A stretch of 64,000 nt of DNA from Oscillospiraceae bacterium (lineage in GTDB: Bacteria; Bacillota; Clostridia; Oscillospirales; Ruminococcaceae): contig JAFUNR010000010.1 in assembly GCA_017472965.1 (NCBI GenBank), positions 164,450 to 228,449 on the forward strand, read 5' to 3'. Both the position numbers and the translations under genes were made by a program. The notes below the pieces were generated by a model. The model had not been told where the DNA came from. It saw nothing but the letters and a program-made list of their open reading frames with translations, and made no database searches. Shown here piece after piece: positions 1 through 64,000 of this stretch (position 1 is the stretch's first letter; each line of letters begins with the position of its first letter).

Positions 1-464
1 TAGTTGCCGTTGAGCAGCGCCTGCGGGATCTCGCCCGCAAGACACGCAGAAAGACAGATAAGGCCCTCGTGATGCTTTTCCAGCAGCTCACGGTCGATAC
101 GGGGCTTGGAATAAAAGCCGTCCACAAAACCAGCGGAGACAAGTTTGATCAGATTTTTATAGCCCGTTTCATTTTCGCACAGCAAAAGAAGATGATTGGA
201 GCCATCCAGCTTGTGCACCTTATCAAAACGGGTACGGGTAGCCATATAGACCTCGCAGCCGATGATAGGCTTGATACCCGCCTTTTTTGCCGCTTTGTAA
301 AAATCCACACTGCCGTACATAGCACCGTGGTCGGTGATGGCGATGGCAGTCTGCCCCAACTCTTTGACGCGCTGCATCAGCTTATCAATGCGGCAGGCGC
401 CATCCAGCAGGCTGTATTCGGTATGGATATGCAGATGTGTAAAACGGCGGTCTGTATCAGCCAT
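1..464 (-). CDS. dnaE: DNA polymerase III alpha subunit, N-terminal part (truncated by window edge)
   Basis: This is the first ~154 residues of the replicative polymerase subunit; the rest lies beyond the window start. The translation opens with a PHP domain: the HLHIHTEYSLLDG motif near residue 10 and TDHGAMYG near residue 45 are typical of bacterial DnaE, followed by GCEVYMA and the LLCENETGYKNL segment of the same domain. The ATG at 464 is preceded by GAAAGGAA about 10 bases upstream. It follows whiA on the same strand with a gap of about 60 bases. DnaE rather than PolC is inferred because the PHP domain is at the extreme N-terminus. The catalytic domain is not visible. Confidence 0.93.
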   Translation of the reverse strand, partial: MADTDRRFTHLHIHTEYSLLDGACRIDKLMQRVKELGQTAIAITDHGAMYGSVDFYKAAKKAGIKPIIGCEVYMATRTRFDKVHKLDGSNHLLLLCENETGYKNLIKLVSAGFVDGFYSKPRIDRELLEKHHEGLICLSACLAGEIPQALLNGN

Positions 465-522
465 GAGAGGATCCGTTCCTTTCAAAAAATTGCGTGTATG
501 TAACCGGCAATACGGTAAATGG

Positions 523-1452
523 TCAAACGGTTTCCGGCATCTGTTCCTTACGGCGCAGCGCATCAGCGGTATCCACCAGCTTTTTCATACGGTGTGAAAG
601 TCCGCTTTTGCTTACCGGAGGCTGCATCAGCGCAGCGAGTTCGGCAAGCGTTGCCTCCGGATTCTGCAGCCGTGCCAGCGCCGCACAGCGCAGCTGCTCC
701 GGCAGGGCTTCCAGTGCATCATGCGTCTGCAGATACCGGATCGCTGCCAGAACCTTTTCGTTGGCAGCAAGCGTTTTATCGATGTTGGCGGTCTCGCAGT
801 TGGTGATACGATTCGCCTGATTGCGATAGGTCTTGTATATTTTGGCGTTCATGATCTCCATGGCGTTGTGTCCTGCGCCCATGGCGGCAAGCAGGTCCTC
901 CACCTGTTCACTGGCGCTGAGATACAGAACGTCGTTTGCATTTTTACGAATACGGCGCGGCTCAAGTCCGTCGGCAGCCAGCAGCTGCGCAAGTTCATCC
1001 AGCCGGGCAGAATTCTGGGTGACGAACTCCAGATGATACTCCTTTGCCGGGTCCGCCACAATACCGCCGCACAGAAACGCTCCAGCCAGAAACGCACCGC
1101 GGCAGGAAGCGCAGCGCAGCAGCTTTGACAATGCACCGGATGAATACAGATCTGCCTTGCAGCGCTGTGCAAAGCTTTTAAGCTGTACACTTCCCTGTTC
1201 ATCATCTGTCGCAAGGGAGAGCTTGTCCCGTCCGTGCACCCAATATGTACCGGCGTGCAGCGTAATTCCCTGTGCCGCAAACATGGTGCGCAGATAGCGG
1301 GCCGCCAGTTCGTTTTCGGTGTGGAACTCCAGTTTTTCCGGCGTAAAGGTATGAGAAAAACAAGCTGCGCCAAAGCAGAACGCCCGGGCGCAGCAGGGCT
1401 TTTCAATGATGTGAGCGCAGAGCTCTTTTTTCACCTGTGCGGAAAAAGTCAT
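523..1452 (-). CDS. whiA: WhiA family DNA-binding protein
   Basis: A protein of 309 residues, the usual WhiA length. The family has an N-terminal LAGLIDADG-like fold and a C-terminal helix-turn-helix. The start MTFSAQVKKELC matches the conserved family N-terminus, which is why the ATG at 1452 is preferred to upstream in-frame codons reaching 1488; GAAGG lies about 10 bases before it. The C-terminal part (about residues 225-300) contains LPEQLRCAALARLQNPEATL and SKSGLSHRMKKL, the typical HTH of the family. WhiA is a sporulation regulator in Streptomyces and a cell-division or chromosome-associated protein in Firmicutes, so its presence does not prove sporulation. It lies just downstream of murB. 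Confidence 0.93.
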   Translation of the reverse strand: MTFSAQVKKELCAHIIEKPCCARAFCFGAACFSHTFTPEKLEFHTENELAARYLRTMFAAQGITLHAGTYWVHGRDKLSLATDDEQGSVQLKSFAQRCKADLYSSGALSKLLRCASCRGAFLAGAFLCGGIVADPAKEYHLEFVTQNSARLDELAQLLAADGLEPRRIRKNANDVLYLSASEQVEDLLAAMGAGHNAMEIMNAKIYKTYRNQANRITNCETANIDKTLAANEKVLAAIRYLQTHDALEALPEQLRCAALARLQNPEATLAELAALMQPPVSKSGLSHRMKKLVDTADALRRKEQMPETV

Positions 1453-1489
1453 CCATCCGTTACCTTCATCCATGCACCCGATGCGCACA

Positions 1490-2401
1490 TTATTTTACCA
1501 CCCGGATCTCACGCTCCAGCGTATAACCGGTTTTTTCTTTGACAATGGCCGCAACACGATCCGTCAATGCGATCACATCGGCGCAAGATGCACCGCCGAT
1601 GTTGATAACAAAGCCGGCATGCTTTTCGCTGACCTGTGCACCACCGACCGTCATGCCCTTCAGTCCGCACTGATCGATGAGCGCAGCAGCAAACGCCCCC
1701 TGCGGACGCTTGAAAGTGCTGCCTGCGCTGGGCCATTCCAGCGGCTGTTTTTCTTTCCGGCGGGCGGCAAGCTCCGTCATACGGCCAGCGATAGCCGCGG
1801 GATCATCCCGGCAAAGTGTAAAGGTCGCAGCCAGTACAGCGCAGCCATTTCTCTCAAAAACAGAATGCCGGTATGCAAAATCGCACTCCTCACCTGAAAA
1901 AGTCACAAGCTCCCCTGTGGGGGTGACGGCACGCACACTGTGCACCACATCCTTCATCTCGCCGCCATAGGCTCCGGCATTCATGTAAATCGCGCCGCCC
2001 ACAGCGCCCGGGATCCCATAGGCAAATTCCAGCCCGGCCAGACCCTCCATCTGCACTGTCCTGCACAGCGTCGCAAGGTGCACGCCAGCGCCGGCGGTCA
2101 CGGTACAGCCTTCCACTTCAAGACTGTTCAGTGCAGAAAAATCAACTACCGCCCCGGCAAACCCCTCATCGGCAAACAGAGTATTGGAGCCTTTTCCCAG
2201 GCAATACCGCCGCACGCCGGCCTGCTCCAGCAGCGCCAGTAGCCGCACAGCCTGTGTCTCGTCCGCCGGACAACACAGCAAAGCTGCCGGCCCGCCGATT
2301 TTAAAGGTGGTGAGCGGCGCAAGGGGGGCATCCCATCGAAAAGAAATACCCTCGCTGTTCAGTTTTTCACAAAGCGGCTGACGCCAGGCATAATCACTCA
2401 T
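1490..2401 (-). CDS. murB: UDP-N-acetylenolpyruvoylglucosamine reductase MurB
   Basis: A 303-residue flavoenzyme that makes UDP-N-acetylmuramate in peptidoglycan synthesis (cytoplasm, FAD and NADPH). The TTFKIGGPA motif near residue 30 and the LGKGSNTLFADEGF and GIPGAVGGAIYMNAGAYGGE motifs are FAD-binding signatures of MurB. AGSTFKRP, containing the catalytic serine, and the C-terminal GGAQVSEKHAGFVIN are type-II MurB features. The ATG at 2401 has a perfect GGAGG 6 bases upstream and gives a normal N-terminus; the longer reading to 2470 does not. The gene is followed after about 40 bases by whiA. Confidence 0.95.
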   Translation of the reverse strand: MSDYAWRQPLCEKLNSEGISFRWDAPLAPLTTFKIGGPAALLCCPADETQAVRLLALLEQAGVRRYCLGKGSNTLFADEGFAGAVVDFSALNSLEVEGCTVTAGAGVHLATLCRTVQMEGLAGLEFAYGIPGAVGGAIYMNAGAYGGEMKDVVHSVRAVTPTGELVTFSGEECDFAYRHSVFERNGCAVLAATFTLCRDDPAAIAGRMTELAARRKEKQPLEWPSAGSTFKRPQGAFAAALIDQCGLKGMTVGGAQVSEKHAGFVINIGGASCADVIALTDRVAAIVKEKTGYTLEREIRVVK

Positions 2402-2507
2402 GAAAACCTCCGGAATTGGGGAATCGGTTGTAAAAAGCCTTTGCCGGGCACTTTCGCACCCGGCCGGCATATCTTTTTATCAATACGGTACGCAAACACG
2501 ATCCGGT

Positions 2508-3467
2508 TTATGCTTCCTGCTTGCCCAGCATGGCAGCACCAACGATACCGGCATCGTTAAACAGCTCGGCACAGACGATGCGGGTACGGCTGATGTTATT
2601 GCGGGCGTAATCTTCTTCATCCACATAGGCCTGAATGGGATCGATCAGGGCACTTCCCTGCTTGGACACACCACCGCCGATGCAGACAATCTCCGGCTGG
2701 AAAATGTTGATCAGGTTGGTCAGACCGCAGGCCACATATTCCAGATAGTTGGCGACCACAGCCTTGGCCAACTCATCACCGGCATGCAGTGCATCAAAAG
2801 CGGTCTTTGCACCGACCTCGGACAAATCGCCATCCACCAGCTTCCACATCATATTGTCGGGGTTCTGCTTCATAGCCTCGACGGTATCCTCGGCCAGTGC
2901 ACGGGCGGAGGCGTACTTCTCCCAGCAGCCGTTACGACCGCACATGCAGGGACGGCCGTCCTTGACGATGACCATATGGCCCAGCTCACCACCGGCATGG
3001 TTGCTGCCGGAATACAGCTTGCCATCCAGAATAATGCCTGCGCCCACACCGGTACCCAGCGTGATAGCGATGGCATTCGTTGCACCCTTCAGCGCACCGG
3101 CAGCGTATTCACCGTAGGCGGCGGCATTGGCATCATTTTCCACATAGACCTTACAGCCCAGCAGCGCTTCCATATTCTTGCCCAGATACCAGTCACGGTA
3201 GCCGAAGTTTGCATTGAATCCCACAAAACCGGTGATGGGATTGACCGCGCCGGGGGTGCCGATGCCCACCCAGCCGATATCGGCCATGGTCAACCCTTTT
3301 TCAGCCGCAAGCTCGGTGCACAGCTTTGCCATATCCGCCTCGACTTCGGCGGCAGGACGGGGCAATGCAGTGGGGCAGGATTTGGATGCAACGATCTCAA
3401 AGTCCTCGTTCACCAGACCGGCGGCAATGTTGGTGCCGCCCAGATCGATACCGATGTAGTATTTCAT
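2508..3467 (-). CDS. glcK: ROK family glucokinase
   Basis: A 319-residue sugar kinase, probably phosphorylating glucose in the cytoplasm. The phosphate-binding GIDLGGTN lies at residues 6-13. The catalytic aspartate is in VENDANAA (D112). The ROK zinc signature follows H164 as CMCGRNGCWE (residues 174-183). LGTGVGAG near residue 137 is the second phosphate loop. The start at 3467 (AAGGAAG about 10 bases upstream) places the ATP loop at the normal distance from the N-terminus. It lies between murB and hprK on the same strand, so glucose activation sits next to the carbon-catabolite-repression kinase. Substrate specificity is inferred from the signature only. Confidence 0.92.
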   Translation of the reverse strand: MKYYIGIDLGGTNIAAGLVNEDFEIVASKSCPTALPRPAAEVEADMAKLCTELAAEKGLTMADIGWVGIGTPGAVNPITGFVGFNANFGYRDWYLGKNMEALLGCKVYVENDANAAAYGEYAAGALKGATNAIAITLGTGVGAGIILDGKLYSGSNHAGGELGHMVIVKDGRPCMCGRNGCWEKYASARALAEDTVEAMKQNPDNMMWKLVDGDLSEVGAKTAFDALHAGDELAKAVVANYLEYVACGLTNLINIFQPEIVCIGGGVSKQGSALIDPIQAYVDEEDYARNNISRTRIVCAELFNDAGIVGAAMLGKQEA

Positions 3468-3556
3468 ATGCGTGTACTTCCTTTTCATTTATTTTTAAGA
3501 ATAGACAGAGTTCCGGCGAAATATGCCTGCCGGACAGGCAGGAAACCCTTGATTTA

Positions 3557-4486
3557 TCAGGAGATATCGTTGGTCAGGCCCAAGCGCTCGATCAGTTCTT
3601 CGGCGGCATTGTAGCCCAGCTTCTTCTGACGGTTGCTGATGGCAGCGGCCTCCAGAATGATGGAGAGATTGCGGCCGGGACGCACCGGAATGACAGAAAG
3701 CGGCAGTTCCACACCCATGATATCGGTGACCTCATGCTCAAGACCGGTACGGCTGTAATTCTTCTGGCCATCCCAGTTTTCCAGCTGCACCACCATATCC
3801 ACCTTTTCGCTGGGCTTGATGGCACCATCGCCAAAGACACGGGCGATATTCAGAATGCCGATACCGCGCAGCTCGACAAAATGACGAATATTTTCGGGAG
3901 CACTTGCCACGATGGAACGGTTGGAGACCTTGCGCAGCTCCACTGCATCGTCCGCGATCAGGCGGTGTCCGCGCTTGACCAGCTCGATGGCAGCCTCGCT
4001 TTTACCGACGCCGCTCTCACCCATGATCAGAATGCCCTCGCCGTACACCTCCACCATAACACCGTGACGGGTAATGCGGGGCGCAAGTTCCACCGTCATC
4101 ATGGAGTTCATGGCGGTGATCAGCTGCGTGGTGTTTTCGGAGGAATGCAGCAGCGGTATGCTGTATTCTTTTGCATATTCCACCATCTCATCAAAAACAG
4201 GAATACTGCGGGTGACGATGACTGCCGGCGGCTTGACCGCAAACAGCGTGCGGATATGGCTGCGGCGTTCCTCGGCGGAGATCTCTTTCAGATAGGACAT
4301 TTCCACCATGCCGCAAACCTGCACACGGGTGGTATCAAAGAATTTGTTGTAGCCTGCCAGCAGCAGACCGGGGCGGTTGACATCCGCGGAATAGATCAGC
4401 ACTTTATCCAGTTCGCAGGGACTGTAGATCACTTCCACATTCAGGTTGGTCAGGGCTTTTTTCAGGCTTACCGAAAAATTCTGCAT
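3557..4486 (-). CDS. hprK: HPr kinase/phosphorylase
   Basis: A 309-residue bifunctional enzyme that phosphorylates and dephosphorylates Ser46 of HPr and so controls carbon catabolite repression. The Walker A loop GESGVGKSE is at residues 156-164, preceded by the conserved RHG (H141). The family signature VELRGIGILNIARVFGDGA lies near residue 205, with GRNLSIILEAAA near the C-terminus. The length is that of Bacillus and Clostridium HprK. The ATG at 4486 is preceded by GGAG. A 12-base palindrome (CCGCTGCAGCGG, 4505-4516) sits in the 5' leader. hprK is transcribed divergently from the serine operon. Confidence 0.95.
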   Translation of the reverse strand: MQNFSVSLKKALTNLNVEVIYSPCELDKVLIYSADVNRPGLLLAGYNKFFDTTRVQVCGMVEMSYLKEISAEERRSHIRTLFAVKPPAVIVTRSIPVFDEMVEYAKEYSIPLLHSSENTTQLITAMNSMMTVELAPRITRHGVMVEVYGEGILIMGESGVGKSEAAIELVKRGHRLIADDAVELRKVSNRSIVASAPENIRHFVELRGIGILNIARVFGDGAIKPSEKVDMVVQLENWDGQKNYSRTGLEHEVTDIMGVELPLSVIPVRPGRNLSIILEAAAISNRQKKLGYNAAEELIERLGLTNDIS

Positions 4487-4538
4487 AGCACTCCATCCTT
4501 TCCCGCCGCTGCAGCGGCCATTTCCTTATACAAAGTTA

Positions 4539-4567
4539 ATTATACCCTACCTGCTCTTTTGGCGCAA
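4539..4567 (-). promoter_or_regulatory. sigma-A promoter for hprK
   Basis: Reading the minus strand: TTGCGC, 17-base spacer, TATAAT, ending about 50 bases upstream of the hprK start. The near-consensus elements and exact spacing support it. Confidence 0.7.
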
Positions 4568-4684
4568 GTCTTTTCCCTGTTTTTCTTTTTGTAAAGCTGA
4601 TTTCTGCCGGCTGAAGTCACCTTCGCTTTCCAGTGCAAACTGTCCGTCTCACGGATACAATGCAAAATTTTTGTATTCAAACTA

Positions 4685-4713
4685 TTGACATTCGACCAAA
4701 ACAGGTATATAAT
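4685..4713 (+). promoter_or_regulatory. consensus sigma-A promoter of the serine operon
   Basis: TTGACA at 4685-4690 and TATAAT at 4708-4713 are both perfect consensus hexamers with a 17-base spacer. Transcription would start near 4720, about 28 bases before the leader peptide. Such a strong promoter fits control by premature termination downstream rather than by activation. Confidence 0.9.
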
Positions 4714-4747
4714 GCCAAGTAAATTCTTCCCCGAAAGGAAAACGACC

Positions 4748-4864
4748 ATGACTGCTGTCTGTTTCAAAAAGTCATCGTCCCGATCTTGCGGCGCTGCTTC
4801 GGCTGCGTCTTGCTGCGGTGTGATGCTTTTGCACGAAAGGGCGTTTTCCATTCGTACACCTTGA
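4748..4864 (+). CDS. serine-rich leader peptide of the serCA operon (attenuation candidate)
   Basis: A 38-codon ORF starting at ATG 4748 with an AAAGGA ribosome site about 9 bases upstream and ending at TGA 4862-4864. Residues 9-23 read SSSRSCGAASAASCC: six of the seven serines fall within 13 codons, and four cysteines occur in the peptide. It lies between a consensus promoter and an intrinsic terminator, and the next genes are serC and serA. This is the arrangement of amino-acid operon leader peptides in which ribosome stalling at scarce aminoacyl-tRNA prevents termination. Codons 19-23 (bases 4803-4815) can pair over 13 positions, including G-U pairs, with the 5' arm of the terminator (4898-4910). 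The regulatory role is inferred; no T-box consensus was recognised here. Confidence 0.75.
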   Translation: MTAVCFKKSSSRSCGAASAASCCGVMLLHERAFSIRTP

Positions 4865-4898
4865 CTCGATTCCGGGTCATCGTTCACCACATCCATAC

Positions 4899-4942
4899 AG
4901 CAGGGTGCAGGCGATTGTTCCTGTAGCCTGCTTTTTGTTTTT
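4899..4942 (+). terminator. attenuator terminator before serC
   Basis: The stem is AGCAGG-g-TGCAGG paired with CCTGTA-g-CCTGCT around an 8-base loop. It is followed by TTTT-G-TTTTT, ending about 45 bases before serC. It lies inside the 5' leader, between the leader-peptide stop and the serC ribosome site. The 5' arm is also complementary to the serine/cysteine codons of the leader, giving mutually exclusive structures. Confidence 0.82.
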
Positions 4943-4987
4943 CACAATGCATAAATATTGGTGATCACATATTAGGAGGAAACTGTT

Positions 4988-6076
4988 ATGGATCGCGTTT
5001 ACAATTTCTCTGCCGGCCCGTCGATGCTTCCGCTGGAGGTATTGGAAAAAGCGCAGAAGGAGCTGCTGAATTACAATGGCTGCGGCTCCAGCGTGCTGGA
5101 AATGAGCCATCGCTCCAAGCCGTTTGAAGCCATCGTGAATAACGCTGAAGCCACGCTGCGGCGGATCATGCACATTCCCGATGAGTATGCAGTGCTGTTT
5201 TTGCAGGGCGGTGCCTCGCTTCAGTTTTCCATGGTTCCGATGAACCTGACTGCGCAGGGTGCTACGACCGCCTATGCCGTGACCGGACAGTTTGCCAAAA
5301 AGGCATGGGAAGAAGGTGCCCGCTGGGGCAACGCCGTGGCAGTGACCAATGGCAAAATCGACAATTTTGCCGCCATTCCCGCTGTCACGCCCGAGCTCAT
5401 CCCGCAGGATGCCGCCTATCTGCACATCACCGGTAATAACACGGTATACGGCACTGCGTACAACACACTGCCCGACACCGGCAGCGTACCACTGGTGGCA
5501 GACTGGTCCTCTGCCATTCTCGGCAAGGTCATCGATGTGAAAAAGCACGCGCTGATCTATGCCGGTGCACAGAAAAACATGGGCCCCGCCGGTCTGACTG
5601 TGGTCATCCTGCGCAAGGAGCTTCTGGAGCGCACATTGGATCCCATCGTGCCCACCATGCTGCAGTATGCCATCCATGCAGACAAGGGCTCCATGTACAA
5701 CACCCCGCCCTGCTTCTCCATTTACATGGCAGGCCTGGTATTTGAGTGGGTGGAGAAAAATGGCGGCGTAGAGGCCATGGAGCAGCGCAATGCCGCCCGT
5801 GCCGCCGCACTGTACAAAGCACTGGAGAGTTGTGATCATTTCCGTCCCCTGGCAGCAAAAAAGGATCGTTCCATTATGAATGTGACCTTTACGCTGGATA
5901 CGCCTGAGATGACTGCAGAGTTCCTCGCCATGGCACAGGGACGCGGTCTGACCAGCCTGAAAGGCTATCGCACTGTGGGTGGCTGCCGTGCATCGCTGTA
6001 CAACGGTATGCCGGACGAAGGTGTCGCTGCGCTGATCGACTGTATCTGCGCATTTGAGATCGGCAAGCGCACCTGA
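4988..6076 (+). CDS. serC: phosphoserine aminotransferase
   Basis: A 362-residue PLP enzyme converting 3-phosphohydroxypyruvate and glutamate to phosphoserine, the second step of serine synthesis. NFSAGPSMLPLEVLE at the N-terminus is the family signature. The PLP-binding lysine is K196 in AGAQKNMGP, with D172 in VADWSS contacting the cofactor. HRSKPFEAIV near residue 41 binds substrate phosphate. The start has AGGAGG (4975-4980) at good spacing. serA follows after a short gap, so both genes should be read from the attenuated promoter at 4685. No phosphoserine phosphatase (serB) gene is seen in the operon. Confidence 0.96.
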   Translation: MDRVYNFSAGPSMLPLEVLEKAQKELLNYNGCGSSVLEMSHRSKPFEAIVNNAEATLRRIMHIPDEYAVLFLQGGASLQFSMVPMNLTAQGATTAYAVTGQFAKKAWEEGARWGNAVAVTNGKIDNFAAIPAVTPELIPQDAAYLHITGNNTVYGTAYNTLPDTGSVPLVADWSSAILGKVIDVKKHALIYAGAQKNMGPAGLTVVILRKELLERTLDPIVPTMLQYAIHADKGSMYNTPPCFSIYMAGLVFEWVEKNGGVEAMEQRNAARAAALYKALESCDHFRPLAAKKDRSIMNVTFTLDTPEMTAEFLAMAQGRGLTSLKGYRTVGGCRASLYNGMPDEGVAALIDCICAFEIGKRT

Positions 6077-6104
6077 CGCTGTGCCCAAGGAAAGGAAGCA
6101 AGTC

Positions 6105-7280
6105 ATGTTCACCGTAAAAACCTTCAATGCCATTTCCAATATCATCCGCCAGCATCTGGATGATGAAACCTATACCATTGATGCAGATGCATTTACCTAC
6201 GATGCTGCGCTGGTGCGCAGCGCCGATCTGCATGAGACAGCTTTTCCGCAGCGGCTGCTGGCCATTGCCCGTGCCGGCGCAGGCTACAACAACATCCCGT
6301 TGGAGCGCTGCGCTGAACAGGGCATTGTGGTCTTCAACACCCCCGGTGCCAACGCCAACGCCGTCAAAGAGCTGGTACTGTGCGGTCTGCTGCTGGCCGG
6401 CCGTCAGGTGGTGCCCGCCATCCAGTGGCTGGAAAGCGCCTATGCCAACGGCATCACCGGTCTGGGCGCACTGGCAGAAAAACAGAAGAAATATTTTGTC
6501 GGCCCCGAGCTTGCAGGCAAAAAGCTGGGTGTGGTCGGTCTGGGCGCTATCGGCGTACAGGTGGCCAACGCCGCTGCCAATGGTCTGAACATGGATGTAC
6601 TGGGCTACGATCCCTATATGTCCGTGGAGGCTGCATGGCACCTGACCCGCAGCGTACGCCATGCCGACACACTGGATCAGATCTTTGCCGAGTGCGATTA
6701 CATCACCCTGCATCTGCCGCTGAAGGACAATACCCGCGGTATGGTGAATGCCGAACGACTGGCCGCGATCAAACCCGGGGCCGTGCTGCTGAACTTTGCC
6801 CGCGGCGGGCTGGTGGATACCGATGCACTGCTGGACGCTCTGGCGTGCGGCAAACTGGCACGCTATGTAACAGACTTCCCTGACGATGCGCTGGTGGGCA
6901 AAAAGAATATCATCACCCTGCCTCATCTGGGCGCATCCACACCGGAGAGTGAGGAGAACTGCGCCGCCATGGCTGCAAAGCAGCTGGCGGATTATCTGGA
7001 ACACGGCGATATTGTCAACTCGGTGAATTTCCCTGCCTGCAGTATGCCGCGCACCGGCGCATGGCGGCTGTGCATTCTGAACCGCAATATCACCGGTATG
7101 GTAGGCAAGATCACCGCCGTGCTGGCTGCCGAGGGACACAACATCGACAACATGCTCAACAAGAGCCGCGGCGACTGGGCCTGTACCTTGATCGACACCG
7201 GTACAGAACCCTCTCCCGCCTGCATTGCAGCGCTGGAAGATATTGACGGCGTGGTGCGCGTACGCACACTGGGCCGCTGA
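6105..7280 (+). CDS. serA: D-3-phosphoglycerate dehydrogenase with C-terminal ACT domain
   Basis: A 391-residue NAD-dependent enzyme for the first committed step of serine synthesis. The Rossmann motif VGLGAIG is at residues 144-150; catalytic residues include R233 in NFARGG and H274 in LPHLGAST. Residues 320-391 form an ACT domain, the usual site of feedback inhibition by serine. The short intermediate domain of the long SerA type is absent. The ATG at 6105 is preceded by GGAAAGGAAG. The gene follows serC by 28 bases and is closed by a strong terminator. Confidence 0.95.
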   Translation: MFTVKTFNAISNIIRQHLDDETYTIDADAFTYDAALVRSADLHETAFPQRLLAIARAGAGYNNIPLERCAEQGIVVFNTPGANANAVKELVLCGLLLAGRQVVPAIQWLESAYANGITGLGALAEKQKKYFVGPELAGKKLGVVGLGAIGVQVANAAANGLNMDVLGYDPYMSVEAAWHLTRSVRHADTLDQIFAECDYITLHLPLKDNTRGMVNAERLAAIKPGAVLLNFARGGLVDTDALLDALACGKLARYVTDFPDDALVGKKNIITLPHLGASTPESEENCAAMAAKQLADYLEHGDIVNSVNFPACSMPRTGAWRLCILNRNITGMVGKITAVLAAEGHNIDNMLNKSRGDWACTLIDTGTEPSPACIAALEDIDGVVRVRTLGR

Positions 7281-7293
7281 AATCAAAAAAGAA

Positions 7294-7333
7294 CACGGAC
7301 GCTCTGTCATCGACAGAGTGTCCGTGCTTTTTT
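7294..7333 (+). terminator. terminator of the serCA operon
   Basis: A 15-bp stem (CACGGACGCTCTGTC with GACAGAGTGTCCGTG, one G-T pair) with a 3-base loop, followed by CTTTTTT. It may also act for the convergent ECF gene that ends at 7337. Confidence 0.9.
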
Positions 7334-7336
7334 CAA

Positions 7337-7855
7337 TCAGGTTTTGCGGGTGGCTTTTTCCGCCAGCCGAAGGATGGATACCATTGGCACGATCAGTGTG
7401 CCGGCGATAAAATTGCTGACGCCATGGATGACATCATAAGGCAGACCGGCAATGATCCATGCAACGGTCCCCTGCCAGTCCAGGCCGAAAAACAGCGCCT
7501 GTGCCGGGGCATACAGCGTGCCGTACAAAAAGCCGTGCAGTGAGCATACCGCCATGTAGACAAAAGGGGCAAGCTTTTTCGGCATATTTTTCGGCAGCAG
7601 CATCGTTACGGCCCAAAGCAATGTCCAAATGTACAGATACGGGATCCACCATGTATTGAAGCCGTTGAGCAGACCGATCAGTATGACGAACACATACAGT
7701 GGATACAACGCCTTTTTCCGGTATACCAGCGTATACGCCATGGTGAGCACGCCGACCAGATGAATGTTCGGCAGAAACTCCATCACCATTTTGGAAATAT
7801 ACATCAGCGCTCCGAGCATACCGAATATGGCGATCTCTTTGATCTTCAGCTTCAC
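7337..7855 (-). CDS. ECF transporter S component, probably for a cobamide or precursor
   Basis: A 172-residue, highly hydrophobic protein with about five to six membrane segments, the size and pattern of a substrate-binding S component of energy-coupling-factor transporters. Its GTG start overlaps the TGA of the preceding lipoprotein gene (GTGA), so the two are translationally coupled. Both lie behind a cobalamin riboswitch, which points to uptake of a cobalamin, cobinamide or another precursor. The shared energising subunits (EcfA, EcfA', EcfT) are not in the window and would have to be encoded elsewhere. The substrate is inferred from regulation and context, not from the protein sequence. 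Confidence 0.75.
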   Translation of the reverse strand: MKLKIKEIAIFGMLGALMYISKMVMEFLPNIHLVGVLTMAYTLVYRKKALYPLYVFVILIGLLNGFNTWWIPYLYIWTLLWAVTMLLPKNMPKKLAPFVYMAVCSLHGFLYGTLYAPAQALFFGLDWQGTVAWIIAGLPYDVIHGVSNFIAGTLIVPMVSILRLAEKATRKT

Positions 7856-8298
7856 TTCTCTACCTTGAGGGCATAGGAAGCGCCGGCCTCGATATCCGTC
7901 TTATCCACGCCGCTCATGCCGTATTCGCCATTGATGTAGAAGGCCCAGTAGGTGCTGTTTTCCTCGTACACGGCGCGGATACCCATGACCTCTTTGACAT
8001 AAAGGCCGTAATCGCCTTCATCACCCGCGATCAGGTTCAGTTCCTGCAATGCCTCACCAACCACGGTCTTGTCTGTATTGACGGTCACAGTCGTCTCGTT
8101 GCCTTCGCCGTCCACAACGGTAAAGGTGAACTGGTTTGCGCCCTCACCCAGAACGTCGCCGTTCTTTGCCGTGATCGTCACCGGTTCATACTCCTCTTCG
8201 GCGTTGTTGCTGCAGCCGGTCGCAAACAGTGCCGCAGCCGCAAGCAGCACCATGCAAAGGATGAACAGCAACGCACGGTTCATGCGTGTCTTTTTCAT
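7852..8298 (-). CDS. DUF4430 (transcobalamin-like) lipoprotein
   Basis: A 148-residue secreted lipoprotein. A positively charged start, a hydrophobic stretch at residues 9-25 and a lipobox-like ATGC ending at C29 indicate lipid anchoring outside the membrane. Residues about 58-147 form a DUF4430 domain, with the features TVVGEAL, GLYVKEVMGI, STYWAFYINGEYGMSGVD and a final AGASYALKVEK. This domain resembles the C-terminal domain of animal transcobalamin. The start has AAAGGAG 7 bases upstream. Coupling to the ECF S component and a cobalamin riboswitch suggests it binds a corrinoid outside the cell and delivers it to the transporter. That role is inferred. Confidence 0.82.
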   Translation of the reverse strand: MKKTRMNRALLFILCMVLLAAAALFATGCSNNAEEEYEPVTITAKNGDVLGEGANQFTFTVVDGEGNETTVTVNTDKTVVGEALQELNLIAGDEGDYGLYVKEVMGIRAVYEENSTYWAFYINGEYGMSGVDKTDIEAGASYALKVEK

Positions 8299-8364
8299 TT
8301 TGCATTCTCCTTTTATTCTTTTTTTGATTGCGCTTTTTGCCCACCGGCACTCGCGGATCGGGGC

Positions 8365-8545
8365 AAAAGCTTTTGCTGCACGGATATTCCGACTGGATGC
8401 CTGTGCGTTTCCGGTCTTCTCAGAACAGCTGTTCCAATGACGTTTCCCCGCTGATTGCGGCTGCGGGTCAGAAAACGCTGTTTTTTTGCATCTTACGGCG
8501 ACGGGCTCGTACAGGCTTTTCACCTGTTTCCCCATACAGCAAAAA
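8365..8545 (-). promoter_or_regulatory. cobalamin riboswitch
   Basis: On the minus strand the leader reads GGGGAAACAGGTGAAAAGCC, then ACGAGCCCGTCGCCGTAAGA. This fits the conserved GGGAA / GGTGNAAA / CCCGCNNCTGTAA core of cobalamin riboswitches. About 120 bases further on comes AGTCGGAATATCCGTG, matching the B12-box hairpin. Downstream, GCAAAAG-CTTTTGC (8363-8376) and an alternative pairing of CTTTTGCCC with GGGCAAAAAG share the same segment, so they could form a switching platform. No U-run follows, so control may be translational. The stretch between this element and the lipoprotein start holds no gene. Confidence 0.82.
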
Positions 8546-8587
8546 CAGTATAGCACATTGTTTTTGAAAATGCAATGTGCTATACTG
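8546..8587. promoter_or_regulatory. divergent promoter pair on a perfect 15-bp inverted repeat
   Basis: CAGTATAGCACATTG (8546-8560) and CAATGTGCTATACTG (8573-8587) are exact reverse complements with a 12-base spacer. Each arm supplies a -10 (TATACT) for one direction and the start of the -35 of the other. The plus strand reads TTGTTT-N17-TATACT toward the acetyltransferase. The minus strand reads TTGCAT-N17-TATACT toward the riboswitch. The two promoters overlap face to face. Confidence 0.75.
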
Positions 8588-8619
8588 GCTTTATCATTAA
8601 GACAAGGGGATGACTTTTT

Positions 8620-9387
8620 TTGACTAATACACAGATCCTGCACATTGCGATGGAGCAATCTTCCATCGACCTTGGCTGCCGTACAGAGGATTTTCTGAAA
8701 GAGGAAAATACCGTTGTGTATTCCACCGCCAGCGCACAGGCGAGGCGATATCTGAAGCTGCCGTTCGCCTGTAATCTGGTGAGCTACGGCAGCAATATCG
8801 TCGCTTCCGTTTCCCCTGCTCTGAAAGAAACCGTCCGTGCCTACATCGACAAATACACCTTTTACCACTGCTTTGAAACACCCAATCTGCACGCACTGGA
8901 CGATGCGCTGCTGCCCTTTGGTCTGCGCAGCTGTTTTATGGCAGAATACTGGCTGCCGGATGCGGACAGGCTTGCCCCTCTGCCCTGTCCGTATGAAACG
9001 CGGCTGCTGACGCCAGAGGATTTTGCAGAGCTGTATCTGCCGCAGTGGAGCAATGCGCTGAGCACAGCCCGTCCGCAGCTGGATGTACTTGGCATCGGCG
9101 CTTACGATGACGGCGAGCTGATCGGTCTGGCAGGCTGCAGTGCCGATTGCGATACCATGTGGCAGATCGGCATCGATGTACTGCCCGCCTACCGCCGCCA
9201 GGGGGTGGCCAGTGCGCTGACCGCAGCACTGGCGCTGGAATGCCTGCGGCTTGGCAAGGTGCCGTTTTACTGCTCCGCATGGAGCAACCTGCGATCTGCC
9301 CGCAACGCCCTGCGCAGCGGCTTCAGGCCGGCGTGGGTCGAGCTTACCGCCAGACCGGCACAGGTGGTCGACGGGATGAATTTGTGA
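8620..9387 (+). CDS. GNAT family N-acetyltransferase
   Basis: A 255-residue protein with a C-terminal GNAT fold. IGIDVLPAYRRQGVASALTAALA (about residues 178-200) contains the acetyl-CoA pyrophosphate loop RRQGVA, and WSNLRSARNALRSGF is the usual final GNAT segment. The N-terminal ~130 residues are not recognisable. The start is a TTG at 8620 preceded by AAGGGGA; the ATG at 8610 is out of frame and closes after five codons. The gene is expressed from the divergent promoter shared with the cobalamin riboswitch operon. The acetyl acceptor is unknown. Confidence 0.82.
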   Translation: MTNTQILHIAMEQSSIDLGCRTEDFLKEENTVVYSTASAQARRYLKLPFACNLVSYGSNIVASVSPALKETVRAYIDKYTFYHCFETPNLHALDDALLPFGLRSCFMAEYWLPDADRLAPLPCPYETRLLTPEDFAELYLPQWSNALSTARPQLDVLGIGAYDDGELIGLAGCSADCDTMWQIGIDVLPAYRRQGVASALTAALALECLRLGKVPFYCSAWSNLRSARNALRSGFRPAWVELTARPAQVVDGMNL

Positions 9388-9475
9388 AAGAGCTGCAGTC
9401 TTGAAACCGGACGGTAGATAAATCATTTCTTCCCATACATAATATACTGTATATACTGTGTTTTCTCAAATAAAA

Positions 9476-9513
9476 CCCCATGCTTCCGGCATTTGGTCCG
9501 GAAACATGGGGCT
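9476..9513. terminator. bidirectional terminator
   Basis: CCCCATG-c-TTCCGG pairs with CCGGAA-a-CATGGGG around CATTTGGT. T-rich tracts follow in both directions. It separates the acetyltransferase from the convergent glycosidase operon. The 88 bases before it hold nothing recognisable. Confidence 0.85.
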
Positions 9514-9542
9514 TATTCTTTTACGGCTTCATTCCGGCTGCA

Positions 9543-12089
9543 TTAAAGGTGATACTCTCCCGCAGCGGCTTCCAGCATTCTGCCGTCCGGCAGACGGATC
9601 TCAGCCGTTGTGTTGCCGGGGATGACGATTTTATACCGATAGCCTTCAGTCGTCCTGATCCAGCCGCATTCAACAGTACCGTATACGCTGTCATAGCTTG
9701 CTTTCGCCCGGGTAAAAGAGCCGCCGGGGCGCGGTGCAATCGTAAACCGGTTTCGGCCCGTCACCTGAATGCCGCACATGACCCGGAACACCCATTCACA
9801 GCACGCGCCCTTGGAATAATGATTCAGGGATGCGATCCCTCCCTGCGCCTGTGTGCCTTCCCAGCTTTCCCATATGGTAGTGGCGCCGGTTTTGGGCATA
9901 AACAGCCAACCGGGCATTTCTTCATTTTCCAGCAGACGATACGCTGCACCGATATCGATCTCCGCCAGCACATAAAGGATCAGCGGCGTAGAAAGGAATC
10001 CGGTACCAACACGCCAGTTATAATGCTCCATAGCCGTCAGCAATCGTTTTTTTGCATATTCCGTCTGCTGCGCATTTAAAAGGCCAAAATACAGCGGACG
10101 CACCAGCTGTGCCTGCCGGTCAGTATCCAGCGAATAGTCCGCCGTCTCCACCAGTGCCTGATAGGCCGTCATGCAGCCCTTCTGATACTTTTTATAAAGC
10201 GGAACATCCTGCTTTTCGCCCAGCGCCTCGGCGATCTCAGCCATGATCCCCATTACATAAGCGGTGTAGGCGGTAGATACCTCCGGATGCGGGGCAACCA
10301 TATCCGTCCAGTGATTGGGATGGATCTCCGCCGGCTCGGCCCATTCCCCGTAGCTCTGACCGGCATTGACTGCATATTTTCTCGCTTCACCCTTCAAACC
10401 AAGCGGCTTTGCCATAAAGCCGGCTTTGCCGCACCGCCGCATCATAAAGCGAGCATAGCGTGCCATAGCAGCGTAGTTTTCCCGAAGAAAATCCATATCT
10501 CCGAACAGCTTCCAATAGCGGTAAGGAATCAGCACACCTGCATCCGCCCAGCCCACGCTGCCGTTCATCGTTTCCATATAGAAATCCACGCCGCCCGCCG
10601 GGGCGATCTGCGGAAATGCACCGTTTTTACGCTGCCAGTCGGTCAGATCGCGGACATGCTTGCGGGCAAAGGGCATATAGTTCATCAGGTATCCCGCCGT
10701 TACCGCAAACAACTGGCTGTCGCCCGTCCAGCCGTGCCGCTCCCGTGTGGGGCAGTCGGTGGGGACATCCGCAGAATTGTTTTTCGCACTCCAGAGTGTA
10801 TTTTCCACAAACCGGTTCAACAGCGCATTGGAGGATTCAAACCGCAGCGTCGTTTCCAGATCGGAATACACGGCAATGGCGCAAAAATCCTTTGGAGAAA
10901 ATGTCACATCGGTTTCGATCAGGACATACCGAAAACCAAAAATACCAAATTTGGTTTTGTAGTGATTTTCGCCATCCCGGCACAGGTACTGCACCTGCTG
11001 CAGCGGTGTGGTTTTCCTTCCCATGCTGAGCTGGATATTTTTCTGAGTGAACTCTTCATCCTTGCCCATCAGCTCCCCGAAACGCAGGAAAATGCGCTGT
11101 CCTGCCTTTGCCTGTACGCAGAATTCCACATACCCCGTCAGATTCTGTCCGAAATCCAGCACGGTTTTTCCCGACGGCGTACGGATGATTTCGGGTACAA
11201 AGCGCTCATGTTCTGTTACAGAGACATTGTTGGAAGCTGTTGGCACCACCGTGCAGGCGGTCAGCTTCGCTTTTCCGGTATAGGATGGAGCACAGCGTGC
11301 ATCCACCTCCTCTCCGTCCTGATTGTCGGCAAAACGGATGGGGCCGTCATTGGACCACTGCCAGCTGCCGTCCGAACAGATAACCGTCACATTCCCATCC
11401 GCATCCGTCAGTTCCAGCTGCGCCAGCAGTTTTGTCCGGCTGCCGTACTGATTCCGCAATCCCCACGCTCCGCAGGATCCCCGGTACCAGCCGTCCGCCA
11501 GCTCAAATGTCAGGGTATTCTCCCCCTCTTTCAGCAGCGGCAGCACATCATAGGTCTGGTACTGGATACGCCTGCGGTAATCCGTATGACCGGGCGCAAG
11601 TACAAAATCACCGATGCGCCGCCCATTGAGCCTGCCCTCGTAGACACCGCATGCCGCGGCATAAAGACGCGCCTTTACCGTATTTCCGATGCAGAAAACC
11701 TTACGGAAGCAATCTACCGGATATCGCCGGTTTCGATTCACTTTATAATCACCGAAAATCCATTCGGCGTTCCAGTCCGCCGGGTGCAGCAGTCCCATCT
11801 CAAAAAAACTGCTGCTCATCCCACCGCTGCGATCCTGTTCGTCCCAGAGCGTAACGCTCCATTCCACCCGCTGTCCGGAATGCAGCTCTTTGCCTTCGTA
11901 GGCGATATGTGACATGGCGGATGACTCCACTCTGCCGCTGTCCCAGACGGTTTCACCGTCGGTTACCGCGGTGATCCGGTAAGCCTTCTGCCTGCCTGTA
12001 CCCTCGCAGTTCCAGAACAGTCTGGGGCGGCGGATATCAATACCAAGCGGCTCTTTCAGATATTCCGTCTTTAGGTTAATTGCTTTCAC
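9543..12089 (-). CDS. alpha-L-rhamnosidase, GH78 family
   Basis: An 848-residue glycosidase that removes terminal L-rhamnose from plant glycosides or oligosaccharides. Residues about 10-120 form an N-terminal beta domain ([13 protein letters not shown]); a second beta region contains the ADWNAEWI and [22 protein letters not shown] segments. The (alpha/alpha)6 catalytic domain contains [13 protein letters not shown] and [10 protein letters not shown], both GH78 hallmarks, and a C-terminal beta domain follows ([36 protein letters not shown]). There is no signal peptide, so it acts in the cytoplasm. The GTG start at 12089 has GAGGGG about 8 bases upstream and overlaps the end of the transporter gene. 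It is the last gene of the operon. Confidence 0.92.
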
Positions 12090-13530
12090 AGGTATTCCCC
12101 TCTTTGCGCTGCCTGATCTCTGCCTGCTCCTTTTCAATGACATTTTCCACCGAAAGGAAAATCAGCAGAACAGCCAGTACCAGACCGGTAACGGTTTCCA
12201 GACCCACAAACCCGAAGGTGATCACATTTTTCACTGTTTCGGACTGAACCGCCACCAGATCGCCGGCAGCATTCACATAGGGCTGCACATAACCGGCATT
12301 CGCCAGCAGACCGTTGAATATACCGGTGCAAACGCCGATCAGCGCACAGGCGATCACGTTATAGACAGACATGGCAATACCGTCACAGCGGAAGCCGGCC
12401 TTCCACTCAATATGATCCAGCACATCCGCGAACAGCGCCATAAATACATAAGCACAGGGCAGACCGCCGATATTTTTGATGAACTGACCCGCCAGCACGA
12501 TGACCATGCTGGTTGGGAACATCCAGCAGACGGCGCTGCCAATGGCATAGAGAATAAATCCAACCAGGGTGACATTGCGTTTGCCGAATTTTTTTGCCAG
12601 CGGCCAGACGGCAAAAATGCCGATGCCCATGGGAATGCCGCCCAGAGCAGAGACCAGCGTCTGCGTGATACCGTCGTTGTAGGTGCCCAGCACATAGTTG
12701 CAGAAATAGACAAGGCTCAGGTTTTTGATGGAGCTGCCCAATGTGTAGATCAGGAAGTAGACATAAATGATGATCATGTACTTATCTGTAAAGATCGTTT
12801 TGAGCTGTCCGGCAAAGGATACGCCGGATCGCTCTTCTTCCCCCGCTTCCAGCGTCACTCTTTCCTTGGTGAAAAAATATTCCAGCAATGTCAGCGGCAG
12901 GGCGAGAATCGAAAGAATGCTCATAGTCAGAATCCATTTCTCCCTGTCGATCCCCAGCGCAGGCATGATAACCATGGGGAACACAAGTGCCACAAGGATA
13001 CCGCTCATCATAATGCTGGCGATCTGGTTGAAAACAGACAGTCCGCCGCGCTGCGTGGTATCCCGGGTGGAAAGCGGAACCATCAGATTATGACTCATGT
13101 TGAAAACGGTATAGGCAAAGGAGTAAAACAGGTTATACGACACCATGACCCAGACCGCCTGCACCGCTTCACCCGCATTGGGAACGGTGAAAAGCAGAAT
13201 ACCCGTCACCGTCACAAGCGGCGCGGAAAGCAGCAGCCACGGACGGGCTTTACCCTCTTTGGTGTGGGTACGGTCAATGATATACCCCATGATCACATTG
13301 GTGACGGCATCGATGATTTTGGAAACAACGGGAAATACCACCAGAAATGCACCGCCCCACAGCGGTGCCAACCCCAGCACATCGGTATAATACACATTCA
13401 GATAAGAGCCAAGTACCGCATTGAGCAGCAGCGCTCCGGCGGGCCCGACAAGATATCCCAGCCATTTTTCACTTTTGGACACTGCGGCAGTATTGATCCT
13501 GCCGGCAGGAAGCCTGACTTCTTTTTTCAC
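12076..13530 (-). CDS. GPH/MelB-type sugar:cation symporter (MFS)
   Basis: A 484-residue membrane protein with about 12 transmembrane segments and the glycoside-pentoside-hexuronide family pattern: [39 protein letters not shown], quoted in part as [15 protein letters not shown] and GKARPWLL near residues 55-75. GPH members import intact glycosides with Na+ or H+. Between a GH3 and a GH78 enzyme, both without signal peptides, it should bring in the substrate that they hydrolyse inside the cell. It follows GH3 by 17 bases and overlaps GH78 by 14 bases. The exact substrate cannot be read from the sequence. Confidence 0.9.
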
Positions 13531-13547
13531 GATTCGATCCCCCGTTT

Positions 13548-15890
13548 TTATTTTTTCAGCATCGCTCTCAGACCCTTGATGTAATGGCCGTTAGCCATAT
13601 GAAGCAGACCTTCCGCCAGAGAATCGCTCATCATTCCGCCGCTGCTGATGACGACACTGCGCACGGGGCAATCCGTGGCACAGGTGAGCATCATCCGGTA
13701 GGCAGGATCGCTCATATCCTTTTTGCCGCCAAAGCTCTTTGCTATGATCCTCTCCGTCACTTTGTACTGGATTTTCATGACAAGGGACCGGTCTTTCATC
13801 TCCATGCAGGTGGAATCCATGTCAAACTGACCTTTTTCCGGTTCCGGCAAAACAGGTACCGGATGTCCCATCAGCTTTTCCCATTCCGAACGGGTCGGCT
13901 TTCCTGCCAATGTCTCATACCAGCTTCCTGCCTGCCATTCTGGAACGGCCAGCTCCCCGCCGGCGACTTCGACCGTCTGCTCCAGACGGATATCGCGGCT
14001 GGATGCCCCGATTTTCACCGTGTAAAGGCCGCCGGGGACCTTCCAGCCGTCACTCCAGACGGCAAAGCTGCGGTCATCCAGCTCAAAATCCACCACTGTC
14101 TCCTCTCCCGGTGCAAGCTCGACCCGCTCGAAGCCTTTCAGTTCTTTTTCCGGCCGGAAAATACCGTTTTGGGGCGGTGCGATATAAAGCTGCACCACCT
14201 CGCCGCCGCAAACGCTCCCGATATTTTTAACCCGCACCGATACTCTGCGGCCCTGCACAGTCAGGTCACTGTATGCGAAAGAGGTATAGGACAGGCCGTG
14301 GCCAAAGGGATACCGAACCGTTTTTTTCGCCTTGTCGTAATAGCGGTATCCCACGTAGATGCCCTCGCGGTATTCGGTGTTCTTTTCGCCGAAGGTGTCT
14401 GCCGAAATCACATCTTCATAGGCAAGCGGCCAGGTTTCCGTCAGTCTTCCGGAGGGATTCTCACTGCCGGTCAACAGGTTGGCCGCAGCCTGTCCGCCCG
14501 CCTGTCCGGGCAAACCCATATACAAAATCGCCCTGACCTTATCTGCCCAGGGAAGCTCCATTGCACTGCCGCCCAACAGCACAACGACCGTATTGGGATT
14601 GGCCGCCGTCACAGCCTCCACCAGCGCATTGTAACCTTCCGGCAGGTGCATATGTCCGCGGTCAAAGCCCTCGGATTCATAACTTTCGGGTAAGCCGACC
14701 ACTACAACAGCGGTTTTGTGCTGCTTTGCTGCTTCTGCGGCGGCTTGCAGATCCGCCTGCGTGACATTCCCTTCTGCATCTCCGCAGGGCGTATACGGAA
14801 CCCCGGGCAAGGCATCCGTGATACTGACCAGCCTTGTCGGATTGATATGACTGCTGCCGCTGCCCTGATAGCGCAGTTCCGCCGCCATGCAGCCGATCAA
14901 CACCGCATCTTTTTCTGCCAAAGGAAGAGCGCCACCCTCATTTTTCAACAGGACCGCACCCTGCTCGGCTAGCTTTCGAGCCAACTCGTGATGGGCATCC
15001 CAATCGATCTGCGGCACAGTGATTTTTCCGCTTTGCTCCACCAGCCGAAGAATGCGCTCCACTGCAGCATCCACATCCTTTTCAGCCAAGCTGCCGCTGC
15101 GAACCGCCTCCAACGCGGCTTTTTCCATGAATTTCGAACCGCCGGGCATATTCAGATCGCAGCCGGCCTTATATCCCTCGATCCGGTCGTTCAGAGCGCC
15201 CCAGTCGGTGACCACCAGACCGCAAAAGCCCCATTGCTCACGCAAAATACCGCTCAGCAGCTCTTTGTTATCGCTGGCATGGACACCGTTGATCTTATTA
15301 TAGGAGCACATGACCGTGCCCGGTTTTCCCTCTTTGACCGCAAGCTCAAAGGGTGTCAGATAAATCTCGCGGAATGTCCGCTCATCCAGCCGGCTGTCGC
15401 CGTTCTGGCGCTTATACTCCTGATTGTTGGCTGCAAAATGCTTTACACTGGAGGCCACACCCGTACTCTGCTGTGCACGAATAAAGGCCGCCGCCATTTT
15501 TCCGGCAAAATAGGGATCCTCCGAAATATACTCGAAATTTCTGCCGCCAAGCGGGTTGCGTTTGATATTGCAGCCCGGTCCCAGAACCACCGAAACGCCT
15601 GCCGCTGCCCCCTCTTTACCGATGGCCTCGCCTTCCGCAGCATACAGCTCCCGGTTCCAGCTTGCGCCGGCTGTCACGGCCGTGGGAAAGCAGGTGGCAG
15701 GCAAGGAATCGTTGATGCCCAGCATATCTGCATCCGCCGCCTGACACCGCAGACCGTGTGGCCCGTCGGACATCATGACTGCGGGAATTCCGTACTGCGG
15801 CATCGCTTTGGTGTGCCAAAAATCTGCACCGGTACACAGAGAGATCTTATCCTCCAGAGTCATGCTTGCTATGATTCGCCGGATATCCAT
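13548..15890 (-). CDS. beta-glucosidase-type glycoside hydrolase, GH3 family
   Basis: A 780-residue GH3 enzyme. The barrel domain contains SDGPHGLR near residue 41, the KHFAANNQE motif (K150, H151) and the nucleophile D229 in VVTDWGA. The second domain contains [13 protein letters not shown], with the likely acid/base glutamate. A fibronectin-III-like domain ([26 protein letters not shown]) and an extra C-terminal region with [16 protein letters not shown] follow. There is no signal peptide. The ATG at 15890 is preferred because GGAGG lies 9 bases before it, against 3 bases for the upstream TTG. It is the first gene of the operon and divergent from an AraC regulator. Beta-glucoside or beta-xyloside specificity is undetermined. 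Confidence 0.92.
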
Positions 15891-15953
15891 GGTCAATGCC
15901 CTCCAGATACAGTTATTTCACCATAATCATAGCATACGATAACCCTCGCCGTC

Positions 15954-15992
15954 TTGCACATTTGTTACCGATACTGTATAATTGTAACCAAA
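15954..15992 (+). promoter_or_regulatory. promoter and possible operator of the AraC regulator
   Basis: TTGCAC (15954-15959), 17-base spacer, TATAAT (15977-15982). The -10 lies between TTTGTTAC (15961-15968) and GTAACCAAA (15984-15992), an imperfect inverted repeat that could bind a regulator. The opposite direction, toward GH3, has only a poor -35, as expected for an activator-dependent promoter. Confidence 0.6.
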
Positions 15993-16004
15993 TGAGGTGA
16001 TGCT

Positions 16005-17189
16005 ATGGAAAACATCGATCTGCAGTATCTTTGTACTGTCATCGGAAATCTGTCCGGTATTCCTATCCGGCTGTACCGCGGCAATGTACCGGAATTCTGC
16101 CATTCTCTCGTCCGGCTTCCAAGAGATCCGATCGGAGTTTATATCGCAGATATCCGGAATATTCAAACCAATGTGGGATACTTTGTCACAAAACATTTCA
16201 ACTACTATGGCATCGTCAATGCAAAAGATGTAAAAATCATCATCGGCCCCACACGGCAAACCGAAAACACGACACAGGAGCTGCGGGAGCTTGCCTTCCG
16301 TGCGGATGTTCCGGCCGAAGAAACCGACGATTTTGTCAACGCCATGAAAAGCATCGTCCGAATGCCGCTGGAAAGTATTATGCAGATCCTGTGCACCATG
16401 AACTATATTCTGAACGGAGAGAAGCTCTCTTTGCATGATATTGCGATCTATGATACACAAGAGCCGTCTTTTTTCCAACAGCCGATGCCGCACGGTACGG
16501 CTGATATGTCCCGTCCGCACAACCTTCATAACACCTTTGAGCTGGAACAGACCGTGATGAACATTGTGCGCAAGGGCGACTCCGCTGCGCTGCAGGAATG
16601 GACCGCCTCTGCGCCGGCAGTACGCGGCGGTATTCTTGCCGATGAGCAGCTGCGTCAGCTGAAAAACACCTTTATCGTCACAACAACACTTGCTTCACGC
16701 GCGGCGATCCGCGGCGGCATGGATATCGACGATGCATTCACCCTCAGCGATGCTTTCATTCAGAAATGCGAGCTGATCAGTGCCCCGGATAAAATCATAA
16801 ATCTGCAGTATCAAATGGTCACAGAATTTACCCGGCGGGTCGAGATGATCCGGCTGGGAAAACAGCCGTCAAAACTTGCCATCGATGTGGCTAATTACAT
16901 CCAGCATCATCTTTCCGAACCGATCACTGCAGAGGATATCGCCAAAGAGCTTTATCTGAGCCGACCGTACCTTTCGCGTAAATTCATCGAAGAGACCGGT
17001 ATCAGTCTGACCGATTACATTCTGAACGAAAAAACGGAGGAGGCCAAACGCCTTCTCCGTTACTCGGATAAATCCCTGACCGCCATCAGCGGATATCTTG
17101 GTTTTTCCTCACAAAGTCATTTTTCCAGAGTGTTCAAAAAATACAGCGGAAGTACTCCCGGAGAATATCGGGAGAAATTTACAGTGTGA
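16005..17189 (+). CDS. AraC family transcriptional regulator
   Basis: A 394-residue protein with a C-terminal double helix-turn-helix (about residues 290-390). ITAEDIAKELYLSRPYLSRKF is the first helix-turn-helix, and YLGFSSQSHFSRVFKKYSGSTPGEYR is the signature second one. The N-terminal ~270 residues are of the long sensor type without a recognisable cupin. GAGGTG precedes the ATG at 16005. It is divergent from the GH3/transporter/GH78 operon and most likely activates it in response to a glycoside. The 200 bases between its stop and the tRNA terminator hold no recognisable gene. Confidence 0.9.
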   Translation: MENIDLQYLCTVIGNLSGIPIRLYRGNVPEFCHSLVRLPRDPIGVYIADIRNIQTNVGYFVTKHFNYYGIVNAKDVKIIIGPTRQTENTTQELRELAFRADVPAEETDDFVNAMKSIVRMPLESIMQILCTMNYILNGEKLSLHDIAIYDTQEPSFFQQPMPHGTADMSRPHNLHNTFELEQTVMNIVRKGDSAALQEWTASAPAVRGGILADEQLRQLKNTFIVTTTLASRAAIRGGMDIDDAFTLSDAFIQKCELISAPDKIINLQYQMVTEFTRRVEMIRLGKQPSKLAIDVANYIQHHLSEPITAEDIAKELYLSRPYLSRKFIEETGISLTDYILNEKTEEAKRLLRYSDKSLTAISGYLGFSSQSHFSRVFKKYSGSTPGEYREKFTV

Positions 17190-17351
17190 AAAATGTATTT
17201 CTTCCGCTGCCTGCAGAATCAACGAAACGAGCCTGTGAGCGCACAAGGCAATCCCACGAACAGACACTGTACCCGAGCACCCATTCCGCTAAAAACAAGA
17301 GAAAAGACGAAAAAACGCTCCACACATGGCAAAGGGCTCCGAAATCACAAA

Positions 17352-17392
17352 AAAATCGAGTGTCCGTAACTTAAACCCGTTACGAACACTCG
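17352..17392 (-). terminator. terminator of tRNA-Leu
   Basis: On the minus strand CGAGTGTTCGTAAC pairs with GTTACGGACACTCG around a short loop (one G-T/mismatch pair near the middle). It is followed by ATTTTTTT, starting directly after the tRNA CCA end. Confidence 0.88.
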
Positions 17393-17395
17393 ATT

Positions 17396-17482
17396 TGGTG
17401 CGGATGAAGGGACTTGAACCCCCATGAAATTGCTTTCACTAGAACCTGAATCTAGCGCGTCTGCCAATTCCGCCACATCCGC
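17396..17482 (-). tRNA. tRNA-Leu(CAG)
   Basis: An 87-base class-II tRNA with an encoded CCA end (17396-17398). The acceptor stem pairs GCGGATG with CATCCGC. The anticodon arm is CTAGA-TTCAGGT-TCTAG with anticodon CAG, reading CUG leucine codons. The long variable arm and the GTTCAAGTC T-loop are present. Confidence 0.96.
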
Positions 17483-17513
17483 ATATTGCCGTCCGTTTTC
17501 TGACGGCTTAATT

Positions 17514-17542
17514 ATAATACCACAACACATCCGGTTTGTCAA
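17514..17542 (-). promoter_or_regulatory. promoter of tRNA-Leu
   Basis: On the minus strand: TTGACA, 17-base spacer, TATTAT, ending about 30 bases upstream of the mature tRNA 5' end. Confidence 0.75.
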
Positions 17543-17616
17543 CATCTTTTTTCGTTTATTTTAGAGATTTCGTGTCATTTTACAGTTTTTTTAATACCAT
17601 ATACGGAATATTTACC

Positions 17617-17645
17617 TTTACAAACCGGATGGAATACCCTATAAT
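17617..17645 (+). promoter_or_regulatory. promoter of the LysR-PHP operon
   Basis: TTTACA, 17-base spacer, TATAAT, ending 33 bases before the LysR start. ATACC-N6-GGAAT (about 17595-17610) just upstream is a weak dyad that could be a LysR site. Confidence 0.65.
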
Positions 17646-17678
17646 TATTTTACACCTACTTAAAAGGAGGCTTTCTTG

Positions 17679-18620
17679 ATGGATCTTGCTCACCTGCGTT
17701 ATGCAGTAGAGATCGCACGCACCCGCTCCATCAGCCAGGCTGCCGAAAACCTTTATATGGGTCAGCCCAATCTTTCCCGCGCGATCCGCGATCTGGAGGA
17801 TGAGCTGCAGATTCAGATATTCCGGCGTACCTCCCGCGGAGTTTCCATCACACAGGACGGTGAAGATTTTCTGCGTTACGCCCGAAGCATTGTACTGCAA
17901 GCCGATGAAATTGAAAATATCTACAAAAATAAGAAACTTCCAAAGCAGCGGTTTTCCCTCTGTGCACCACGGGTAAGTTATATATCCGAAGCCTTTACCC
18001 GTTTTACACAGCTTGCCGCTGCCAGTCATCCGGAAGAACAGCCCTTCGAGTTTTTCTACAAGGAAACCAATTCGATGAAGGCGATCAACAAGGTACTGAA
18101 CGGCGATTACGATCTGGCGATCATTCGCTATCAGACCATCTTTGACAAGTATTTCCGCGAAATGTTCGGCGAAAAAAAGCTGACAGCTGAAACCATTGCC
18201 GATTTCCCCTATTACGTGACCCTATCCGCCTGTGATCCTCTGGCGAAAAAGGAAGTTCTTCTTGTGCAGGACCTTGTGCATGGGATCGAAATTCTGCATG
18301 CTGACCCGTATGTTCCCTCTCTGCCCACCGCCGACCTGATGAAGGCCGAATCCTCCGAGGCGGTCAGCCGCAAGGTGTATGTCTATGAACGCGGCAGCCA
18401 GTTCTCACTGCTGGAAAATGTACCGGGTGCTTTCATGTGGCTATCCCGTGTGCCGGATGATCTTCTGGATAAATACGGACTGGTACAGAAAAGCTGCGCC
18501 GACCACACAAGAAGGTATAAAGATGTGCTTATATACCGCAAAAACTACAAGCTGACCGAACTGGACAATCTGTTTGTTCTGGAACTTTGCCGCAGCAAGC
18601 GGGAACATCTGGACACTTGA
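17679..18620 (+). CDS. LysR family transcriptional regulator
   Basis: A 313-residue regulator. Residues 1-60 are a typical LysR winged helix-turn-helix: LRYAVEIARTRSISQAAENL, then QPNLSRAIRDLEDEL and LFRRTSRG-like FRRTSRGVSIT. The rest is a periplasmic-binding-like effector domain of normal length. The ATG at 17679 is 8 bases after AAGGAGG; the TTG at 17676 is too close. It lies only 13 bases upstream of a PHP phosphatase on the same strand and probably shares its transcript, so it may regulate that step. The effector is unknown. Confidence 0.9.
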   Translation: MDLAHLRYAVEIARTRSISQAAENLYMGQPNLSRAIRDLEDELQIQIFRRTSRGVSITQDGEDFLRYARSIVLQADEIENIYKNKKLPKQRFSLCAPRVSYISEAFTRFTQLAAASHPEEQPFEFFYKETNSMKAINKVLNGDYDLAIIRYQTIFDKYFREMFGEKKLTAETIADFPYYVTLSACDPLAKKEVLLVQDLVHGIEILHADPYVPSLPTADLMKAESSEAVSRKVYVYERGSQFSLLENVPGAFMWLSRVPDDLLDKYGLVQKSCADHTRRYKDVLIYRKNYKLTELDNLFVLELCRSKREHLDT

Positions 18621-18633
18621 AAAGGAGAAAACC

Positions 18634-19455
18634 ATGTACCCATTATCCAATCTGCACACCCACACCAATTTCTGTGACGGGAAGTATTCGCCAGAGGAAA
18701 TGGTACAAGCTGCCATTCGCGAAAATTTTGTTTCTCTGGGTTTTTCCGGTCACAGCTTTACCCCCTGTGATATGAGCTACTGCATGCTGCCGGAGAAAAT
18801 TCCCCTGTACAAGGCCGAGATCCGCCGCCTGCAGGAAAAGTACAAGGATCAGATCGAAATTTATCTGGGCACCGAACGGGATTATTACACCGAGCACGGT
18901 GAATTCACCGATGACTATGATTATATGCTGGGAAGCGTGCATTACATCCTGAAAGGCCGCCGCTGCTATGCCATCGACCACGCAGAAAGTGAACAGATTG
19001 ACGCGGTGCGCGAAGTATACGGCGGTGACTGGTGGGGACTGATCCGTGATTATTACGAATTGATGGCCAGACTGCCCGAACGCTTTACGCCGGATGTGAT
19101 CGGCCATTTCGATGTGATCACCAAATTCAACGAAGGCGGCCGCCTGTTCGACGAGGAAGATCCCGTCTATAAGAATGTCGCCATGGAAGCCATGGAGGCC
19201 ATTCTGCCCCACTGCCGTCTGTTTGAAATGAACACCGGTGCTATTGCCCGCAAAAAACGCACCACACCTTACATCGCGCCGTTTCTGCTGCGCTTTTTGA
19301 AAGAGCACGGCGGCGAGATCTGCATCAACAGCGACTGCCATGACTGGCATTATCTTACCTGCGCCTTTGATATGGCCGTGGAGCAGGCCCGGGCCGCCGG
19401 CTTCACCCATGCCAAAATCCTGAAAGGCGGCCGTTTTGAGGATGTAAAGCTATAA
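18634..19455 (+). CDS. PHP-domain phosphatase, histidinol-phosphatase type
   Basis: A 273-residue metal-dependent phosphoesterase. NLHTHTNFCDGKYSPEEMV at the N-terminus gives the HxH motif (H8, H10) and LGFSGHS the next ligand. GSVHY near residue 108, GHFDVITKF and the final NSDCHD complete the PHP metal site. Length and motif order match HisJ/HisK-type histidinol phosphatases, but no other histidine genes are nearby, so another small phosphate ester is possible. AAAAGGAG precedes the ATG. It is co-transcribed with LysR and closed by a strong terminator. Confidence 0.85.
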   Translation: MYPLSNLHTHTNFCDGKYSPEEMVQAAIRENFVSLGFSGHSFTPCDMSYCMLPEKIPLYKAEIRRLQEKYKDQIEIYLGTERDYYTEHGEFTDDYDYMLGSVHYILKGRRCYAIDHAESEQIDAVREVYGGDWWGLIRDYYELMARLPERFTPDVIGHFDVITKFNEGGRLFDEEDPVYKNVAMEAMEAILPHCRLFEMNTGAIARKKRTTPYIAPFLLRFLKEHGGEICINSDCHDWHYLTCAFDMAVEQARAAGFTHAKILKGGRFEDVKL

Positions 19456-19478
19456 GCGTTTTCTTTATACAAAAACCA

Positions 19479-19518
19479 ACCGTCCGTACTATGCATTCCA
19501 TGGTACGGACGGTTTTTC
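19479..19518 (+). terminator. terminator after the PHP phosphatase
   Basis: ACCGTCCGTAC pairs exactly with GTACGGACGGT (11 bp), followed by TTTTTCTCTTTT. Confidence 0.9.
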
Positions 19519-19620
19519 TCTTTTCCTGCATGGAATTATTTTCGCTGTACCAAAGTGCGGATATCTTCTTCACCAAAATCCTCCCAAAAACATACTATGG
19601 CAGGAAGGAGGCGATGCCCA

Positions 19621-20337
19621 ATGAACGAGAAACCTTGTAAACCCATTCCCTGCCCTGACTATTGCTGTCCCGAACCGGAACCTTGCCCGCCCGACTGTGA
19701 ACAGCAATGCTACGAGGCATATCGCCGCTGCATGGAGCAACACTCCGGATCGGACAGCAAAAAGGCCGAAAACAGTGGAACCGGCGACTTCAATGGCAGC
19801 GTCAACAACGGAGGTGATTCTGTGAGCAATGATATCTATCCCGGCACCGCACTGCGGTGGGGTTCTGCGGGCACCGATGTGGTAAATATGCAGAACCGGC
19901 TGAACCGGCTTTCCAATGTGTATACTGCCATCAACAACCAGACTGTGGACGGTCGTTTCGGGCAGAATATGTACAACTCTGTGGTGCGTTTTCAGCGGCA
20001 GCACGGCCTTGTACCGGACGGCGTGATCGGCCGGCAGACATGGAACCGCATTGTGACCGTGGATAACGCCCAGACCGGCGGCGATTTCGTTTCCGTCACT
20101 ACACCGTATCCCGGGTATGTGCTGACACGAGGGGCAACCGGCGACAATGTACGCTTTATTCAAAGCTATATGAGCGCCGTGCCCGGCCTGACACCGGTGG
20201 CCATCGACGGCAGATTTGGTGCAAACACCGAACAGCTGGTACGCAGCTTCCAGCAGCGCTACAATCTTGCTGTAGACGGTAAGGTCGGCCCCGCAACATG
20301 GGCAGCCATGGTACGGGTATTCAATTCCGTCAACTGA
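19621..20337 (+). CDS. protein with two peptidoglycan-binding domains and a Cys/Pro-rich N-terminus
   Basis: A 238-residue protein. Residues 4-40 are rich in cysteine and proline (PCPDYCCPEPEPCPPDCEQQC), then a polar linker. Two PG_binding_1 repeats follow, about residues 78-140 (GSAGTDVVNMQNRLN, VDGRFGQN, VRFQRQHGLVPDGVIG) and 160-235 (GATGDNVRFIQSY, IDGRFGANTEQLVRSFQQRYNL quoted in part, VDGKVGPATW). No signal peptide is visible, so it is not obviously exported by Sec; mother-cell deposition on a spore or non-classical export are possibilities. GGAGG lies 9 bases before the ATG. It is flanked by terminators and so forms its own unit. Confidence 0.8.
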   Translation: MNEKPCKPIPCPDYCCPEPEPCPPDCEQQCYEAYRRCMEQHSGSDSKKAENSGTGDFNGSVNNGGDSVSNDIYPGTALRWGSAGTDVVNMQNRLNRLSNVYTAINNQTVDGRFGQNMYNSVVRFQRQHGLVPDGVIGRQTWNRIVTVDNAQTGGDFVSVTTPYPGYVLTRGATGDNVRFIQSYMSAVPGLTPVAIDGRFGANTEQLVRSFQQRYNLAVDGKVGPATWAAMVRVFNSVN

Positions 20338-20344
20338 TCGTAAA

Positions 20345-20378
20345 AACTCCGCATCTGCCATACAGCAGGTGCGGAGTT
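20345..20378. terminator. bidirectional terminator
   Basis: AACTCCGCA-t-CTGC pairs with GCAG-g-TGCGGAGTT, with T-rich flanks. It separates the peptidoglycan-binding protein from the convergent S26-like gene. Confidence 0.75.
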
Positions 20379-20383
20379 CCCTT

Positions 20384-20866
20384 TTATTTCAAAATATGCC
20401 GGCGCAGCCAGCCCTTCCCCCGCCGCCAGAAATGCCGCAGCGGCCGGCTGAAATGCCAAAGACAACAGTACATCCGGTATCCGGGGTTCGTCACCGAAAT
20501 GCGCTTTTCGCCCCGGTAAAAAACAGTGACCAGAGCAATCATCTGATCATAGCGCAGGCCGTGTTCCATTTCAAACTGATTATCACCGATGCAGGTATAG
20601 GTACTGTCCGCTTCAACAATACGATGCAGTACATATTTACCGTCATCCCGCCGATACAAAGGAAGATCAAATCTGCGCAGCTTTTCCGGCAGCGGCGAAA
20701 GCACCACACTGTCGAGCCCTTGCCGCAGCATCGGCAGCATACTGATTCCCCGCGGTGAAAAACGGACCGATTTACCCGCTGCAAGACTTTCACGGATCAG
20801 CGGCATCAAGGTATCCAGCTCTGCAAAATGCTCCTGCGGCCGTTCCTTTTTCTTTTTGCTGTGCAT
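20384..20866 (-). CDS. S24/S26 (signal-peptidase-like) family protein
   Basis: A 160-residue protein whose central region resembles the catalytic core of S24/S26 peptidases: FSPRGISMLPMLRQG (S42 would be the nucleophile) and GKYVLHRIV (residues 76-84) with a following CIGDNQ segment. The N-terminus is basic (HSKKKKERP) without a clear membrane segment, unlike a real signal peptidase. The C-terminus is aromatic and basic. GGGAG lies 8 bases before the ATG at 20866. Such proteins often accompany peptide-maturation genes, but none are seen here. Substrate and activity are unknown. Confidence 0.65.
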   Translation of the reverse strand: MHSKKKKERPQEHFAELDTLMPLIRESLAAGKSVRFSPRGISMLPMLRQGLDSVVLSPLPEKLRRFDLPLYRRDDGKYVLHRIVEADSTYTCIGDNQFEMEHGLRYDQMIALVTVFYRGEKRISVTNPGYRMYCCLWHFSRPLRHFWRRGKGWLRRHILK

Positions 20867-21021
20867 TCGCTGTTCTCCCTTCTGCGCTGTTTTATCTATT
20901 ATAGCATTTTTCGATTTATCAGGCAACTGCATATCCCTGCACATACGACTTTATCTTTTTGAATATCTGTCAAAAATCAGACAACACTATCTGTGAAGAC
21001 AATCAACGGAGGTGAAAAACA

Positions 21022-21213
21022 ATGCGCGTAACAGTTGACAAAAGCGGCTGCATCAGCTGCGGTCTTTGCGTCAGCACCTGTCCGGAACTTTTTGCTATGG
21101 ACAGCAGTGAAAAGGCCGAGGCAATGCTCTCACCCGTGCCGCCCAATCTGGAGGAATGTGCCCGCAAAGCGGCGGATACCTGCCCGGTGAGCGTGATCGA
21201 GGTAACAGAATAA
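21022..21213 (+). CDS. small [4Fe-4S] ferredoxin
   Basis: A 63-residue ferredoxin. CISCGLC-VSTC (C10, C13, C16, C20) and the later TCPV provide cysteines for a single [4Fe-4S] cluster of the Thermotoga/Desulfovibrio type; C46 is an extra cysteine. GGAGG lies upstream of the ATG at 21022. It is a stand-alone gene closed by two hairpins, and is likely a general electron carrier. Confidence 0.9.
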   Translation: MRVTVDKSGCISCGLCVSTCPELFAMDSSEKAEAMLSPVPPNLEECARKAADTCPVSVIEVTE

Positions 21214-21227
21214 GCCTGATAACTTAC

Positions 21228-21260
21228 AAAAGCTGCCGTTTTTCGCGGCAGCTTTCTTCT
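21228..21260 (+). terminator. terminator of the ferredoxin gene
   Basis: AAAGCTGCCG pairs with CGGCAGCTTT around a short loop, followed by CTTCT. Confidence 0.75.
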
Positions 21261-21323
21261 ATGAATGCGGACTTACGGGCCTGCCGCAGCTCTTTTGCTG
21301 CAACACAGACTGACAAATTCAAC

Positions 21324-21365
21324 AAAGGCGGCTGCAAAATTTACATTCAGCAGCCGCCTTTTCGA
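21324..21365. terminator. terminator of the carboxyltransferase operon (bidirectional)
   Basis: AAAGGCGGCTGC pairs exactly with GCAGCCGCCTTT. T-runs lie on both sides, ending 14 bases before the stop of the oadA-like gene on the minus strand. Confidence 0.85.
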
Positions 21366-21378
21366 TCAATGATTCAGA

Positions 21379-22776
21379 TTACACAGGATGGGTCTGGTTG
21401 GCAAAATCCACATGGTCGCCATCCACGCCCACCAGCTTCTGGTTGCGCTTCTCAAAGAACTTGGGCGCAACCTGCGGGAACATGGCGTAGGTCAGCACAT
21501 CCTCTTCCTGACGGATATACTTGCTGGCCTGCTCACGCAGCTTATCCATTTCGGGAGCCAGCGTATCCGCAAAGCGGCAGGTGATGGGCTCATCATCGCC
21601 GATGATCTTCTTACGGAACTCCTCACTGATGGGAGCGGGGGTAGCACCGTACTCGCCGCGCACCATGGCCTTGAACTCCTTGGTAACCATCTTATAGCGC
21701 TCACCCATCAGCACATTGAACACAGCCTGCGTGCCGACGATCTGGCTGGTAGGAGTAACCAGAGGCGGATAACCGGAATCCTTACGAACATTGGGGATCT
21801 CAGCCAGCACTTCCTCCAGCTTATCCTCCTTGCCGGCATCTTTCAACTGACCCAACAGGTTGGAAAGCATGCCGCCGGGAACCTGATACAGCAGAGTATT
21901 GGCATCAACACCCAGCATCTTGTGGCTGATACGGCCGTTGTCCACATATTTCTGACGGACCTTGGCAAAATGATCACGCACAACATTCAGCTTCTTCAGA
22001 TCCAGACCGGTATCATACTCGGTACCCTGCAGAGCGGCGACCAGACTCTCGGTAGGCATATGAGAGGTGCCTAGAGACAGCGGAGAGATGGAGGTATCGA
22101 CGATATCGGCACCTGCCTCGATGCCCTTCAGGATGGACATGGAAGCCAGACCGGAGGTGTAGTGAGAATGGATATCCACCGGGATATCGATATCTTTCTT
22201 CAGAGCAGCAACCAGCTCAGCAGTGGAATACGGGGTCAACAGACCGGCCATATCCTTGATGCAGATGCTGTGAGCGCCCATCTCCTGCAGAGTCTTGGCG
22301 TAGTTTGCGAAATACTCGTTGTTATGCACCGGGCTCAGGGTATAGGAGATACAGGCCTGCACATGGGCATTTTCCTTGATAGCCGCCTTGATGGCAGTCT
22401 GCAGGTTGCGGGGATCGTTCAGGGCATCAAAAATACGCAGGATATCAATACCGTTGGCAACACTCTTCTGCACAAAGTACTCAACAGCATCATCAGCATA
22501 GGGACGGTACCCCAGCATATTCTGACCGCGGAACAGCATCTGCAGCTTGGTGTCGGGCATTTCGCGGCGCAGAGCGCGCAGACGGTCCCACGGATCCTCA
22601 TCCAGAAAACGGATGCAGGAATCGAAAGTGGCGCCGCCCCAGCATTCCACAGAGAAGTAACCCACTTCATTCATGGCAGGCAGAATGGGCAGCATATCAT
22701 CCATGGTCATGCGGGTGGCAAACAGACTCTGATGCGCATCACGCAGGGCCACTTCGGTAATTTTTACTTTAGCCAT
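21379..22776 (-). CDS. biotin-dependent carboxyltransferase 5S/OadA subunit (pyruvate/oxaloacetate)
   Basis: A 465-residue TIM-barrel carboxyltransferase that moves CO2 between carboxybiotin and pyruvate/oxaloacetate. TEVALRDAHQSLFATRM at the N-terminus carries the DAHQ metal/substrate motif. GGATFDSCIRFLDEDPW, LRGQ-like MLFRGQNMLGYR and the IHSHYTSG metal ligands are all present, and the conserved lysine is in CIKDMAGLL. It ends after the conserved PYC_OADA domain and lacks its own biotin domain, which is encoded by the next gene upstream. Together with the upstream carboxyltransferase this matches the 5S subunit of a transcarboxylase or the alpha subunit of oxaloacetate decarboxylase. Confidence 0.9.
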   Translation of the reverse strand: MAKVKITEVALRDAHQSLFATRMTMDDMLPILPAMNEVGYFSVECWGGATFDSCIRFLDEDPWDRLRALRREMPDTKLQMLFRGQNMLGYRPYADDAVEYFVQKSVANGIDILRIFDALNDPRNLQTAIKAAIKENAHVQACISYTLSPVHNNEYFANYAKTLQEMGAHSICIKDMAGLLTPYSTAELVAALKKDIDIPVDIHSHYTSGLASMSILKGIEAGADIVDTSISPLSLGTSHMPTESLVAALQGTEYDTGLDLKKLNVVRDHFAKVRQKYVDNGRISHKMLGVDANTLLYQVPGGMLSNLLGQLKDAGKEDKLEEVLAEIPNVRKDSGYPPLVTPTSQIVGTQAVFNVLMGERYKMVTKEFKAMVRGEYGATPAPISEEFRKKIIGDDEPITCRFADTLAPEMDKLREQASKYIRQEEDVLTYAMFPQVAPKFFEKRNQKLVGVDGDHVDFANQTHPV

Positions 22777-22829
22777 ACTTATTCAATCCTTTCTGTCAAA
22801 TTCGTTCGCAGCTGGCAACCGGAGCGTTC

Positions 22830-23216
22830 TCAGTTCAGGGTGACCAGAACGTCGCCGGCATTGGCGGTATCGCCCTTGCGGACATTGACAGAAGCCACAA
22901 CGCCGTCACTGGGAGCAACGATGTCGTTCTCCATCTTCATGGCCTCCAGAATGACCAGCACCTGACCGGACTTGACAGCATCGCCCACGGCGACCTTGAC
23001 ATCCAGAATATTGCCGGGCATCGGAGCGTTGACGGGAGTGGAGCCTGCAGTGCCGCCGACAACGGGAGCGGCAGGGGCAGCGGCGGGAGCCGGAGCAGCA
23101 GCAGGAGCAGGAGCAGCGACAGGAGCGGCAACAGGCGCAGCAGGAGCGACACCGTTGGTCTCCTCAACAACGACATTATAAGCGGTACCATTGACCGTGA
23201 TGGTGTAAGTTTTCAT
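22830..23216 (-). CDS. biotin carboxyl carrier protein
   Basis: A 128-residue carrier. Residues about 56-128 form a biotinyl/lipoyl domain with the biotinylation motif EAMKMEND; the lysine in MKM receives biotin. Residues about 20-50 are a flexible Ala/Pro-rich linker (APVAAPAPAAAPAPAAAP). The N-terminal segment MKTYTITVNGTAYNV is typical of transcarboxylase 1.3S subunits. The ATG at 23216 has AGGAGG 9 bases upstream, better than the adjacent TTG. It lies between the two catalytic subunits and carries CO2 between them. Confidence 0.93.
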   Translation of the reverse strand: MKTYTITVNGTAYNVVVEETNGVAPAAPVAAPVAAPAPAAAPAPAAAPAAPVVGGTAGSTPVNAPMPGNILDVKVAVGDAVKSGQVLVILEAMKMENDIVAPSDGVVASVNVRKGDTANAGDVLVTLN

Positions 23217-23239
23217 CAAGTTCGTCCTCCTATTTCTTA

Positions 23240-24532
23240 TTACAGAGCCATGTTGCCGTGCTTCTTCGGCAGACGTTGTACGCGCTTGGAGCTGAGCATG
23301 TCCAGAGCGGCAATCACCTGAGCGCGCACACCGGCGGCATCGGTGACCACATCGGCCAGGCCGGCAGCGACCAGCGCTTCAGCGCTGCACTCTTCAGCCA
23401 CATAAGCGGCGGCCAGAGCAGCAGTATCCTTCGCCAGATCCTTGCCTGCATCCAACTCTTCCTTGTGCAGAACGGTGACGGCGGCGGTGGGCTCGATGGG
23501 AGCGATCACGCCCTTATCGGTAACGACGGTCAGATCGGCATTGCACAGAGCGGTGTAGGCAGCGCCCACAGCCTTACCGGTGACAACGGCGATCTTTGCG
23601 GTGGTGGCATCGGCGTAAGTAGCGGCCAGACGGGCAGCCTGACGCAGACCGCCGGCGATCTCATCGGTATTGCTTCTGACAAAGCCCTCGGTGTTGACCA
23701 GAGTCACCACAGGGATACCGAAAGCATCGCACAGACGGACAAAGCGGGCAGCCTTACCGGTGCAGCAGCTGCACAGATTTTTACCGGGAGCAGTGGCAAC
23801 CACACCGCACACATTACCGGCCACAGTAGCCAGCAGGGTCTTGATGTTTTTGCCGGTGCCGGCCATCAGCTCGACAGCACTGCCGCCATCCACCAGATTC
23901 TTGATGGCACACTCACCGCCTTCGGGAGCGGCAAACTCAAAGCAGGCAGCGCCGCTCAGGTTGTTTGCGGGCAGCATAGAGACCAGACGGCTGACCACAG
24001 CCACGGCCTCATCGGCATCCTTGACTACCAGATGAGCCACACCGGCCTTTTCAGCGGCAGCGGCGCTGCTGGCAGCACCCTTGTCGCCGGCGGCCTGTGC
24101 GGTGAACACCGGGGTCAGGAACAGCTCGCAATCCTCGGTCACGATGCAGATATCGGCATTGGCAGCAGCCATGGCCGCATTACCGCCGCACACACCGGTA
24201 ACCACGGCGATCTGGGGCACCACACCGGAAGCCTGCGCAATACGGGCATTCAGACGGGCGGCATCGGTCAGAGCGTTCAGACCTTCTTTCAGGTCTGCGC
24301 CCTTGGAGTCATACCAGGTGACGATCGGATTGCCGGTCTTGACGGCAAGGTCGATCACCTTGATCATCTTTTCGGTTTCCTTGGCGTTCATCGCGCCGCC
24401 GTTCTGCTCCACACAGTAAACGGGGCAGCCGTTCACGCTGCCGAACGCAGCCTTGACGGTACCCTCCTTACCGGCAAACAGAGCGGTGCTTGCGCCTTCG
24501 TCAAAGAACTTCGTCATAACGGAATCGCTCAT
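23240..24532 (-). CDS. carboxyltransferase subunit (acyl-CoA type, short MmdA/12S-like)
   Basis: A 430-residue crotonase-fold carboxyltransferase. GGNAAMAAANADICIVTED resembles the oxyanion region of acyl-CoA carboxylase beta subunits. The second half contains PVVTLVNTEGF and AGGLRQAARLAATYADATTAKIAVVTGKAVGAAYTAL, quoted in part, followed by GVIAPIEPTAAVTVLHKEEL, matching the GPEAAVN-type region of the family. It is about 80 residues shorter than classical 12S/MmdA (about 510), so the substrate-binding part is reduced. GGAGG precedes the ATG. It heads the operon carboxyltransferase - BCCP - OadA-like. The acyl-CoA substrate (methylmalonyl-CoA or another) cannot be assigned. Confidence 0.85.
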   Translation of the reverse strand: MSDSVMTKFFDEGASTALFAGKEGTVKAAFGSVNGCPVYCVEQNGGAMNAKETEKMIKVIDLAVKTGNPIVTWYDSKGADLKEGLNALTDAARLNARIAQASGVVPQIAVVTGVCGGNAAMAAANADICIVTEDCELFLTPVFTAQAAGDKGAASSAAAAEKAGVAHLVVKDADEAVAVVSRLVSMLPANNLSGAACFEFAAPEGGECAIKNLVDGGSAVELMAGTGKNIKTLLATVAGNVCGVVATAPGKNLCSCCTGKAARFVRLCDAFGIPVVTLVNTEGFVRSNTDEIAGGLRQAARLAATYADATTAKIAVVTGKAVGAAYTALCNADLTVVTDKGVIAPIEPTAAVTVLHKEELDAGKDLAKDTAALAAAYVAEECSAEALVAAGLADVVTDAAGVRAQVIAALDMLSSKRVQRLPKKHGNMAL

Positions 24533-24568
24533 TCACAGCCCTCCTAAAAAAATTTCCAAATCAAGGTT

Positions 24569-24597
24569 ATTGTAACACAATCCCCCGAAAAGAACAA
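24569..24597 (-). promoter_or_regulatory. promoter of the carboxyltransferase operon
   Basis: On the minus strand: TTGTTC, 17-base spacer, TACAAT, ending about 37 bases before the first gene. Confidence 0.7.
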
Positions 24598-24685
24598 GCG
24601 CTTTATCGCACTTTCCGACGCAGTTTGCAAAAAAATTATCAAAGGAGCGCCGGCCTTGGCGGAGGTTTTCACACGGATTTTACTT

Positions 24686-25036
24686 TTACCCGCAGCAGGG
24701 GGTAAATATCGTTTCAAAAGGAATGGGTGCGGCTGCATCCTTGCAGAAAATGGTGCGCCATTTAGTCATATCCGGGGTAGTATCCTCCACCCAGAAGCCG
24801 GAAGCACCCGCATTCTGTGCCACGGCAATACCGGCGCGGATGGCACCGTCCAGCAGAGAGGGATCCTTGACGGATGCCTCCAGAATGACGGCAAGCTCGC
24901 CATCCAGACGCCACAGACAATGGCCCAGACAGCCGGTGCCATCGCTGATGATCAGTCCTTCGATATCCTCGCCGAAGCGGCCCTTATTGAAAATTTCCAG
25001 AATTTCGGGTTCCAGAATGGGTTTCATGGTGATCAT
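24686..25036 (-). CDS. small uncharacterised protein
   Basis: A 116-residue soluble protein I do not recognise. It reads as alternating beta strands and short helices (DIEGLIISDGTG, CLWRLDGELAVILEAS, GAIRAGIAVAQNAGASGFWVED), a pattern compatible with part of an acetyltransferase-like fold but without an acetyl-CoA loop. It ends in TPCCG. The ATG at 25036 is chosen because GAGGT lies 6 bases upstream; a longer frame to 25198 only shadows the preceding gene. It starts 11 bases after the pseudouridine synthase stop and is the last gene of the M50-scp operon. Confidence 0.7.
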   Translation of the reverse strand: MITMKPILEPEILEIFNKGRFGEDIEGLIISDGTGCLGHCLWRLDGELAVILEASVKDPSLLDGAIRAGIAVAQNAGASGFWVEDTTPDMTKWRTIFCKDAAAPIPFETIFTPCCG

Positions 25037-25046
25037 TGCAGTTACC

Positions 25047-25910
25047 TCATTTTTTGCTTTGTGTACGCTTTGCTGCGGCGGGACGGCCTGCGCCCTGCGC
25101 GCGGCTGCCGCCTCTGCCCTGCGCAGCCTTGCGCGCGGCTGCTTTTTCCTCTGCGGCCTTGTGGGCATTGACCTTGGCCACCTTCTGGGCACTGGCACGC
25201 AGTGCCGCTACCTCCTGTCCGGTCAGCTCACGGTATTTGCCCGGCGCCAGCATACCAAGACGTACCGGACCGTAACTGATACGGCGCAAACGGGCAACCT
25301 CCAGACCGACAGCCTCACACATACGGCGGATCTGGCGGTTTTTACCTTCCTTGATGGTGATCTCCAGCACAGTGCGCTCCGCTTCATCCGCCGCGACACG
25401 AACTGTGGCAGGCTGAGTGCGTACACCGTCATCCAGCACGACACCCTGCGCAAGCTCCAGGATCTGGTTTTCATCGGCGGCGGGATGCACCGTGACGCGA
25501 TAGGTCTTGGATACACCGTGGGATGGGTGGCTGAGCATATTGGCAAAATCGCCGTCATTGGTGAAAAGCAGCAGCCCTTCACTGTCCTTATCCAGACGAC
25601 CGATGGGATACACGCGTACCGGCGTACCCTCCAGCAGCTCCACCACCGTCTTGCGGCCGCGCTCGTCACTCATGGTGGTAACATAACCGCGGGGCTTGTG
25701 CAGCATATAGTAATAGTGCTCGCTCTTTTTGGGTACGCGGACGGTCTGTCCGTCTACCGCCAGATGATCCTTCAAGGGATCCATCTTATCGCCCAGCTGC
25801 ACCGGACGGCCGTTCAGAGTGACACGGCCCTCCTGAATGATCTGCTCTGCAGCGCGTCGGCTGCACAGGCCCAGCTCGCTGAGCACCTTCTGGATTCTGG
25901 TATCACGCAT
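25047..25910 (-). CDS. 23S/16S rRNA pseudouridine synthase, RsuA/RluB family
   Basis: A 287-residue enzyme. An S4 RNA-binding domain (IQKVLSELGLCSRRAAEQII, residues 5-60) is followed by the catalytic domain with VYPIGRLDKDSEGLLLFTNDG, where the aspartate of GRLD is the nucleophile, and KTYRV, EGKNRQIRRMCEAVG, LRRISYGPVRL. The C-terminal ~45 residues are a basic Ala/Arg/Lys tail common in RluB-type enzymes. The start at 25910 has GGAGGAG upstream and overlaps the ytfJ stop by 8 bases. RluB (position 2605-type) is most likely from context in Firmicutes. Confidence 0.92.
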   Translation of the reverse strand: MRDTRIQKVLSELGLCSRRAAEQIIQEGRVTLNGRPVQLGDKMDPLKDHLAVDGQTVRVPKKSEHYYYMLHKPRGYVTTMSDERGRKTVVELLEGTPVRVYPIGRLDKDSEGLLLFTNDGDFANMLSHPSHGVSKTYRVTVHPAADENQILELAQGVVLDDGVRTQPATVRVAADEAERTVLEITIKEGKNRQIRRMCEAVGLEVARLRRISYGPVRLGMLAPGKYRELTGQEVAALRASAQKVAKVNAHKAAEEKAAARKAAQGRGGSRAQGAGRPAAAKRTQSKK

Positions 25911-26316
25911 CGGCAGGCTCCTCCGCGGCATTCGCTTTTTTATCGCCGCCCAGCATAGAACTGATACGGGTGAGCACATCGGGCATCATTTCCAGCGCTT
26001 TGTCCAAAGAATTGGTGCTGGCACTGATCTGCAGCAGACGAACCTCGCCGTTGGGATGAATGACCAGAAATGCCACAGGCACCACGGATACTCCCGCACC
26101 GGAACCGCCCCCGAACATCTCGCGTGCCGCCTTGGGGGCAACATCGCTGCCGCCGGTGGCGAAGCCGTAAGAAACCTTGGAAACCGGCAGAACCACCGTG
26201 CCGTCTGCCGCATGGATAGGCTGACCGATGACGGAGTTGCCGTCGGCCATCTCGCGGATCCGCTGCAGGGTCACATCCATCAGACTACCGATGGGATGAG
26301 CTTCTTTATTTGTCAT
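25903..26316 (-). CDS. ytfJ: GerW/YtfJ family protein
   Basis: A 137-residue protein of the YtfJ (GerW) family, made in the forespore and needed for germination in Bacillus but also present in many gut Clostridia. Family features are HPIGSLMDVTLQRIREMADGN quoted in part, GQPIHAADGTVVLPVSKVSYGF and GGGSGAGVSVVPVAFLVI, with the glycine-rich stretch near residue 75. The start MTNKEAHP at 26316 is 7 bases after AAAGGAG, better than the ATG at 26322. It lies between DUF2953 and the pseudouridine synthase, the usual Clostridia order. Confidence 0.9.
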   Translation of the reverse strand: MTNKEAHPIGSLMDVTLQRIREMADGNSVIGQPIHAADGTVVLPVSKVSYGFATGGSDVAPKAAREMFGGGSGAGVSVVPVAFLVIHPNGEVRLLQISASTNSLDKALEMMPDVLTRISSMLGGDKKANAAEEPADA

Positions 26317-26357
26317 TTTCATACTCCTTTCGGATGAACTGCGGCGCACCGGATGCG

Positions 26358-27080
26358 TCACAGAATATTTTCTTTCTTTAAACTGCAAAACAGATGCAAT
26401 GCCGCAATAGCGACCGGCATCAGCTGTCCGCGTACACAGGCGGCAAGCAGCAGCTCCTCACCGTGTTCATCTTGGTAATCCGGAAAGATGCGCACCTGTT
26501 TCCATTTCAGGTGCAGAGCATTTCCCAGCGGGGAGACAATACCGTAGAACCAGGCGTTGGCCTTGCCCACCTTGCGGGCAACGGCATCCGGCTCTCCGCC
26601 GCTGACCGGCATAACAACGGTCAGATGGGTGAACCGGAGAGACCGAAGCACAGCACCAAGGAAACACCCTGCCATATCCAGCACCGCAGGCAGGCTTTCC
26701 AGAATGCGGCGCACCATCGGCTGCTGGCCGTCGGCTGCAGTCTTGGCGGCATTTTTGGGCCTTTCCGGTTTACTTTTGGATCCGCTTCCGGCGGCTTCGG
26801 GCTTCTTTTTTCCGGTATCCGGCTTCGGTTCTATATTGGTCGGCTTTTGAACAGATATTTTTCGTTCCGTCTGTTCTTTCCGCGCTGCTTTTTTCTTTTC
26901 CGGCAGAAGCTGCAGCCGGAAAAACAGGATCTGCAGCTTTACGGCAAAACCAGCCTTATCATAGCGCAGCCACACACGCACCGGAAGCAGCAGTGCCAGC
27001 AGAAGTACTACAAGCACCAGTCCCAGAAGCCCCAGCACGATCCACAGCACCCACAGCAGGATCTGTCCGATCAGCACCAT
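26358..27080 (-). CDS. DUF2953 membrane-anchored protein
   Basis: A 240-residue protein with one strong N-terminal membrane segment (about residues 4-32), then a basic Lys/Pro-rich linker (about residues 60-125) and a C-terminal domain ending with the conserved RGQLMPVAIAALHLFCSLKK. DUF2953 proteins commonly sit next to ytfJ, and the Bacillus relative YtfI is in the same operon as YtfJ; the function is not established. AAGGAGG lies 8 bases before the ATG. The gene is between scpB and ytfJ. Confidence 0.82.
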   Translation of the reverse strand: MVLIGQILLWVLWIVLGLLGLVLVVLLLALLLPVRVWLRYDKAGFAVKLQILFFRLQLLPEKKKAARKEQTERKISVQKPTNIEPKPDTGKKKPEAAGSGSKSKPERPKNAAKTAADGQQPMVRRILESLPAVLDMAGCFLGAVLRSLRFTHLTVVMPVSGGEPDAVARKVGKANAWFYGIVSPLGNALHLKWKQVRIFPDYQDEHGEELLLAACVRGQLMPVAIAALHLFCSLKKENIL

Positions 27081-27111
27081 AGCCGGGACCTCCTTTTCAA
27101 CTTCAACAGAC

Positions 27112-27711
27112 TCATTCTTCAGCAGACTCTGCGGGCAGCAGCTCATCCAAAGCCGTCAGTTCCTCGGCGGGCAGGGCATCCTCCTGTGGAAGAAGCTCCT
27201 CCTGCTCATGGAGCGGAGGCAGATCCTCCAGCCCCGAAAGACCGAAACACCGCAGGAAGGTATCGGTGGTAACAAAGCTGATGGGGCGACCCGGCAGCTC
27301 CAGACGACCGGCTTCTTCGATCAGACCGCGGGTGATCAGTGTCTGCACGGGTGAACCGGAGTCCACGCCGCGGATCTGATCGATGAACGAGCGGGAGACC
27401 GGCTGATTGTAGGCGATGATGGCAAGCACCTCCAGCGCCGCAGGGCTCAGAGGTGTGTTGCGGCGGGTGTCCAGCATCTTTTTCACTGCATCGCCGAATT
27501 CATTCTTGGTGGAAAGCTGCCAGCGATCCTCCAGCTGCAGCAGAACAATGCCGCGCTGCGGACCGGCATATTCCTCGCGCATATCCAGCAGCAGCCGCTG
27601 TACAGTATCGGTATCCAGCTCCAGCACCTGCGCCAGCTGCGCCGCCGTGACAGGCTCACCGCAGGCAAACAGAAGCGCTTCCAGTGCGTTTTTGACCCAT
27701 TGTAATTCCAT
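27112..27711 (-). CDS. scpB: segregation and condensation protein B
   Basis: A 199-residue winged-helix protein that joins ScpA and SMC in the bacterial condensin. LEALLFACGEPVTAAQLAQVLEL at the start, NTPLSPAALEVLAIIAYNQPVSR (quoted in part) with IDQIRGVDSG, and GRPISFVTTDTFLRCFGLSGLEDLPPL are the standard ScpB signatures. A short acidic tail follows. AAGGA lies 11 bases before the ATG. It follows scpA by 60 bases. Confidence 0.95.
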   Translation of the reverse strand: MELQWVKNALEALLFACGEPVTAAQLAQVLELDTDTVQRLLLDMREEYAGPQRGIVLLQLEDRWQLSTKNEFGDAVKKMLDTRRNTPLSPAALEVLAIIAYNQPVSRSFIDQIRGVDSGSPVQTLITRGLIEEAGRLELPGRPISFVTTDTFLRCFGLSGLEDLPPLHEQEELLPQEDALPAEELTALDELLPAESAEE

Positions 27712-27771
27712 TACTCTATTTATCCTTTATATAATTCTTTATGTAATGATTTTTCTGCTGTTTTCTGCGGT

Positions 27772-28527
27772 TTATTCCGGTAACGCAGCCGCATCTGCTG
27801 CAGCAGCTTCCTCTTCACTGCGCTCATCGCGGCGGCGGCGTGTATTGATGCAGAGATTCTGCTCCTCATCAATGGTCACACGGCCGGCACGCACCAGCTC
27901 CAGCACGGCGAGAAAAGTGGCTACAAGTTCACTCCGGCCGGATTTTTTGCCGAAAAAGCTCTGCAGGCGCTGCCGGCTGACGCGCACCAGATTGCGCAGC
28001 AGATGGATGATGCGGCTGGAAACGCTGACCACCGGTGCGCTTACCAGCGGCTCAAACTGCTCCTGCCGAACCTCTCTTCTGGCCACGCTGCGTCCCTGCA
28101 TGGTGATGAGTGCCCTGCGCAGGATCACAGGATCGTGGCGCAGATTGTACTCGTTGTCAAATTCCACTGCCATAGGAGCACGCACTGCAAAAAACACTCT
28201 GCTGTTCATTTCCCCCAGCTTTGCGGCAATGGCCTTGCAGGCACTGTATTCAATCAGCTGGCCGGTCAGTTCTTCTTTCAGGCGCTCCTGCTCCTCATTC
28301 CGGGGCAGAAGAAACACCGATTTCATGTAAATCAGCCGCGCTGCCATTTCCACAAATTCGCTTGTGGCCTCGATACCCACATTCTTCCCTTCGTTGACGA
28401 TGGCCAGATACTGGTCAATCAGCTCCATGATGCGGATATCGTAGATATTCATTTTGTTTTTTGAGATCAACGCCAGCAGAAGATCCAGAGGGCCTTCAAA
28501 CTGTGCAAGTGAAAAGGTCATATCCAT
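27772..28527 (-). CDS. scpA: segregation and condensation protein A
   Basis: A 251-residue kleisin of the SMC-ScpAB condensin. The N-terminal SMC-binding part reads FEGPLDLLLALISKNKMNIYDI (first part quoted) and EMAARLIYMKSVFLLP. The C-terminal winged helix contains the usual FLAVLELVRAGRV. AAGGAG lies about 12 bases before the ATG at 28527, and the next ATG at 28521 is also possible. It follows the M50 protease gene by about 26 bases. Confidence 0.95.
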   Translation of the reverse strand: MDMTFSLAQFEGPLDLLLALISKNKMNIYDIRIMELIDQYLAIVNEGKNVGIEATSEFVEMAARLIYMKSVFLLPRNEEQERLKEELTGQLIEYSACKAIAAKLGEMNSRVFFAVRAPMAVEFDNEYNLRHDPVILRRALITMQGRSVARREVRQEQFEPLVSAPVVSVSSRIIHLLRNLVRVSRQRLQSFFGKKSGRSELVATFLAVLELVRAGRVTIDEEQNLCINTRRRRDERSEEEAAAADAAALPE

Positions 28528-28553
28528 CGGGTAAAAAAACTCCTTACAAGGGT

Positions 28554-29213
28554 TCAGGCAAAAATAGTATACGCCAGCACATCCATATAGCCGCTGGCCC
28601 AATCCAGTGCGGCAAGCGCACCGCTGCGCAGCCAGTAGAGCGGAGCATCCAGTATACCGATATAGAATACCGCCAGCAGTGCCAGCATGATATAGCGCTC
28701 GTACTTCATCACCTTGAAATAAAGCGTCTCAGGCAGAACTGTATAAATGATGCGGGAGCCGTCAAACGGAGGAACCGGCAGCAGGTTGAATACCGCCAGA
28801 TTCAGATTGACCAGCACCACCATATACAGGACAAGGCAAACGGTCTCCATCGCTGTGCCGCCGTGTCCCAGCACTGCTGCCCATGCACACAGCTTATAGG
28901 CGAGCAGAAAAAGATACGCCAGCAGCACATTGGAAAGAGGCCCCGCCGCCGCGCTGACAGCCATGCCCAGCTTGCGGTTTTTGTAATACCGAACATCGAT
29001 GGGCACAGGCTTCGCCCAGCCCACGCCAAGGATCAGCATGCTCAACGAACCCAGCAGATCCAGATGGCGCAGCGGATTCAGCGTAAGCCTGCCGGCCATT
29101 TTTGCAGTGGGATCCCCCAGCCACAGTGAAACAAGGCCATGGGCCACCTCATGAAACGGTATGGTAAGCAATACGATGATGTGCGCAATGATGTTGATGG
29201 CAGACTGAGGCAT
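28554..29213 (-). CDS. M50 family site-2-type metalloprotease
   Basis: A 219-residue integral membrane protein with about five to six membrane segments. The zinc motif HEVAH is at residues 21-25 and the third ligand region NLLPVPPFDGSR near residues 143-154 (D151), as in the short YwhC/SpoIVFB-like M50 group that sits beside scpA in most Firmicutes. The substrate is unknown. GGAG precedes the ATG at 29213. It is the first gene of the M50-scpA-scpB-DUF2953-ytfJ-rluB operon. Confidence 0.92.
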   Translation of the reverse strand: MPQSAINIIAHIIVLLTIPFHEVAHGLVSLWLGDPTAKMAGRLTLNPLRHLDLLGSLSMLILGVGWAKPVPIDVRYYKNRKLGMAVSAAAGPLSNVLLAYLFLLAYKLCAWAAVLGHGGTAMETVCLVLYMVVLVNLNLAVFNLLPVPPFDGSRIIYTVLPETLYFKVMKYERYIMLALLAVFYIGILDAPLYWLRSGALAALDWASGYMDVLAYTIFA

Positions 29214-29271
29214 AGGCTTTCTCCAACAGCAAAACGGTTTCCACTGATTTGCAGACAAGGTAATTCAGTTT

Positions 29272-29301
29272 ATTATATCGTATTTACAGGGTGTTTTACA
29301 A
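29272..29301 (-). promoter_or_regulatory. promoter of the M50-scpAB operon
   Basis: On the minus strand: TTGTAA, 18-base spacer, TATAAT, about 58 bases upstream of the M50 start. Confidence 0.6.
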
Positions 29302-29393
29302 GCGTTCCGGCACATTTTACTCCACACTTTGGCGAAAAATTTCAAAATATTCCCTCCGAATATAAATTTTTTCGATTTTGACGAAAAAAACAC

Positions 29394-29422
29394 TTGATTT
29401 TTGTGCAATGATTTGGTAAACT
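29394..29422 (+). promoter_or_regulatory. promoter of rpmB
   Basis: TTGATT, 17-base spacer, TAAACT, ending about 31 bases before the rpmB start. An AT-rich stretch precedes it. Confidence 0.65.
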
Positions 29423-29453
29423 TATTAGGCTAGTGAAAAGGAGGTGCAGATTC

Positions 29454-29642
29454 ATGGCAAAATGCGATGTTTGTGGAAAGGGCGTTACCTTCGGTATTAA
29501 GGTTTCCCATTCCCATCGGCGTTCTAACAGAACTTGGAAACCGAATGTTGTCCGGGTCAAGGCGATTGTGGACGGTAGCCCCCGTTATATCCACGCCTGC
29601 ACCCGTTGCCTGCGTTCCGGTAAGGTCACTCGTGCTATCTGA
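29454..29642 (+). CDS. rpmB: ribosomal protein L28
   Basis: A 62-residue large-subunit protein. AKCDVCGKG (CxxC) and CTRCLRSGKV (CxxC) form the zinc-binding version of L28; SHSHRRSNRTWKPNV is the conserved rRNA-binding stretch. AAGGAGGT lies 9 bases before the ATG at 29454. It is a monocistronic gene with its own promoter and terminator. Confidence 0.97.
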   Translation: MAKCDVCGKGVTFGIKVSHSHRRSNRTWKPNVVRVKAIVDGSPRYIHACTRCLRSGKVTRAI

Positions 29643-29657
29643 GTTTGAAGAAATCAT

Positions 29658-29692
29658 GGAGTTGATGTGAAAGCATCAGCTCCTTTTTTCTT
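29658..29692 (+). terminator. terminator of rpmB
   Basis: GGAGTTGATG pairs with CATCAGCTCC (one G-T pair), followed by TTTTTTCTTTT. Confidence 0.9.
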
Positions 29693-29748
29693 TTATCCGC
29701 CAGCCTGCTCCTGACTGTTTCGCGCGGCACAAATCGATTTTTCACAGG

Positions 29749-29798
29749 AAAGCAAAAGCGATACCCGATCACATCCGCCGGGTATCGCTTTTGCTTTT
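29749..29798. terminator. terminator after the U32-like gene (bidirectional)
   Basis: AAAGCAAAAGCGATACCCG pairs with a matching CGGGTATCGCTTTTGC arm around a 9-10-base loop; T/A-runs lie at both ends. It lies 14 bases before the stop of the minus-strand gene. Confidence 0.85.
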
Positions 29799-29811
29799 GT
29801 ATGTGTCACCA

Positions 29812-30840
29812 TCAGAAACGCGGTTCTGTCAGTACAGCTTCGGCCACGCAGGCGCAGTACCCGCAGGCAGCGCAGTTTTTATCGCACTGCGAAGTCTTTT
29901 CAAACCAATCCTTTGGAAAAAGCGTGTTGTCCAGAATTTTCCCGCGGAAAAGCGTAGAATAGGACGGCTCCGTCAGATCCATCATATTGCCCGTAAAGCG
30001 TCCCCTTGCGTAAGCGGCCACCACCATGCGCGGACGCTGATGCATCCGCGTGGCAAGCTTCGCCTCTGCAAAATACGGCTCGTAATGAACAATATCCTCC
30101 GGACGAATCCATGTGCTGTGCAGATAGTTTTCCGCAGCCTTTTTCTGCGGCAGACCGCTGAGATAGTCCCAGCAGGGGCTGGGAAACCGCAGCGGCATAT
30201 TCTTTTGTTCCACGATCCCGCTTTCATGCGCCACCATGTTGTCATGAAAGGTTTGGAATGCACAGTACCGCATACAACCGCTGTTCACCAGTAAGTGCAG
30301 TGTTTTGTTCCTGCCGTCACACCATTGCTTCAGGGTGCGGATCGCGGCAAAATCACGGTTTTTTTCCCGCTGCATATAGTAGCCGTCAAAGCATTCCGCA
30401 AGCTGTTCCATCGCATCTACGGTGCCGACGCGCATGTTTACCGATGCGCGAACCGCAATATCTGCACCGAATTCCTGTTTCAGAATATAAGCCAGAAAGG
30501 GCGATGCTGTTGTCACGCTGCCGATATCCAGTTCTCTTTTCAGTTTATCCGCCGCGGACAGGATCCTGTCCCGCGTTTTCTGCGAGACCGCCTGTTCCCC
30601 GTAACAGTTGGCATTGAGCAAGAGTGCAAGCCGGATACCCAGTGCGCGGATCTCTTTCAGCTCGGCAAGCTGAAAGGACTCCACCTCACCCTTTTCGTCT
30701 GCACCGCATAAGGCCGAACGCCCGCTTGGTTCGTTTCCCCATGGGAAATAGACCTCCGAAACCGCAGCTGCATGATCGCGGCAGATATCAAGGGTGGAAT
30801 CCAGTTCGTCCGGCAGCTGATAGCCAATGGAAAATTTCAT
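29812..30840 (-). CDS. U32-peptidase-like Fe-S protein
   Basis: A 342-residue protein resembling the U32 family, whose studied members (for example UbiU/UbiV, RlhA, YegQ relatives) bind a 4Fe-4S cluster and act in hydroxylation or RNA modification rather than proteolysis. The middle part contains the U32-like LLVNSGCMRYCAFQTFHDN (Cys-x3-Cys near residue 190). The C-terminus has a second cysteine group, CDKNCAACGYCACV. GGTGATG precedes the ATG. It follows the QueG-like Fe-S gene by 14 bases, so the two form an operon. No precise function can be given. Confidence 0.6.
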   Translation of the reverse strand: MKFSIGYQLPDELDSTLDICRDHAAAVSEVYFPWGNEPSGRSALCGADEKGEVESFQLAELKEIRALGIRLALLLNANCYGEQAVSQKTRDRILSAADKLKRELDIGSVTTASPFLAYILKQEFGADIAVRASVNMRVGTVDAMEQLAECFDGYYMQREKNRDFAAIRTLKQWCDGRNKTLHLLVNSGCMRYCAFQTFHDNMVAHESGIVEQKNMPLRFPSPCWDYLSGLPQKKAAENYLHSTWIRPEDIVHYEPYFAEAKLATRMHQRPRMVVAAYARGRFTGNMMDLTEPSYSTLFRGKILDNTLFPKDWFEKTSQCDKNCAACGYCACVAEAVLTEPRF

Positions 30841-30854
30841 CTTTACATCACCGC

Positions 30855-31865
30855 TCAGAACAGCAGATCCTTCAGCTCGTTTTCTGTTTCGTCGACCTCG
30901 GTATCCGCCTTGCTGCGGTCAATTACCCACGGCTTGCGCTTACGGAACTCGTTTTTGAACTTGTGGGTCAGCCTACCCGTTTTCTCCAGATGGATGTAGC
31001 ATTCCCGCATACAGCCTCTGGCACCCTCAACCGCATGGTTGTGGCGCAGATACGGCGCCAGCCCCATATGGTCATACTGGGATTCATACTTATCCTTGCC
31101 GAGCGTATCGTGACCGGGCAGATAGAAGGGATTGTATTCGGGATTTTCGCCGCGGTAAGCCTGACCGCAGGCCCACAGATCGATCTTGGCGTATTCGCAC
31201 TTATGACCGGCGATGGTGATATACTCTGTCTCCGTCATGGAGATGGCCTTGCCGGTACAGGCACGCGCGCACAGCTTGCAGCGGTCGCAGATCTTGCCTT
31301 CGAAAATGGGATCGGGCTCCATTTCAAAATCGGTCAGCAGGGCGACAAAGCGCTGCATAGGTCCGAATTCCGGGGTCAGGAAAACCTTGCTGTAGCCGAA
31401 TTCACCCAGACCGGCGGCAAACGCAAGGGCACGCATATCCACCAGAACATCCGGGGCTGCTCTGCCTTCCTCGACAGGAGTCGTGGTGACAGACATCTTG
31501 CCGGTCTTGTGCAGTTCGACCCAGCTTACATTATCGTGAAAACCGATGTTGGGGATGGGCACAGCTTCGTAGCCGTGATCCTCGATATAACAGCAAAGTT
31601 CACGCAGCACGATCGGACCGTAGATCTCATTGATACCGGCATAACCCATGGCCGTATACGGCGCAAAATAGGTGCCTTCCTCAATGCCGCGGAAATAACC
31701 GCGCGGAATGCGGAACGCCAGCACGATGCAGCTTTTTGCATCCGGGAATATCTGCCGGGGATCCTGCTGCAGCGGTGCCCCCTCGAACCGGTCCATCGAA
31801 GAGATTCCCACCAGATCGGCACCGATCTGCTTTGCATATCTTTTGATGCTTTCTTTTGTGATCAT
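30855..31865 (-). CDS. QueG-like [4Fe-4S] protein
   Basis: A 336-residue protein with the architecture of epoxyqueuosine-reductase-like and reductive-dehalogenase-like proteins: N-terminal KRYAKQIGADLVGISSMDRF, SCIVLAFRIPRG, then the ferredoxin motif ICDRCKLCARACTGKAIS and later cysteines in HKCEYAKIDLWACGQAY and GCMRECYIH. QueG itself uses cobalamin and two 4Fe-4S clusters. The length and the divergent C-terminus suggest a relative rather than true QueG. GGAG precedes the ATG. It is co-transcribed with the U32-like gene. A cobalamin riboswitch elsewhere in the window shows that the cell uses corrinoids. Confidence 0.65.
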   Translation of the reverse strand: MITKESIKRYAKQIGADLVGISSMDRFEGAPLQQDPRQIFPDAKSCIVLAFRIPRGYFRGIEEGTYFAPYTAMGYAGINEIYGPIVLRELCCYIEDHGYEAVPIPNIGFHDNVSWVELHKTGKMSVTTTPVEEGRAAPDVLVDMRALAFAAGLGEFGYSKVFLTPEFGPMQRFVALLTDFEMEPDPIFEGKICDRCKLCARACTGKAISMTETEYITIAGHKCEYAKIDLWACGQAYRGENPEYNPFYLPGHDTLGKDKYESQYDHMGLAPYLRHNHAVEGARGCMRECYIHLEKTGRLTHKFKNEFRKRKPWVIDRSKADTEVDETENELKDLLF

Positions 31866-31976
31866 ATATTCTCCACCTTCTTACTGCCGCGCCTGAACAA
31901 GGGGTACGGCGTTATTCTGCTACAAGCATACAGCAGACACACAGCACATACAACCTGCAAAGCAAGACGGAAGGTT

Positions 31977-32834
31977 TCAAATCTGACACAAAATATATTT
32001 GGACGGAGAAATGCCAAAGTGATTTTTAAAACAGGTGGAAAAATGTTTGCTGTTGGAAAAGCCTGTTTTTACAGCAATTTCTTCCATAGTCATCCCCTTT
32101 GCTTCCAGCAGCTGAAGTGCTTGTCGCAAACGGTAATCGATCAGATACTGATGAAAACTGACACCCGCAGCTGCTTTCATCGTCCGGTTGATATACGTGG
32201 GATGGTAATGCAGTGCGGCAGCAGCAGTCTCCAGTGTGATCTTCTGCTCATAATTTTCCTGTACATAGGTCATTACCCTGTTTGCAAGCAGAAACGATTT
32301 TTGGTTCTTTTCCTGCGAACAACGCACCCGATCGACCAGCAGGCCGATCAGTTCCTTCAGCAGACCCGACAACTGGATCTGATTGGGCCTGACACCTGTA
32401 AAATACACTTTATACAGCGCACGCAGAAGCTCCTCCGCTTCGAAAAAGCCTTTGAGCACGATCGCTTCGCTGCCGCAGCCGAGTGTGGAAAGCTCCGCTT
32501 TTTCCAGCACATTTTCTGCAACAAAGCATTCCTCTTCCACAGAGAGTACAGGAGAACATACATCCGCACGGTTTTGCGTCCAGTCAAAATTCACGACAAA
32601 GCAGGTCTGCACAGGGCTGCAGCGGACGGAAAACGGCGTTCCCGGAGCAAATATGAAAAGATCGCCGACTTCCGCCGTACAGATTTCTTCGCCACATACC
32701 ACTTCGCCGCAGCCATCGGCAATATAGACAAGCCTGTAATCATAGGCACAATAGCGGGCAGTCTGATACAATCCCGTGCCGCGGCCGACACAGCGTACAA
32801 AGGGATTGACCGCCTCTTCCGTTATTTTCAGCAT
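31977..32834 (-). CDS. AraC family regulator with cupin-type sensor
   Basis: A 285-residue regulator. The N-terminal half contains a beta-rich AraC cupin (GDLFIFAPGTPFSVRCSP). The C-terminal half has two helix-turn-helix units, LETAAAALHYHPTYINRTMK and EEIAVKTGFSNSKHFSTCFKNHFGISPSKY (first part quoted). AGGAGG lies just before the ATG. It follows the GH106-like gene by 49 bases on the same strand and probably controls the GH51/GH106-like operon. Confidence 0.88.
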   Translation of the reverse strand: MLKITEEAVNPFVRCVGRGTGLYQTARYCAYDYRLVYIADGCGEVVCGEEICTAEVGDLFIFAPGTPFSVRCSPVQTCFVVNFDWTQNRADVCSPVLSVEEECFVAENVLEKAELSTLGCGSEAIVLKGFFEAEELLRALYKVYFTGVRPNQIQLSGLLKELIGLLVDRVRCSQEKNQKSFLLANRVMTYVQENYEQKITLETAAAALHYHPTYINRTMKAAAGVSFHQYLIDYRLRQALQLLEAKGMTMEEIAVKTGFSNSKHFSTCFKNHFGISPSKYILCQI

Positions 32835-32883
32835 ATTCCCTCCTGATCGGCCTTCCGGTCATCCCTTCCTATCCCGGCGCAGC

Positions 32884-35451
32884 TCATTCATTGTATTCGC
32901 GAAGCAGCACACCGCCGCAAAGCCCCGGTGCCGGCGCGGGGATAAACGAGGATAATCCGTCCGGACAGCGATATACCTGATTGGGGATCACCTCTGCAAC
33001 CAGCCGGTTCACTGCGCAGGAAAGCCTTCCGCTGATATCAAAACGGTAGGGCGCACAGATCTTTGCGCCGATGTATTCACCGTTGACCCACAGCTGCGCG
33101 ATTTCGCCCACGCGGCCAAGCTCCAGCAGCACGTGATCTGCCCGTCCGGCCGGCAGGTCAAATTCATACCGCACACGCTCTGCCTGCGCGTCAAGGGCAG
33201 GCTCAAGGGGCCGCGGCTCTTTCATCACGCCCAGAGAAGCGTATTCCGTTTCGCCGCGGCGGCGGTAAGAGACCGTGTACTGTGTTTCTGCCGTGCGCCA
33301 CTCTCCCCTGTCGCCGTAATCGTATGCGGACGCGGCAGGCAGCTCTTTGCCGTTCACAACAAGGATCGCCCCGAACGGCTCCAGTCGCAGCCGGACACGG
33401 CCGTTTTTCGCCTGCGGCGTATAGATGCGGTTTTCCAGTGCATCATACAGGCGTATCTCACCGCTGCAGGGGAAGGTGAAATCCGCCGTGACGGCCGCAT
33501 CCTCGTTCAGGAACATATACACATCGCCGTCCGCCTGCTGCGTGCGGTAAAAGCGGACATGGGGATACTTTTTGGAAAGTAAACGCTGTGCAAGACCTTT
33601 TTTGCGCAGAGCGGAAACGAGCTGTCCAAGTCTGACGGTGAGGGCTGTACCCTGCGGCACAAAAACTTCGCCCTGCTCCACCAGCAGCGCGGGCTCTCTT
33701 TCCATAAAATACACGGGAACGCCCGCGCAGCAAAGCTCATCCAGCTTTTTGCGTACAGCAAGCGGCAGAATGCCGGTGCGGGGCACGATCATCGCGCCAT
33801 AGCTCTCCCGTCCGCAGCACAGCCGCCCGGCCTGTGCGGTACAGCTGGCGAGCAGATAATCCTCCGGAATAATATCAAAATCGATCTGCGCCTGCGTGAG
33901 CAGCTTGGTCACATCCTCACAGGGCATGGCATCCGGCGAAGCCCAGCGGCCTGTGTTGTACAGCACCGCCACATCCGCCCGGTGCACACCGCCGGAAAGC
34001 AGATGCGCCGTCCGCTGCATATAACCGATCAGAGTGCCGAACTGCTCAAACTGGGTATTTTCACCGTGGTTGTAAAAATACGGCGGGCAATCGGGATCAT
34101 CCTTCATGGGAGAAAACGCATGGGGCACAAAATGATTGATGCCGCAGCACAGAAAATGATCCGCAATTTTTTTCATCATGGGCAGACCTTCCGCCCAGCC
34201 AAAAGCACCAAACACCTCGCACATGGCGCGGCCTTTTTTCTTTTCATCGATGTGCGCGTGGGAAGCCGCCAGCTTGCCCAGCAGATAATGGTATTCCTTG
34301 GGATCGGCGTATTCCACAGAGGTGGCCGCTGTATGCCGGTTTTCCAGAATGCCGGGGATCATCTGATTCAGAACGATATCGATACCGGACATATCCTGCC
34401 CGTCCAGACCGCGGAAATAGTGACCGCAGCCATTGGAAAGTGCCAGATGCGTGCCATGATCCTCGATCACATGGCCGATATACATCACGCCCTTTTCCCT
34501 GCACCAGTCGCCCAGCATATTACTGAAATTCTGCCGGTACAAATCGGTGACTGTATCCATGAAGGCATAGCGGATGGAGGCCGTCACATTCTCCACATCC
34601 TGATACAGTGCGGGAAGCAATGCGCATATCCTCTCAACAGGCATACCGGTCTTTTCCGCCATGCGCTGCGGCAGATCGTCACGCCATGGCAGCGTGCGCA
34701 TATCGCCCAGATGCCCGTGAAAAAGCGATGCCTCGTTGCTGAAACAGGGCTCATCTGAGAAGAATCCTTTGAAGGTGCTGCCGAAATACTTTCCGAAGTG
34801 CTCATAGTGCGGCTCGTATACCGCATGCAGCATCGCTTTTGTCGATTCCGGATTCAGCATATCAATATAGTGTTCCCGTCCATGGCGGCTGCGGGAACGG
34901 ATCAGATAGAAAATACGCCAAAGCCCCTGTGACAGATCCAGTGCAACAAACCCGGTTTCCGGATCATATTCCGGAGAAACCGGATCATCCCCCATGCGGA
35001 AGGGCTCCCCCGGTTTATCCACCCGGCGCAGCGCAGTGATCTGTGCAAAGCTCTCCCCCGGTTTCAGTTCGGGCGCCAGAATATTTGCAGGTGCGCCGGT
35101 ACTGTATACATCACGCCAGACCGCCGTCAGTGTCAGCTGCTCAAGTTCCGGGTGAGTTTTGATATAACCGTTTGCATAACCGCTGGGAAAGTGCTTATCA
35201 TCCAGCAGCCAGACCTTCATCCCGTATTTCTCCGCATACTGCAGAATGAAGCCGAAATCATCCCACCATTTTTCGCGGCCGAACTCCTCATGAGGACGGC
35301 TCTCCACACACATCTCGGTGATACCCGCAGCACGGATGGCATCCATCTCGCGCTGAAGCACATCGTGCGGTTCGCCATGCTGCCAGAAAAACGGCAGAAC
35401 ATATTCCTTTTCAAAATCATCGTTCAGACACTGCTGAAGTCGTTTGTTCAT
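32884..35451 (-). CDS. large glycoside hydrolase, GH106-like
   Basis: An 855-residue protein. The N-terminal catalytic barrel shows VLPFFWQHGEPHDVLQREMD, CVESRPHEEFGREKWWDDF and VWLLDDKHFPSGYANG, the pattern of GH106-type (rhamnosidase-like) and related unassigned glycosidases. A glutamine-amidotransferase-like middle region (VAVLYNTGRWA, YGAMIVPRTGILP) and C-terminal beta-sandwich (VLLELGRVGEIAQLWVNGEYIGAK quoted in part, PYRFDISG) follow. There is no signal peptide. AAAGGGAAC precedes the ATG. It lies after GH51 and before an AraC regulator. The sugar specificity is inferred only from resemblance. Confidence 0.72.
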   Translation of the reverse strand: MNKRLQQCLNDDFEKEYVLPFFWQHGEPHDVLQREMDAIRAAGITEMCVESRPHEEFGREKWWDDFGFILQYAEKYGMKVWLLDDKHFPSGYANGYIKTHPELEQLTLTAVWRDVYSTGAPANILAPELKPGESFAQITALRRVDKPGEPFRMGDDPVSPEYDPETGFVALDLSQGLWRIFYLIRSRSRHGREHYIDMLNPESTKAMLHAVYEPHYEHFGKYFGSTFKGFFSDEPCFSNEASLFHGHLGDMRTLPWRDDLPQRMAEKTGMPVERICALLPALYQDVENVTASIRYAFMDTVTDLYRQNFSNMLGDWCREKGVMYIGHVIEDHGTHLALSNGCGHYFRGLDGQDMSGIDIVLNQMIPGILENRHTAATSVEYADPKEYHYLLGKLAASHAHIDEKKKGRAMCEVFGAFGWAEGLPMMKKIADHFLCCGINHFVPHAFSPMKDDPDCPPYFYNHGENTQFEQFGTLIGYMQRTAHLLSGGVHRADVAVLYNTGRWASPDAMPCEDVTKLLTQAQIDFDIIPEDYLLASCTAQAGRLCCGRESYGAMIVPRTGILPLAVRKKLDELCCAGVPVYFMEREPALLVEQGEVFVPQGTALTVRLGQLVSALRKKGLAQRLLSKKYPHVRFYRTQQADGDVYMFLNEDAAVTADFTFPCSGEIRLYDALENRIYTPQAKNGRVRLRLEPFGAILVVNGKELPAASAYDYGDRGEWRTAETQYTVSYRRRGETEYASLGVMKEPRPLEPALDAQAERVRYEFDLPAGRADHVLLELGRVGEIAQLWVNGEYIGAKICAPYRFDISGRLSCAVNRLVAEVIPNQVYRCPDGLSSFIPAPAPGLCGGVLLREYNE

Positions 35452-35509
35452 TGTGCCGTTCCCTTTCCGTTGCTTCGGCTTTCTTTTCCCTCATCTTTAC
35501 GGCAGGTGA

Positions 35510-37021
35510 TTACCGCAGCTCCACCACATTGACGGAATGCGGAGCAAAGCGAATGCTCCCCTCAAAGGGTACCCATTCCGAAACCGTGATCCCGACCTGC
35601 GTCTGACCGATATCGTTGTAGGCATCCACAGACGGACCGTTCAGCGTATGGATGCGCATTTCCTTCGCCGCACCCTCCAGCATGGAAAACTGCACCGTCT
35701 GTTCCTTTTCCGGGTCTTTGTTGACGACGGCCGCGGCGTACTCACCGGCGCCGTATGTGATCGCGACATCCACAGCATCCACTGTCACCGCTTTGCCGCC
35801 GTCCTCGCCGGTCAGCACGGGGACACACTCGCTCCATGTATCCAGCACCGTTTCCTTCAGCAGATTGGCGTACAGTTCGAACACAAAATACTGCGGGCGC
35901 AGCACAATGCCGTCCTTGTGGGTGAAAATCGCGCCGCGGGTATTGACCACCGGCGAAAAGCACGCCATACCCACGATGTCGCAGTTGCGCAGACAGGTGT
36001 TGAGGAATGCCGCGGAGAATACGGCATCCGCCATGGTATAGGTGGCATTGATATCGTTGCAGTTGCGGGCAGCGATCACATTTTCCTCATAAAATTTCTT
36101 ATCCTCGCGACGCTTAGGCTCGCGCTCCCAGATATCGATAATATTCGGATGGTGCCAGCCGCGCAGGTTCCATTCATCAAAGGCGATCTTGATCTGTTTT
36201 TCCAGACCGCAGGCTGTCAGCACAGCACGCACAAAATCGATTTTGTCGCTGATCCGCTCACCGGTACGCAGCATAACGGTATTGTAATCCGCATGACGGT
36301 ATCCATCAGGAGAACCGTCCCAGTATCCATGGATGGAGATCCAATCCAGATATTTTCCCGCTGTGCGCAGCAGGTTCAGATTCCAGTCCAGATCGTCCAG
36401 CGCCGCAGCGGAAAGCTCCAATGTGGGATCCACTCGCAGCATCATTTTTGCCGATTCGCGCACCAGCGAGCCCCATTGCTCCGCGCTCCACGAGCCGATC
36501 TCGTGCTCGCCCCAGTTTTCATTGCCGATGCTCCAGAATTTGACTGCATGAGGCTTTTCGCTGCCGTTGGCGATGCGCTCGCGGGCAAAGCGGCCCATAT
36601 TCTCCAGATTACAATATTCCACCCAGTCGCTCATCTGCTCCGGTGTACCGGTGCCGGCATTGGTGCAGATATATGGCTCACAATCCAGCTTGCGGCAGAA
36701 TTTTATAAATTCATCCGTACCGAATTCATTGGATTCCTCCACACGCCACGCCTTATCGAAATTGGGCAAACGCTCCTTGCCCACACCCAGCTTCCAATCG
36801 TAGGCGGAAACATAGCATCCGCCGGGCCAGCGGATGATGGGAGGTTTAATGCGGCGCAGCGCCTCCAGCACATCAGTGCGAAACCCCTCCTCATCCGCAA
36901 ATCGGGAGGTGGGATCATAAACGCCGCCATATACCTGCCGATGGAAATGCTCCAGAAAATGGCCGTACAGCATTCTGTCAGCCTTGCCCACACTGTGCGC
37001 CGGATGGAATATGATTTTCAT
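35510..37021 (-). CDS. alpha-L-arabinofuranosidase, GH51 family
   Basis: A 503-residue intracellular enzyme releasing arabinofuranose from arabinan or arabinoxylan oligosaccharides. YGHFLEHFHRQVYGGVYDP near the N-terminus and RWPGGCYVSAYDWKLGVG are family hallmarks. The acid/base glutamate is E168 in SIGNENWG and the nucleophile E283 in AFDEWNLRGW. The C-terminal beta-sandwich ends at VPFEGSIRFAPHSVNVVELR (20 residues). GAAAGGA precedes the ATG. It heads an operon with the GH106-like enzyme and an AraC regulator. Confidence 0.93.
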   Translation of the reverse strand: MKIIFHPAHSVGKADRMLYGHFLEHFHRQVYGGVYDPTSRFADEEGFRTDVLEALRRIKPPIIRWPGGCYVSAYDWKLGVGKERLPNFDKAWRVEESNEFGTDEFIKFCRKLDCEPYICTNAGTGTPEQMSDWVEYCNLENMGRFARERIANGSEKPHAVKFWSIGNENWGEHEIGSWSAEQWGSLVRESAKMMLRVDPTLELSAAALDDLDWNLNLLRTAGKYLDWISIHGYWDGSPDGYRHADYNTVMLRTGERISDKIDFVRAVLTACGLEKQIKIAFDEWNLRGWHHPNIIDIWEREPKRREDKKFYEENVIAARNCNDINATYTMADAVFSAAFLNTCLRNCDIVGMACFSPVVNTRGAIFTHKDGIVLRPQYFVFELYANLLKETVLDTWSECVPVLTGEDGGKAVTVDAVDVAITYGAGEYAAAVVNKDPEKEQTVQFSMLEGAAKEMRIHTLNGPSVDAYNDIGQTQVGITVSEWVPFEGSIRFAPHSVNVVELR

Positions 37022-37074
37022 ACACTTTTTCCTTTCTATTTACCGGATCGAATCGTTTTTTCGTTTATGCATCT

Positions 37075-37103
37075 ATTTTACAAAAAAACACCGCCGTCTA
37101 CAA
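37075..37103 (-). promoter_or_regulatory. promoter of the GH51 operon
   Basis: On the minus strand: TTGTAG, 17-base spacer, TAAAAT, about 54 bases upstream of the GH51 start. Confidence 0.6.
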
Positions 37104-37181
37104 TTGTCTTTTCCGCAGATATTTCCCAGCGGTTTTTGTACACAAAGACAAACCTCTGCACTATATGTCAAACAGATAACA

Positions 37182-37214
37182 GAAAATCGCTCCGGCATAT
37201 GCAGCCGGAGCGAT
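37182..37214 (-). terminator. terminator of the ThuA operon
   Basis: ATCGCTCCGGC pairs exactly with GCCGGAGCGAT (11 bp, 7-base loop). On the minus strand it is followed by TTTTCTGTT. It lies 15 bases after the ThuA-like stop codon. Confidence 0.8.
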
Positions 37215-37228
37215 CGTCCTTGGCGGAA

Positions 37229-37936
37229 TTATTTTTCCAGAGAGGGGAAATTGGGGCAGCTGATCTCGTACTTTTTGGTGGGACAGGCCCAGACCACGGC
37301 ATTGCGGATCACCTGCTGCACAACGGGATGTCTGTACACCGGGTTGGATTCGTGACCCGGCTGGAAGTAGAAAATACGGCCGTTGCCGCGGGTGTAGGTC
37401 ACACCGCTGCGGAACACCTCGCCGCCGGCAAACCAGCCCATAAAGACCACATCCTCGGGGGTGGGGATATCAAACGGCTCACCGTACATCTCTTCTTTCT
37501 CGATCTCGAAATGCTCGGGAATACCCTGTGCGATGGGATGGGAGGGCTTGACCACCCAGATACGCTCACGGTCATCATCGCGCCATTTCAGATTGCAGGT
37601 GGTGCCCAGCATGGTGCGGAAGATCTTGGAGTGGTGGCCGGAGTGCAGCACGATCAGACCCATACCCTCCCAGATGCGCTTCTGCACACGGGCAACGACC
37701 TCGTCGCTGACCAGATGATGTGCCATATGGCCCCACCAGATCAGCACATCGGTATTATCCAGCACTTCCTGGGTCAGGCCATGCTCAAACTCAAAAAGAT
37801 TGGCGGTACGCACAACGATATCATCGCATTCCAGAAATTCCTTGATGCAGTTGTGGATACCGTCGGGATACACGGCGCGGATCTCTTCGTGCTCACGCTC
37901 GTGCACAAATTCATTCCATACGGTTACACGGATCAT
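37229..37936 (-). CDS. ThuA-like domain protein
   Basis: A 235-residue protein of the ThuA family (class-I glutamine-amidotransferase-like fold). [27 protein letters not shown] (first part quoted), [26 protein letters not shown] and the final [19 protein letters not shown] are characteristic. ThuA proteins take part in metabolism of 3-keto sugars formed by Gfo/Idh-type oxidoreductases. AAGGAGG precedes the ATG. It is the last gene of a three-gene operon with a Gfo/Idh/MocA enzyme and a sugar isomerase-like protein. The reaction here is not established. Confidence 0.87.
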
Positions 37937-38000
37937 GGAAATATCCTCCTTTTATGCAGGCACGGCGGAGTGCGGGGACTCCGCCGTTTTGTGGCAGGGA

Positions 38001-39149
38001 TCACACTTCGGGGACAACGATCTCCACTTCGCGGCCCAGCTCGGCAGACTTGACGATGCCGTCGATGATAGCCTGGTTGTAGACGATCTCGCTGGAGGGC
38101 ACAGTGGCCTCGCCGCCGGTCTGCACAGCGTTGATGAAGGAGCGCAGCTTCTTGTAGAACAGGTCGCCGCCGTCATCGATCAGGGGCACAGTATAGCTGA
38201 CCTTGCTGCCGGCCACATTCTTGTAAACGGTCAGAGGCTTGTCAAAGCTGCCGTTCCAGCACTCGGTGCTGGGGATGCGCAGACCACCCTTGGTGCCCAG
38301 GATCAGAGCATCGCCGGCGGTATCCATGTTCATATCCCAGCTGATACGGAAGTCCAGAATGATGCCGCCCTCCAGACGGACGAACGCAGCGGCGAAATCA
38401 TCCACGGCAAACTTCTCGGCATACTCGGGATGGCCGGGATAGGTGGCAGGATCCTTACCGAAGAAATCAGACTTATAGCCGGAGACGGTCAGGGGCTTCG
38501 GATAGCCCACAGCACCCAGCAGCATATCCAGAGAGTAGGAACCGATATCGCCCACAGCGCCGATGCCGGCAGTTTCCTTCTCGATGAAGGAGGTGCCGAA
38601 GGGAGTGGGGATGCCGCCGCGGCGGCCGCCGCCGGCCTGCAGATAGTAGATATCACCCAGCTCGCCGGATTCCACGATCTCCCTGATCTTCTTCATGTTG
38701 GCGCTCATACGGGGCTGGAAGCCGATGGTCAGGATCTTGCCGCTGGCCTTCTCCGCCTTCATGACGGCAATGGCTTCGTCCAGCGTAACAGTGAAGGGCT
38801 TCTCCAGCATGACATTGACGCCGTGCTCCAGAGCGTAGATGGCGCAGGGGGCGTGCTGGCAGTTGTAGGTACAGATGGAGACGGCATCCAGATCCTCGGC
38901 ATCGATCATTGCACGGTCATTGGGATAGAAGCGAACGCCCTCGACACCGCACTTTGCCATCAAAGCCTCGGCCTTGCCGGGGATCAGGTCGGCAGCAGCA
39001 ACGATCTCCACATCCGGCATACGCAGGTACTCGATGATGTGAGCCTCGGCGATCCAGCCGGTACCGATGATACCGACCTTGATCTTCTTCTCACCGGCAG
39101 CGGCAACGCTGTTGTCGGTCTCTTTGAAACGGTTCAGAATGTCAGCCAT
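38001..39149 (-). CDS. Gfo/Idh/MocA family oxidoreductase
   Basis: A 382-residue NAD(P)-dependent oxidoreductase. The Rossmann motif GIIGTGWIAEAHI lies at about residues 27-39. VMLEKPFTVTLDEA has the conserved EKP motif with the catalytic lysine, and the C-terminal substrate domain carries GDIGSYSLDMLLGAVG. Its 20-residue N-terminal extension is not a signal peptide. AAAGGAG precedes the ATG. It lies between the sugar isomerase-like gene (gap 46 bases) and the ThuA-like gene (gap 64 bases). Oxidation of a sugar or glycoside hydroxyl, possibly at C3, is inferred. Confidence 0.9.
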   Translation of the reverse strand: MADILNRFKETDNSVAAAGEKKIKVGIIGTGWIAEAHIIEYLRMPDVEIVAAADLIPGKAEALMAKCGVEGVRFYPNDRAMIDAEDLDAVSICTYNCQHAPCAIYALEHGVNVMLEKPFTVTLDEAIAVMKAEKASGKILTIGFQPRMSANMKKIREIVESGELGDIYYLQAGGGRRGGIPTPFGTSFIEKETAGIGAVGDIGSYSLDMLLGAVGYPKPLTVSGYKSDFFGKDPATYPGHPEYAEKFAVDDFAAAFVRLEGGIILDFRISWDMNMDTAGDALILGTKGGLRIPSTECWNGSFDKPLTVYKNVAGSKVSYTVPLIDDGGDLFYKKLRSFINAVQTGGEATVPSSEIVYNQAIIDGIVKSAELGREVEIVVPEV

Positions 39150-39195
39150 GATAATTTCTCCTTTTCCTTATATAAAATGATTTATACTGACGGAC

Positions 39196-40011
39196 TCAGA
39201 TCAGGGTGCGCAGATAGTTGACGCTCAGTTCAGCACACTGCAGCGGGGTACGGTCGATGCTGGGCTGATCCTGCTCCACCACGACCCATTCAGCACCGGC
39301 ATCCTCGGAGGCATTCAGAATACCGTACCAGTCCTGCTTACCGTAGCCGACGGGACGGAACTCAAAAGCCTTGGCATCCGCAGTGGCGCCGCCGTTATCG
39401 ATACCGATCAGGGCATACATATTCTCCGCCTTGCTGCCGACGAAATCCTTCAGATGCACCAGTGGGGCACGGCCGGAATACTTACGCACATAGCCGGCGG
39501 GATCTTCGCCGCCCACATTGACCCAGCAGGTATCCAGCTCGGTGGCCAGCAGATCGGCAGGAACGGTATCATACAGGATATCCAGCGCATACTTGCCGTC
39601 CACCTTCAGGAACTCGAAATCGTGGTTGTGGTACAGCAGCTGCATACCCAGAGCTTTCGCCTTTTCGCCCAGCACCTTTGCGCCGGCGATCACCTCGTCG
39701 AATTTTTCTGCGCCGGGGCGGTATTCCTCGGTCAGGTAGGGAATGGCAACATACTTGCAGCCGATGGCGGCATAGTCTGCCAGCAGATCGGGATTTTCCA
39801 TCATATCCACAAAGGGAACATGCGCAGAGATGGGTACCAGCTCCAGTTCGGCACACCAGGCCCTGATATCCGCAGGGGCATTGCCGTACAGGCCGGCAAA
39901 CTCCACGCCGTCATAGCCCAGTTCTTTTACCTTTTTCAGGGTGCCGTAAAAGTCCTTTTCCAGGTCATCGCGCACGGAATAGACCTGCAGGGCGATGGGG
40001 AATTTCTTCAT
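39196..40011 (-). CDS. sugar phosphate isomerase/epimerase family TIM-barrel protein
   Basis: A 271-residue AP-endonuclease-2-type barrel. FPIALQVYSVRDDLEKDFYG, YDGVEFAGLYG, LLYHNHDFEF, ATELDTCWVNVGGEDP and LVHLKDF show the expected metal ligands in order. The start MKKFPI at 40011 has GAAGGA upstream; the long upstream extension to 40242 has no ribosome site and overlaps the promoter. It is the first gene of the operon with Gfo/Idh/MocA and ThuA. Relatives act as keto-sugar isomerases, epimerases or lyases; the substrate is unknown. Confidence 0.88.
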   Translation of the reverse strand: MKKFPIALQVYSVRDDLEKDFYGTLKKVKELGYDGVEFAGLYGNAPADIRAWCAELELVPISAHVPFVDMMENPDLLADYAAIGCKYVAIPYLTEEYRPGAEKFDEVIAGAKVLGEKAKALGMQLLYHNHDFEFLKVDGKYALDILYDTVPADLLATELDTCWVNVGGEDPAGYVRKYSGRAPLVHLKDFVGSKAENMYALIGIDNGGATADAKAFEFRPVGYGKQDWYGILNASEDAGAEWVVVEQDQPSIDRTPLQCAELSVNYLRTLI

Positions 40012-40069
40012 CTTGTTTTCCTTCTTTCCTGCCCTTTTGCCTTTTTGGGCAAAGAGCATTAGTTTACAA

Positions 40070-40102
40070 TTTACATTATAGAAAAAATGTGCTATAATGC
40101 AA
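40070..40102. promoter_or_regulatory. overlapping divergent promoters
   Basis: Plus strand: TTTACA (40070-40075), 17-base spacer, TATAAT (40093-40098) toward the AraC gene. Minus strand: TTGCAT (40102-40097), 16-base spacer, TATAAT (40080-40075) toward the isomerase operon. The two promoters overlap almost completely, so only one polymerase can occupy the site at a time. Confidence 0.75.
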
Positions 40103-40158
40103 GACAGAATCGGTGCTTTTCTGGACAAAAATTGCGTTTTTGACAAGGAGAACCTTTC

Positions 40159-40962
40159 ATGTCCTTTTTTTACGAATCCAAAGACCGGCTGGAGTGCAAC
40201 GTTTTTTCCGCGCTGACCTACGGCGATCACTTTCACGACCATCTGGAAATGTTTCTATTGGAGACCGGTCGGACCAATGCCCGGGTGAACGGTGTGGAAT
40301 ACCCCATGCAGGCCGGCGATATTTTTCTGGCGTTCCCCAATCAGATCCACTCCTATCAGGAATCGGTGGACTGCAGCGGCGTTATCTGTATCTTCCCCTA
40401 TCGCCCGTTTGAAGATCTGACACCGCTGTTTCGCCGGTATGTGCCATCCTCCCCCATCATCCATGCGGATGCGATCCCCGCACAGGCTGCGCCGCTGTTC
40501 CGACTGACCTACAACGCCATGCAGCTGGAACAGCCATACCGCGAAGCGGTGATGAAAGGCTATCTGAGTGTGATCCTTGGGTTGATCCTGCCAAAGATGG
40601 AGCTGCAGGATTCCGGTGAAGCCAGCTCCGATACGGTGCAGAGCATTCTGCGCTACTGCGCCGAAAACTACCAGCAGGATCTGACACTGGAAACGGTGGC
40701 CGCCGAGCTTCACATCAGCAAATACCATATCTCTCACCTGTTCAGTCAGAAGATCCGCATCGGCTTCAACGATTTCATCAACATGCTGCGGGTACAGGAG
40801 GCCTGCCGCCAGCTTAAGCAGGGCATCGGCATCACGCAGGCCTCGGTACAGGCAGGCTTCAACTCCATCCGCAGCTTTAACCGGGTGTTTTTGAAGCAGA
40901 CCGGCATGACGCCGCTGAAATACCAGAAAAAATACAGAACGGAAACCGGAACCAACGCATAA
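40159..40962 (+). CDS. AraC family regulator with N-terminal cupin
   Basis: A 267-residue regulator. The N-terminal cupin contains HFHDHLEMFLLETG and MQAGDIFLAFPNQIHSY. The C-terminal double helix-turn-helix reads LETVAAELHISKYHISHLF and ASVQAGFNSIRSFNRVFLKQTGMTPLKY (first part quoted). AAGGAG lies 9 bases before the ATG. It is divergent from the isomerase/Gfo-Idh/ThuA operon and is its likely activator. Confidence 0.92.
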   Translation: MSFFYESKDRLECNVFSALTYGDHFHDHLEMFLLETGRTNARVNGVEYPMQAGDIFLAFPNQIHSYQESVDCSGVICIFPYRPFEDLTPLFRRYVPSSPIIHADAIPAQAAPLFRLTYNAMQLEQPYREAVMKGYLSVILGLILPKMELQDSGEASSDTVQSILRYCAENYQQDLTLETVAAELHISKYHISHLFSQKIRIGFNDFINMLRVQEACRQLKQGIGITQASVQAGFNSIRSFNRVFLKQTGMTPLKYQKKYRTETGTNA

Positions 40963-40981
40963 ACGGAAAGGACGGAAAGTG

Positions 40982-41146
40982 ATGCATAAATTTATTATCG
41001 CAGCGCTTGTCATTGTGCTGGGCATCGTCTTTGGCCGGCTGATGGGAAATACCGCCTACAGCATTCACCACGCCAAAACCACCGGCAAGGCTCTGCACAG
41101 CGAAAAAGACCGGGAAGCGGCTGATATTGAAAGATTTTCCCGTTGA
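40982..41146 (+). CDS. small single-pass membrane protein
   Basis: A 54-residue ORF. Residues 4-22 are a continuous hydrophobic segment (FIIAALVIVLGIVFGRLMG) followed by a polar, basic and acidic tail. A purine-rich AAAGGACGGAAAG precedes the ATG, 19 bases after the AraC stop, and a strong terminator follows 17 bases after the stop. This arrangement supports real translation. I do not recognise the family. Confidence 0.55.
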   Translation: MHKFIIAALVIVLGIVFGRLMGNTAYSIHHAKTTGKALHSEKDREAADIERFSR

Positions 41147-41162
41147 TCCCATCAAAAATACC

Positions 41163-41210
41163 AAAAGCACATCGGCAGCTCCGTTTCGGGAACAGCCGAT
41201 GTGCTTTTTT
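41163..41210. terminator. bidirectional terminator
   Basis: AAAAGCACATCGGC pairs with GCCGATGTGCTTTT, followed by TT on the plus strand and by A/T-rich sequence on the other. It serves the AraC/small-protein unit and the convergent DegT gene. Confidence 0.85.
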
Positions 41211-41224
41211 ATCTGTTATATCGG

Positions 41225-42544
41225 TTATTCGTTGGTGGTGCCGTGCCAGCGGCCGCCCTGCTTTTTATCCAGATCATCCGCCAGCAGCTGCTCGTGGTTT
41301 TCGATGACCTTGCGCACGGCGGCGGCATAGGTTTCGATCCATTCCGGCTCGAAATGCTTGAACCATGGCACAGAGAAACACTCGATGGCTTCGGAGGGCT
41401 TCAGCTTTTCATCGTCGATGCGGACATCACGGTCATTAAAGGCGATACGGCTGGGCTTGCCGATACCGAACAAATCGAAATTCTTGAAGAACGGATGGGT
41501 GTGCAGGCAGAAGTTGCCGCCATCCCAGCTGTCCAGACCTTCGGCGCGCAGTGCCTCACAGAATCGCTTGACGGAAAGCCCGCCCAGCTCTTCGCCGTGG
41601 AAAACGCCGTGGGGGCAGTACCAGCCTGCCATGTTGCTGCCGGTGCTCTCGTCCACGCGGATGGCACGGATACCGGGCAGACCCTCCAGCAGATCCCAGA
41701 AATAATTCATGGCCTTGCGGATCTCGGCGCAGCGCTGGTCATAGTATTTCAGCTGCACACGGCCCAGAGCGCTGCACACCTGATTGGCTCTGCCCTTGAC
41801 GCCGCCCAGTGCAATATGAGCAAACTGGCGCAGATCGGTGTCCTCGGTGATATACTTATCATTGTTGCGCTCATAGTGGCCGAAAGCCATGGCACGCTCA
41901 TACAGCTTGCGGTCATCGGTAACCAGCATACCGATCTCACCGGCGGCAAAGGATTTCCAGCTCATCATGCTCATGGCTGCGATATGGCCGAAGGTGCCCA
42001 CCTTTTTGCCCTTGTACATACCGCCGTGGGCATGGGAAACATCCTCGATCACATACAGGTTGTGCTTGTTGGCAAATTCCATGATGGGATCCATATCGCA
42101 GGGATAGCCGAAGTAATGCACCACCATGATGGCCTTGGTTCGGGGCGACAGGCAGCGCTCCAGATCCTTCGGATCCATGCTCAGGTTTTCATCGATGTTG
42201 CAAAATACTGCAGAGGCGCCAAAGTTGATGGCCTGCGACACGCTGCCCCAGTAGGTCTTGGTGGGGCAGATGATCTCGTCGCCTACACCAAGGCCGATGG
42301 CGAACATGGCGGCAGTCAGCGACATGGTGCCATTGCAGTAGGCGATGGCGTATTCTCTGCCCTGCCATGCGGCGAATTCCTCCTGAAATTTTTCGGTGAT
42401 ATCCAGACCGGAGAAGGCGTTGCGGCGGATGACATCCAGAGCGGCATCCTCATCCTCCTGCGTGCGGATGGGCCAGCCGAACAGATGGTCGGTGGGAGCA
42501 TCCTTGACAACGGGCGTACCGCCCAGCAGTGCCAGTTTTTCCAT
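41225..42544 (-). CDS. DegT/DnrJ/EryC1/StrS family aminotransferase-like protein
   Basis: A 439-residue PLP-type protein. LALLGGTPVVKDAP at the N-terminus, the AIAYCNGTMSLTAAMFAIGLGVGDEIICP region (first part quoted) and YVIEDVSHAHGG (the cofactor-contacting Asp) fit the family; SMMSWKSFAAGEIGM contains the expected PLP lysine. Family members aminate keto-sugars or, in some branches, act as dehydratases. AAAGGAG lies 8 bases before the ATG at 42544. It is downstream of an amidohydrolase gene in the same operon, so it probably acts on a catabolic rather than cell-envelope substrate. That is inference. Confidence 0.85.
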   Translation of the reverse strand: MEKLALLGGTPVVKDAPTDHLFGWPIRTQEDEDAALDVIRRNAFSGLDITEKFQEEFAAWQGREYAIAYCNGTMSLTAAMFAIGLGVGDEIICPTKTYWGSVSQAINFGASAVFCNIDENLSMDPKDLERCLSPRTKAIMVVHYFGYPCDMDPIMEFANKHNLYVIEDVSHAHGGMYKGKKVGTFGHIAAMSMMSWKSFAAGEIGMLVTDDRKLYERAMAFGHYERNNDKYITEDTDLRQFAHIALGGVKGRANQVCSALGRVQLKYYDQRCAEIRKAMNYFWDLLEGLPGIRAIRVDESTGSNMAGWYCPHGVFHGEELGGLSVKRFCEALRAEGLDSWDGGNFCLHTHPFFKNFDLFGIGKPSRIAFNDRDVRIDDEKLKPSEAIECFSVPWFKHFEPEWIETYAAAVRKVIENHEQLLADDLDKKQGGRWHGTTNE

Positions 42545-42592
42545 GGTATGTACTCCTTTATCCATTTTCAATGTGTATCGGTTTTATAAAGC

Positions 42593-43513
42593 TCAGGCCT
42601 TTTCCAGATCCAGCTTCAGCAGCTCAATGGCGTTGTTGCGCACGATCTTCGCATAGTTCTCCGCACTGATCATGCCGTCTGCCAGCATCTTTTTCAGGAA
42701 AGCATCAAACTCATACTGATGGGTGTTGCCGGCGGCACAGATATCGCAGCCGTAGAGGATACGGTCGGAGAATTCCTCAATAAAGCGGGCGGCGTGCTCG
42801 GGATCACGGCGCAGCGCATTCATACCGCTGCCGGCAGAAAGATCGCAGTAAAGGTTGCCGTACTCCCGCATCAGCTCCACCAGACGGCCGGGTGTGACCT
42901 TGCCCTGCGGATAGCCGTTGCGCTGCTCGAGCACATCCTGCAAATCGGCAGACATCTCTGCCCAGAAGGGCTGCGAATGGCCAAGGATCTTCAGCGCCGG
43001 ATGCTTTTTCAGCATTTTTTCCAGACGCGGCAGGCCGATCTCATCCACGATGCCGTAGTTATAGCGCAGCTTCGGGGAGATGTGGATGGTGACGGGCATA
43101 TCCAGTGCCGCACAGTGGCCAAACAGGTTATCCACCAGCGGATCATCCGCATACAGATTGGCAGTCAGCTCGCCAACGCCCCTTGCGCCGAGCTTTTTGT
43201 AGTGCTGCAAAAACCAGGAAAGATCGCCATCCGGTGCGTGCATACCCGTGCGCGGATCCACGCCGCAGAACCAGACGAACCGATCCGGATTTGCATCGGC
43301 AACATGCTTGGTGGCCTCGCTGCTCATATTGGAGCAGTTGCCTTCCACAGCGGAGATCGGCAGAAGCAGACCCATTTCGATATCCAGCCGGTCGTATATC
43401 TCCAGCAGCTCCGGTCCGGAAAGCATCCGCTGGTTGGTGATCCAGTGCGGCGGGAAGGATTCCGGAAAAGCTGTTGCATGGGCATGGATATCGATCTTTT
43501 TGATGACGCTCAT
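42593..43513 (-). CDS. amidohydrolase family 2 protein
   Basis: A 306-residue metal-dependent barrel of the amidohydrolase-2 (ACMSD/decarboxylase-like) family. KIDIHAHA gives the HxH metal ligands, GVGELTANLYADDP follows, the ligand H is in MPVTIHISP, KILGHSQPFWAEM carries another histidine, and the final aspartate lies in RILYGCDICA. AAAGGAG is 10 bases before the ATG at 43513. It shares an operon with the DegT-type gene and is clearly related to the amidohydrolase at 46321-47229. Hydrolase, decarboxylase or lactonase activity cannot be told apart. Confidence 0.85.
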   Translation of the reverse strand: MSVIKKIDIHAHATAFPESFPPHWITNQRMLSGPELLEIYDRLDIEMGLLLPISAVEGNCSNMSSEATKHVADANPDRFVWFCGVDPRTGMHAPDGDLSWFLQHYKKLGARGVGELTANLYADDPLVDNLFGHCAALDMPVTIHISPKLRYNYGIVDEIGLPRLEKMLKKHPALKILGHSQPFWAEMSADLQDVLEQRNGYPQGKVTPGRLVELMREYGNLYCDLSAGSGMNALRRDPEHAARFIEEFSDRILYGCDICAAGNTHQYEFDAFLKKMLADGMISAENYAKIVRNNAIELLKLDLEKA

Positions 43514-43600
43514 AGCATTCACGCTCCTTTTTATGCACCGACGGTCCTCCCGGCGGTGCGGCATTCTTTTCCCTGTTATAATAATAACGCTTTTCAACAA

Positions 43601-43629
43601 AAATAAGCAATGCGCTGCATTGCTTATTT
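43601..43629 (-). terminator. perfect hairpin overlapping the AraC stop codon
   Basis: AAATAAGCAATGC and GCATTGCTTATTT form an exact 13-bp stem with a 3-base loop. The AraC stop codon (43624-43626) lies inside one arm. On the minus strand a T-rich stretch follows. It is most likely the terminator of the AraC gene; an operator role for the amidohydrolase/DegT operon is an alternative. Confidence 0.6.
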
Positions 43630-44505
43630 CGTGGAAGATATTGCTCGATTTTGCCACGGAGAGACCCCGTATTGGTTCTTATAGCACCGGCAGAAGTATC
43701 TTTCATCGGAAAATCCGCACTGCCATGCAATGGAAGCAATGCTCTTCGAGGTACCCGTAAGCAGGATGTGTGCCAGCCGCAGCCGGTAATTGGTAATATA
43801 CTGCACCGCTGTCATGCCCACGGCACGCTTGAACACACGGCAGAAATGGTGCTTGCTGACACTGCACTCCGCCGCCAGCTCATCCAGCGAAATATGCTGG
43901 TTGTAGGATGCATGGATTCGCCGTATGGCCGGATCGATGATCTCGTAAAAGCGAATATTTTCATCGCTGACGTTGGCCGAGCGCTCCGGCGCAAGATGGT
44001 GACGCAGCAGATGTACAAAGAGCTGCTGCAGCAGAGCCTCCTGCGCATAGCGGCGGAACTCATCCGGCCTGCGGTTTTCTTCCAGAATCGCCTGCAGCAG
44101 GGCGGTAAGCTGTGCATCCCCGCGGATCAGGTTGACAAAGCGCAGCCCCCGCGCAATGAGCAGATGCCGCAGATCCAACCCCTGCGGATTGGCAGCAGTA
44201 AACACATCCAGTCCGATCATAAACAGGTGATATTTGCCTTTTTTCTCATCCAGCTTGACGGTGGAATGAAATTCATAGGGGTTGATAACGATGATATCCC
44301 CCTCGCCGGCTACGATCGTATCGGTATCCACCACCAGTGTAGAGCCGCCTTCATAAAAAAGCTTGATCTCCAGTGCTTCGTGAAACACCTGTGAGGTACG
44401 GGCATTGTTATCCACCCACGAAACACGCCCCTCGTGCACAAGCAGCCGCAGACCATCCTCTGCGAAAGCGATCTTCTGGTAGATATCGCCGTTTTTTTCC
44501 GCCAT
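43624..44505 (-). CDS. AraC family regulator with cupin sensor
   Basis: A 293-residue regulator. The N-terminal cupin includes EGDIIVINPYEFHSTVKLDE. The C-terminal DNA-binding region reads LDELAAECSVSKHHFCRVFKRAVGMTAVQY (first part quoted) and IAWQCGFSDERYFCRCYKNQYGVSP. GGAGGGG precedes the ATG. It lies directly upstream of the amidohydrolase/DegT operon on the same strand and is its likely activator. Confidence 0.9.
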   Translation of the reverse strand: MAEKNGDIYQKIAFAEDGLRLLVHEGRVSWVDNNARTSQVFHEALEIKLFYEGGSTLVVDTDTIVAGEGDIIVINPYEFHSTVKLDEKKGKYHLFMIGLDVFTAANPQGLDLRHLLIARGLRFVNLIRGDAQLTALLQAILEENRRPDEFRRYAQEALLQQLFVHLLRHHLAPERSANVSDENIRFYEIIDPAIRRIHASYNQHISLDELAAECSVSKHHFCRVFKRAVGMTAVQYITNYRLRLAHILLTGTSKSIASIAWQCGFSDERYFCRCYKNQYGVSPWQNRAISSTK

Positions 44506-44537
44506 GGGTGCGCCCCTCCTCTCCGTCAGTTTTCTTT

Positions 44538-44566
44538 ATTATACGCCGCAAGACCGGCGGTTGCAA
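44538..44566 (-). promoter_or_regulatory. promoter of the AraC gene
   Basis: On the minus strand: TTGCAA, 17-base spacer, TATAAT, about 32 bases before the start codon. Confidence 0.7.
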
Positions 44567-44626
44567 GACGGATTTTACACAGCAGGCGCTTTCGTAAGCC
44601 GCTTTTTTCCAACGGTTTTCCTTATA

Positions 44627-45211
44627 TCACAAACGGTATTCAAAAAGTCCTTCGCGGCTGCAGCAGGCATACAGGCGTCCACGGCCAAGGCGCGGAATGC
44701 GCACGGCAGCATCCTGCTCCGGATACAGTTTTTTGATGATGACGGTATCCGGGGTGACACAGGCGAAAAAGCTGATAAAATGCTGCTTTGTCATAGGGTG
44801 CGCCATTGTGATGTACCACTCGTTTTCCACCTCAGTCACAGTGATGGCGTGTGCTGCATCGCCGGGTTCCGCCTCCAGCGGCGGCAGGGTGATGCCGCAG
44901 CAGCCGAAAGCCCCCTGTCCCAGTGCCCAGATCACATTACCGCAGACCGGACAGACATAGAATTTTGCCCGCAGCACACTGCCGGCACGGTTGCGGTTGG
45001 GAATCAGCCGCCCGGAAACAAGTTCTGTCAGGCTTACACCCAGCGCAGCGGCCAGCGGTTCCAGCAGGGTGATATCCGGCAGGCCGCGGCCGCATTCCCA
45101 TTTGCTGACGGTTTTATCGCTGACGGCAAGGGCATCTGCCAGCTGCTTCTGGGTCAGGCCGCGTGCTTCGCGCAGAGTACGGATCGCCGAGGCTGTGATG
45201 TATTGATCCAT
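44627..45211 (-). CDS. XRE-type HTH regulator fused to a desulfoferrodoxin-like domain
   Basis: A 194-residue protein. Residues 8-62 are an XRE helix-turn-helix (LREARGLTQKQLADALAVSDKTVSKWECGRGLPD, quoted in part as TQKQLADALAVSDKTVSKWE). Residues 84-194 align by eye with desulfoferrodoxin: CPVCGN (C87, C90) and CC (C104, C105) match its rubredoxin-like iron site. H121, AHPM (H138), KQHF (H144) and YACC (C183/C184) match the superoxide-reductase site. The last histidine ligand after the cysteine is missing. GAGGAG precedes the ATG at 45211. The gene is monocistronic. An iron-based redox or oxygen-sensing regulator is inferred. Confidence 0.8.
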   Translation of the reverse strand: MDQYITASAIRTLREARGLTQKQLADALAVSDKTVSKWECGRGLPDITLLEPLAAALGVSLTELVSGRLIPNRNRAGSVLRAKFYVCPVCGNVIWALGQGAFGCCGITLPPLEAEPGDAAHAITVTEVENEWYITMAHPMTKQHFISFFACVTPDTVIIKKLYPEQDAAVRIPRLGRGRLYACCSREGLFEYRL

Positions 45212-45248
45212 TGTATCTTCTCCTCTTACCTGTGTTTTTTGCAGCTTC

Positions 45249-45305
45249 AGTATACCGCAAAAAGAATTCCGGCACAACCTGCGCTGCGTAGAGCGGCTGT
45301 GCCGG
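45249..45305 (-). promoter_or_regulatory. promoter and inverted repeat upstream of the XRE-desulfoferrodoxin gene
   Basis: On the minus strand: TTGTGC, 17-base spacer, TATACT (45277-45249). CCGGCACA (45269-45276) and TGTGCCGG (45298-45305) form an exact 8-bp inverted repeat, one arm overlapping the -35. It could be an operator for the regulator itself or a weak terminator for sdpI. Confidence 0.5.
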
Positions 45306-45344
45306 AGATGATTTTATTTTTTACAACCGGCGGAAAATACAGGA

Positions 45345-45980
45345 TCATTTTTCCGCATGCTTTTTATAATACAAATAAGAATACAGCATCGGCGCAAGCG
45401 CCATGAACGCCAGCACGCCCAGCATGACCCACACTGTGGGCAGCAGCGCCGTTGCCATGACTGCAAGACCGCCCGCCACCCAGATGCGGCCCGCAAAGCG
45501 GTGAGTGGCGTTCCAGTTTTCCTCATTCTCCAGCGCCCACGGCACCTTGATGCCGACGGTGTAGTTCCGCTTGCATTTGGGCAGGTAGTTGCCGATAAAT
45601 ACAAACAGCAGCCCCATGAAAACCGGCAGAATAGCGTTGACGCTCAAAGGTTTCCCCAGCGCGGCGGAATACACCAGCCCACCCATCACCAGAGAGATCG
45701 CAGGAATGATCCACAGCACCAGCACCGCGGCCTTGCCCTCCAGATTTCTGCTTTTGGGATCCAGCGCACAGGCGCCGATGCACAGCCAGTGCATGACCAG
45801 CAGAAAGCCGAACAGCCCAAGCAGCATTCCACGGGAGCCATAGCCATCCACCTCGCCGGCGGCATTCCAGTGGATGGGAACGCTCTGCGGCAGCTTCTGC
45901 CACAGAAACACGCCCGCAAGCACGGGCAGCAGTGTGATCGCCGAGGTCAGTGCCAGCAGTTTTTTATTTTTCAGCATCAT
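45345..45980 (-). CDS. SdpI/DUF1648 family membrane protein
   Basis: A 211-residue membrane protein with about five to six segments. An N-terminal DUF1648-like part (LPQSVPIHWNAAGEVDGYGSR) precedes an SdpI-type C-terminal domain (GNYLPKCKRNYTVGIKVPWALENEENW quoted in part, NATHRFAGRIWV). SdpI gives immunity to the SdpC toxin in Bacillus and binds the repressor SdpR. Two adjacent ATG codons (45980, 45977) are possible starts; both lie inside the end of the sdpR-like gene, so the pair is translationally coupled. No sdpC-like toxin gene is seen nearby. Confidence 0.85.
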   Translation of the reverse strand: MMLKNKKLLALTSAITLLPVLAGVFLWQKLPQSVPIHWNAAGEVDGYGSRGMLLGLFGFLLVMHWLCIGACALDPKSRNLEGKAAVLVLWIIPAISLVMGGLVYSAALGKPLSVNAILPVFMGLLFVFIGNYLPKCKRNYTVGIKVPWALENEENWNATHRFAGRIWVAGGLAVMATALLPTVWVMLGVLAFMALAPMLYSYLYYKKHAEK

Positions 45981-46245
45981 CCGTTTCCCCTTTCAGCCGC
46001 GTCAGCCACAGGAGGATCTCCTCCAGCACCGAAGCATTCAGCTCGTAAATGATGAATTTTCCCTGACGGGTATCCCGGATAAGATCCGCTTCCTTCAGCA
46101 CCGAAAGATGCCGCGAAACGGCGGCAGCGGTCATGTCAAAATGCGCCCCCAGCTCCCCTGCGGACATCCGTCCGGTTTTCAGCAGCTCCAGAATCTCGCG
46201 CCGGGTGGGATCTGCCAGCGCACGCAGTGTATTTTGCAGTCCCAT
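45964..46245 (-). CDS. ArsR/SdpR family winged-helix repressor
   Basis: A 93-residue regulator. LRALADPTRREILELLKTGRM, GELGAHFDMTAAAVSRHLSVL and RDTRQGKFIIYEL are the ArsR winged helix; no metal-binding cysteines are present, as in SdpR. GAGGGG precedes the ATG. It overlaps the sdpI-like gene, giving the autoregulated SdpR-SdpI module. Its operator is probably in the AT-rich stretch 46262-46290, which follows the -10. Confidence 0.88.
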   Translation of the reverse strand: MGLQNTLRALADPTRREILELLKTGRMSAGELGAHFDMTAAAVSRHLSVLKEADLIRDTRQGKFIIYELNASVLEEILLWLTRLKGETDDAEK

Positions 46246-46286
46246 AGCCCCTCCATCATTTCACATTTAAGTTAATTGTTTATTAT

Positions 46287-46315
46287 ATTTTACCACGGGA
46301 AACGGTTTTTGTCAA
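46287..46315 (-). promoter_or_regulatory. promoter of sdpR-sdpI
   Basis: On the minus strand: TTGACA, 17-base spacer, TAAAAT, about 41 bases upstream of sdpR. The -35 abuts the stop codon of the preceding amidohydrolase. Confidence 0.7.
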
Positions 46316-46320
46316 GCAGA

Positions 46321-47229
46321 TCAAAGCCCCAGCAGCTTTTCCGCATTGCCGCGGCTGATCTTATAATATGCTTCATAGGAAATTTTCCCGTTCAGCATGG
46401 CTTCATCCAGAAAAGCGATCAGGCCGATGCGGTGGTGCTGCTTGATATTTTCGGGATCACACAGATCCAGCGCAAAGAAAAGCCTGTCCTGAAACTCTTC
46501 CAGAAAAGCATAGCCGAATTCGGGATCGCGGCTTACAGCGTTGAAGCCGCTGCCCGCCGAGAGATCGCCGCACATATTGGGGTATTTGCGCATCAGCTCC
46601 ACCACGCGGCCGCCGGGTCTGACCGGACCACCCGGGTAGCCATGGTAGGTTTCGGCGGTGACATCACCGGAGATATGGGACCACCAGCGCTGTGAATGCC
46701 CCAGAAATCTCAGACCGGGGAACATCTGCAGGCATTTTTCCAGACGGGGCAGGCCGTAGTCGTCGATCAGACCGTACTCCCCTTCCGCCGTACCGATATG
46801 GAAAGTGACCGGCATATTGCGCGCCTCGCAGGCTTTGAACAGCGCCAGCGTGCGGGGATCGTCAAAATACAGGTTGGCGCAAAGCTCACCCACATTTTTC
46901 GCGCCCAGCGCGGCGTAATGATCCAGATAGTAAGTAAAATCCGTATCGCCGTTGTTGCAGCCCATGCGGGGATCCAGATTGCAGCTGAACACAAAGCGAT
47001 CGGGATACCGCTGTGTGATCTCGTAAATCTCCTCATTGGTATTCAGTTCATGGCTGCAGTCCGGCGAGATATTGGGCAGCAGCACCGCTTTTTCCACACC
47101 CAGCCTGTCATACATGGCCAGCAGCTGCTCCGCGGTGGCAAAATGCGAGTTTCCCGGCCGGGGAATTCCCAGCGTACGGACGGTGTGTGCGTGCATATCG
47201 ATCTTTTTTACGATGCTTCCAGCTGTCAT
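46321..47229 (-). CDS. amidohydrolase family 2 protein (second paralogue)
   Basis: A 302-residue protein clearly related to the one at 42593-43513: both share KIDxHAH at the start, LLPNIS/LLPIS, GVGELTANLY/NVGELCANLY, FLGHSQRWW/ILGHSQPFW and DLSAGSGxNAxxRDPE. Metal ligands are H12 and H14 in KIDMHAH, a His in VTFHIG, one in LGHSQ and a final Asp in FALDLCD. AGGAGG lies 9 bases before the ATG. It has its own promoter. It probably processes a related substrate. Confidence 0.85.
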   Translation of the reverse strand: MTAGSIVKKIDMHAHTVRTLGIPRPGNSHFATAEQLLAMYDRLGVEKAVLLPNISPDCSHELNTNEEIYEITQRYPDRFVFSCNLDPRMGCNNGDTDFTYYLDHYAALGAKNVGELCANLYFDDPRTLALFKACEARNMPVTFHIGTAEGEYGLIDDYGLPRLEKCLQMFPGLRFLGHSQRWWSHISGDVTAETYHGYPGGPVRPGGRVVELMRKYPNMCGDLSAGSGFNAVSRDPEFGYAFLEEFQDRLFFALDLCDPENIKQHHRIGLIAFLDEAMLNGKISYEAYYKISRGNAEKLLGL

Positions 47230-47259
47230 TGCATTAATCCTCCTGCACTATTTGCAGCC

Positions 47260-47287
47260 ATTATACCACAAATCCGCAAGAAAACAA
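47260..47287 (-). promoter_or_regulatory. promoter of the second amidohydrolase
   Basis: On the minus strand: TTGTTT, 16-base spacer, TATAAT, about 31 bases before the start codon. Confidence 0.6.
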
Positions 47288-47295
47288 CCGTAGTA

Positions 47296-48018
47296 TCACA
47301 GCTTCTCTGTTTTTCCCACGGTCGCTTCCGGATGGACCGTCAGGGTATCCCGGTACTGTACAGCTCCGATCTCGCAGCCGCGGCCGATGACCACGGTATC
47401 ACCCACCACCAGCGGAGTTTCTGTATTTTCCAGCGCGATGCTTTCACCTTCGATGGATTCGCTCACCTGCAGCCAGCCCTCACCCCGGTCGCCGAAGCAA
47501 AACAGATTGCGCAGGGTACGCTTCTGTCCTTCATTGGTCACGCTGATCTCGCTGCCGCCGATACACGCTACGCGGCTTTTGCCGCCGCGCAGATGCAGCG
47601 TCACCTTTTCCGCATTGAGCAGACCGCCGCTTTGTACGGTATGCTTCACGCAGATCTCCTCTGCATCCGCGCCCTGCTGCAGATGCAGCGCACCGGAGGA
47701 ATGCAGCTTTGTGCATTTCACCTTGCCGCCGAAATGTGCCGCACCCGCTATACGCACATCCTCCTGCGCGGTACAGGCGCCATCCAGCCGAAGCGAACCG
47801 CTCACCCGTACCGTCTGCGCCGTCACAGAGCCATCCAGATGCATGGAGCCGGCCACGCTCAGAATTTCCGCACAGTGAAGATCCCCCGCACCGGAGGCCG
47901 AACCTGCTACGGAAAACGCCGTACAGCGCAGATTGCCGTTGATGCGGCCACTGCCGCTGATCGAAACCTTCTCCTCAAATTCCCCTGCGGGGATCACGCC
48001 GCTGCCTGCAATATTCAT
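47296..48018 (-). CDS. bactofilin-type polymer-forming protein
   Basis: A 240-residue protein made of a right-handed beta-helix: repeated short units such as GSGRINGNLRC, GSASGAGDLHC, GSMHLDGSVTA and GSLRLDGACTA spaced about 16-18 residues are typical of bactofilins. The second half (about residues 130-240) continues with less regular strands. The ATG at 48018 has AGGAGG upstream and overlaps the stop of the YhbD-like gene (ATGA). In Bacillus, YhbD is encoded with the bactofilins YhbE and YhbF, so this is a related module. Confidence 0.87.
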   Translation of the reverse strand: MNIAGSGVIPAGEFEEKVSISGSGRINGNLRCTAFSVAGSASGAGDLHCAEILSVAGSMHLDGSVTAQTVRVSGSLRLDGACTAQEDVRIAGAAHFGGKVKCTKLHSSGALHLQQGADAEEICVKHTVQSGGLLNAEKVTLHLRGGKSRVACIGGSEISVTNEGQKRTLRNLFCFGDRGEGWLQVSESIEGESIALENTETPLVVGDTVVIGRGCEIGAVQYRDTLTVHPEATVGKTEKL

Positions 48019-48428
48019 ACCTTTTCCTCCTGTTCGCCGCACTTATTCAGCAGATCGCGGATAAGCTGCGTAATATCCTGTTTTTTGCCGTTTTTATCTG
48101 TCAGCGCGATGGACTGCACCTCGTTCATGCGAAAGGTCTTTTCGCCGTAAACGGTGACAAGCATCATAGTTTCCTGCTTTTTCTCCTCACCGGAAAGCTG
48201 CTGCGCCAGCTCATCGAGCAGCACATCCTCCTTCATGCTCAGGATAGTCTCGACCCGCTCACATACAAGCTTTTGCGGAAAGAAGGTCTCCTGTCCCGTA
48301 ACCGTGGATTGCTTGATAAACCACTCATCCGGGATCAGCCCCTTTCGTTTCCACCGGTACAGCGCACCGTAAGAGATACCGTACCGAGCCAGCAGCTCTT
48401 TTTTGGAGATCAGCTGTTCTGTTTCCAT
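48015..48428 (-). CDS. YhbD family protein (MerR-like HTH)
   Basis: A 137-residue protein. Residues 6-40 (LISKKELLARYGISYGALYRWKRKG quoted in part) form a MerR-like helix-turn-helix followed by LIPDEWF, as in the YhbD/DUF4004 family. The rest is helical (about residues 60-85), then a small C-terminal domain. GGAAAGG precedes the ATG. It is the first gene of the operon with the bactofilin and is preceded by two copies of a 13-base palindrome at the promoter, which it may bind. Confidence 0.82.
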   Translation of the reverse strand: METEQLISKKELLARYGISYGALYRWKRKGLIPDEWFIKQSTVTGQETFFPQKLVCERVETILSMKEDVLLDELAQQLSGEEKKQETMMLVTVYGEKTFRMNEVQSIALTDKNGKKQDITQLIRDLLNKCGEQEEKV

Positions 48429-48444
48429 GCAAACGCCCCTTTCC

Positions 48445-48492
48445 GTAACATTGTTACGCGTTCATTATATCGTAACAATGTTACTCTGTCAA
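48445..48492 (-). promoter_or_regulatory. consensus promoter with two 13-base palindromic operators
   Basis: On the minus strand TTGACA (48492-48487), 17-base spacer, TATAAT (48469-48464), all consensus. GTAACAATGTTAC (48472-48484) fills the spacer. The near-identical GTAACATTGTTAC (48445-48457) lies just after the -10. Their centres are 27 bases apart. A dimeric repressor or a MerR-type activator bound there would control the promoter directly. Confidence 0.85.
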
Positions 48493-48548
48493 CCCCTGTT
48501 TTTAAAAAGTTCTGTGTTTTCTGTTATGGAAAGCAGGGTTTTCTGGTA

Positions 48549-48577
48549 TTGCGGTTCTGTGTAAAGTATTGTATAGT
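48549..48577 (+). promoter_or_regulatory. promoter of the fucose-isomerase-like gene
   Basis: TTGCGG, 17-base spacer, TATAGT, ending 33 bases before the TTG start. It is divergent from the yhbD promoter, about 57 bases away. Confidence 0.6.
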
Positions 48578-48610
48578 TATTACAGAGCCGAACAAAGGAG
48601 GATCTTCGCA

Positions 48611-49873
48611 TTGAAAACCATCTATCTTTTTTTCGCCGCCCGTCGCTACTGGAAGGACGATGCCGTCCTGCAGGCCGCGTACCGTGAGCTTTGCGCTCTT
48701 GCCGGGGATGCCGAGCATCACCTGATCACTGATACCGATCCGGATGTGGAAGCCGCCGCCGACTGCGCCGTGCTGATTCCCATGAGCGGCGCTGTGCAGC
48801 GCCGGCTGATGGATACCGCTGCCCGCTATGACAGTGCGGTGCTGTATGCCGCTTATATCCGCGGCAATGCCTCCCCCGCCGTATGTGAGGAGATGCTGCG
48901 CAACAACGCTGCACCTTCGATCATGGATGTGTGGGGCACGCTGCGCCGCACCCACCCCCGCGCAGAGCTGGTACTGAATGCGGATTCACTGGCCGAAACA
49001 CTGACCGTTCTGAATGCCTATCACCATGTCCGCGGTGTAACGCTGCTGCAGATCGGCGCCACCGAGCCCTGGGTGGTGAGCAATGCTTCTGCCCCGGGCG
49101 TTTATACCGAGCGATTCGGTGTAAAGATCATCCCCGTGGCACAAAGCGAACTGGAAGAGCTTTACAATACCGTCGAAGTCAACGATAAAAACCTCCGCCT
49201 GTGGTATCGCTGGTTCAGCGAGGGCGCTGTCGGCTGTGTAGAGCCGACGAATGAGGATATCTCCAATGCCTGCCGCATGGCTGCCGCACTGGCTGCGCTG
49301 CTGAATAAATACAACGCCGACGGCGCCGCACTGGCCTGCTTCAATCTGCTGCGTACCGGTACCACCGCCTGCCTTGGCGTCAGCTTTCTGAATGACTGTA
49401 CCGGCAAGGTGGTTGCCTGCGAAGGAGATATGGACAGTGCCGTGACCATGCTGCTGATGAAAAAACTGACCGCCACCCGTCTATGGATGGCCAATCCCGG
49501 CCTGCAGCCGGACGGCAGCATCAATTTCTCCCACTGCACCGCCCCGATCCATTGCACCGACCGGCCGCTGCACTTCAAACTGCGCAATCATCACGAAAGC
49601 GGCATCGGTGTCAGCCTGCAGGTAGAATACCCCATCGGACAGACGGTGACCGCCTGCCGTATTTCGGATGAGGCCCGCTGCATGACGATCCACCGCGGTG
49701 TATCACAGACCGGCCCGTACGAAACGACCTGCCGCACCCAGATGCATGTTCGCTTCGATCAGCCGGAGCACTATCTGCAGACCGCGCTGGGATGCCACCA
49801 GATATTCGCCTTTGAGGATATCTGCAGCCGGCTGGAAAAGCTGGCAGGAATGTTTGGACTGAAGGTTTTGTGA
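48611..49873 (+). CDS. L-fucose/L-arabinose isomerase-like protein
   Basis: A 420-residue protein that resembles the C-terminal half of L-fucose isomerase-type enzymes and sugar-isomerase-like proteins of glycoside loci: VGCVEPTNEDISNACRMA, FNLLRTGTTACLGVSFLND, KVVACEGDMDSAVTMLLMKKLT (first part quoted), NPGLQPDGSINFSHCTAP. The expected acidic metal ligands would be in EGD and nearby. The start is a TTG at 48611, 9 bases after a perfect AAGGAGG. It stands alone between its promoter and a terminator. Isomerisation of a deoxy- or keto-sugar is inferred. Confidence 0.75.
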   Translation: MKTIYLFFAARRYWKDDAVLQAAYRELCALAGDAEHHLITDTDPDVEAAADCAVLIPMSGAVQRRLMDTAARYDSAVLYAAYIRGNASPAVCEEMLRNNAAPSIMDVWGTLRRTHPRAELVLNADSLAETLTVLNAYHHVRGVTLLQIGATEPWVVSNASAPGVYTERFGVKIIPVAQSELEELYNTVEVNDKNLRLWYRWFSEGAVGCVEPTNEDISNACRMAAALAALLNKYNADGAALACFNLLRTGTTACLGVSFLNDCTGKVVACEGDMDSAVTMLLMKKLTATRLWMANPGLQPDGSINFSHCTAPIHCTDRPLHFKLRNHHESGIGVSLQVEYPIGQTVTACRISDEARCMTIHRGVSQTGPYETTCRTQMHVRFDQPEHYLQTALGCHQIFAFEDICSRLEKLAGMFGLKVL

Positions 49874-49883
49874 GCCCTGCATA

Positions 49884-49932
49884 AAAAGACCCGTTGACAG
49901 ACGCTTATGCTGCGTCCGGCAACGGGTCTTTT
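49884..49932. terminator. bidirectional terminator
   Basis: AAAAGACCCGTTG pairs exactly with CAACGGGTCTTTT. It separates the isomerase-like gene from the convergent uroporphyrinogen-decarboxylase-like gene. Confidence 0.88.
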
Positions 49933-49943
49933 GCGTATATGCT

Positions 49944-51080
49944 TTATTTCAGAATACGGATATTGAATTTTTCCTTGCGGCGGCGGTCGTAATAGCAATA
50001 GTTATCAAAAGAAACATCCTCGGGAACGCCGTGGTCGACGAGCGGGATAAAACCGCCCATCTCCACCGCAGGGGCAAGACGCTCCAGCTCGGCTTCGATG
50101 GCTGCAGGCCCTTTTGCGACCTCGCGCTTATCCACATTGCCCCACAGCAGGATCTTATCCTTCTGATACTGCTTCAACAGCTTTTCGGCATCCATATCCG
50201 AAGCAACCTCCAACGGATAGAAACCGCGCACACCGCCCTCCAGCCACAGCGGAACAAGCAGCTCGATGTTGCCGTCGCAGTCCACAAAGCAGACATCCAC
50301 GCCGTTTTCTTTCAGAAAAGAGGTGACCTTCTGATACGGCTTGAGACAGAAGCGGCGGAACATCTCCGGTGAGATCATGGGGCCGTTTTTATAGCAGATA
50401 TCCTCCCAGAACAGAGCGGTATCGATCCTGAAATCGCGCACAGCCTTTTGCAGCACCGCAATGTAGAAATCGGCGAGGTAGTTCATCACCTCTTCCACCC
50501 ATTCCGGCTCATCGAACAGCGCATAGGAGGCGTTTTCCACACCCATCCAGTTGCGCAGGATGCCGTAAAAGCTGCCGGCATCTACGGTGATGATGTGGTC
50601 GCGGTCATCCCCCCACTTTTCGCGCAGCGCCTGCCACGTGGCATCGTCCGGATAGCGATTGGGATGATCGGGATCCAGCTGGGTACGCTTAAATTCCTCC
50701 CAGTTCTCCGGCCCTTTCAGGGGATATTCCAGATACTCCTCCGCAAGCAGGGTGGAGTTGGGATTTTTCAGTCTTTTGCCCACAACACCGTTTGAAGCAC
50801 GGGCGATCACATGGGTATCATCCTCCCACAGCACCTCCGGCTCATAGCCCGGCACCATGCCGAGATCCACCGGCAGACGGGATGTACCCCAGTAGGCAGA
50901 GTAGATACCCTCGTGGTTGAAATACGCCCGCTGGTACTCCCTTTCGTCCGTTTCGCCCTCCGGCATGGGCGGCAATCCCTGCGGTACCCAGAACTGATAC
51001 GGGCCCACCCAGTCGCCCCATGCGGGCAGCTCCTTCGTCTGATAATTCGCCCAGAGATGAAAACGTTCGCGTGACGTCAT
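49944..51080 (-). CDS. uroporphyrinogen decarboxylase (URO-D) family protein
   Basis: A 378-residue barrel of the URO-D/MtaA superfamily without the signature of true HemE. ILRNWMGVENASYALFDEPEWVEEVMNY (first part quoted), FWEDICYKNGPMISPEMFRRF, VDVCFVDCDGNIELLVPLWLEGG (first part quoted) and LLWGNVDKREVAKGP are typical. Such proteins in catabolic loci are thought to be methyltransferases acting with corrinoids or decarboxylases. AAGGAGG lies 8 bases before the ATG at 51080. No corrinoid protein gene is adjacent, so the partner is unknown. Confidence 0.8.
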   Translation of the reverse strand: MTSRERFHLWANYQTKELPAWGDWVGPYQFWVPQGLPPMPEGETDEREYQRAYFNHEGIYSAYWGTSRLPVDLGMVPGYEPEVLWEDDTHVIARASNGVVGKRLKNPNSTLLAEEYLEYPLKGPENWEEFKRTQLDPDHPNRYPDDATWQALREKWGDDRDHIITVDAGSFYGILRNWMGVENASYALFDEPEWVEEVMNYLADFYIAVLQKAVRDFRIDTALFWEDICYKNGPMISPEMFRRFCLKPYQKVTSFLKENGVDVCFVDCDGNIELLVPLWLEGGVRGFYPLEVASDMDAEKLLKQYQKDKILLWGNVDKREVAKGPAAIEAELERLAPAVEMGGFIPLVDHGVPEDVSFDNYCYYDRRRKEKFNIRILK

Positions 51081-51168
51081 CGTGCAATCCTCCTTCTCGG
51101 CTTTTTTCATTTATTATGCCCCGCTTGCGCGGCGGCTGTTTTCTGTTCTTCCGGAGAGTGGCAAAGTT

Positions 51169-51912
51169 TCAAAAGCTCAGCTTCATCACAAAAGATACCT
51201 TGTCCTCCTGTGTCTGCACGCCGCGGACAAGTATGCCGCCATCCTCCGCCGCCGCTTTCTGCACCGAAAACTCCTGCCCGGGCAGAAGCTCGGACAAAAA
51301 CCAGATATCCATGCGTCTGAGGCCTTTGAGTGCAGCACGCTGCTCCGCATCCAGTGCATCATACACGAATTCTCCGTAGCGGACATTATGCACATGGCCG
51401 TTCCCATCCTGCCAGCTGGGACGGGCAATGCGTTTTTCTATCTCGGTGTATTCCGCCTTGTCACGGAATTTGGCAGAAGCTTCCAGCAGCGTTTCCCCTG
51501 CAGGCAGATCGATCCGGGAAAGGATGGATCTGTCCATACAGATGCGGCGGCTGGCAAGATCCATTACCGTGGAGAAAGTAGCTGCCACGGCCACCGTTTC
51601 GCCGGCGGCATCCTGCAAACAGATATCTCGGCGGAAAGTGGTGCCGCGGCTGCCTGCGTGCCATGTGCGGGCGGTGAGGGTATCGTCCGCGCTCAGCGGG
51701 CGGCGAAGCTCCACCGAAAGCGCCAGCAGTACCCATGTGACACCATGCTTTTTGATCAGGCTGGGCATATCCAGCTCCACACGGGGCAAATGCGCCTCCA
51801 CTACCCGGCTGGTCATCTTCTGATATGCTGAGGGAAACAGCGCACCGCTGCCATCGTACATATCAAAATCAATGGGAACGGAATAGGTAAAATCAGTTTC
51901 GTTGATGTGCAT
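51169..51912 (-). CDS. acyl-ACP thioesterase
   Basis: A 247-residue double-hotdog thioesterase of the FatA/bacterial TE family. TYSVPIDFDMYDGSGALFPSAYQKM (first part quoted), GVTWVLLALSVELRRPL and GHVHNVRYGEFVYDAL are family features; the latter carries the Asn/His of the active site. It hydrolyses acyl-ACP to free fatty acid. AAGGAAC precedes the ATG at 51912. It is downstream of deoB with a gap of about 76 bases. Confidence 0.87.
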   Translation of the reverse strand: MHINETDFTYSVPIDFDMYDGSGALFPSAYQKMTSRVVEAHLPRVELDMPSLIKKHGVTWVLLALSVELRRPLSADDTLTARTWHAGSRGTTFRRDICLQDAAGETVAVAATFSTVMDLASRRICMDRSILSRIDLPAGETLLEASAKFRDKAEYTEIEKRIARPSWQDGNGHVHNVRYGEFVYDALDAEQRAALKGLRRMDIWFLSELLPGQEFSVQKAAAEDGGILVRGVQTQEDKVSFVMKLSF

Positions 51913-51988
51913 TGCTGTATGTTCCTTTTTGTATGGATTCGCCAAAGGGAAAAGCCCGGCGTGATCAAACCGCCGGGGCTGCTCCGTT

Positions 51989-53161
51989 TTATTTCAGAAT
52001 ATCAGACAGGAAAGAAGTGCCGCAGATATCACCCTCTGCATCGAAATATTCCAGCACGGTGGCGGCAATATCTGCAAAGGAACGGCGCACGCCCAGATCT
52101 GTACCGGGACGCACACTGTCGCCGTACACCAGCACAGGCACACATTCGCGGGAATGATCGGTGCTGGGGGTAGCGGGATCGCAGCCGTGATCGGCAGTAA
52201 TGATCAGCAGATCCTGCTTTTGCAGCAGCGGCAGCAGCTGCCCCAGCTGCTCATCAAAATCCGTGGCAGCGGCAGCATAACCGGCCACATTGTTGCGGTG
52301 ACCGTAGGCGGAATCAAAATCCACCAAATTAACAAAGCACAGACCATCGAAATCCTTCTGTACATAGGAAAGCGTGGTTTCCATGCCGTGGTGATTGCTC
52401 TTGTTGCGGGTGCTTTCGGAAACACCGACGCCACCGAAAATATCGTAGATCTTACCCACGCCAATGGTGGCTTTGCCCGCCGCCTGCAGGTGATCCAGCA
52501 TGGTTTTGCGCGGGGGGACCAGCGAAAAATCATGACGGTTGGCCGTGCGGGTGAACGCGCCGGCCTTTTCACCGACAAAGGGCCGCGCAATGACACGACC
52601 GACAGCCCAATCCCCTGTCAGCAGGGCACGGGCGGTCTCGCAGATACGATACAGCTCCTCCACAGGAACGACCTGTTCGTGTGCGGCGATCTGGAACACA
52701 CTGTCCGCCGAGGTATACACGATCAGATCGCCGGTGGCCATGTGCTGCTCACCGTAATCATCCAGCACCTGCGTGCCGGAATAAGGCATGTTGCACAGCA
52801 CTCTGCGGCCGGTGGCCTGCTCAAACTGCGCGATCAGCTCCGGCGGGAAGCCCTCCGGAAAGGTGGGCAGCGGACGGGAGCTTTCAATGCCCGCGATCTC
52901 CCAGTGGCCGGTGGTGGTATCCTTGCCGCTGCTGGCTTCCTGCATACGGCCGAAAGCGCCGGCAGGCGCAGCAACAGGGGTGCCGCACTGTACGCCGCAG
53001 ATGTTGAAAAGCCCCAGCTTCTGCAGATTGGGGCAGTTGAAAGCGGGGTGACTCGCAATAGAGGCCAGCGTGTCGCTGCCCTCATCGCCAAAGGCGGCAG
53101 CATCCGGCGCGCCGCCGATACCAAAGCTGTCCAGTACAATCAGAAATACCCGTTTATTCAC
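51989..53161 (-). CDS. deoB: phosphopentomutase
   Basis: A 390-residue alkaline-phosphatase-superfamily enzyme interconverting (deoxy)ribose-1-phosphate and -5-phosphate in nucleoside salvage. VFLIVLDSFGIGGAPDAAAFGD (first part quoted) supplies the first metal aspartate. GKDTTTGHWEIAG contains the phosphorylated threonine. VDFDSAYGHRNN, IITADHGCDP and STDHSRECVP carry the other ligands. The GTG at 53161 is 8 bases after AGGGAG and gives the family N-terminus; the ATG at 53167 is too close to the ribosome site. Confidence 0.94.
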   Translation of the reverse strand: MNKRVFLIVLDSFGIGGAPDAAAFGDEGSDTLASIASHPAFNCPNLQKLGLFNICGVQCGTPVAAPAGAFGRMQEASSGKDTTTGHWEIAGIESSRPLPTFPEGFPPELIAQFEQATGRRVLCNMPYSGTQVLDDYGEQHMATGDLIVYTSADSVFQIAAHEQVVPVEELYRICETARALLTGDWAVGRVIARPFVGEKAGAFTRTANRHDFSLVPPRKTMLDHLQAAGKATIGVGKIYDIFGGVGVSESTRNKSNHHGMETTLSYVQKDFDGLCFVNLVDFDSAYGHRNNVAGYAAAATDFDEQLGQLLPLLQKQDLLIITADHGCDPATPSTDHSRECVPVLVYGDSVRPGTDLGVRRSFADIAATVLEYFDAEGDICGTSFLSDILK

Positions 53162-53174
53162 TGTCATCTCTCCC

Positions 53175-53747
53175 TTACTGCGCATCCTGCGGATACAGAA
53201 TGCCGTAAATCTTGTAATTACGCTGGATTTTCTCCACATAACGGTTCATATTCACATAAGGAAAATCCTGCAATGTACCGCCATCCTCGCTGTGCTGCGG
53301 CTGTGACAGCAATTTATCCACCGTTCCCCAGCCGCTGTGGTATGCGGCGGCAGCGGTCTTTACATCGCCGCCATACCGCTCCAGACACGCCGCCACATAA
53401 TAGCTGCCATAGCGGATATTGGTACCGGCATCGTACATCAGGCTGTAATCCTCTGCGGTGTCCGGTTCCAGTTTGGAGTGGATCCACGAATAGGTCTCGT
53501 TGGTGATCTGCATCAGACCGCGTGCACCCACCTCCGATTCTGCCGCAGGATCAAAACCGCTTTCGGTGAGAATGAAAGCATACACCAGCAGCGGATCCAG
53601 ACCGAATTTCTCTGCGCTTTGTTCCACATAGACGCTGTAATTCCGGCTAAACCGGCCGTACACCAGCCGTTTGCCCTCGGCGATCCCCAGCACCAGCGCC
53701 AGAACGATCAGCCATACCGCCAGACGGCGGCCGTAATTTTTCTTCAT
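53175..53747 (-). CDS. lytic transglycosylase (SLT domain)
   Basis: A 190-residue membrane-anchored murein hydrolase. Residues 8-25 are a signal anchor (LAVWLIVLALVLGIAEG). The SLT domain includes YAFILTESGFDPAAES (catalytic Glu), ARGLMQITNETYSW and AAAYHSGWGTVD. The ATG at 53747 is chosen for a normal signal-anchor start; its ribosome site is weak, so translation may be coupled to coaE, which ends at 53765. A TTG at 53768 is an alternative. deoB follows. Confidence 0.88.
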   Translation of the reverse strand: MKKNYGRRLAVWLIVLALVLGIAEGKRLVYGRFSRNYSVYVEQSAEKFGLDPLLVYAFILTESGFDPAAESEVGARGLMQITNETYSWIHSKLEPDTAEDYSLMYDAGTNIRYGSYYVAACLERYGGDVKTAAAAYHSGWGTVDKLLSQPQHSEDGGTLQDFPYVNMNRYVEKIQRNYKIYGILYPQDAQ

Positions 53748-53764
53748 GTATCTCGTCGTTCCAA

Positions 53765-54400
53765 TCAATCCAGATTTTGAAGCAGCTCTTTCAGCGCCTG
53801 CGCCGTGCGTTCATACAACACCTCTGCCGTACTGTCATTGAGAATGATCACATCGGCTGCGGCATTCAGGCGTTCGCGGGAAAGCTGCGCACGGATACGG
53901 CGGGCCGCCTGCTCTGCCGTGATCCCATCGCGCACACACAGGCGGGCGATCTGAAGCTCTTCGGGGGAATCCACTACCATGATCTTATCACAGTATTTTT
54001 CAAAGGCCTCGCCCACGATAACAGCGCCATCCACAAAAACAAGCTGTGCACCGTTTTTGACTTCTGCTGTTATTTTATCCAAAAGCGAGCGGATAATGTA
54101 CGGGTGCGTGATGCCGGTGAGGGTTCGCTGTCCCTGCGGCGTGGCAAAGGCTCTGTCCGCCAGCTTACGGCGCAAAAGATTCCCCTGTTCATCCAGAATA
54201 TCCCCGCCGAAAGCATCGGCAAGCTCCCGCACGCAGGCAGGGTACTCCTGCATGACGGCGGCTGCGGCTGCATCTGCATCCAGCACAGGAAAGCCCGCGG
54301 CACGCAGCTGCTTCGCCACAGTGGATTTACCGACGCCGCTGCGTCCGGTAAGCCCCACCACCACGGCTTTTTCCATCCATTCGTTCACTGCATTTTTCAT
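53765..54400 (-). CDS. coaE: dephospho-CoA kinase
   Basis: A 211-residue P-loop kinase for the last step of coenzyme A synthesis. VVVGLTGRSGVGKSTVAKQL carries the Walker A motif; VLDADAAAAAVMQEY follows, then the lid region (VDSPEELQIARLCVRDGIT, AARRIRAQL). The ATG at 54400 overlaps the TGA of the tsaC gene (ATGA), indicating translational coupling. The next ATG at 54376 is also possible. It is followed by a lytic transglycosylase. Confidence 0.93.
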   Translation of the reverse strand: MKNAVNEWMEKAVVVGLTGRSGVGKSTVAKQLRAAGFPVLDADAAAAAVMQEYPACVRELADAFGGDILDEQGNLLRRKLADRAFATPQGQRTLTGITHPYIIRSLLDKITAEVKNGAQLVFVDGAVIVGEAFEKYCDKIMVVDSPEELQIARLCVRDGITAEQAARRIRAQLSRERLNAAADVIILNDSTAEVLYERTAQALKELLQNLD

Positions 54401-55431
54401 AGCTGGATCACCCGAAAGGCCGCCGCACGCAGCAGCCGATTGTAGACCGCCAGCGCAACGCCGCCGGTCTGTGGACAATGGGCCAGCACGGTTTTTGCAC
54501 CGCACTCATCCAACCGGCGCAGAGCGCTGAACACCTGCTGCGCCTGCTGCTCCGGCTTATCTGCCGCACCGTAGACAACGCAGGGGATCTGAAGCGCCGG
54601 TTCATCCTCGGCAAAACAAAGCGCCATACGGCCTTCCTCTGCATGGGCATTGACATACGCCGTATACTGCGCCGTATCACCAACCACCAGTGTCACCTCG
54701 GCCTTGGGTGCGTAATGCTTGTATTTCATACCCGGGGACTGGGGCGCTTCGCCCTCCTTCAGTCCTTCGGTAATGGCGTGAGAAAGCAGCACAGGGCAGC
54801 CCAGCACCGCCGAAAGCTGCTCGGCAGTGACCGCGCCGGGGCGCAGCACCAAAGGCTCCTGCGTGCAGAGGGTCATCACAGTGGATTCCACTCCTACACT
54901 GCATTCGCCGCCATCCACGATCAGTGGAATACGCCCGTTCATATCCTCCAGCATATGCCGCGCCTCGGTGGGGCTGGGACGGCCGGAGCGGTTTCCGCTG
55001 GGCGCTGCCAGCGGTTTGCCGGAGGCCTTGATGATGGCGCGGGCCACCGGATGGCTTGGCATACGGATGGAAACGGTATCCAGTCCGGCGCTGACCTCCG
55101 GCGGAATATTTTTACCGCGGGGCAGAATGATGGTGAGCGGACCGGGCCAGAAGGCCTTTGCCAGCCTGAGCGCCGCTTCGGGAACCTCGGCGGCGATGTT
55201 ATAGATCTCCTCCAGTTCGGCAATGTGAACGATCAGCGGATTATCCGCCGGGCGCTCCTTTGCCGCATAGATGGAAAGCACCGCCGCCGCATCGGTGGCA
55301 TCGGCGGCAAGGCCGTAGACGGTCTCGGTGGGAATGCCCACCAGCTGACCGGCGGCAAGCAGCCTGCCGGCAGCGGCAACGCCTGCATCATCGCCGGGCA
55401 GAACCTGTGTATCAAAAGTATATTCAGTCAT
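54397..55431 (-). CDS. tsaC: L-threonylcarbamoyladenylate synthase, Sua5 type
   Basis: A 344-residue enzyme making threonylcarbamoyl-AMP for t6A37 modification of tRNA. Residues about 15-205 form the YrdC domain: GQLVGIPTETVYGLAADA, IYAAKERPADNPLIVHI, AFWPGPLTIIL and PSGNRSGRPSPT. The C-terminal part with SPGMKYKHYAPKAEV marks the longer Sua5 type. It lies 6 bases after prfA and overlaps coaE by 4 bases. Confidence 0.94.
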   Translation of the reverse strand: MTEYTFDTQVLPGDDAGVAAAGRLLAAGQLVGIPTETVYGLAADATDAAAVLSIYAAKERPADNPLIVHIAELEEIYNIAAEVPEAALRLAKAFWPGPLTIILPRGKNIPPEVSAGLDTVSIRMPSHPVARAIIKASGKPLAAPSGNRSGRPSPTEARHMLEDMNGRIPLIVDGGECSVGVESTVMTLCTQEPLVLRPGAVTAEQLSAVLGCPVLLSHAITEGLKEGEAPQSPGMKYKHYAPKAEVTLVVGDTAQYTAYVNAHAEEGRMALCFAEDEPALQIPCVVYGAADKPEQQAQQVFSALRRLDECGAKTVLAHCPQTGGVALAVYNRLLRAAAFRVIQL

Positions 55432-55436
55432 TGCGG

Positions 55437-56507
55437 TCAGTTTCCTGCCTCCTGCAGTTTTCGGGTCTGTTCATCCAGCAAAAGCGCCTGGATCAATTCT
55501 TCCATATCACCGTTCATGAAGCCATCCAGACGATACAGCGTCAGATTGATACGGTGATCGGTGATGCGCCCCTGCGGAAAATTGTAGGTGCGGATGCGCT
55601 CGCTTCGATCGCCGCTGCCCACCTGCTGACGGCGGGCGGCAGCCGTTTCCGCATCCCGCTTGTCTTTCTCGATTTTATAAAGACGGCTGCGCAGCACACG
55701 CAGAGCCTTATCCTTATTTTTGTACTGGCTGCGTTCGTCCTGACATTCCACCACAAGCCCGCTGGGGATGTGGGTGACGCGGATGGCGCTGGAGGTTTTG
55801 TTGATGTGCTGGCCCCCTGCACCGGAGGAACGGAAGGTATCGATACGCAGATCATTCGGGTCAATATCGATATCCACCTCTTCCGCTTCGGGCATGATAG
55901 CCACCGTCACAGCAGAGGTCTGGATGCGGCCCTGACTCTCCGTAGCGGGCACACGCTGCACCCGGTGAACACCGCTTTCGTATTTCAGCCGGCGGAATAC
56001 CCCCTCGCCCTCCACAGAAAAGCTTACCTCCTTGAAACCACCCAGCTCCGTTTCGTTCAGCGAGATGATCTCTGTACGCCAGCCGCAGCGCTGGGCATAC
56101 ATGGTATACATCCGGTACATATCGTAGCCAAACAGGGCAGCCTCTTCGCCGCCGGTGCCGCCGCGGATCTCCACAATGGCACTGCGGTCATCGTCCGCAT
56201 CCTTCGGCAGCAGCATCAGCTTCAGGGTTTCAATGCTTTGCTGCAGCCGTGCGCGGCACTCATCGTATTCCTCCTGTGCCATTGCGTGCAGTTCGGGATC
56301 GCAATCCGGGTCTGCAAGCAGCTCCTTTGCCTGATCCGCCGCCGCTTGTGTCTTTGTATAGGCCGTATACTCCTGCATCAGCGGGGTCAATTCTTTATAT
56401 TCCTTCATCAGCAGACGATAGCCGTCTCCGGCCAGCGCGGCAGGCTCCTGTAAAAGCCGCGCCACCTCGTCATACCGATGCATCACGCGTTCCAGTTGTT
56501 CCAGCAT
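55437..56507 (-). CDS. prfA: peptide chain release factor 1
   Basis: A 356-residue factor that reads UAA and UAG stop codons. [20 protein letters not shown] precedes the codon-recognition motif PAT (residues 187-189). The catalytic GGQ is at 231-233 in [17 protein letters not shown], followed by [17 protein letters not shown] lies 6 bases before the ATG and within the end of the DUF951 gene. It lies between DUF951 and tsaC. Confidence 0.96.
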
Positions 56508-56510
56508 CGA

Positions 56511-56690
56511 TTACTCCCGCACGATCTTCTTGATATTTTTTTCGATCTTCGCCCGCGGCAGCAGGATCTCGTGCCCGCATTTCGTGCAGCGGATGCGAAA
56601 ATCCATACCCACGCGCAGAACATCGAATTCTGCGTTGCCGCATGGGTGCGGCTTGCGAACAAGGATACGATCGCCCACCTGTACATCCAT
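56511..56690 (-). CDS. DUF951 family small protein
   Basis: A 59-residue protein. MDVQVGDRILVRKPHPCGN, EFDVLRVGMDFRIRCTKCGH and LLPRAKIEKNIKKIV match DUF951, a conserved Firmicutes family. Three cysteines (C17 in HPCGN, then C35 and C38 in CTKC) suggest a metal site. AGGAGG lies just before the ATG at 56690. It lies between radC and prfA and its stop overlaps the prfA ribosome region. Function unknown. Confidence 0.9.
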   Translation of the reverse strand: MDVQVGDRILVRKPHPCGNAEFDVLRVGMDFRIRCTKCGHEILLPRAKIEKNIKKIVRE

Positions 56691-56783
56691 AACAGGACCT
56701 CCTGTTCTTGTAATATCAAAAAATCCGATTCTTCCCGTTTAAAACGGTTACTCATTTCTTTTTTACGGCATACCTCCGGCACT

Positions 56784-57473
56784 CTACAGCCTGCCATCAG
56801 GCATAATGCCGCTGTCCCGCATGGAGAACATCGCCTCGCCCGCGATAATCAAATGATCCGTCAGGCCCACTCCCACCAGCCGCAGCGCGGTGGCTGCTTC
56901 TTTCGTTGCAGAAGCATCCCGCTGACTGGGACGGATCATGCCGCTGGGATGGTTGTGCGCCATCATGCACCATGTGGCGCGGCTGCTGATAGCAATCTCC
57001 ACCATGCGCTTGATATCCACGGTAGAAGATGTGGCACTGCCGGTGGAGATCACCGTATCGCTGATGGGACGCATTTCGCCATCCAGCGTGATAAAGTGCA
57101 ATTCCTCTCTTGTTTTGCCGTAGAATTTCGGCACCATATATTCACGGATCGCCTCGGTGCTGTCCAGCAGCACACCGTCCTTCACAAGGCTTTTGCGGTA
57201 GTACGCGGCGATCTCCGGAATCATTTTCAGCATAAACGCTGTATTCTCTCCAACACCCTCAATGGTTAACAGCTCCTCTACCGGAGCACTTGTTACCGCC
57301 GCAAGATCGCCGTTGTAGCGATCGAGAATGCGGTGCGCGAGCTCATTGGTATCTCCACGCGGAATAGAGAAGAAGAGCAGAATCTCCAGCACATTGTGCG
57401 GCTCCAGATGGGAAAGTCCCTCACGCAGAACACGCTGCCGCACCCGCGCTCTGTGTCCGTCATGTACACCCAT
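56784..57473 (-). CDS. radC: RadC family JAB/MPN-domain protein
   Basis: A 229-residue protein. The N-terminal part has a helix-hairpin-helix (VEELLTIEGVGENTAFML). The C-terminal JAMM metalloprotease-like domain contains the MAHNHPSGMIRPSQRD motif (H173, H175, D186) expected to bind zinc. The family was named for DNA repair but its activity is unproven. The ATG at 57473 is 7 bases after GGAGGGG. It heads the radC-DUF951-prfA-tsaC-coaE run. Confidence 0.92.
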   Translation of the reverse strand: MGVHDGHRARVRQRVLREGLSHLEPHNVLEILLFFSIPRGDTNELAHRILDRYNGDLAAVTSAPVEELLTIEGVGENTAFMLKMIPEIAAYYRKSLVKDGVLLDSTEAIREYMVPKFYGKTREELHFITLDGEMRPISDTVISTGSATSSTVDIKRMVEIAISSRATWCMMAHNHPSGMIRPSQRDASATKEAATALRLVGVGLTDHLIIAGEAMFSMRDSGIMPDGRL

Positions 57474-57561
57474 GCCGCATCCCCTCCTCTGTGCTTTTCC
57501 CTTTACAACAGCCTTAAAATATACTATACTGTAAACATACATTCGTTTTGGGTTATTCTAT

Positions 57562-57590
57562 ATTATACTATAATAAAGACCGTTTTGCAA
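57562..57590 (-). promoter_or_regulatory. promoter of the radC-prfA operon
   Basis: On the minus strand: TTGCAA, 17-base spacer, TATAAT. A plus-strand TATAAT at 57569-57574 overlaps it and could serve the divergent pseudouridine synthase, but its -35 is poor. Confidence 0.55.
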
Positions 57591-57680
57591 TGACCGCAGG
57601 AAAGTTTCCGGCAGCTGCACAAAACGCCGGTTTCCGTACGAATTCTTCACACTTCCTTTGTTTTTGGAAAGGGATCCGCC

Positions 57681-58658
57681 ATGAAAAGCTTTACCGCCGG
57701 TGCGAATGACACCGATATGCGGCTTTCCCGCTTTGTGGAAAGCGTTACCAATAAGCTGCCCACCTCTCTTCTATATAAAAGCTTCCGCAACGGCCGCATC
57801 AAGGTCAACGGAAAGAAAGCCAAGCCGGAATACCGCATTCAGAAGGGCGATTTGATCGAGCTGTATATTATCGATGAATTCTTCGAAAATGTTCCTGTCA
57901 AAAAAGAGCCGGTGCTGCGCCGTGTCGCCTTTGAGACGGTTTTTGAGGATGAAAATCTGCTCATCGTTCACAAGCCTGCAGGCGTACTGTGCCATAGCGA
58001 CAACACCGGTGATCCTTCGCTGGTAGAGGGTATCACCCGCTACCTGATTGAAAAGGGCGAATATGACCCCAAAGCACAGAATGCTTTCTCCCCTGCCGTA
58101 TGCAACCGGCTGGACCGCGGTACACAGGGGCTTGTCATCGCCGCCAAAAATGCCGCCGCACTGCGCAGCATGAACAAACTGATCCGCGAGGACGGTCTGA
58201 CCAAAATCTATGCCTGTCTTGCCTTTGGCCGCTGTGCCGACGGTGATTATCAGGCGTGGCATTTCCACAAGGAGGATGCCAAAAAGGTACAGCTTGCCCG
58301 CAAACCTAAGAATGACCGTGAAACGGGTCAACCCTACAAGCCCATCAAAACCGGCGTACGGCTGCAGCGCTTTGCCGGTGATATCGGCCTGTACCGTATT
58401 ATTCTGTACACAGGCCGCACCCACCAGATCCGTGCTCATATGCGTATGCTGGGGCATCCGCTGCTCGGCGACCGCAAATACGGCGACGAGGCCATCAACG
58501 CACGCTGGCCCATGAAAAATCAGGCACTTTGTGCACTGGAGCTCCGCTTTGCGGACAAAATCGAGGATGAGGTACTCGCCCGTTACGCCGGGAAAAAGAT
58601 CGTCAATCCCTATTGTACATTGGAAAAGGAATTTGAAACACTGACCGGTGAAAAATAA
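57681..58658 (+). CDS. RluA/RluD family pseudouridine synthase
   Basis: A 325-residue enzyme. Residues about 10-70 form an S4-like RNA-binding domain (RLSRFVESVT, SFRNGRIKVNGKKAKPEYR quoted in full as a short stretch). The catalytic aspartate is in VCNRLDRGTQGLVIAAK; TGRTHQIRAHMRMLGHPLLGD is the family signature near the C-terminus. GGAAAGGG precedes the ATG. It is divergent from radC. The target uridine (23S rRNA or tRNA) cannot be told. Confidence 0.92.
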   Translation: MKSFTAGANDTDMRLSRFVESVTNKLPTSLLYKSFRNGRIKVNGKKAKPEYRIQKGDLIELYIIDEFFENVPVKKEPVLRRVAFETVFEDENLLIVHKPAGVLCHSDNTGDPSLVEGITRYLIEKGEYDPKAQNAFSPAVCNRLDRGTQGLVIAAKNAAALRSMNKLIREDGLTKIYACLAFGRCADGDYQAWHFHKEDAKKVQLARKPKNDRETGQPYKPIKTGVRLQRFAGDIGLYRIILYTGRTHQIRAHMRMLGHPLLGDRKYGDEAINARWPMKNQALCALELRFADKIEDEVLARYAGKKIVNPYCTLEKEFETLTGEK

Positions 58659-58706
58659 CTGTCGTTTTACCTATTTTTTTCCTTGCAAATTCATATAAAA
58701 GCAGCA

Positions 58707-58736
58707 TTGACGCAGCCGTCCGAAGCATGGTATGAT
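58707..58736 (+). promoter_or_regulatory. promoter of the tandem unknown genes
   Basis: TTGACG, 18-base spacer, TATGAT, about 67 bases before the first start codon. No hairpin was recognised between it and the gene. Confidence 0.55.
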
Positions 58737-58803
58737 GACCATGTTCCGGGCGGTCTTTTTTACGGGTCGCTCATCTGAGCCGAAAGGAAAGGATACACCA
58801 CTT

Positions 58804-60774
58804 ATGAAACGTTATGCCATCAAATGGCGCATGGGTCTGGAAGCAACCCTGAACGCAGAGGAATTTGAACAAATGCTGGATCTGCTCACCGCCGATGCAA
58901 GCGTGGCGGATGAGTTCTGGATTTTTATCTCCGAGCCCACTTCCTATTGCTACGAGCCGCTGGAAAGTATCGCCGAAAAGTGCGAAAAATTCAAGGTTCC
59001 TGCCGCCGCTGCCAGAAAACGAGGCATCAAGGTAGGCATCAACCCCTGGCCCACCTTCGGTGCCGAAGAAGCGCGTCAGGTGGATATGCACGCCCGTGTG
59101 ATGCCGTTCCAGCCGATGATCAACCGCGACGGAACCGCCTCCAGGCGCATCGCCTGCCCCATCGGACCGAAGTTCATTGAGTGGAGTAAAGAGCGCTACC
59201 GCCTGTTCGCCCGCACAGGTGCGGATATGGTCTGGGTGGACGATGACTGCCGCATCACCCATCTGGGCAATCTGACCAACTATCCCTGCTTCTGCCCGCG
59301 CTGTGTTGCCGGTTTCGAAAACGGTGCTTTTGCCGATCGCGAAAGCCTGATCGACGCGCTGAACGCCCCCGAAAACGGCGATCTGCGCCGCAAATGGTCC
59401 GCATGGGGTGCAAAACGTCTGGCAACATGGTGCGCCGCCGTGCGTGAGGCTGTGGATGAGGTCGACCCAGCCATCGAAACACCGTTTATGTCAGTGGGGT
59501 ACTCCCACACCACCTTCTCCGGTAACTACATCGAGGAATGCATGAAGGTGCTTCGCGCCAAAGGTGCCCGTCCCGGTCACGGCTTCTACCACGACAACAC
59601 CCCGCTGGGCATGTTCGACAAGGTGATCGAGATGTCCCGTCAGGTGGTGGATATGCCCGATGCGGTGGATGACATCGCCTATGAGGAGGAGAGCTGTCCC
59701 AGTACACCGATGAACAAAAGCCCCGATACCCGCCTGAAAGAGATGGCGCTTTCCGTGTGGGGCGGCTGCACCGGTATCGCCATGAACCACCTGTACCATG
59801 CCGGCGGCCCCCGTCCCTTTGACTATCTGAAATACGAGTTGGAGCAGCTGCGCACCAACCGCAGCTTCTATGACCGTTACCTGACCTTTGTGGACGGACT
59901 GCCCCAAAGCGGCATCTGGGCAGCCTTCACTCCGTGGCTGATGGCAGGCATGAAGGTAGATGAAAACGGCTGGTTCAAAGAAGATGATCCTGCATACTCC
60001 AGCGCCAAATTCATCTACGAGTGGCCCGGCTTCGGTCACCCCGCCACCTGTGATCCCACCGGCAGCTATGCCACACTGCTGCAGGGCAAAATGGCCGAGG
60101 TTCTCACCGATGCCGAACTGGAAAAGATCTTTGAAAAGCCGGTCATTCTGGACGGCAGAGCTTTGGAATGCCTGTGGGAACGCGGCTGGGGCGAGAAAAC
60201 CGGCGTGCGTACCACCGGAAGCCATGTGGGCGGTATGGAAAAACTGGCCGATCATCGCTGGAACGGCGAATTTGCAGACAGCACACACAGCACGCTGTGG
60301 GATGTGGCTTTTGATCTGGAGCCGGTGTGTGACGGTGTGGAGATCCTCGCCTATACCCAGCGGCCTCTGGGCGAAAAGGATGCCATCTGTGCCACAAAAT
60401 ACGGCAATGTAGTGGTTCTAGGCTATGATCCGTACGAATTCACCGGCGTACCCGGTCACCAGACGCTGATGCGCAATATGCTCACCGAACTGGGTGCCGC
60501 TGTGTATCTGGAGCCCGCCGACTGCTACGCCGTGCCCCGCGTCAATACATGGGTACGCGCCGATGAAAAGCGTGCCGCCGTGCTGCTGATCAACTCCGAG
60601 ACTTCTCCCGCACTGGATTTTGAGGTCTGCTTCAAAGGCAGCGCCGAAAAAGCCACCCTCACCGGCCTGAACTGCGCCGACACGGCTCTGGCCGTGCACC
60701 GCGAGGACGACTTCCTCAAGGCCCACATTGATCGCATGGAGCCGTGGGAAATGAAGCTGGTTCTTTTTGAATGA
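58804..60774 (+). CDS. unrecognised TIM-barrel-like protein, copy 1 (putative glycosidase)
   Basis: A 656-residue protein of a family I cannot name. Residues about 1-350 look like a barrel: INPWPTFGAEEA, TGADMVWVDDDCRITHLG (residues 138-155, a candidate acidic site), then CFCPRC (162-167), WGAKRLATWCAAVREAVDEV, FMSVGYSHTTFSGNYIEE and WGGCTGIAMNHLYHAGGP. Residues about 400-600 contain TGSHVGG and the NVVVLGYDPYEFTGVPGH segment, similar to the amidotransferase-like domain of GH42-type enzymes; a short beta domain ends the protein. There is no signal peptide. AAAGGA lies upstream of the ATG at 58804, so the frame to 58732 is not used. Copy 2 follows after 70 bases. Confidence 0.65.
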   Translation: MKRYAIKWRMGLEATLNAEEFEQMLDLLTADASVADEFWIFISEPTSYCYEPLESIAEKCEKFKVPAAAARKRGIKVGINPWPTFGAEEARQVDMHARVMPFQPMINRDGTASRRIACPIGPKFIEWSKERYRLFARTGADMVWVDDDCRITHLGNLTNYPCFCPRCVAGFENGAFADRESLIDALNAPENGDLRRKWSAWGAKRLATWCAAVREAVDEVDPAIETPFMSVGYSHTTFSGNYIEECMKVLRAKGARPGHGFYHDNTPLGMFDKVIEMSRQVVDMPDAVDDIAYEEESCPSTPMNKSPDTRLKEMALSVWGGCTGIAMNHLYHAGGPRPFDYLKYELEQLRTNRSFYDRYLTFVDGLPQSGIWAAFTPWLMAGMKVDENGWFKEDDPAYSSAKFIYEWPGFGHPATCDPTGSYATLLQGKMAEVLTDAELEKIFEKPVILDGRALECLWERGWGEKTGVRTTGSHVGGMEKLADHRWNGEFADSTHSTLWDVAFDLEPVCDGVEILAYTQRPLGEKDAICATKYGNVVVLGYDPYEFTGVPGHQTLMRNMLTELGAAVYLEPADCYAVPRVNTWVRADEKRAAVLLINSETSPALDFEVCFKGSAEKATLTGLNCADTALAVHREDDFLKAHIDRMEPWEMKLVLFE

Positions 60775-60844
60775 ACCTGTTTTATCTTTGGCCGCTTTTC
60801 ACAGTCGTTTACAGATAAATAAAAACATCACAGGAGCGAAAACG

Positions 60845-62830
60845 ATGAGCCGATACAAAATTTCATGGCGCACCTGCCCGGAGGGCACTGTCAAAGCCAA
60901 AGATCTGAGTCCGGAGGAATTTGACGAGATGCTGGAGCTGCTGTGTGCAGAGGACAGCGTTGCGGACGAGATCTGGGTCATTCTTGCCGAGCCTACCAAC
61001 TACTGTTATGAGCCGCTGGAAAGCATTGCCAAAAAATGCGGGATTTTTGAGAAATATGCCGCCTCCGCTCACAAACGCGGGCTGCGTATCGGCGTCAATC
61101 CATGGCCTACCTTCGGCGCAGAGGAGCCGCGTCTGGTGGATAAATACCCCCGCGAGATGCCTTTCCGTCCGATGGTCAGCAGCAACGGCGTGGTATCCAA
61201 GCGTTCTGCCTGCCCCATCGGACCGGAGTTTCTGGAATGGAGCAAGGAGCGTTATCGTATGTTCGCCCGCACCGGTGCGGATATGGTCTGGGTGGATGAT
61301 GACTGCCGCCTGACCCATCTGGGTTCGCTGCAGCACTACCCCTGCTTTTGTCCCGACTGCGTCAAAGGCTTTGAAAACGGAGCCTTCGCCGATCGCGAGA
61401 GCCTTGTTTCCGCACTGAACGCCCCCGAAAACGGCGATCTGCGCCGCAAATGGTGTGCATGGGGTGCAAAGCGTCTGGCCACATGGTGCGCCGCTGTGCG
61501 CGAGGCCGTGGATGAGGTCGATCCCGCCATCGAAACGCCCTTCATGTCGGTGGGCTATTCTCATACCACCTTCTCCGGCAACTACATCGAGGAGTGCATG
61601 AAGGCCCTGCGCGCCAAGAGCGGCCGCCCCGGTCACGGTTTTTACTGGGATGAAGCGCCGCTGGGTATGTTTGAAAAGGTCATCGAAATGTCCCGCCAGA
61701 TTGTTGATATGCCGGATACGGTGACCGACATTCAGTACGAGGAGGAAAGCTTCCCCTATGCGCCGCTGAATAAGGCCGTGGAGACCCGCCTGCTGGAGAT
61801 GGCGCTTTCCGTCTGGGGCGGCTGCACCGGCATCGCCATGAACCACATGTATCATGCCGGCGGTCCGCGTCCCTTTGATTATCTGCAGTACGAAGTAAAG
61901 CAGCTTCGCGCCGCCCGCGGATTCTTTGACCGCTACCTGACCTTTGCCGAAAATCTGCCTCAGAGCGGCATCTGGGCCGCCTATACCCAGTGGATGATGG
62001 CCGGCATGAAGGTGGATGAGAACGGCTGGTTCAACGAGGACGATCCCTCTTACAACAGCGTCAAATTCGTCAACGAATGGCCCGGCTACGGCATTCCTGT
62101 CACCTGCGACCCTGCACACAGCTATGCAACGCTGCTGCAGGGAAAAATGGCCGAAGTCCTCACCGATGCCGAACTGGAAAAGATCTTTGAAAAGCCGGTC
62201 ATTCTGGATGGTCTTGCCCTGCAGTGCCTGTGGGAACGCGGCTGGGGCGAAAAAACCGGTGTACGCATCACAGGAAGCCATGTGGGCGGCAACGAATGGC
62301 TGAGCGACCATGCATGGAACGGCGAGTTTGCCGCCAGCACCCGCACAGCGCTGTTTGATGTGGCTTACGCGCTGGAACCGGTATGCGAAGGTGTGGAGAT
62401 TCTGGGCTACACCCATCGTCCGCTGGGCGAGCCGGACGAGATCACTATCACCCGCTACAACAACATCATCGTGATGGGCTACGACCCCTACCGGTTCACC
62501 GGAACGCCCGGCCACATGACAATGATGCGCAACATGATCAAGGCACTGGGCGCCGCCGTGTATCTGGAGCCCGCCGATCCCTATGCCATGCCCCGTGTCA
62601 GCACCTGGGCACGCGCCGATGATACACGCGCCGCCGTGCTGCTGATCAATCCCCAGACCTCCCCTGCGCTGGATTTTGATGTCTGCTTCAAGAGCAACGC
62701 CCAAAAAGCCACTGCCATCGGCCTTGGCCGTGATGATCAGTCGCTGGATGTGCGGTATGAAGATGGCTTCCTCAAAGCCCGTATCAGTCGCATGGAACCT
62801 TGGGAAATGCGCGTCATCCTGTTTGAATAA
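60845..62830 (+). CDS. unrecognised TIM-barrel-like protein, copy 2 (putative glycosidase)
   Basis: A 661-residue paralogue of the preceding protein, colinear over its whole length except for a few extra residues near position 10. The central block (ARTGADMVWVDDDCR through SGNYIEECMK) is nearly identical to copy 1, and the acidic VDDDCR, CFCPDC and GSHVGG motifs are kept. Differences concentrate at the N-terminus and in the segments around TNYCYEPLES and the region after GFYWDEAPLG. CAGGAG precedes the ATG at 60845. A terminator follows. Retention of both motif-complete copies suggests related but not identical substrates. Confidence 0.65.
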   Translation: MSRYKISWRTCPEGTVKAKDLSPEEFDEMLELLCAEDSVADEIWVILAEPTNYCYEPLESIAKKCGIFEKYAASAHKRGLRIGVNPWPTFGAEEPRLVDKYPREMPFRPMVSSNGVVSKRSACPIGPEFLEWSKERYRMFARTGADMVWVDDDCRLTHLGSLQHYPCFCPDCVKGFENGAFADRESLVSALNAPENGDLRRKWCAWGAKRLATWCAAVREAVDEVDPAIETPFMSVGYSHTTFSGNYIEECMKALRAKSGRPGHGFYWDEAPLGMFEKVIEMSRQIVDMPDTVTDIQYEEESFPYAPLNKAVETRLLEMALSVWGGCTGIAMNHMYHAGGPRPFDYLQYEVKQLRAARGFFDRYLTFAENLPQSGIWAAYTQWMMAGMKVDENGWFNEDDPSYNSVKFVNEWPGYGIPVTCDPAHSYATLLQGKMAEVLTDAELEKIFEKPVILDGLALQCLWERGWGEKTGVRITGSHVGGNEWLSDHAWNGEFAASTRTALFDVAYALEPVCEGVEILGYTHRPLGEPDEITITRYNNIIVMGYDPYRFTGTPGHMTMMRNMIKALGAAVYLEPADPYAMPRVSTWARADDTRAAVLLINPQTSPALDFDVCFKSNAQKATAIGLGRDDQSLDVRYEDGFLKARISRMEPWEMRVILFE

Positions 62831-62846
62831 GCCGAAACCCGATAAG

Positions 62847-62880
62847 GAGGCTGCCGCAATTTGCGGCGGCTTCTTTTTTT
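62847..62880 (+). terminator. terminator of the tandem unknown genes
   Basis: GCTGCCGCA pairs with TGCGGCGGC (one T-G pair, 3-base loop), followed by TTCTTTTTTT. Confidence 0.85.
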
Positions 62881-62954
62881 AGCCAAAAGGTGACTTTCCA
62901 TACATCGGAAAGCCCATACTGATAAAGCAATCTATCGCAAAACGGAGAAAGAGC

Positions 62955-63797
62955 ATGAAAACAAAAAAGATCACCACAAAAATGCTGCAGGAGTTCAGAG
63001 CCTTTCTGCTGGAAAATGAAAAAAGCAAGGCGACCCTTGCCAAATATCTGCACGATGTACAGTGTTTTATCACCTTTGCCGCCGAAAAAAACATTGACAA
63101 GGCTTTGCTGCTGGAATACAAGGCCATGCTGGGGCAGCAGTATGCTGCCGCCAGCGCCAACTCCATGATTGCGGCACTGAATGCTTTTTTGCGGCAGCAG
63201 GGCTGGTATGAGCTGTGCATCCGACAGTTCCGTGTGCAGAAAAGTGTGTATTGCTCTGAGGAAAAAGAACTGACAAAAGCAGAATACCGACAGCTGCTGC
63301 GTACCGCCGAGCGCCGGAAAGATAAGCGGTTGAGTCTGGTATTGCAAACCATCTGCTGCACCGGTATCCGTGTCAGCGAGCTTGCCTGCATTACGGTGGA
63401 GGATGTCCGTCGGGGCGAGGCCACCGTACGCTGCAAGGGCAAGACCCGAAGCGTTTTTATTGTGCGGGAACTGCAGCGCCGCCTGCTGCAATATGCCGCC
63501 GCGCACGGGCTGACGCAGGGACCTGTTTTTTTATCCCGCAGGGGTACACCATTGAGCCGCTGCATGATCTGGCGCGAGATGAAAGCCCTGTGCGCCGAAG
63601 CCGGTGTGCCGCCGACCAAGGTCTTTCCCCACAATCTGCGGCATTTGTTTGCGCGCACTTTTTACGGTTTGGAAAAAGATATTGCCAAGCTGGCGGATAT
63701 TCTGGGGCACAGCAGCATTGATACAACCCGCATTTATATCGTGACCACCGGCACCGAACACCGCCGCAAAATGGAAAATCTGCATCTGCTGCTGTAA
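62955..63797 (+). CDS. tyrosine recombinase (XerC/XerD-like integrase)
   Basis: A 280-residue recombinase. Residues about 5-85 form a SAM-like core-binding domain (FRAFLLENEKSKATLAKYLHD quoted in part). The catalytic domain carries R139 in CCTGIRVSEL, K163 in CKGKTRSVF, H226 and R229 in PHNLRHLFAR, H252 in LGHSSIDTT and the nucleophile Y261. All six active-site positions are present, so it should be active. GGAG precedes the ATG. It is not next to cell-cycle genes and is followed at once by two dyad repeats, so a site-specific inversion or integration role is more likely than housekeeping Xer. Confidence 0.9.
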   Translation: MKTKKITTKMLQEFRAFLLENEKSKATLAKYLHDVQCFITFAAEKNIDKALLLEYKAMLGQQYAAASANSMIAALNAFLRQQGWYELCIRQFRVQKSVYCSEEKELTKAEYRQLLRTAERRKDKRLSLVLQTICCTGIRVSELACITVEDVRRGEATVRCKGKTRSVFIVRELQRRLLQYAAAHGLTQGPVFLSRRGTPLSRCMIWREMKALCAEAGVPPTKVFPHNLRHLFARTFYGLEKDIAKLADILGHSSIDTTRIYIVTTGTEHRRKMENLHLLL

Positions 63798-63802
63798 GTA
63801 AA

Positions 63803-63877
63803 ACATAATCAGCGTTATGTGCAAAAGAAAAAGCGGCACGCAAAAACGCACCGCAATACACATAATCAGCGTTATGT
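63803..63877. repeat. two direct copies of an 18-base dyad after the recombinase gene
   Basis: ACATAATCAGCGTTATGT occurs identically at 63803-63820 and 63860-63877, with 39 bases between. Each copy has 6-base inverted arms (ACATAA/TTATGT) around the asymmetric core TCAGCG. This is the layout of a tyrosine-recombinase crossover site, though the arms are short. The rest of the window to 64000 is A/T-rich and holds no recognisable gene; TATAGT and TATACT boxes near 63914-63935 may be promoter elements. Confidence 0.75.
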
Positions 63878-64000
63878 CGCAGCAATCTGTATATGAGAAC
63901 AGCTTGCCGATTATAGTTTACATATACTATACAGCAAAGCGAAATTTTTTTCAAGTTTTTTCTTGAGAAAAAGCGCGGAGTGACACAAAAAAACAGGCGC

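Follow-up and report, generated by a model that had tools for sequence, protein, structure and literature searches.

Introduction

The classical attenuators are the trp, his, thr and leu leaders of enteric bacteria. As described for these systems (PMC1183508), an attenuator comprises a promoter, a short open reading frame (ORF) that contains codons for the amino acid made by the operon, a terminator with a competing antiterminator, and the biosynthetic operon itself. The leader analyzed here, which precedes serC and serA (serCA) in a gut bacterium, has the same layout, the antiterminator being predicted, but differs from the enteric leaders in its Ser/Cys specificity, its control codons (9-14 of a 30-38-codon ORF) and its clostridial host. 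This leader is very probably a real ribosome-mediated Ser/Cys transcription attenuator, narrow in distribution, a reading to which we assign a probability of roughly 0.8.

Leader-peptide attenuation has been reported in Firmicutes for other amino acids. In Bacillus, histidine leader-peptide attenuators are predicted for hisS*/hisZ, while other hisS genes are described as having a T-box; these leaders resemble the serCA leader in being predicted cases of leader-peptide attenuation in Firmicutes, and differ from it in amino acid, genes and lineage (PMC2965389). The ilv-leu operon of Staphylococcus aureus is reported to have a Leu-rich attenuator peptide, supported by suppressor mutations. Here too a leader peptide and a terminator precede a biosynthetic operon, although the codons are Leu/Ile and the operon is a different one (PMC5794164). 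The first-pass annotation of this DNA, made from sequence alone, had called a serine leader-peptide attenuator in Clostridia unusual; this assessment stands, with the qualification that His and Leu examples from Firmicutes are in print. Ribosome-mediated attenuation has also been reported for bmrCD of Bacillus subtilis (PMC4191407).

The same genes are controlled by other means elsewhere. In Paenibacillus, serA is reported to be under the control of a serine T-box, and one is predicted for serC of Clostridium thermocellum; like the proposed serCA attenuator, these elements end transcription early in a serine-dependent way ahead of serA or serC in Firmicutes, but the tRNA binds the RNA directly, whereas the serCA leader has no T-box match (PMC8002221). 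The alphaproteobacterial serC RNA (RF00517), a short two-hairpin element proposed to block ribosome binding, also lies before serC-serA, and the serCA leader has no match to it (PMC1273637). Cysteine codons in short ORFs, as in the serCA leader, are described in other phyla and before other genes: the cys operons of Mycobacterium carry Cys-codon leader peptides reported to lack obvious terminators (PMC1262725), and the Rhodobacterales cysS motif uORFC-8-2 is a Cys-codon leader (PMC8632094). No serine leader-peptide attenuator was recognized in the open-licence literature searched. We class the serCA leader as a known mechanism with a new amino acid specificity in a new lineage.

Anatomy of the serCA leader

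The features of the locus are collected in Table 1, with positions counted in the window, i.e., the whole stretch of 64,000 nucleotides that was analyzed. The promoter, the ORF with its ribosome site, the terminator, the downstream genes and the 13-position alternative pairing were all recovered as the first-pass annotation had listed them, the terminator stem beginning one base inside the 4899 given there.

Table 1. Positions of the leader features and the genes that follow them in the window.
Feature	Position	Strand	Basis
Promoter of the leader/serCA transcript	4685..4713	+	TTGACA-17-TATAAT, 12/12 consensus matches; TTGACA aligned in 6/6 leaders
Shine-Dalgarno-like AAAGGA of the leader ORF	4734..4739	+	Direct reading; AAAGGA or AAGGGG aligned in five relatives
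Leader-peptide ORF, 38 codons, MTAVCFKKSSSRSCGAASAASCCGVMLLHERAFSIRTP	4748..4864	+	ATG 4748 to TGA 4864; counterparts in five relatives
Control codons 9-14, TCA TCG TCC CGA TCT TGC (SSSRSC)	4772..4789	+	Ser 9 and 10 in 6/6 leaders
Predicted 1:2-like hairpin after the control codons	4788..4813	+	Predicted fold; 3' arm overlaps antiterminator 5' arm
Antiterminator 5' arm (predicted)	4803..4815	+	13 consecutive pairs with 4898-4910; duplex p 0.017 against shuffles
Antiterminator 3' arm (predicted)	4898..4910	+	Overlaps terminator 5' arm
Intrinsic terminator	4900..4942	+	Stem 4900-4931, U tract 4932-4942; hairpin and T-rich tail before serC in 6/6 leaders
serC, phosphoserine transaminase	4988..6076	+	NCBIfam NF003764 and TIGR01364 above cut-off
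serA-like phosphoglycerate dehydrogenase	6105..7280	+	Starts 28 bases after serC; homologue directly after serC in 5/5 relatives

The promoter is the only promoter-like site between 4480 and 5100 (shuffled sequences contain 0.4 on average), and the divergent upstream neighbor of the leader is an HPr kinase gene. The terminator stem has a predicted energy of -18.3 kcal/mol and is followed by TTTTTGTTTTT. For the second gene of the operon, the best NCBIfam model is phosphoglycerate dehydrogenase (E 2.4e-70), whose cut-off of 454 bits is not reached (237.8); the protein is 391 residues long and the model 525, and two Pfam 2-Hacid_dh domains pass their cut-off.

Conservation and distribution

Of 396 genomes searched in the family, 320 yielded a SerC. 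Ranked by E-value, the top six, namely the window's own (leader L001) and five that are 66-76% identical (L002-L006), all carry the leader arrangement: a TTGACA promoter, an AAAGGA or AAGGGG site, an ORF, a terminator with a T-rich tail, serC and serA. Two genera of the family account for these carriers: the window's own, with both of its genomes, and the genus whose SerC is next most similar, with four of its five; the remaining genome of the latter had no serC match. As L003, L004 and L006 are close relatives, the six loci amount to fewer than six independent cases. The predicted peptides, encoded by ORFs of 30-38 codons, are MTAVCFKKSSSRSCGAASAASCCGVMLLHERAFSIRTP (L001), MAMAICKMSSSCSSDTACSVCGCFVMRCLLQMLNRLCK (L002), MKLCFTAISSSCCSGTSAVPALGVRFFRND (L003), MKVRFYAISSSCCSDTSSVPALGVRFFHND (L004), MRFANCFTSSCWRGTSGVSVIGVRKSFRCPQLTD (L005) and MKFRIAAISSSCCSDTSLVPALGVRFFRND (L006). 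Besides the start, Ser 9 and 10 are the only codons common to all. The conservation of ORF and Ser codons among close relatives, the absence of which the first-pass annotation had held would speak against an attenuator, is thus present in 6/6 loci.

The arrangement is absent from the next two loci in line, L007 (SerC 67% identical) and L008 (65%), even though the SerC of L007 is as similar to that of the window as the SerC of L006 is (67 versus 66%). About 70-100 bases before serC, L007 has a terminator-like hairpin and a T run right after a TATAAT-like box, with no leader ORF.

A rule-based scan covered the 600 bases before serC at 109 loci (108 of the regions distinct, six falling short of that length) and called for an ORF with a ribosome site, at least three Ser in five codons and a terminator at most 100 bases from serC. 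Six loci were returned: L001, L002, L003, L004, L006 and L091. L005 fails the Ser rule. L091 was rejected as a chance hit, since its GTG ORF, 68 codons long, stops 254 bases short of serC and ahead of a promoter-like sequence. The Ser/Cys-rich ORF of another locus (L096) was likewise set aside; it lacks a terminator and overlaps an upstream frame of 403 codons. A profile built on the leader peptides finds these six by construction, so its use is negative, and it gave no convincing seventh leader in the 396 family genomes. Although 236 of the 396 have a match of some kind when E-values up to 1 are allowed, the E-value rises from 1e-12 for the sixth place to 1.5e-4 for the next, and the rest were taken as chance and not inspected individually. 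Among 394 genomes of the order, a sample in which the other five carriers would have matched if drawn, only the window's own genome matched at E 1e-5. Judged from these genomes, which are samples of larger groups, the distribution of the leader looks narrow.

Proposed mechanism

The attenuator would read the charging of the UCN-reading tRNA-Ser and of tRNA-Cys. When serine is plentiful, the lead ribosome would clear the Ser/Cys run and cover the distal part of the ORF, which would block the antiterminator and let the terminator before serC fold. When serine, and hence cysteine, is scarce, the ribosome would stall at codons 9-14; the distal ORF could then pair with the 5' arm of the terminator, and transcription would continue into serC-serA. 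The sequences show the anatomy, the conservation and the codon choice, and the folds an alternative pairing in silico; we infer that the leader is translated, that ribosomes stall in it, that read-through follows and that serine is the physiological signal.

A report that RNA polymerase outruns the ribosome in B. subtilis (PMC9226507) would weigh against such a mechanism unless polymerase pauses in the leader. The odds tilt slightly towards the fuller proposal that the leader is a composite sensor, with UCN Ser codons followed by Cys codons in one peptide. Such a sensor would be the first ribosome-mediated attenuator specific for serine, would operate in a clostridial lineage that elsewhere uses T-boxes, and so would be a sign of transcription-translation coupling at least in the leader. 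If the attenuator is real, serine (with cysteine) joins the few amino acids that leader-peptide attenuators are known to sense, and such sensing occurs in a group thought to rely on T-boxes. Because the attenuator needs a ribosome that keeps pace with RNA polymerase, coupling in Clostridia would become directly testable.

Codon choice in the leader ORF

The window's leader has Ser at codons 9, 10, 11, 13, 18, 21 and 34, the first six being those already counted between codons 9 and 21 by the first-pass annotation, and Cys at codons 5, 14, 22 and 23, which agrees with the four it had counted. Given the frequencies in the window's ORFs (Ser 4.9%, Cys 2.5%), the probability of at least seven Ser in 38 codons is 0.002, and that of at least four Cys is 0.015. 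The six leaders contain 34 Ser codons, every one of them TCN and none AGY, while AGT and AGC together make up 28-46% of Ser codons in the ORFs flanking the six loci. The chance of drawing no AGY is about 8e-6 when L001, L002, L004 and L005 are treated as independent, which is too optimistic given their shared ancestry; for single leaders it is 0.017-0.19.

No Ser codon is rarer than TCA (2-8%) in any of the six flanking-ORF samples, but TCA supplies 18 of the 34 leader Ser codons and stands at codon 9 in all six leaders. The window's leader taken by itself has no excess of TCA (1/7 Ser codons, p 0.44). Codon 10 varies only synonymously (TCG/TCA), and codon 11 is TCC or TCT in five leaders and Cys in L005. 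An alternative, structural reason for TCA may be that TCATC can pair with GATGA around the start codon, as seen in the predicted folds of L003 and L004.

In serine-starved B. subtilis, ribosome density is reported to rise at UCN and Cys codons and not at AGC/AGU (PMC3862929). The control codons of the leader are of the kinds slowed there, and serine sensing fits. The UCN-only choice and the placement of Cys after the Ser run, as they appear in the six leaders, are in keeping with this reading; if it is true, the UCN-only choice shows evolution using the codon-specific slow-down profiled in that organism.

In every leader a Cys codon lies within codons 11-14, and the conserved unit is Ser plus Cys, not Ser alone. 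The same observation would also suit a different emphasis, according to which the attenuator is primarily a cysteine sensor, with the Ser codons serving as spacing and serC raised since cysteine is made from serine. L002 has 7 Cys and 6 Ser among its 38 codons, and in the fold model of the window's leader a ribosome waiting at C14 reduces the cost of freeing the terminator 3' arm as much as one at S13. Still, we consider this emphasis unlikely. The universally shared codons are the two Ser codons, Ser outnumbers Cys in the other five leaders, the operon makes serine, and the avoidance of AGY is best explained by serine sensing.

Predicted alternative pairing in the leader RNA

The 13-position helix between the distal ORF and the terminator 5' arm contains three G-U pairs and recurs in the predicted folds. 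The best duplex between ORF segment and terminator arm contains this helix; of 1000 dinucleotide shuffles, 1.7% do as well. The duplex beats shuffles at 0.05 in the window and L002 only; the values for the other leaders are 0.51 (L003), 0.65 (L006), 0.16 (L004) and 0.07 (L005). When ORF segments and terminator arms were cross-paired between species, the diagonal was weak (-18.3 versus -17.0 kcal/mol), and co-evolution of the antiterminator arms was not demonstrated by this comparison.

The predicted hairpin after the Ser run does not stand out from shuffles in the window (p 0.49) or in any other leader (p at least 0.05). A MAFFT alignment was discarded as support for this hairpin, the region being misaligned. 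In a hand-set register of L002-L006, pair 7 reads C-G, A-T and G-C, but pair 5 is a mismatched A-C in two of the leaders, and one leader has G-G at pair 8, so the register does not amount to proof of covariation. Of the conserved Ser codons and compensatory stem changes that the first-pass annotation had proposed to look for, the former were found and the latter were not demonstrated by these comparisons.

Ribosome position was modeled by blocking a footprint at each codon (assumed, as a guess, to reach 11 bases beyond the A-site codon) and folding the RNA downstream. In the window's leader, the equilibrium probability of the terminator falls from 0.98 in free RNA to 0.06 with the ribosome at codons 9 and 10; it is 0.88 at codon 11, 0.25 at codon 12, 0.62 at codon 13 and 0.73 at codon 14, and at least 0.74 from codon 15 on. 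The cost of keeping the terminator 3' arm unpaired, a measure that also counts pairings besides the terminator, is 9.2 kcal/mol in free RNA, 1.0 with the ribosome at codon 13 or 14, and 11-14 from codon 17 on. With the ribosome at codon 9, 10 or 12 the terminator is disfavored at equilibrium, and at codons 13 and 14 its loss costs least, whereas codon 11 departs from this pattern; in this model the stall interval of codons 9-13 proposed earlier is broadly right, and no one codon is singled out.

The relatives behave differently. The cost of freeing the 3' arm with the ribosome at codons 9-13 is below that in free RNA in 6/6 leaders, but in the five relatives the terminator is still favored at equilibrium over these codons (probability 0.75-0.95 in L004 and 0.95-1.0 in the other four), so that any switch in these leaders would need to be kinetic. 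The loss of the terminator at equilibrium in the window alone slightly lowers our confidence in the attenuator.

Early pairing points in that direction in most leaders. With the ribosome at codons 9-13 and the 3' arm still to be transcribed, the probability that its 5' partner pairs with upstream sequence is 0.90 in L001, 0.66-0.69 in L002, 0.81-0.84 in L003, 0.63-0.83 in L004, 0.53-0.68 in L005 and 0.82-0.86 in L006. With the ribosome at the stop codon, the values for L001-L006 are 0.52, 0.17, 0.44, 0.35, 0.67 and 0.53, lower in five of six leaders and no different in L005. For the cost of freeing the 3' arm, the fraction of 150 shuffles of each leader that jointly reach both contrasts (free RNA minus Ser codons and stop codon minus Ser codons) is 0.033, 0, 0.013, 0, 0.053 and 0.007 for L001-L006. 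Taken singly, the stop-codon contrast falls below 0.05 only in L002 and L004 and is absent in L005 (p 0.51), and the free-RNA contrast does so only in L002, L003, L004 and L006. According to this model, a ribosome on the Ser codons favors early antiterminator pairing in most leaders when compared with free RNA or with a ribosome at the stop codon, L005 fitting worst, and the alternative pairing is clear in the window and weaker elsewhere.

In the free-RNA fold of the window's leader, the ribosome site at about 4736-4743 pairs with the distal ORF at 4842-4849 (GGAAAACG/CGTTTTCC). Similar long-range pairing was seen by eye in the folds of L002-L005 and not in that of L006. Such pairing could add termination when the leader is untranslated.

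These folds, together with the terminator that the relatives retain at equilibrium for any ribosome position within codons 9-13, would also suit an ORF that is translated but does not regulate through ribosome position: the leader would fold over its own start, and the terminator would be constitutive or governed by another factor. This is improbable, as it leaves the codon choice and the fixed position of the Ser run without a role, and the dependence on ribosome position jointly exceeds shuffles at 0.05 in five of six leaders.

Peptide divergence

Outside the Ser/Cys run, the leader peptides have little in common, except among the close relatives L003, L004 and L006. L001 and L002, both 38 codons long and alignable without gaps, differ at 28 non-synonymous and 4 synonymous positions of 39 including the stop, and their codon comparison shows no visible coding constraint outside codons 9-11. 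From these sequences, the divergence fits a leader in which the codons matter and the peptide does not, and the Ser/Cys run is the one place where coding constraint shows. A small Ser/Cys-rich protein with a function of its own (e.g., metal binding), placed before serC incidentally, would account for the richness in Cys and for an ORF kept open in six species. We regard such a protein as very improbable: few residues outside the Ser/Cys run are common to both genera, lengths vary from 30 to 38 codons, the changes are mostly non-synonymous, the ORF has no Pfam match, and it always lies directly before serC with a terminator between.

T-boxes and other RNA elements

No Rfam family, including the T-box (RF00230) and the serC RNA (RF00517), reaches its gathering score at 4685-4987, and none does on loci L002-L006. 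Elsewhere in the window's genome the T-box model has 15 matches, 10 of them over the cut-off, which indicates that the organism uses T-boxes but not here. Control of the operon by a serine T-box, a riboswitch or the alphaproteobacterial serC RNA, with the ORF there by chance, is thus scarcely credible despite the Ser T-boxes reported for serA and predicted for serC in other Firmicutes (PMC8002221) and the T-boxes of this very genome. A T-box match in the leader had been named at the outset as evidence that would count against an attenuator. Its absence and the conservation of the ORF in the nearest relatives both lend support to the attenuator.

The genes behind the T-boxes of this genome were read by eye and are presumably pheS, valS, metG, alaS, an ileS-like gene and others. 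An ORF was present at 14 of the 15 loci, and serS, serC or serA was seen behind none of them.

Only one of the 109 serC loci (L078) has a T-box motif with no more than one mismatch in the 600 bases before the gene; there the core motif, with one mismatch, lies 569 bases before serC. Three of the T-box loci in the window's genome (L116, L117 and L122) lie on a single contig, C34; two stand back to back about 175 bases apart (29583-29821 on the minus strand and 29997-30230 on the plus strand), and a weaker third lies at 32596-32845 on the plus strand. In the window itself, a Cobalamin riboswitch aptamer matches at 8362-8568 on the minus strand (48.1 bits against a gathering score of 31.5), and the minus-strand ORFs behind it look, by eye, like a lipoprotein and a membrane protein.
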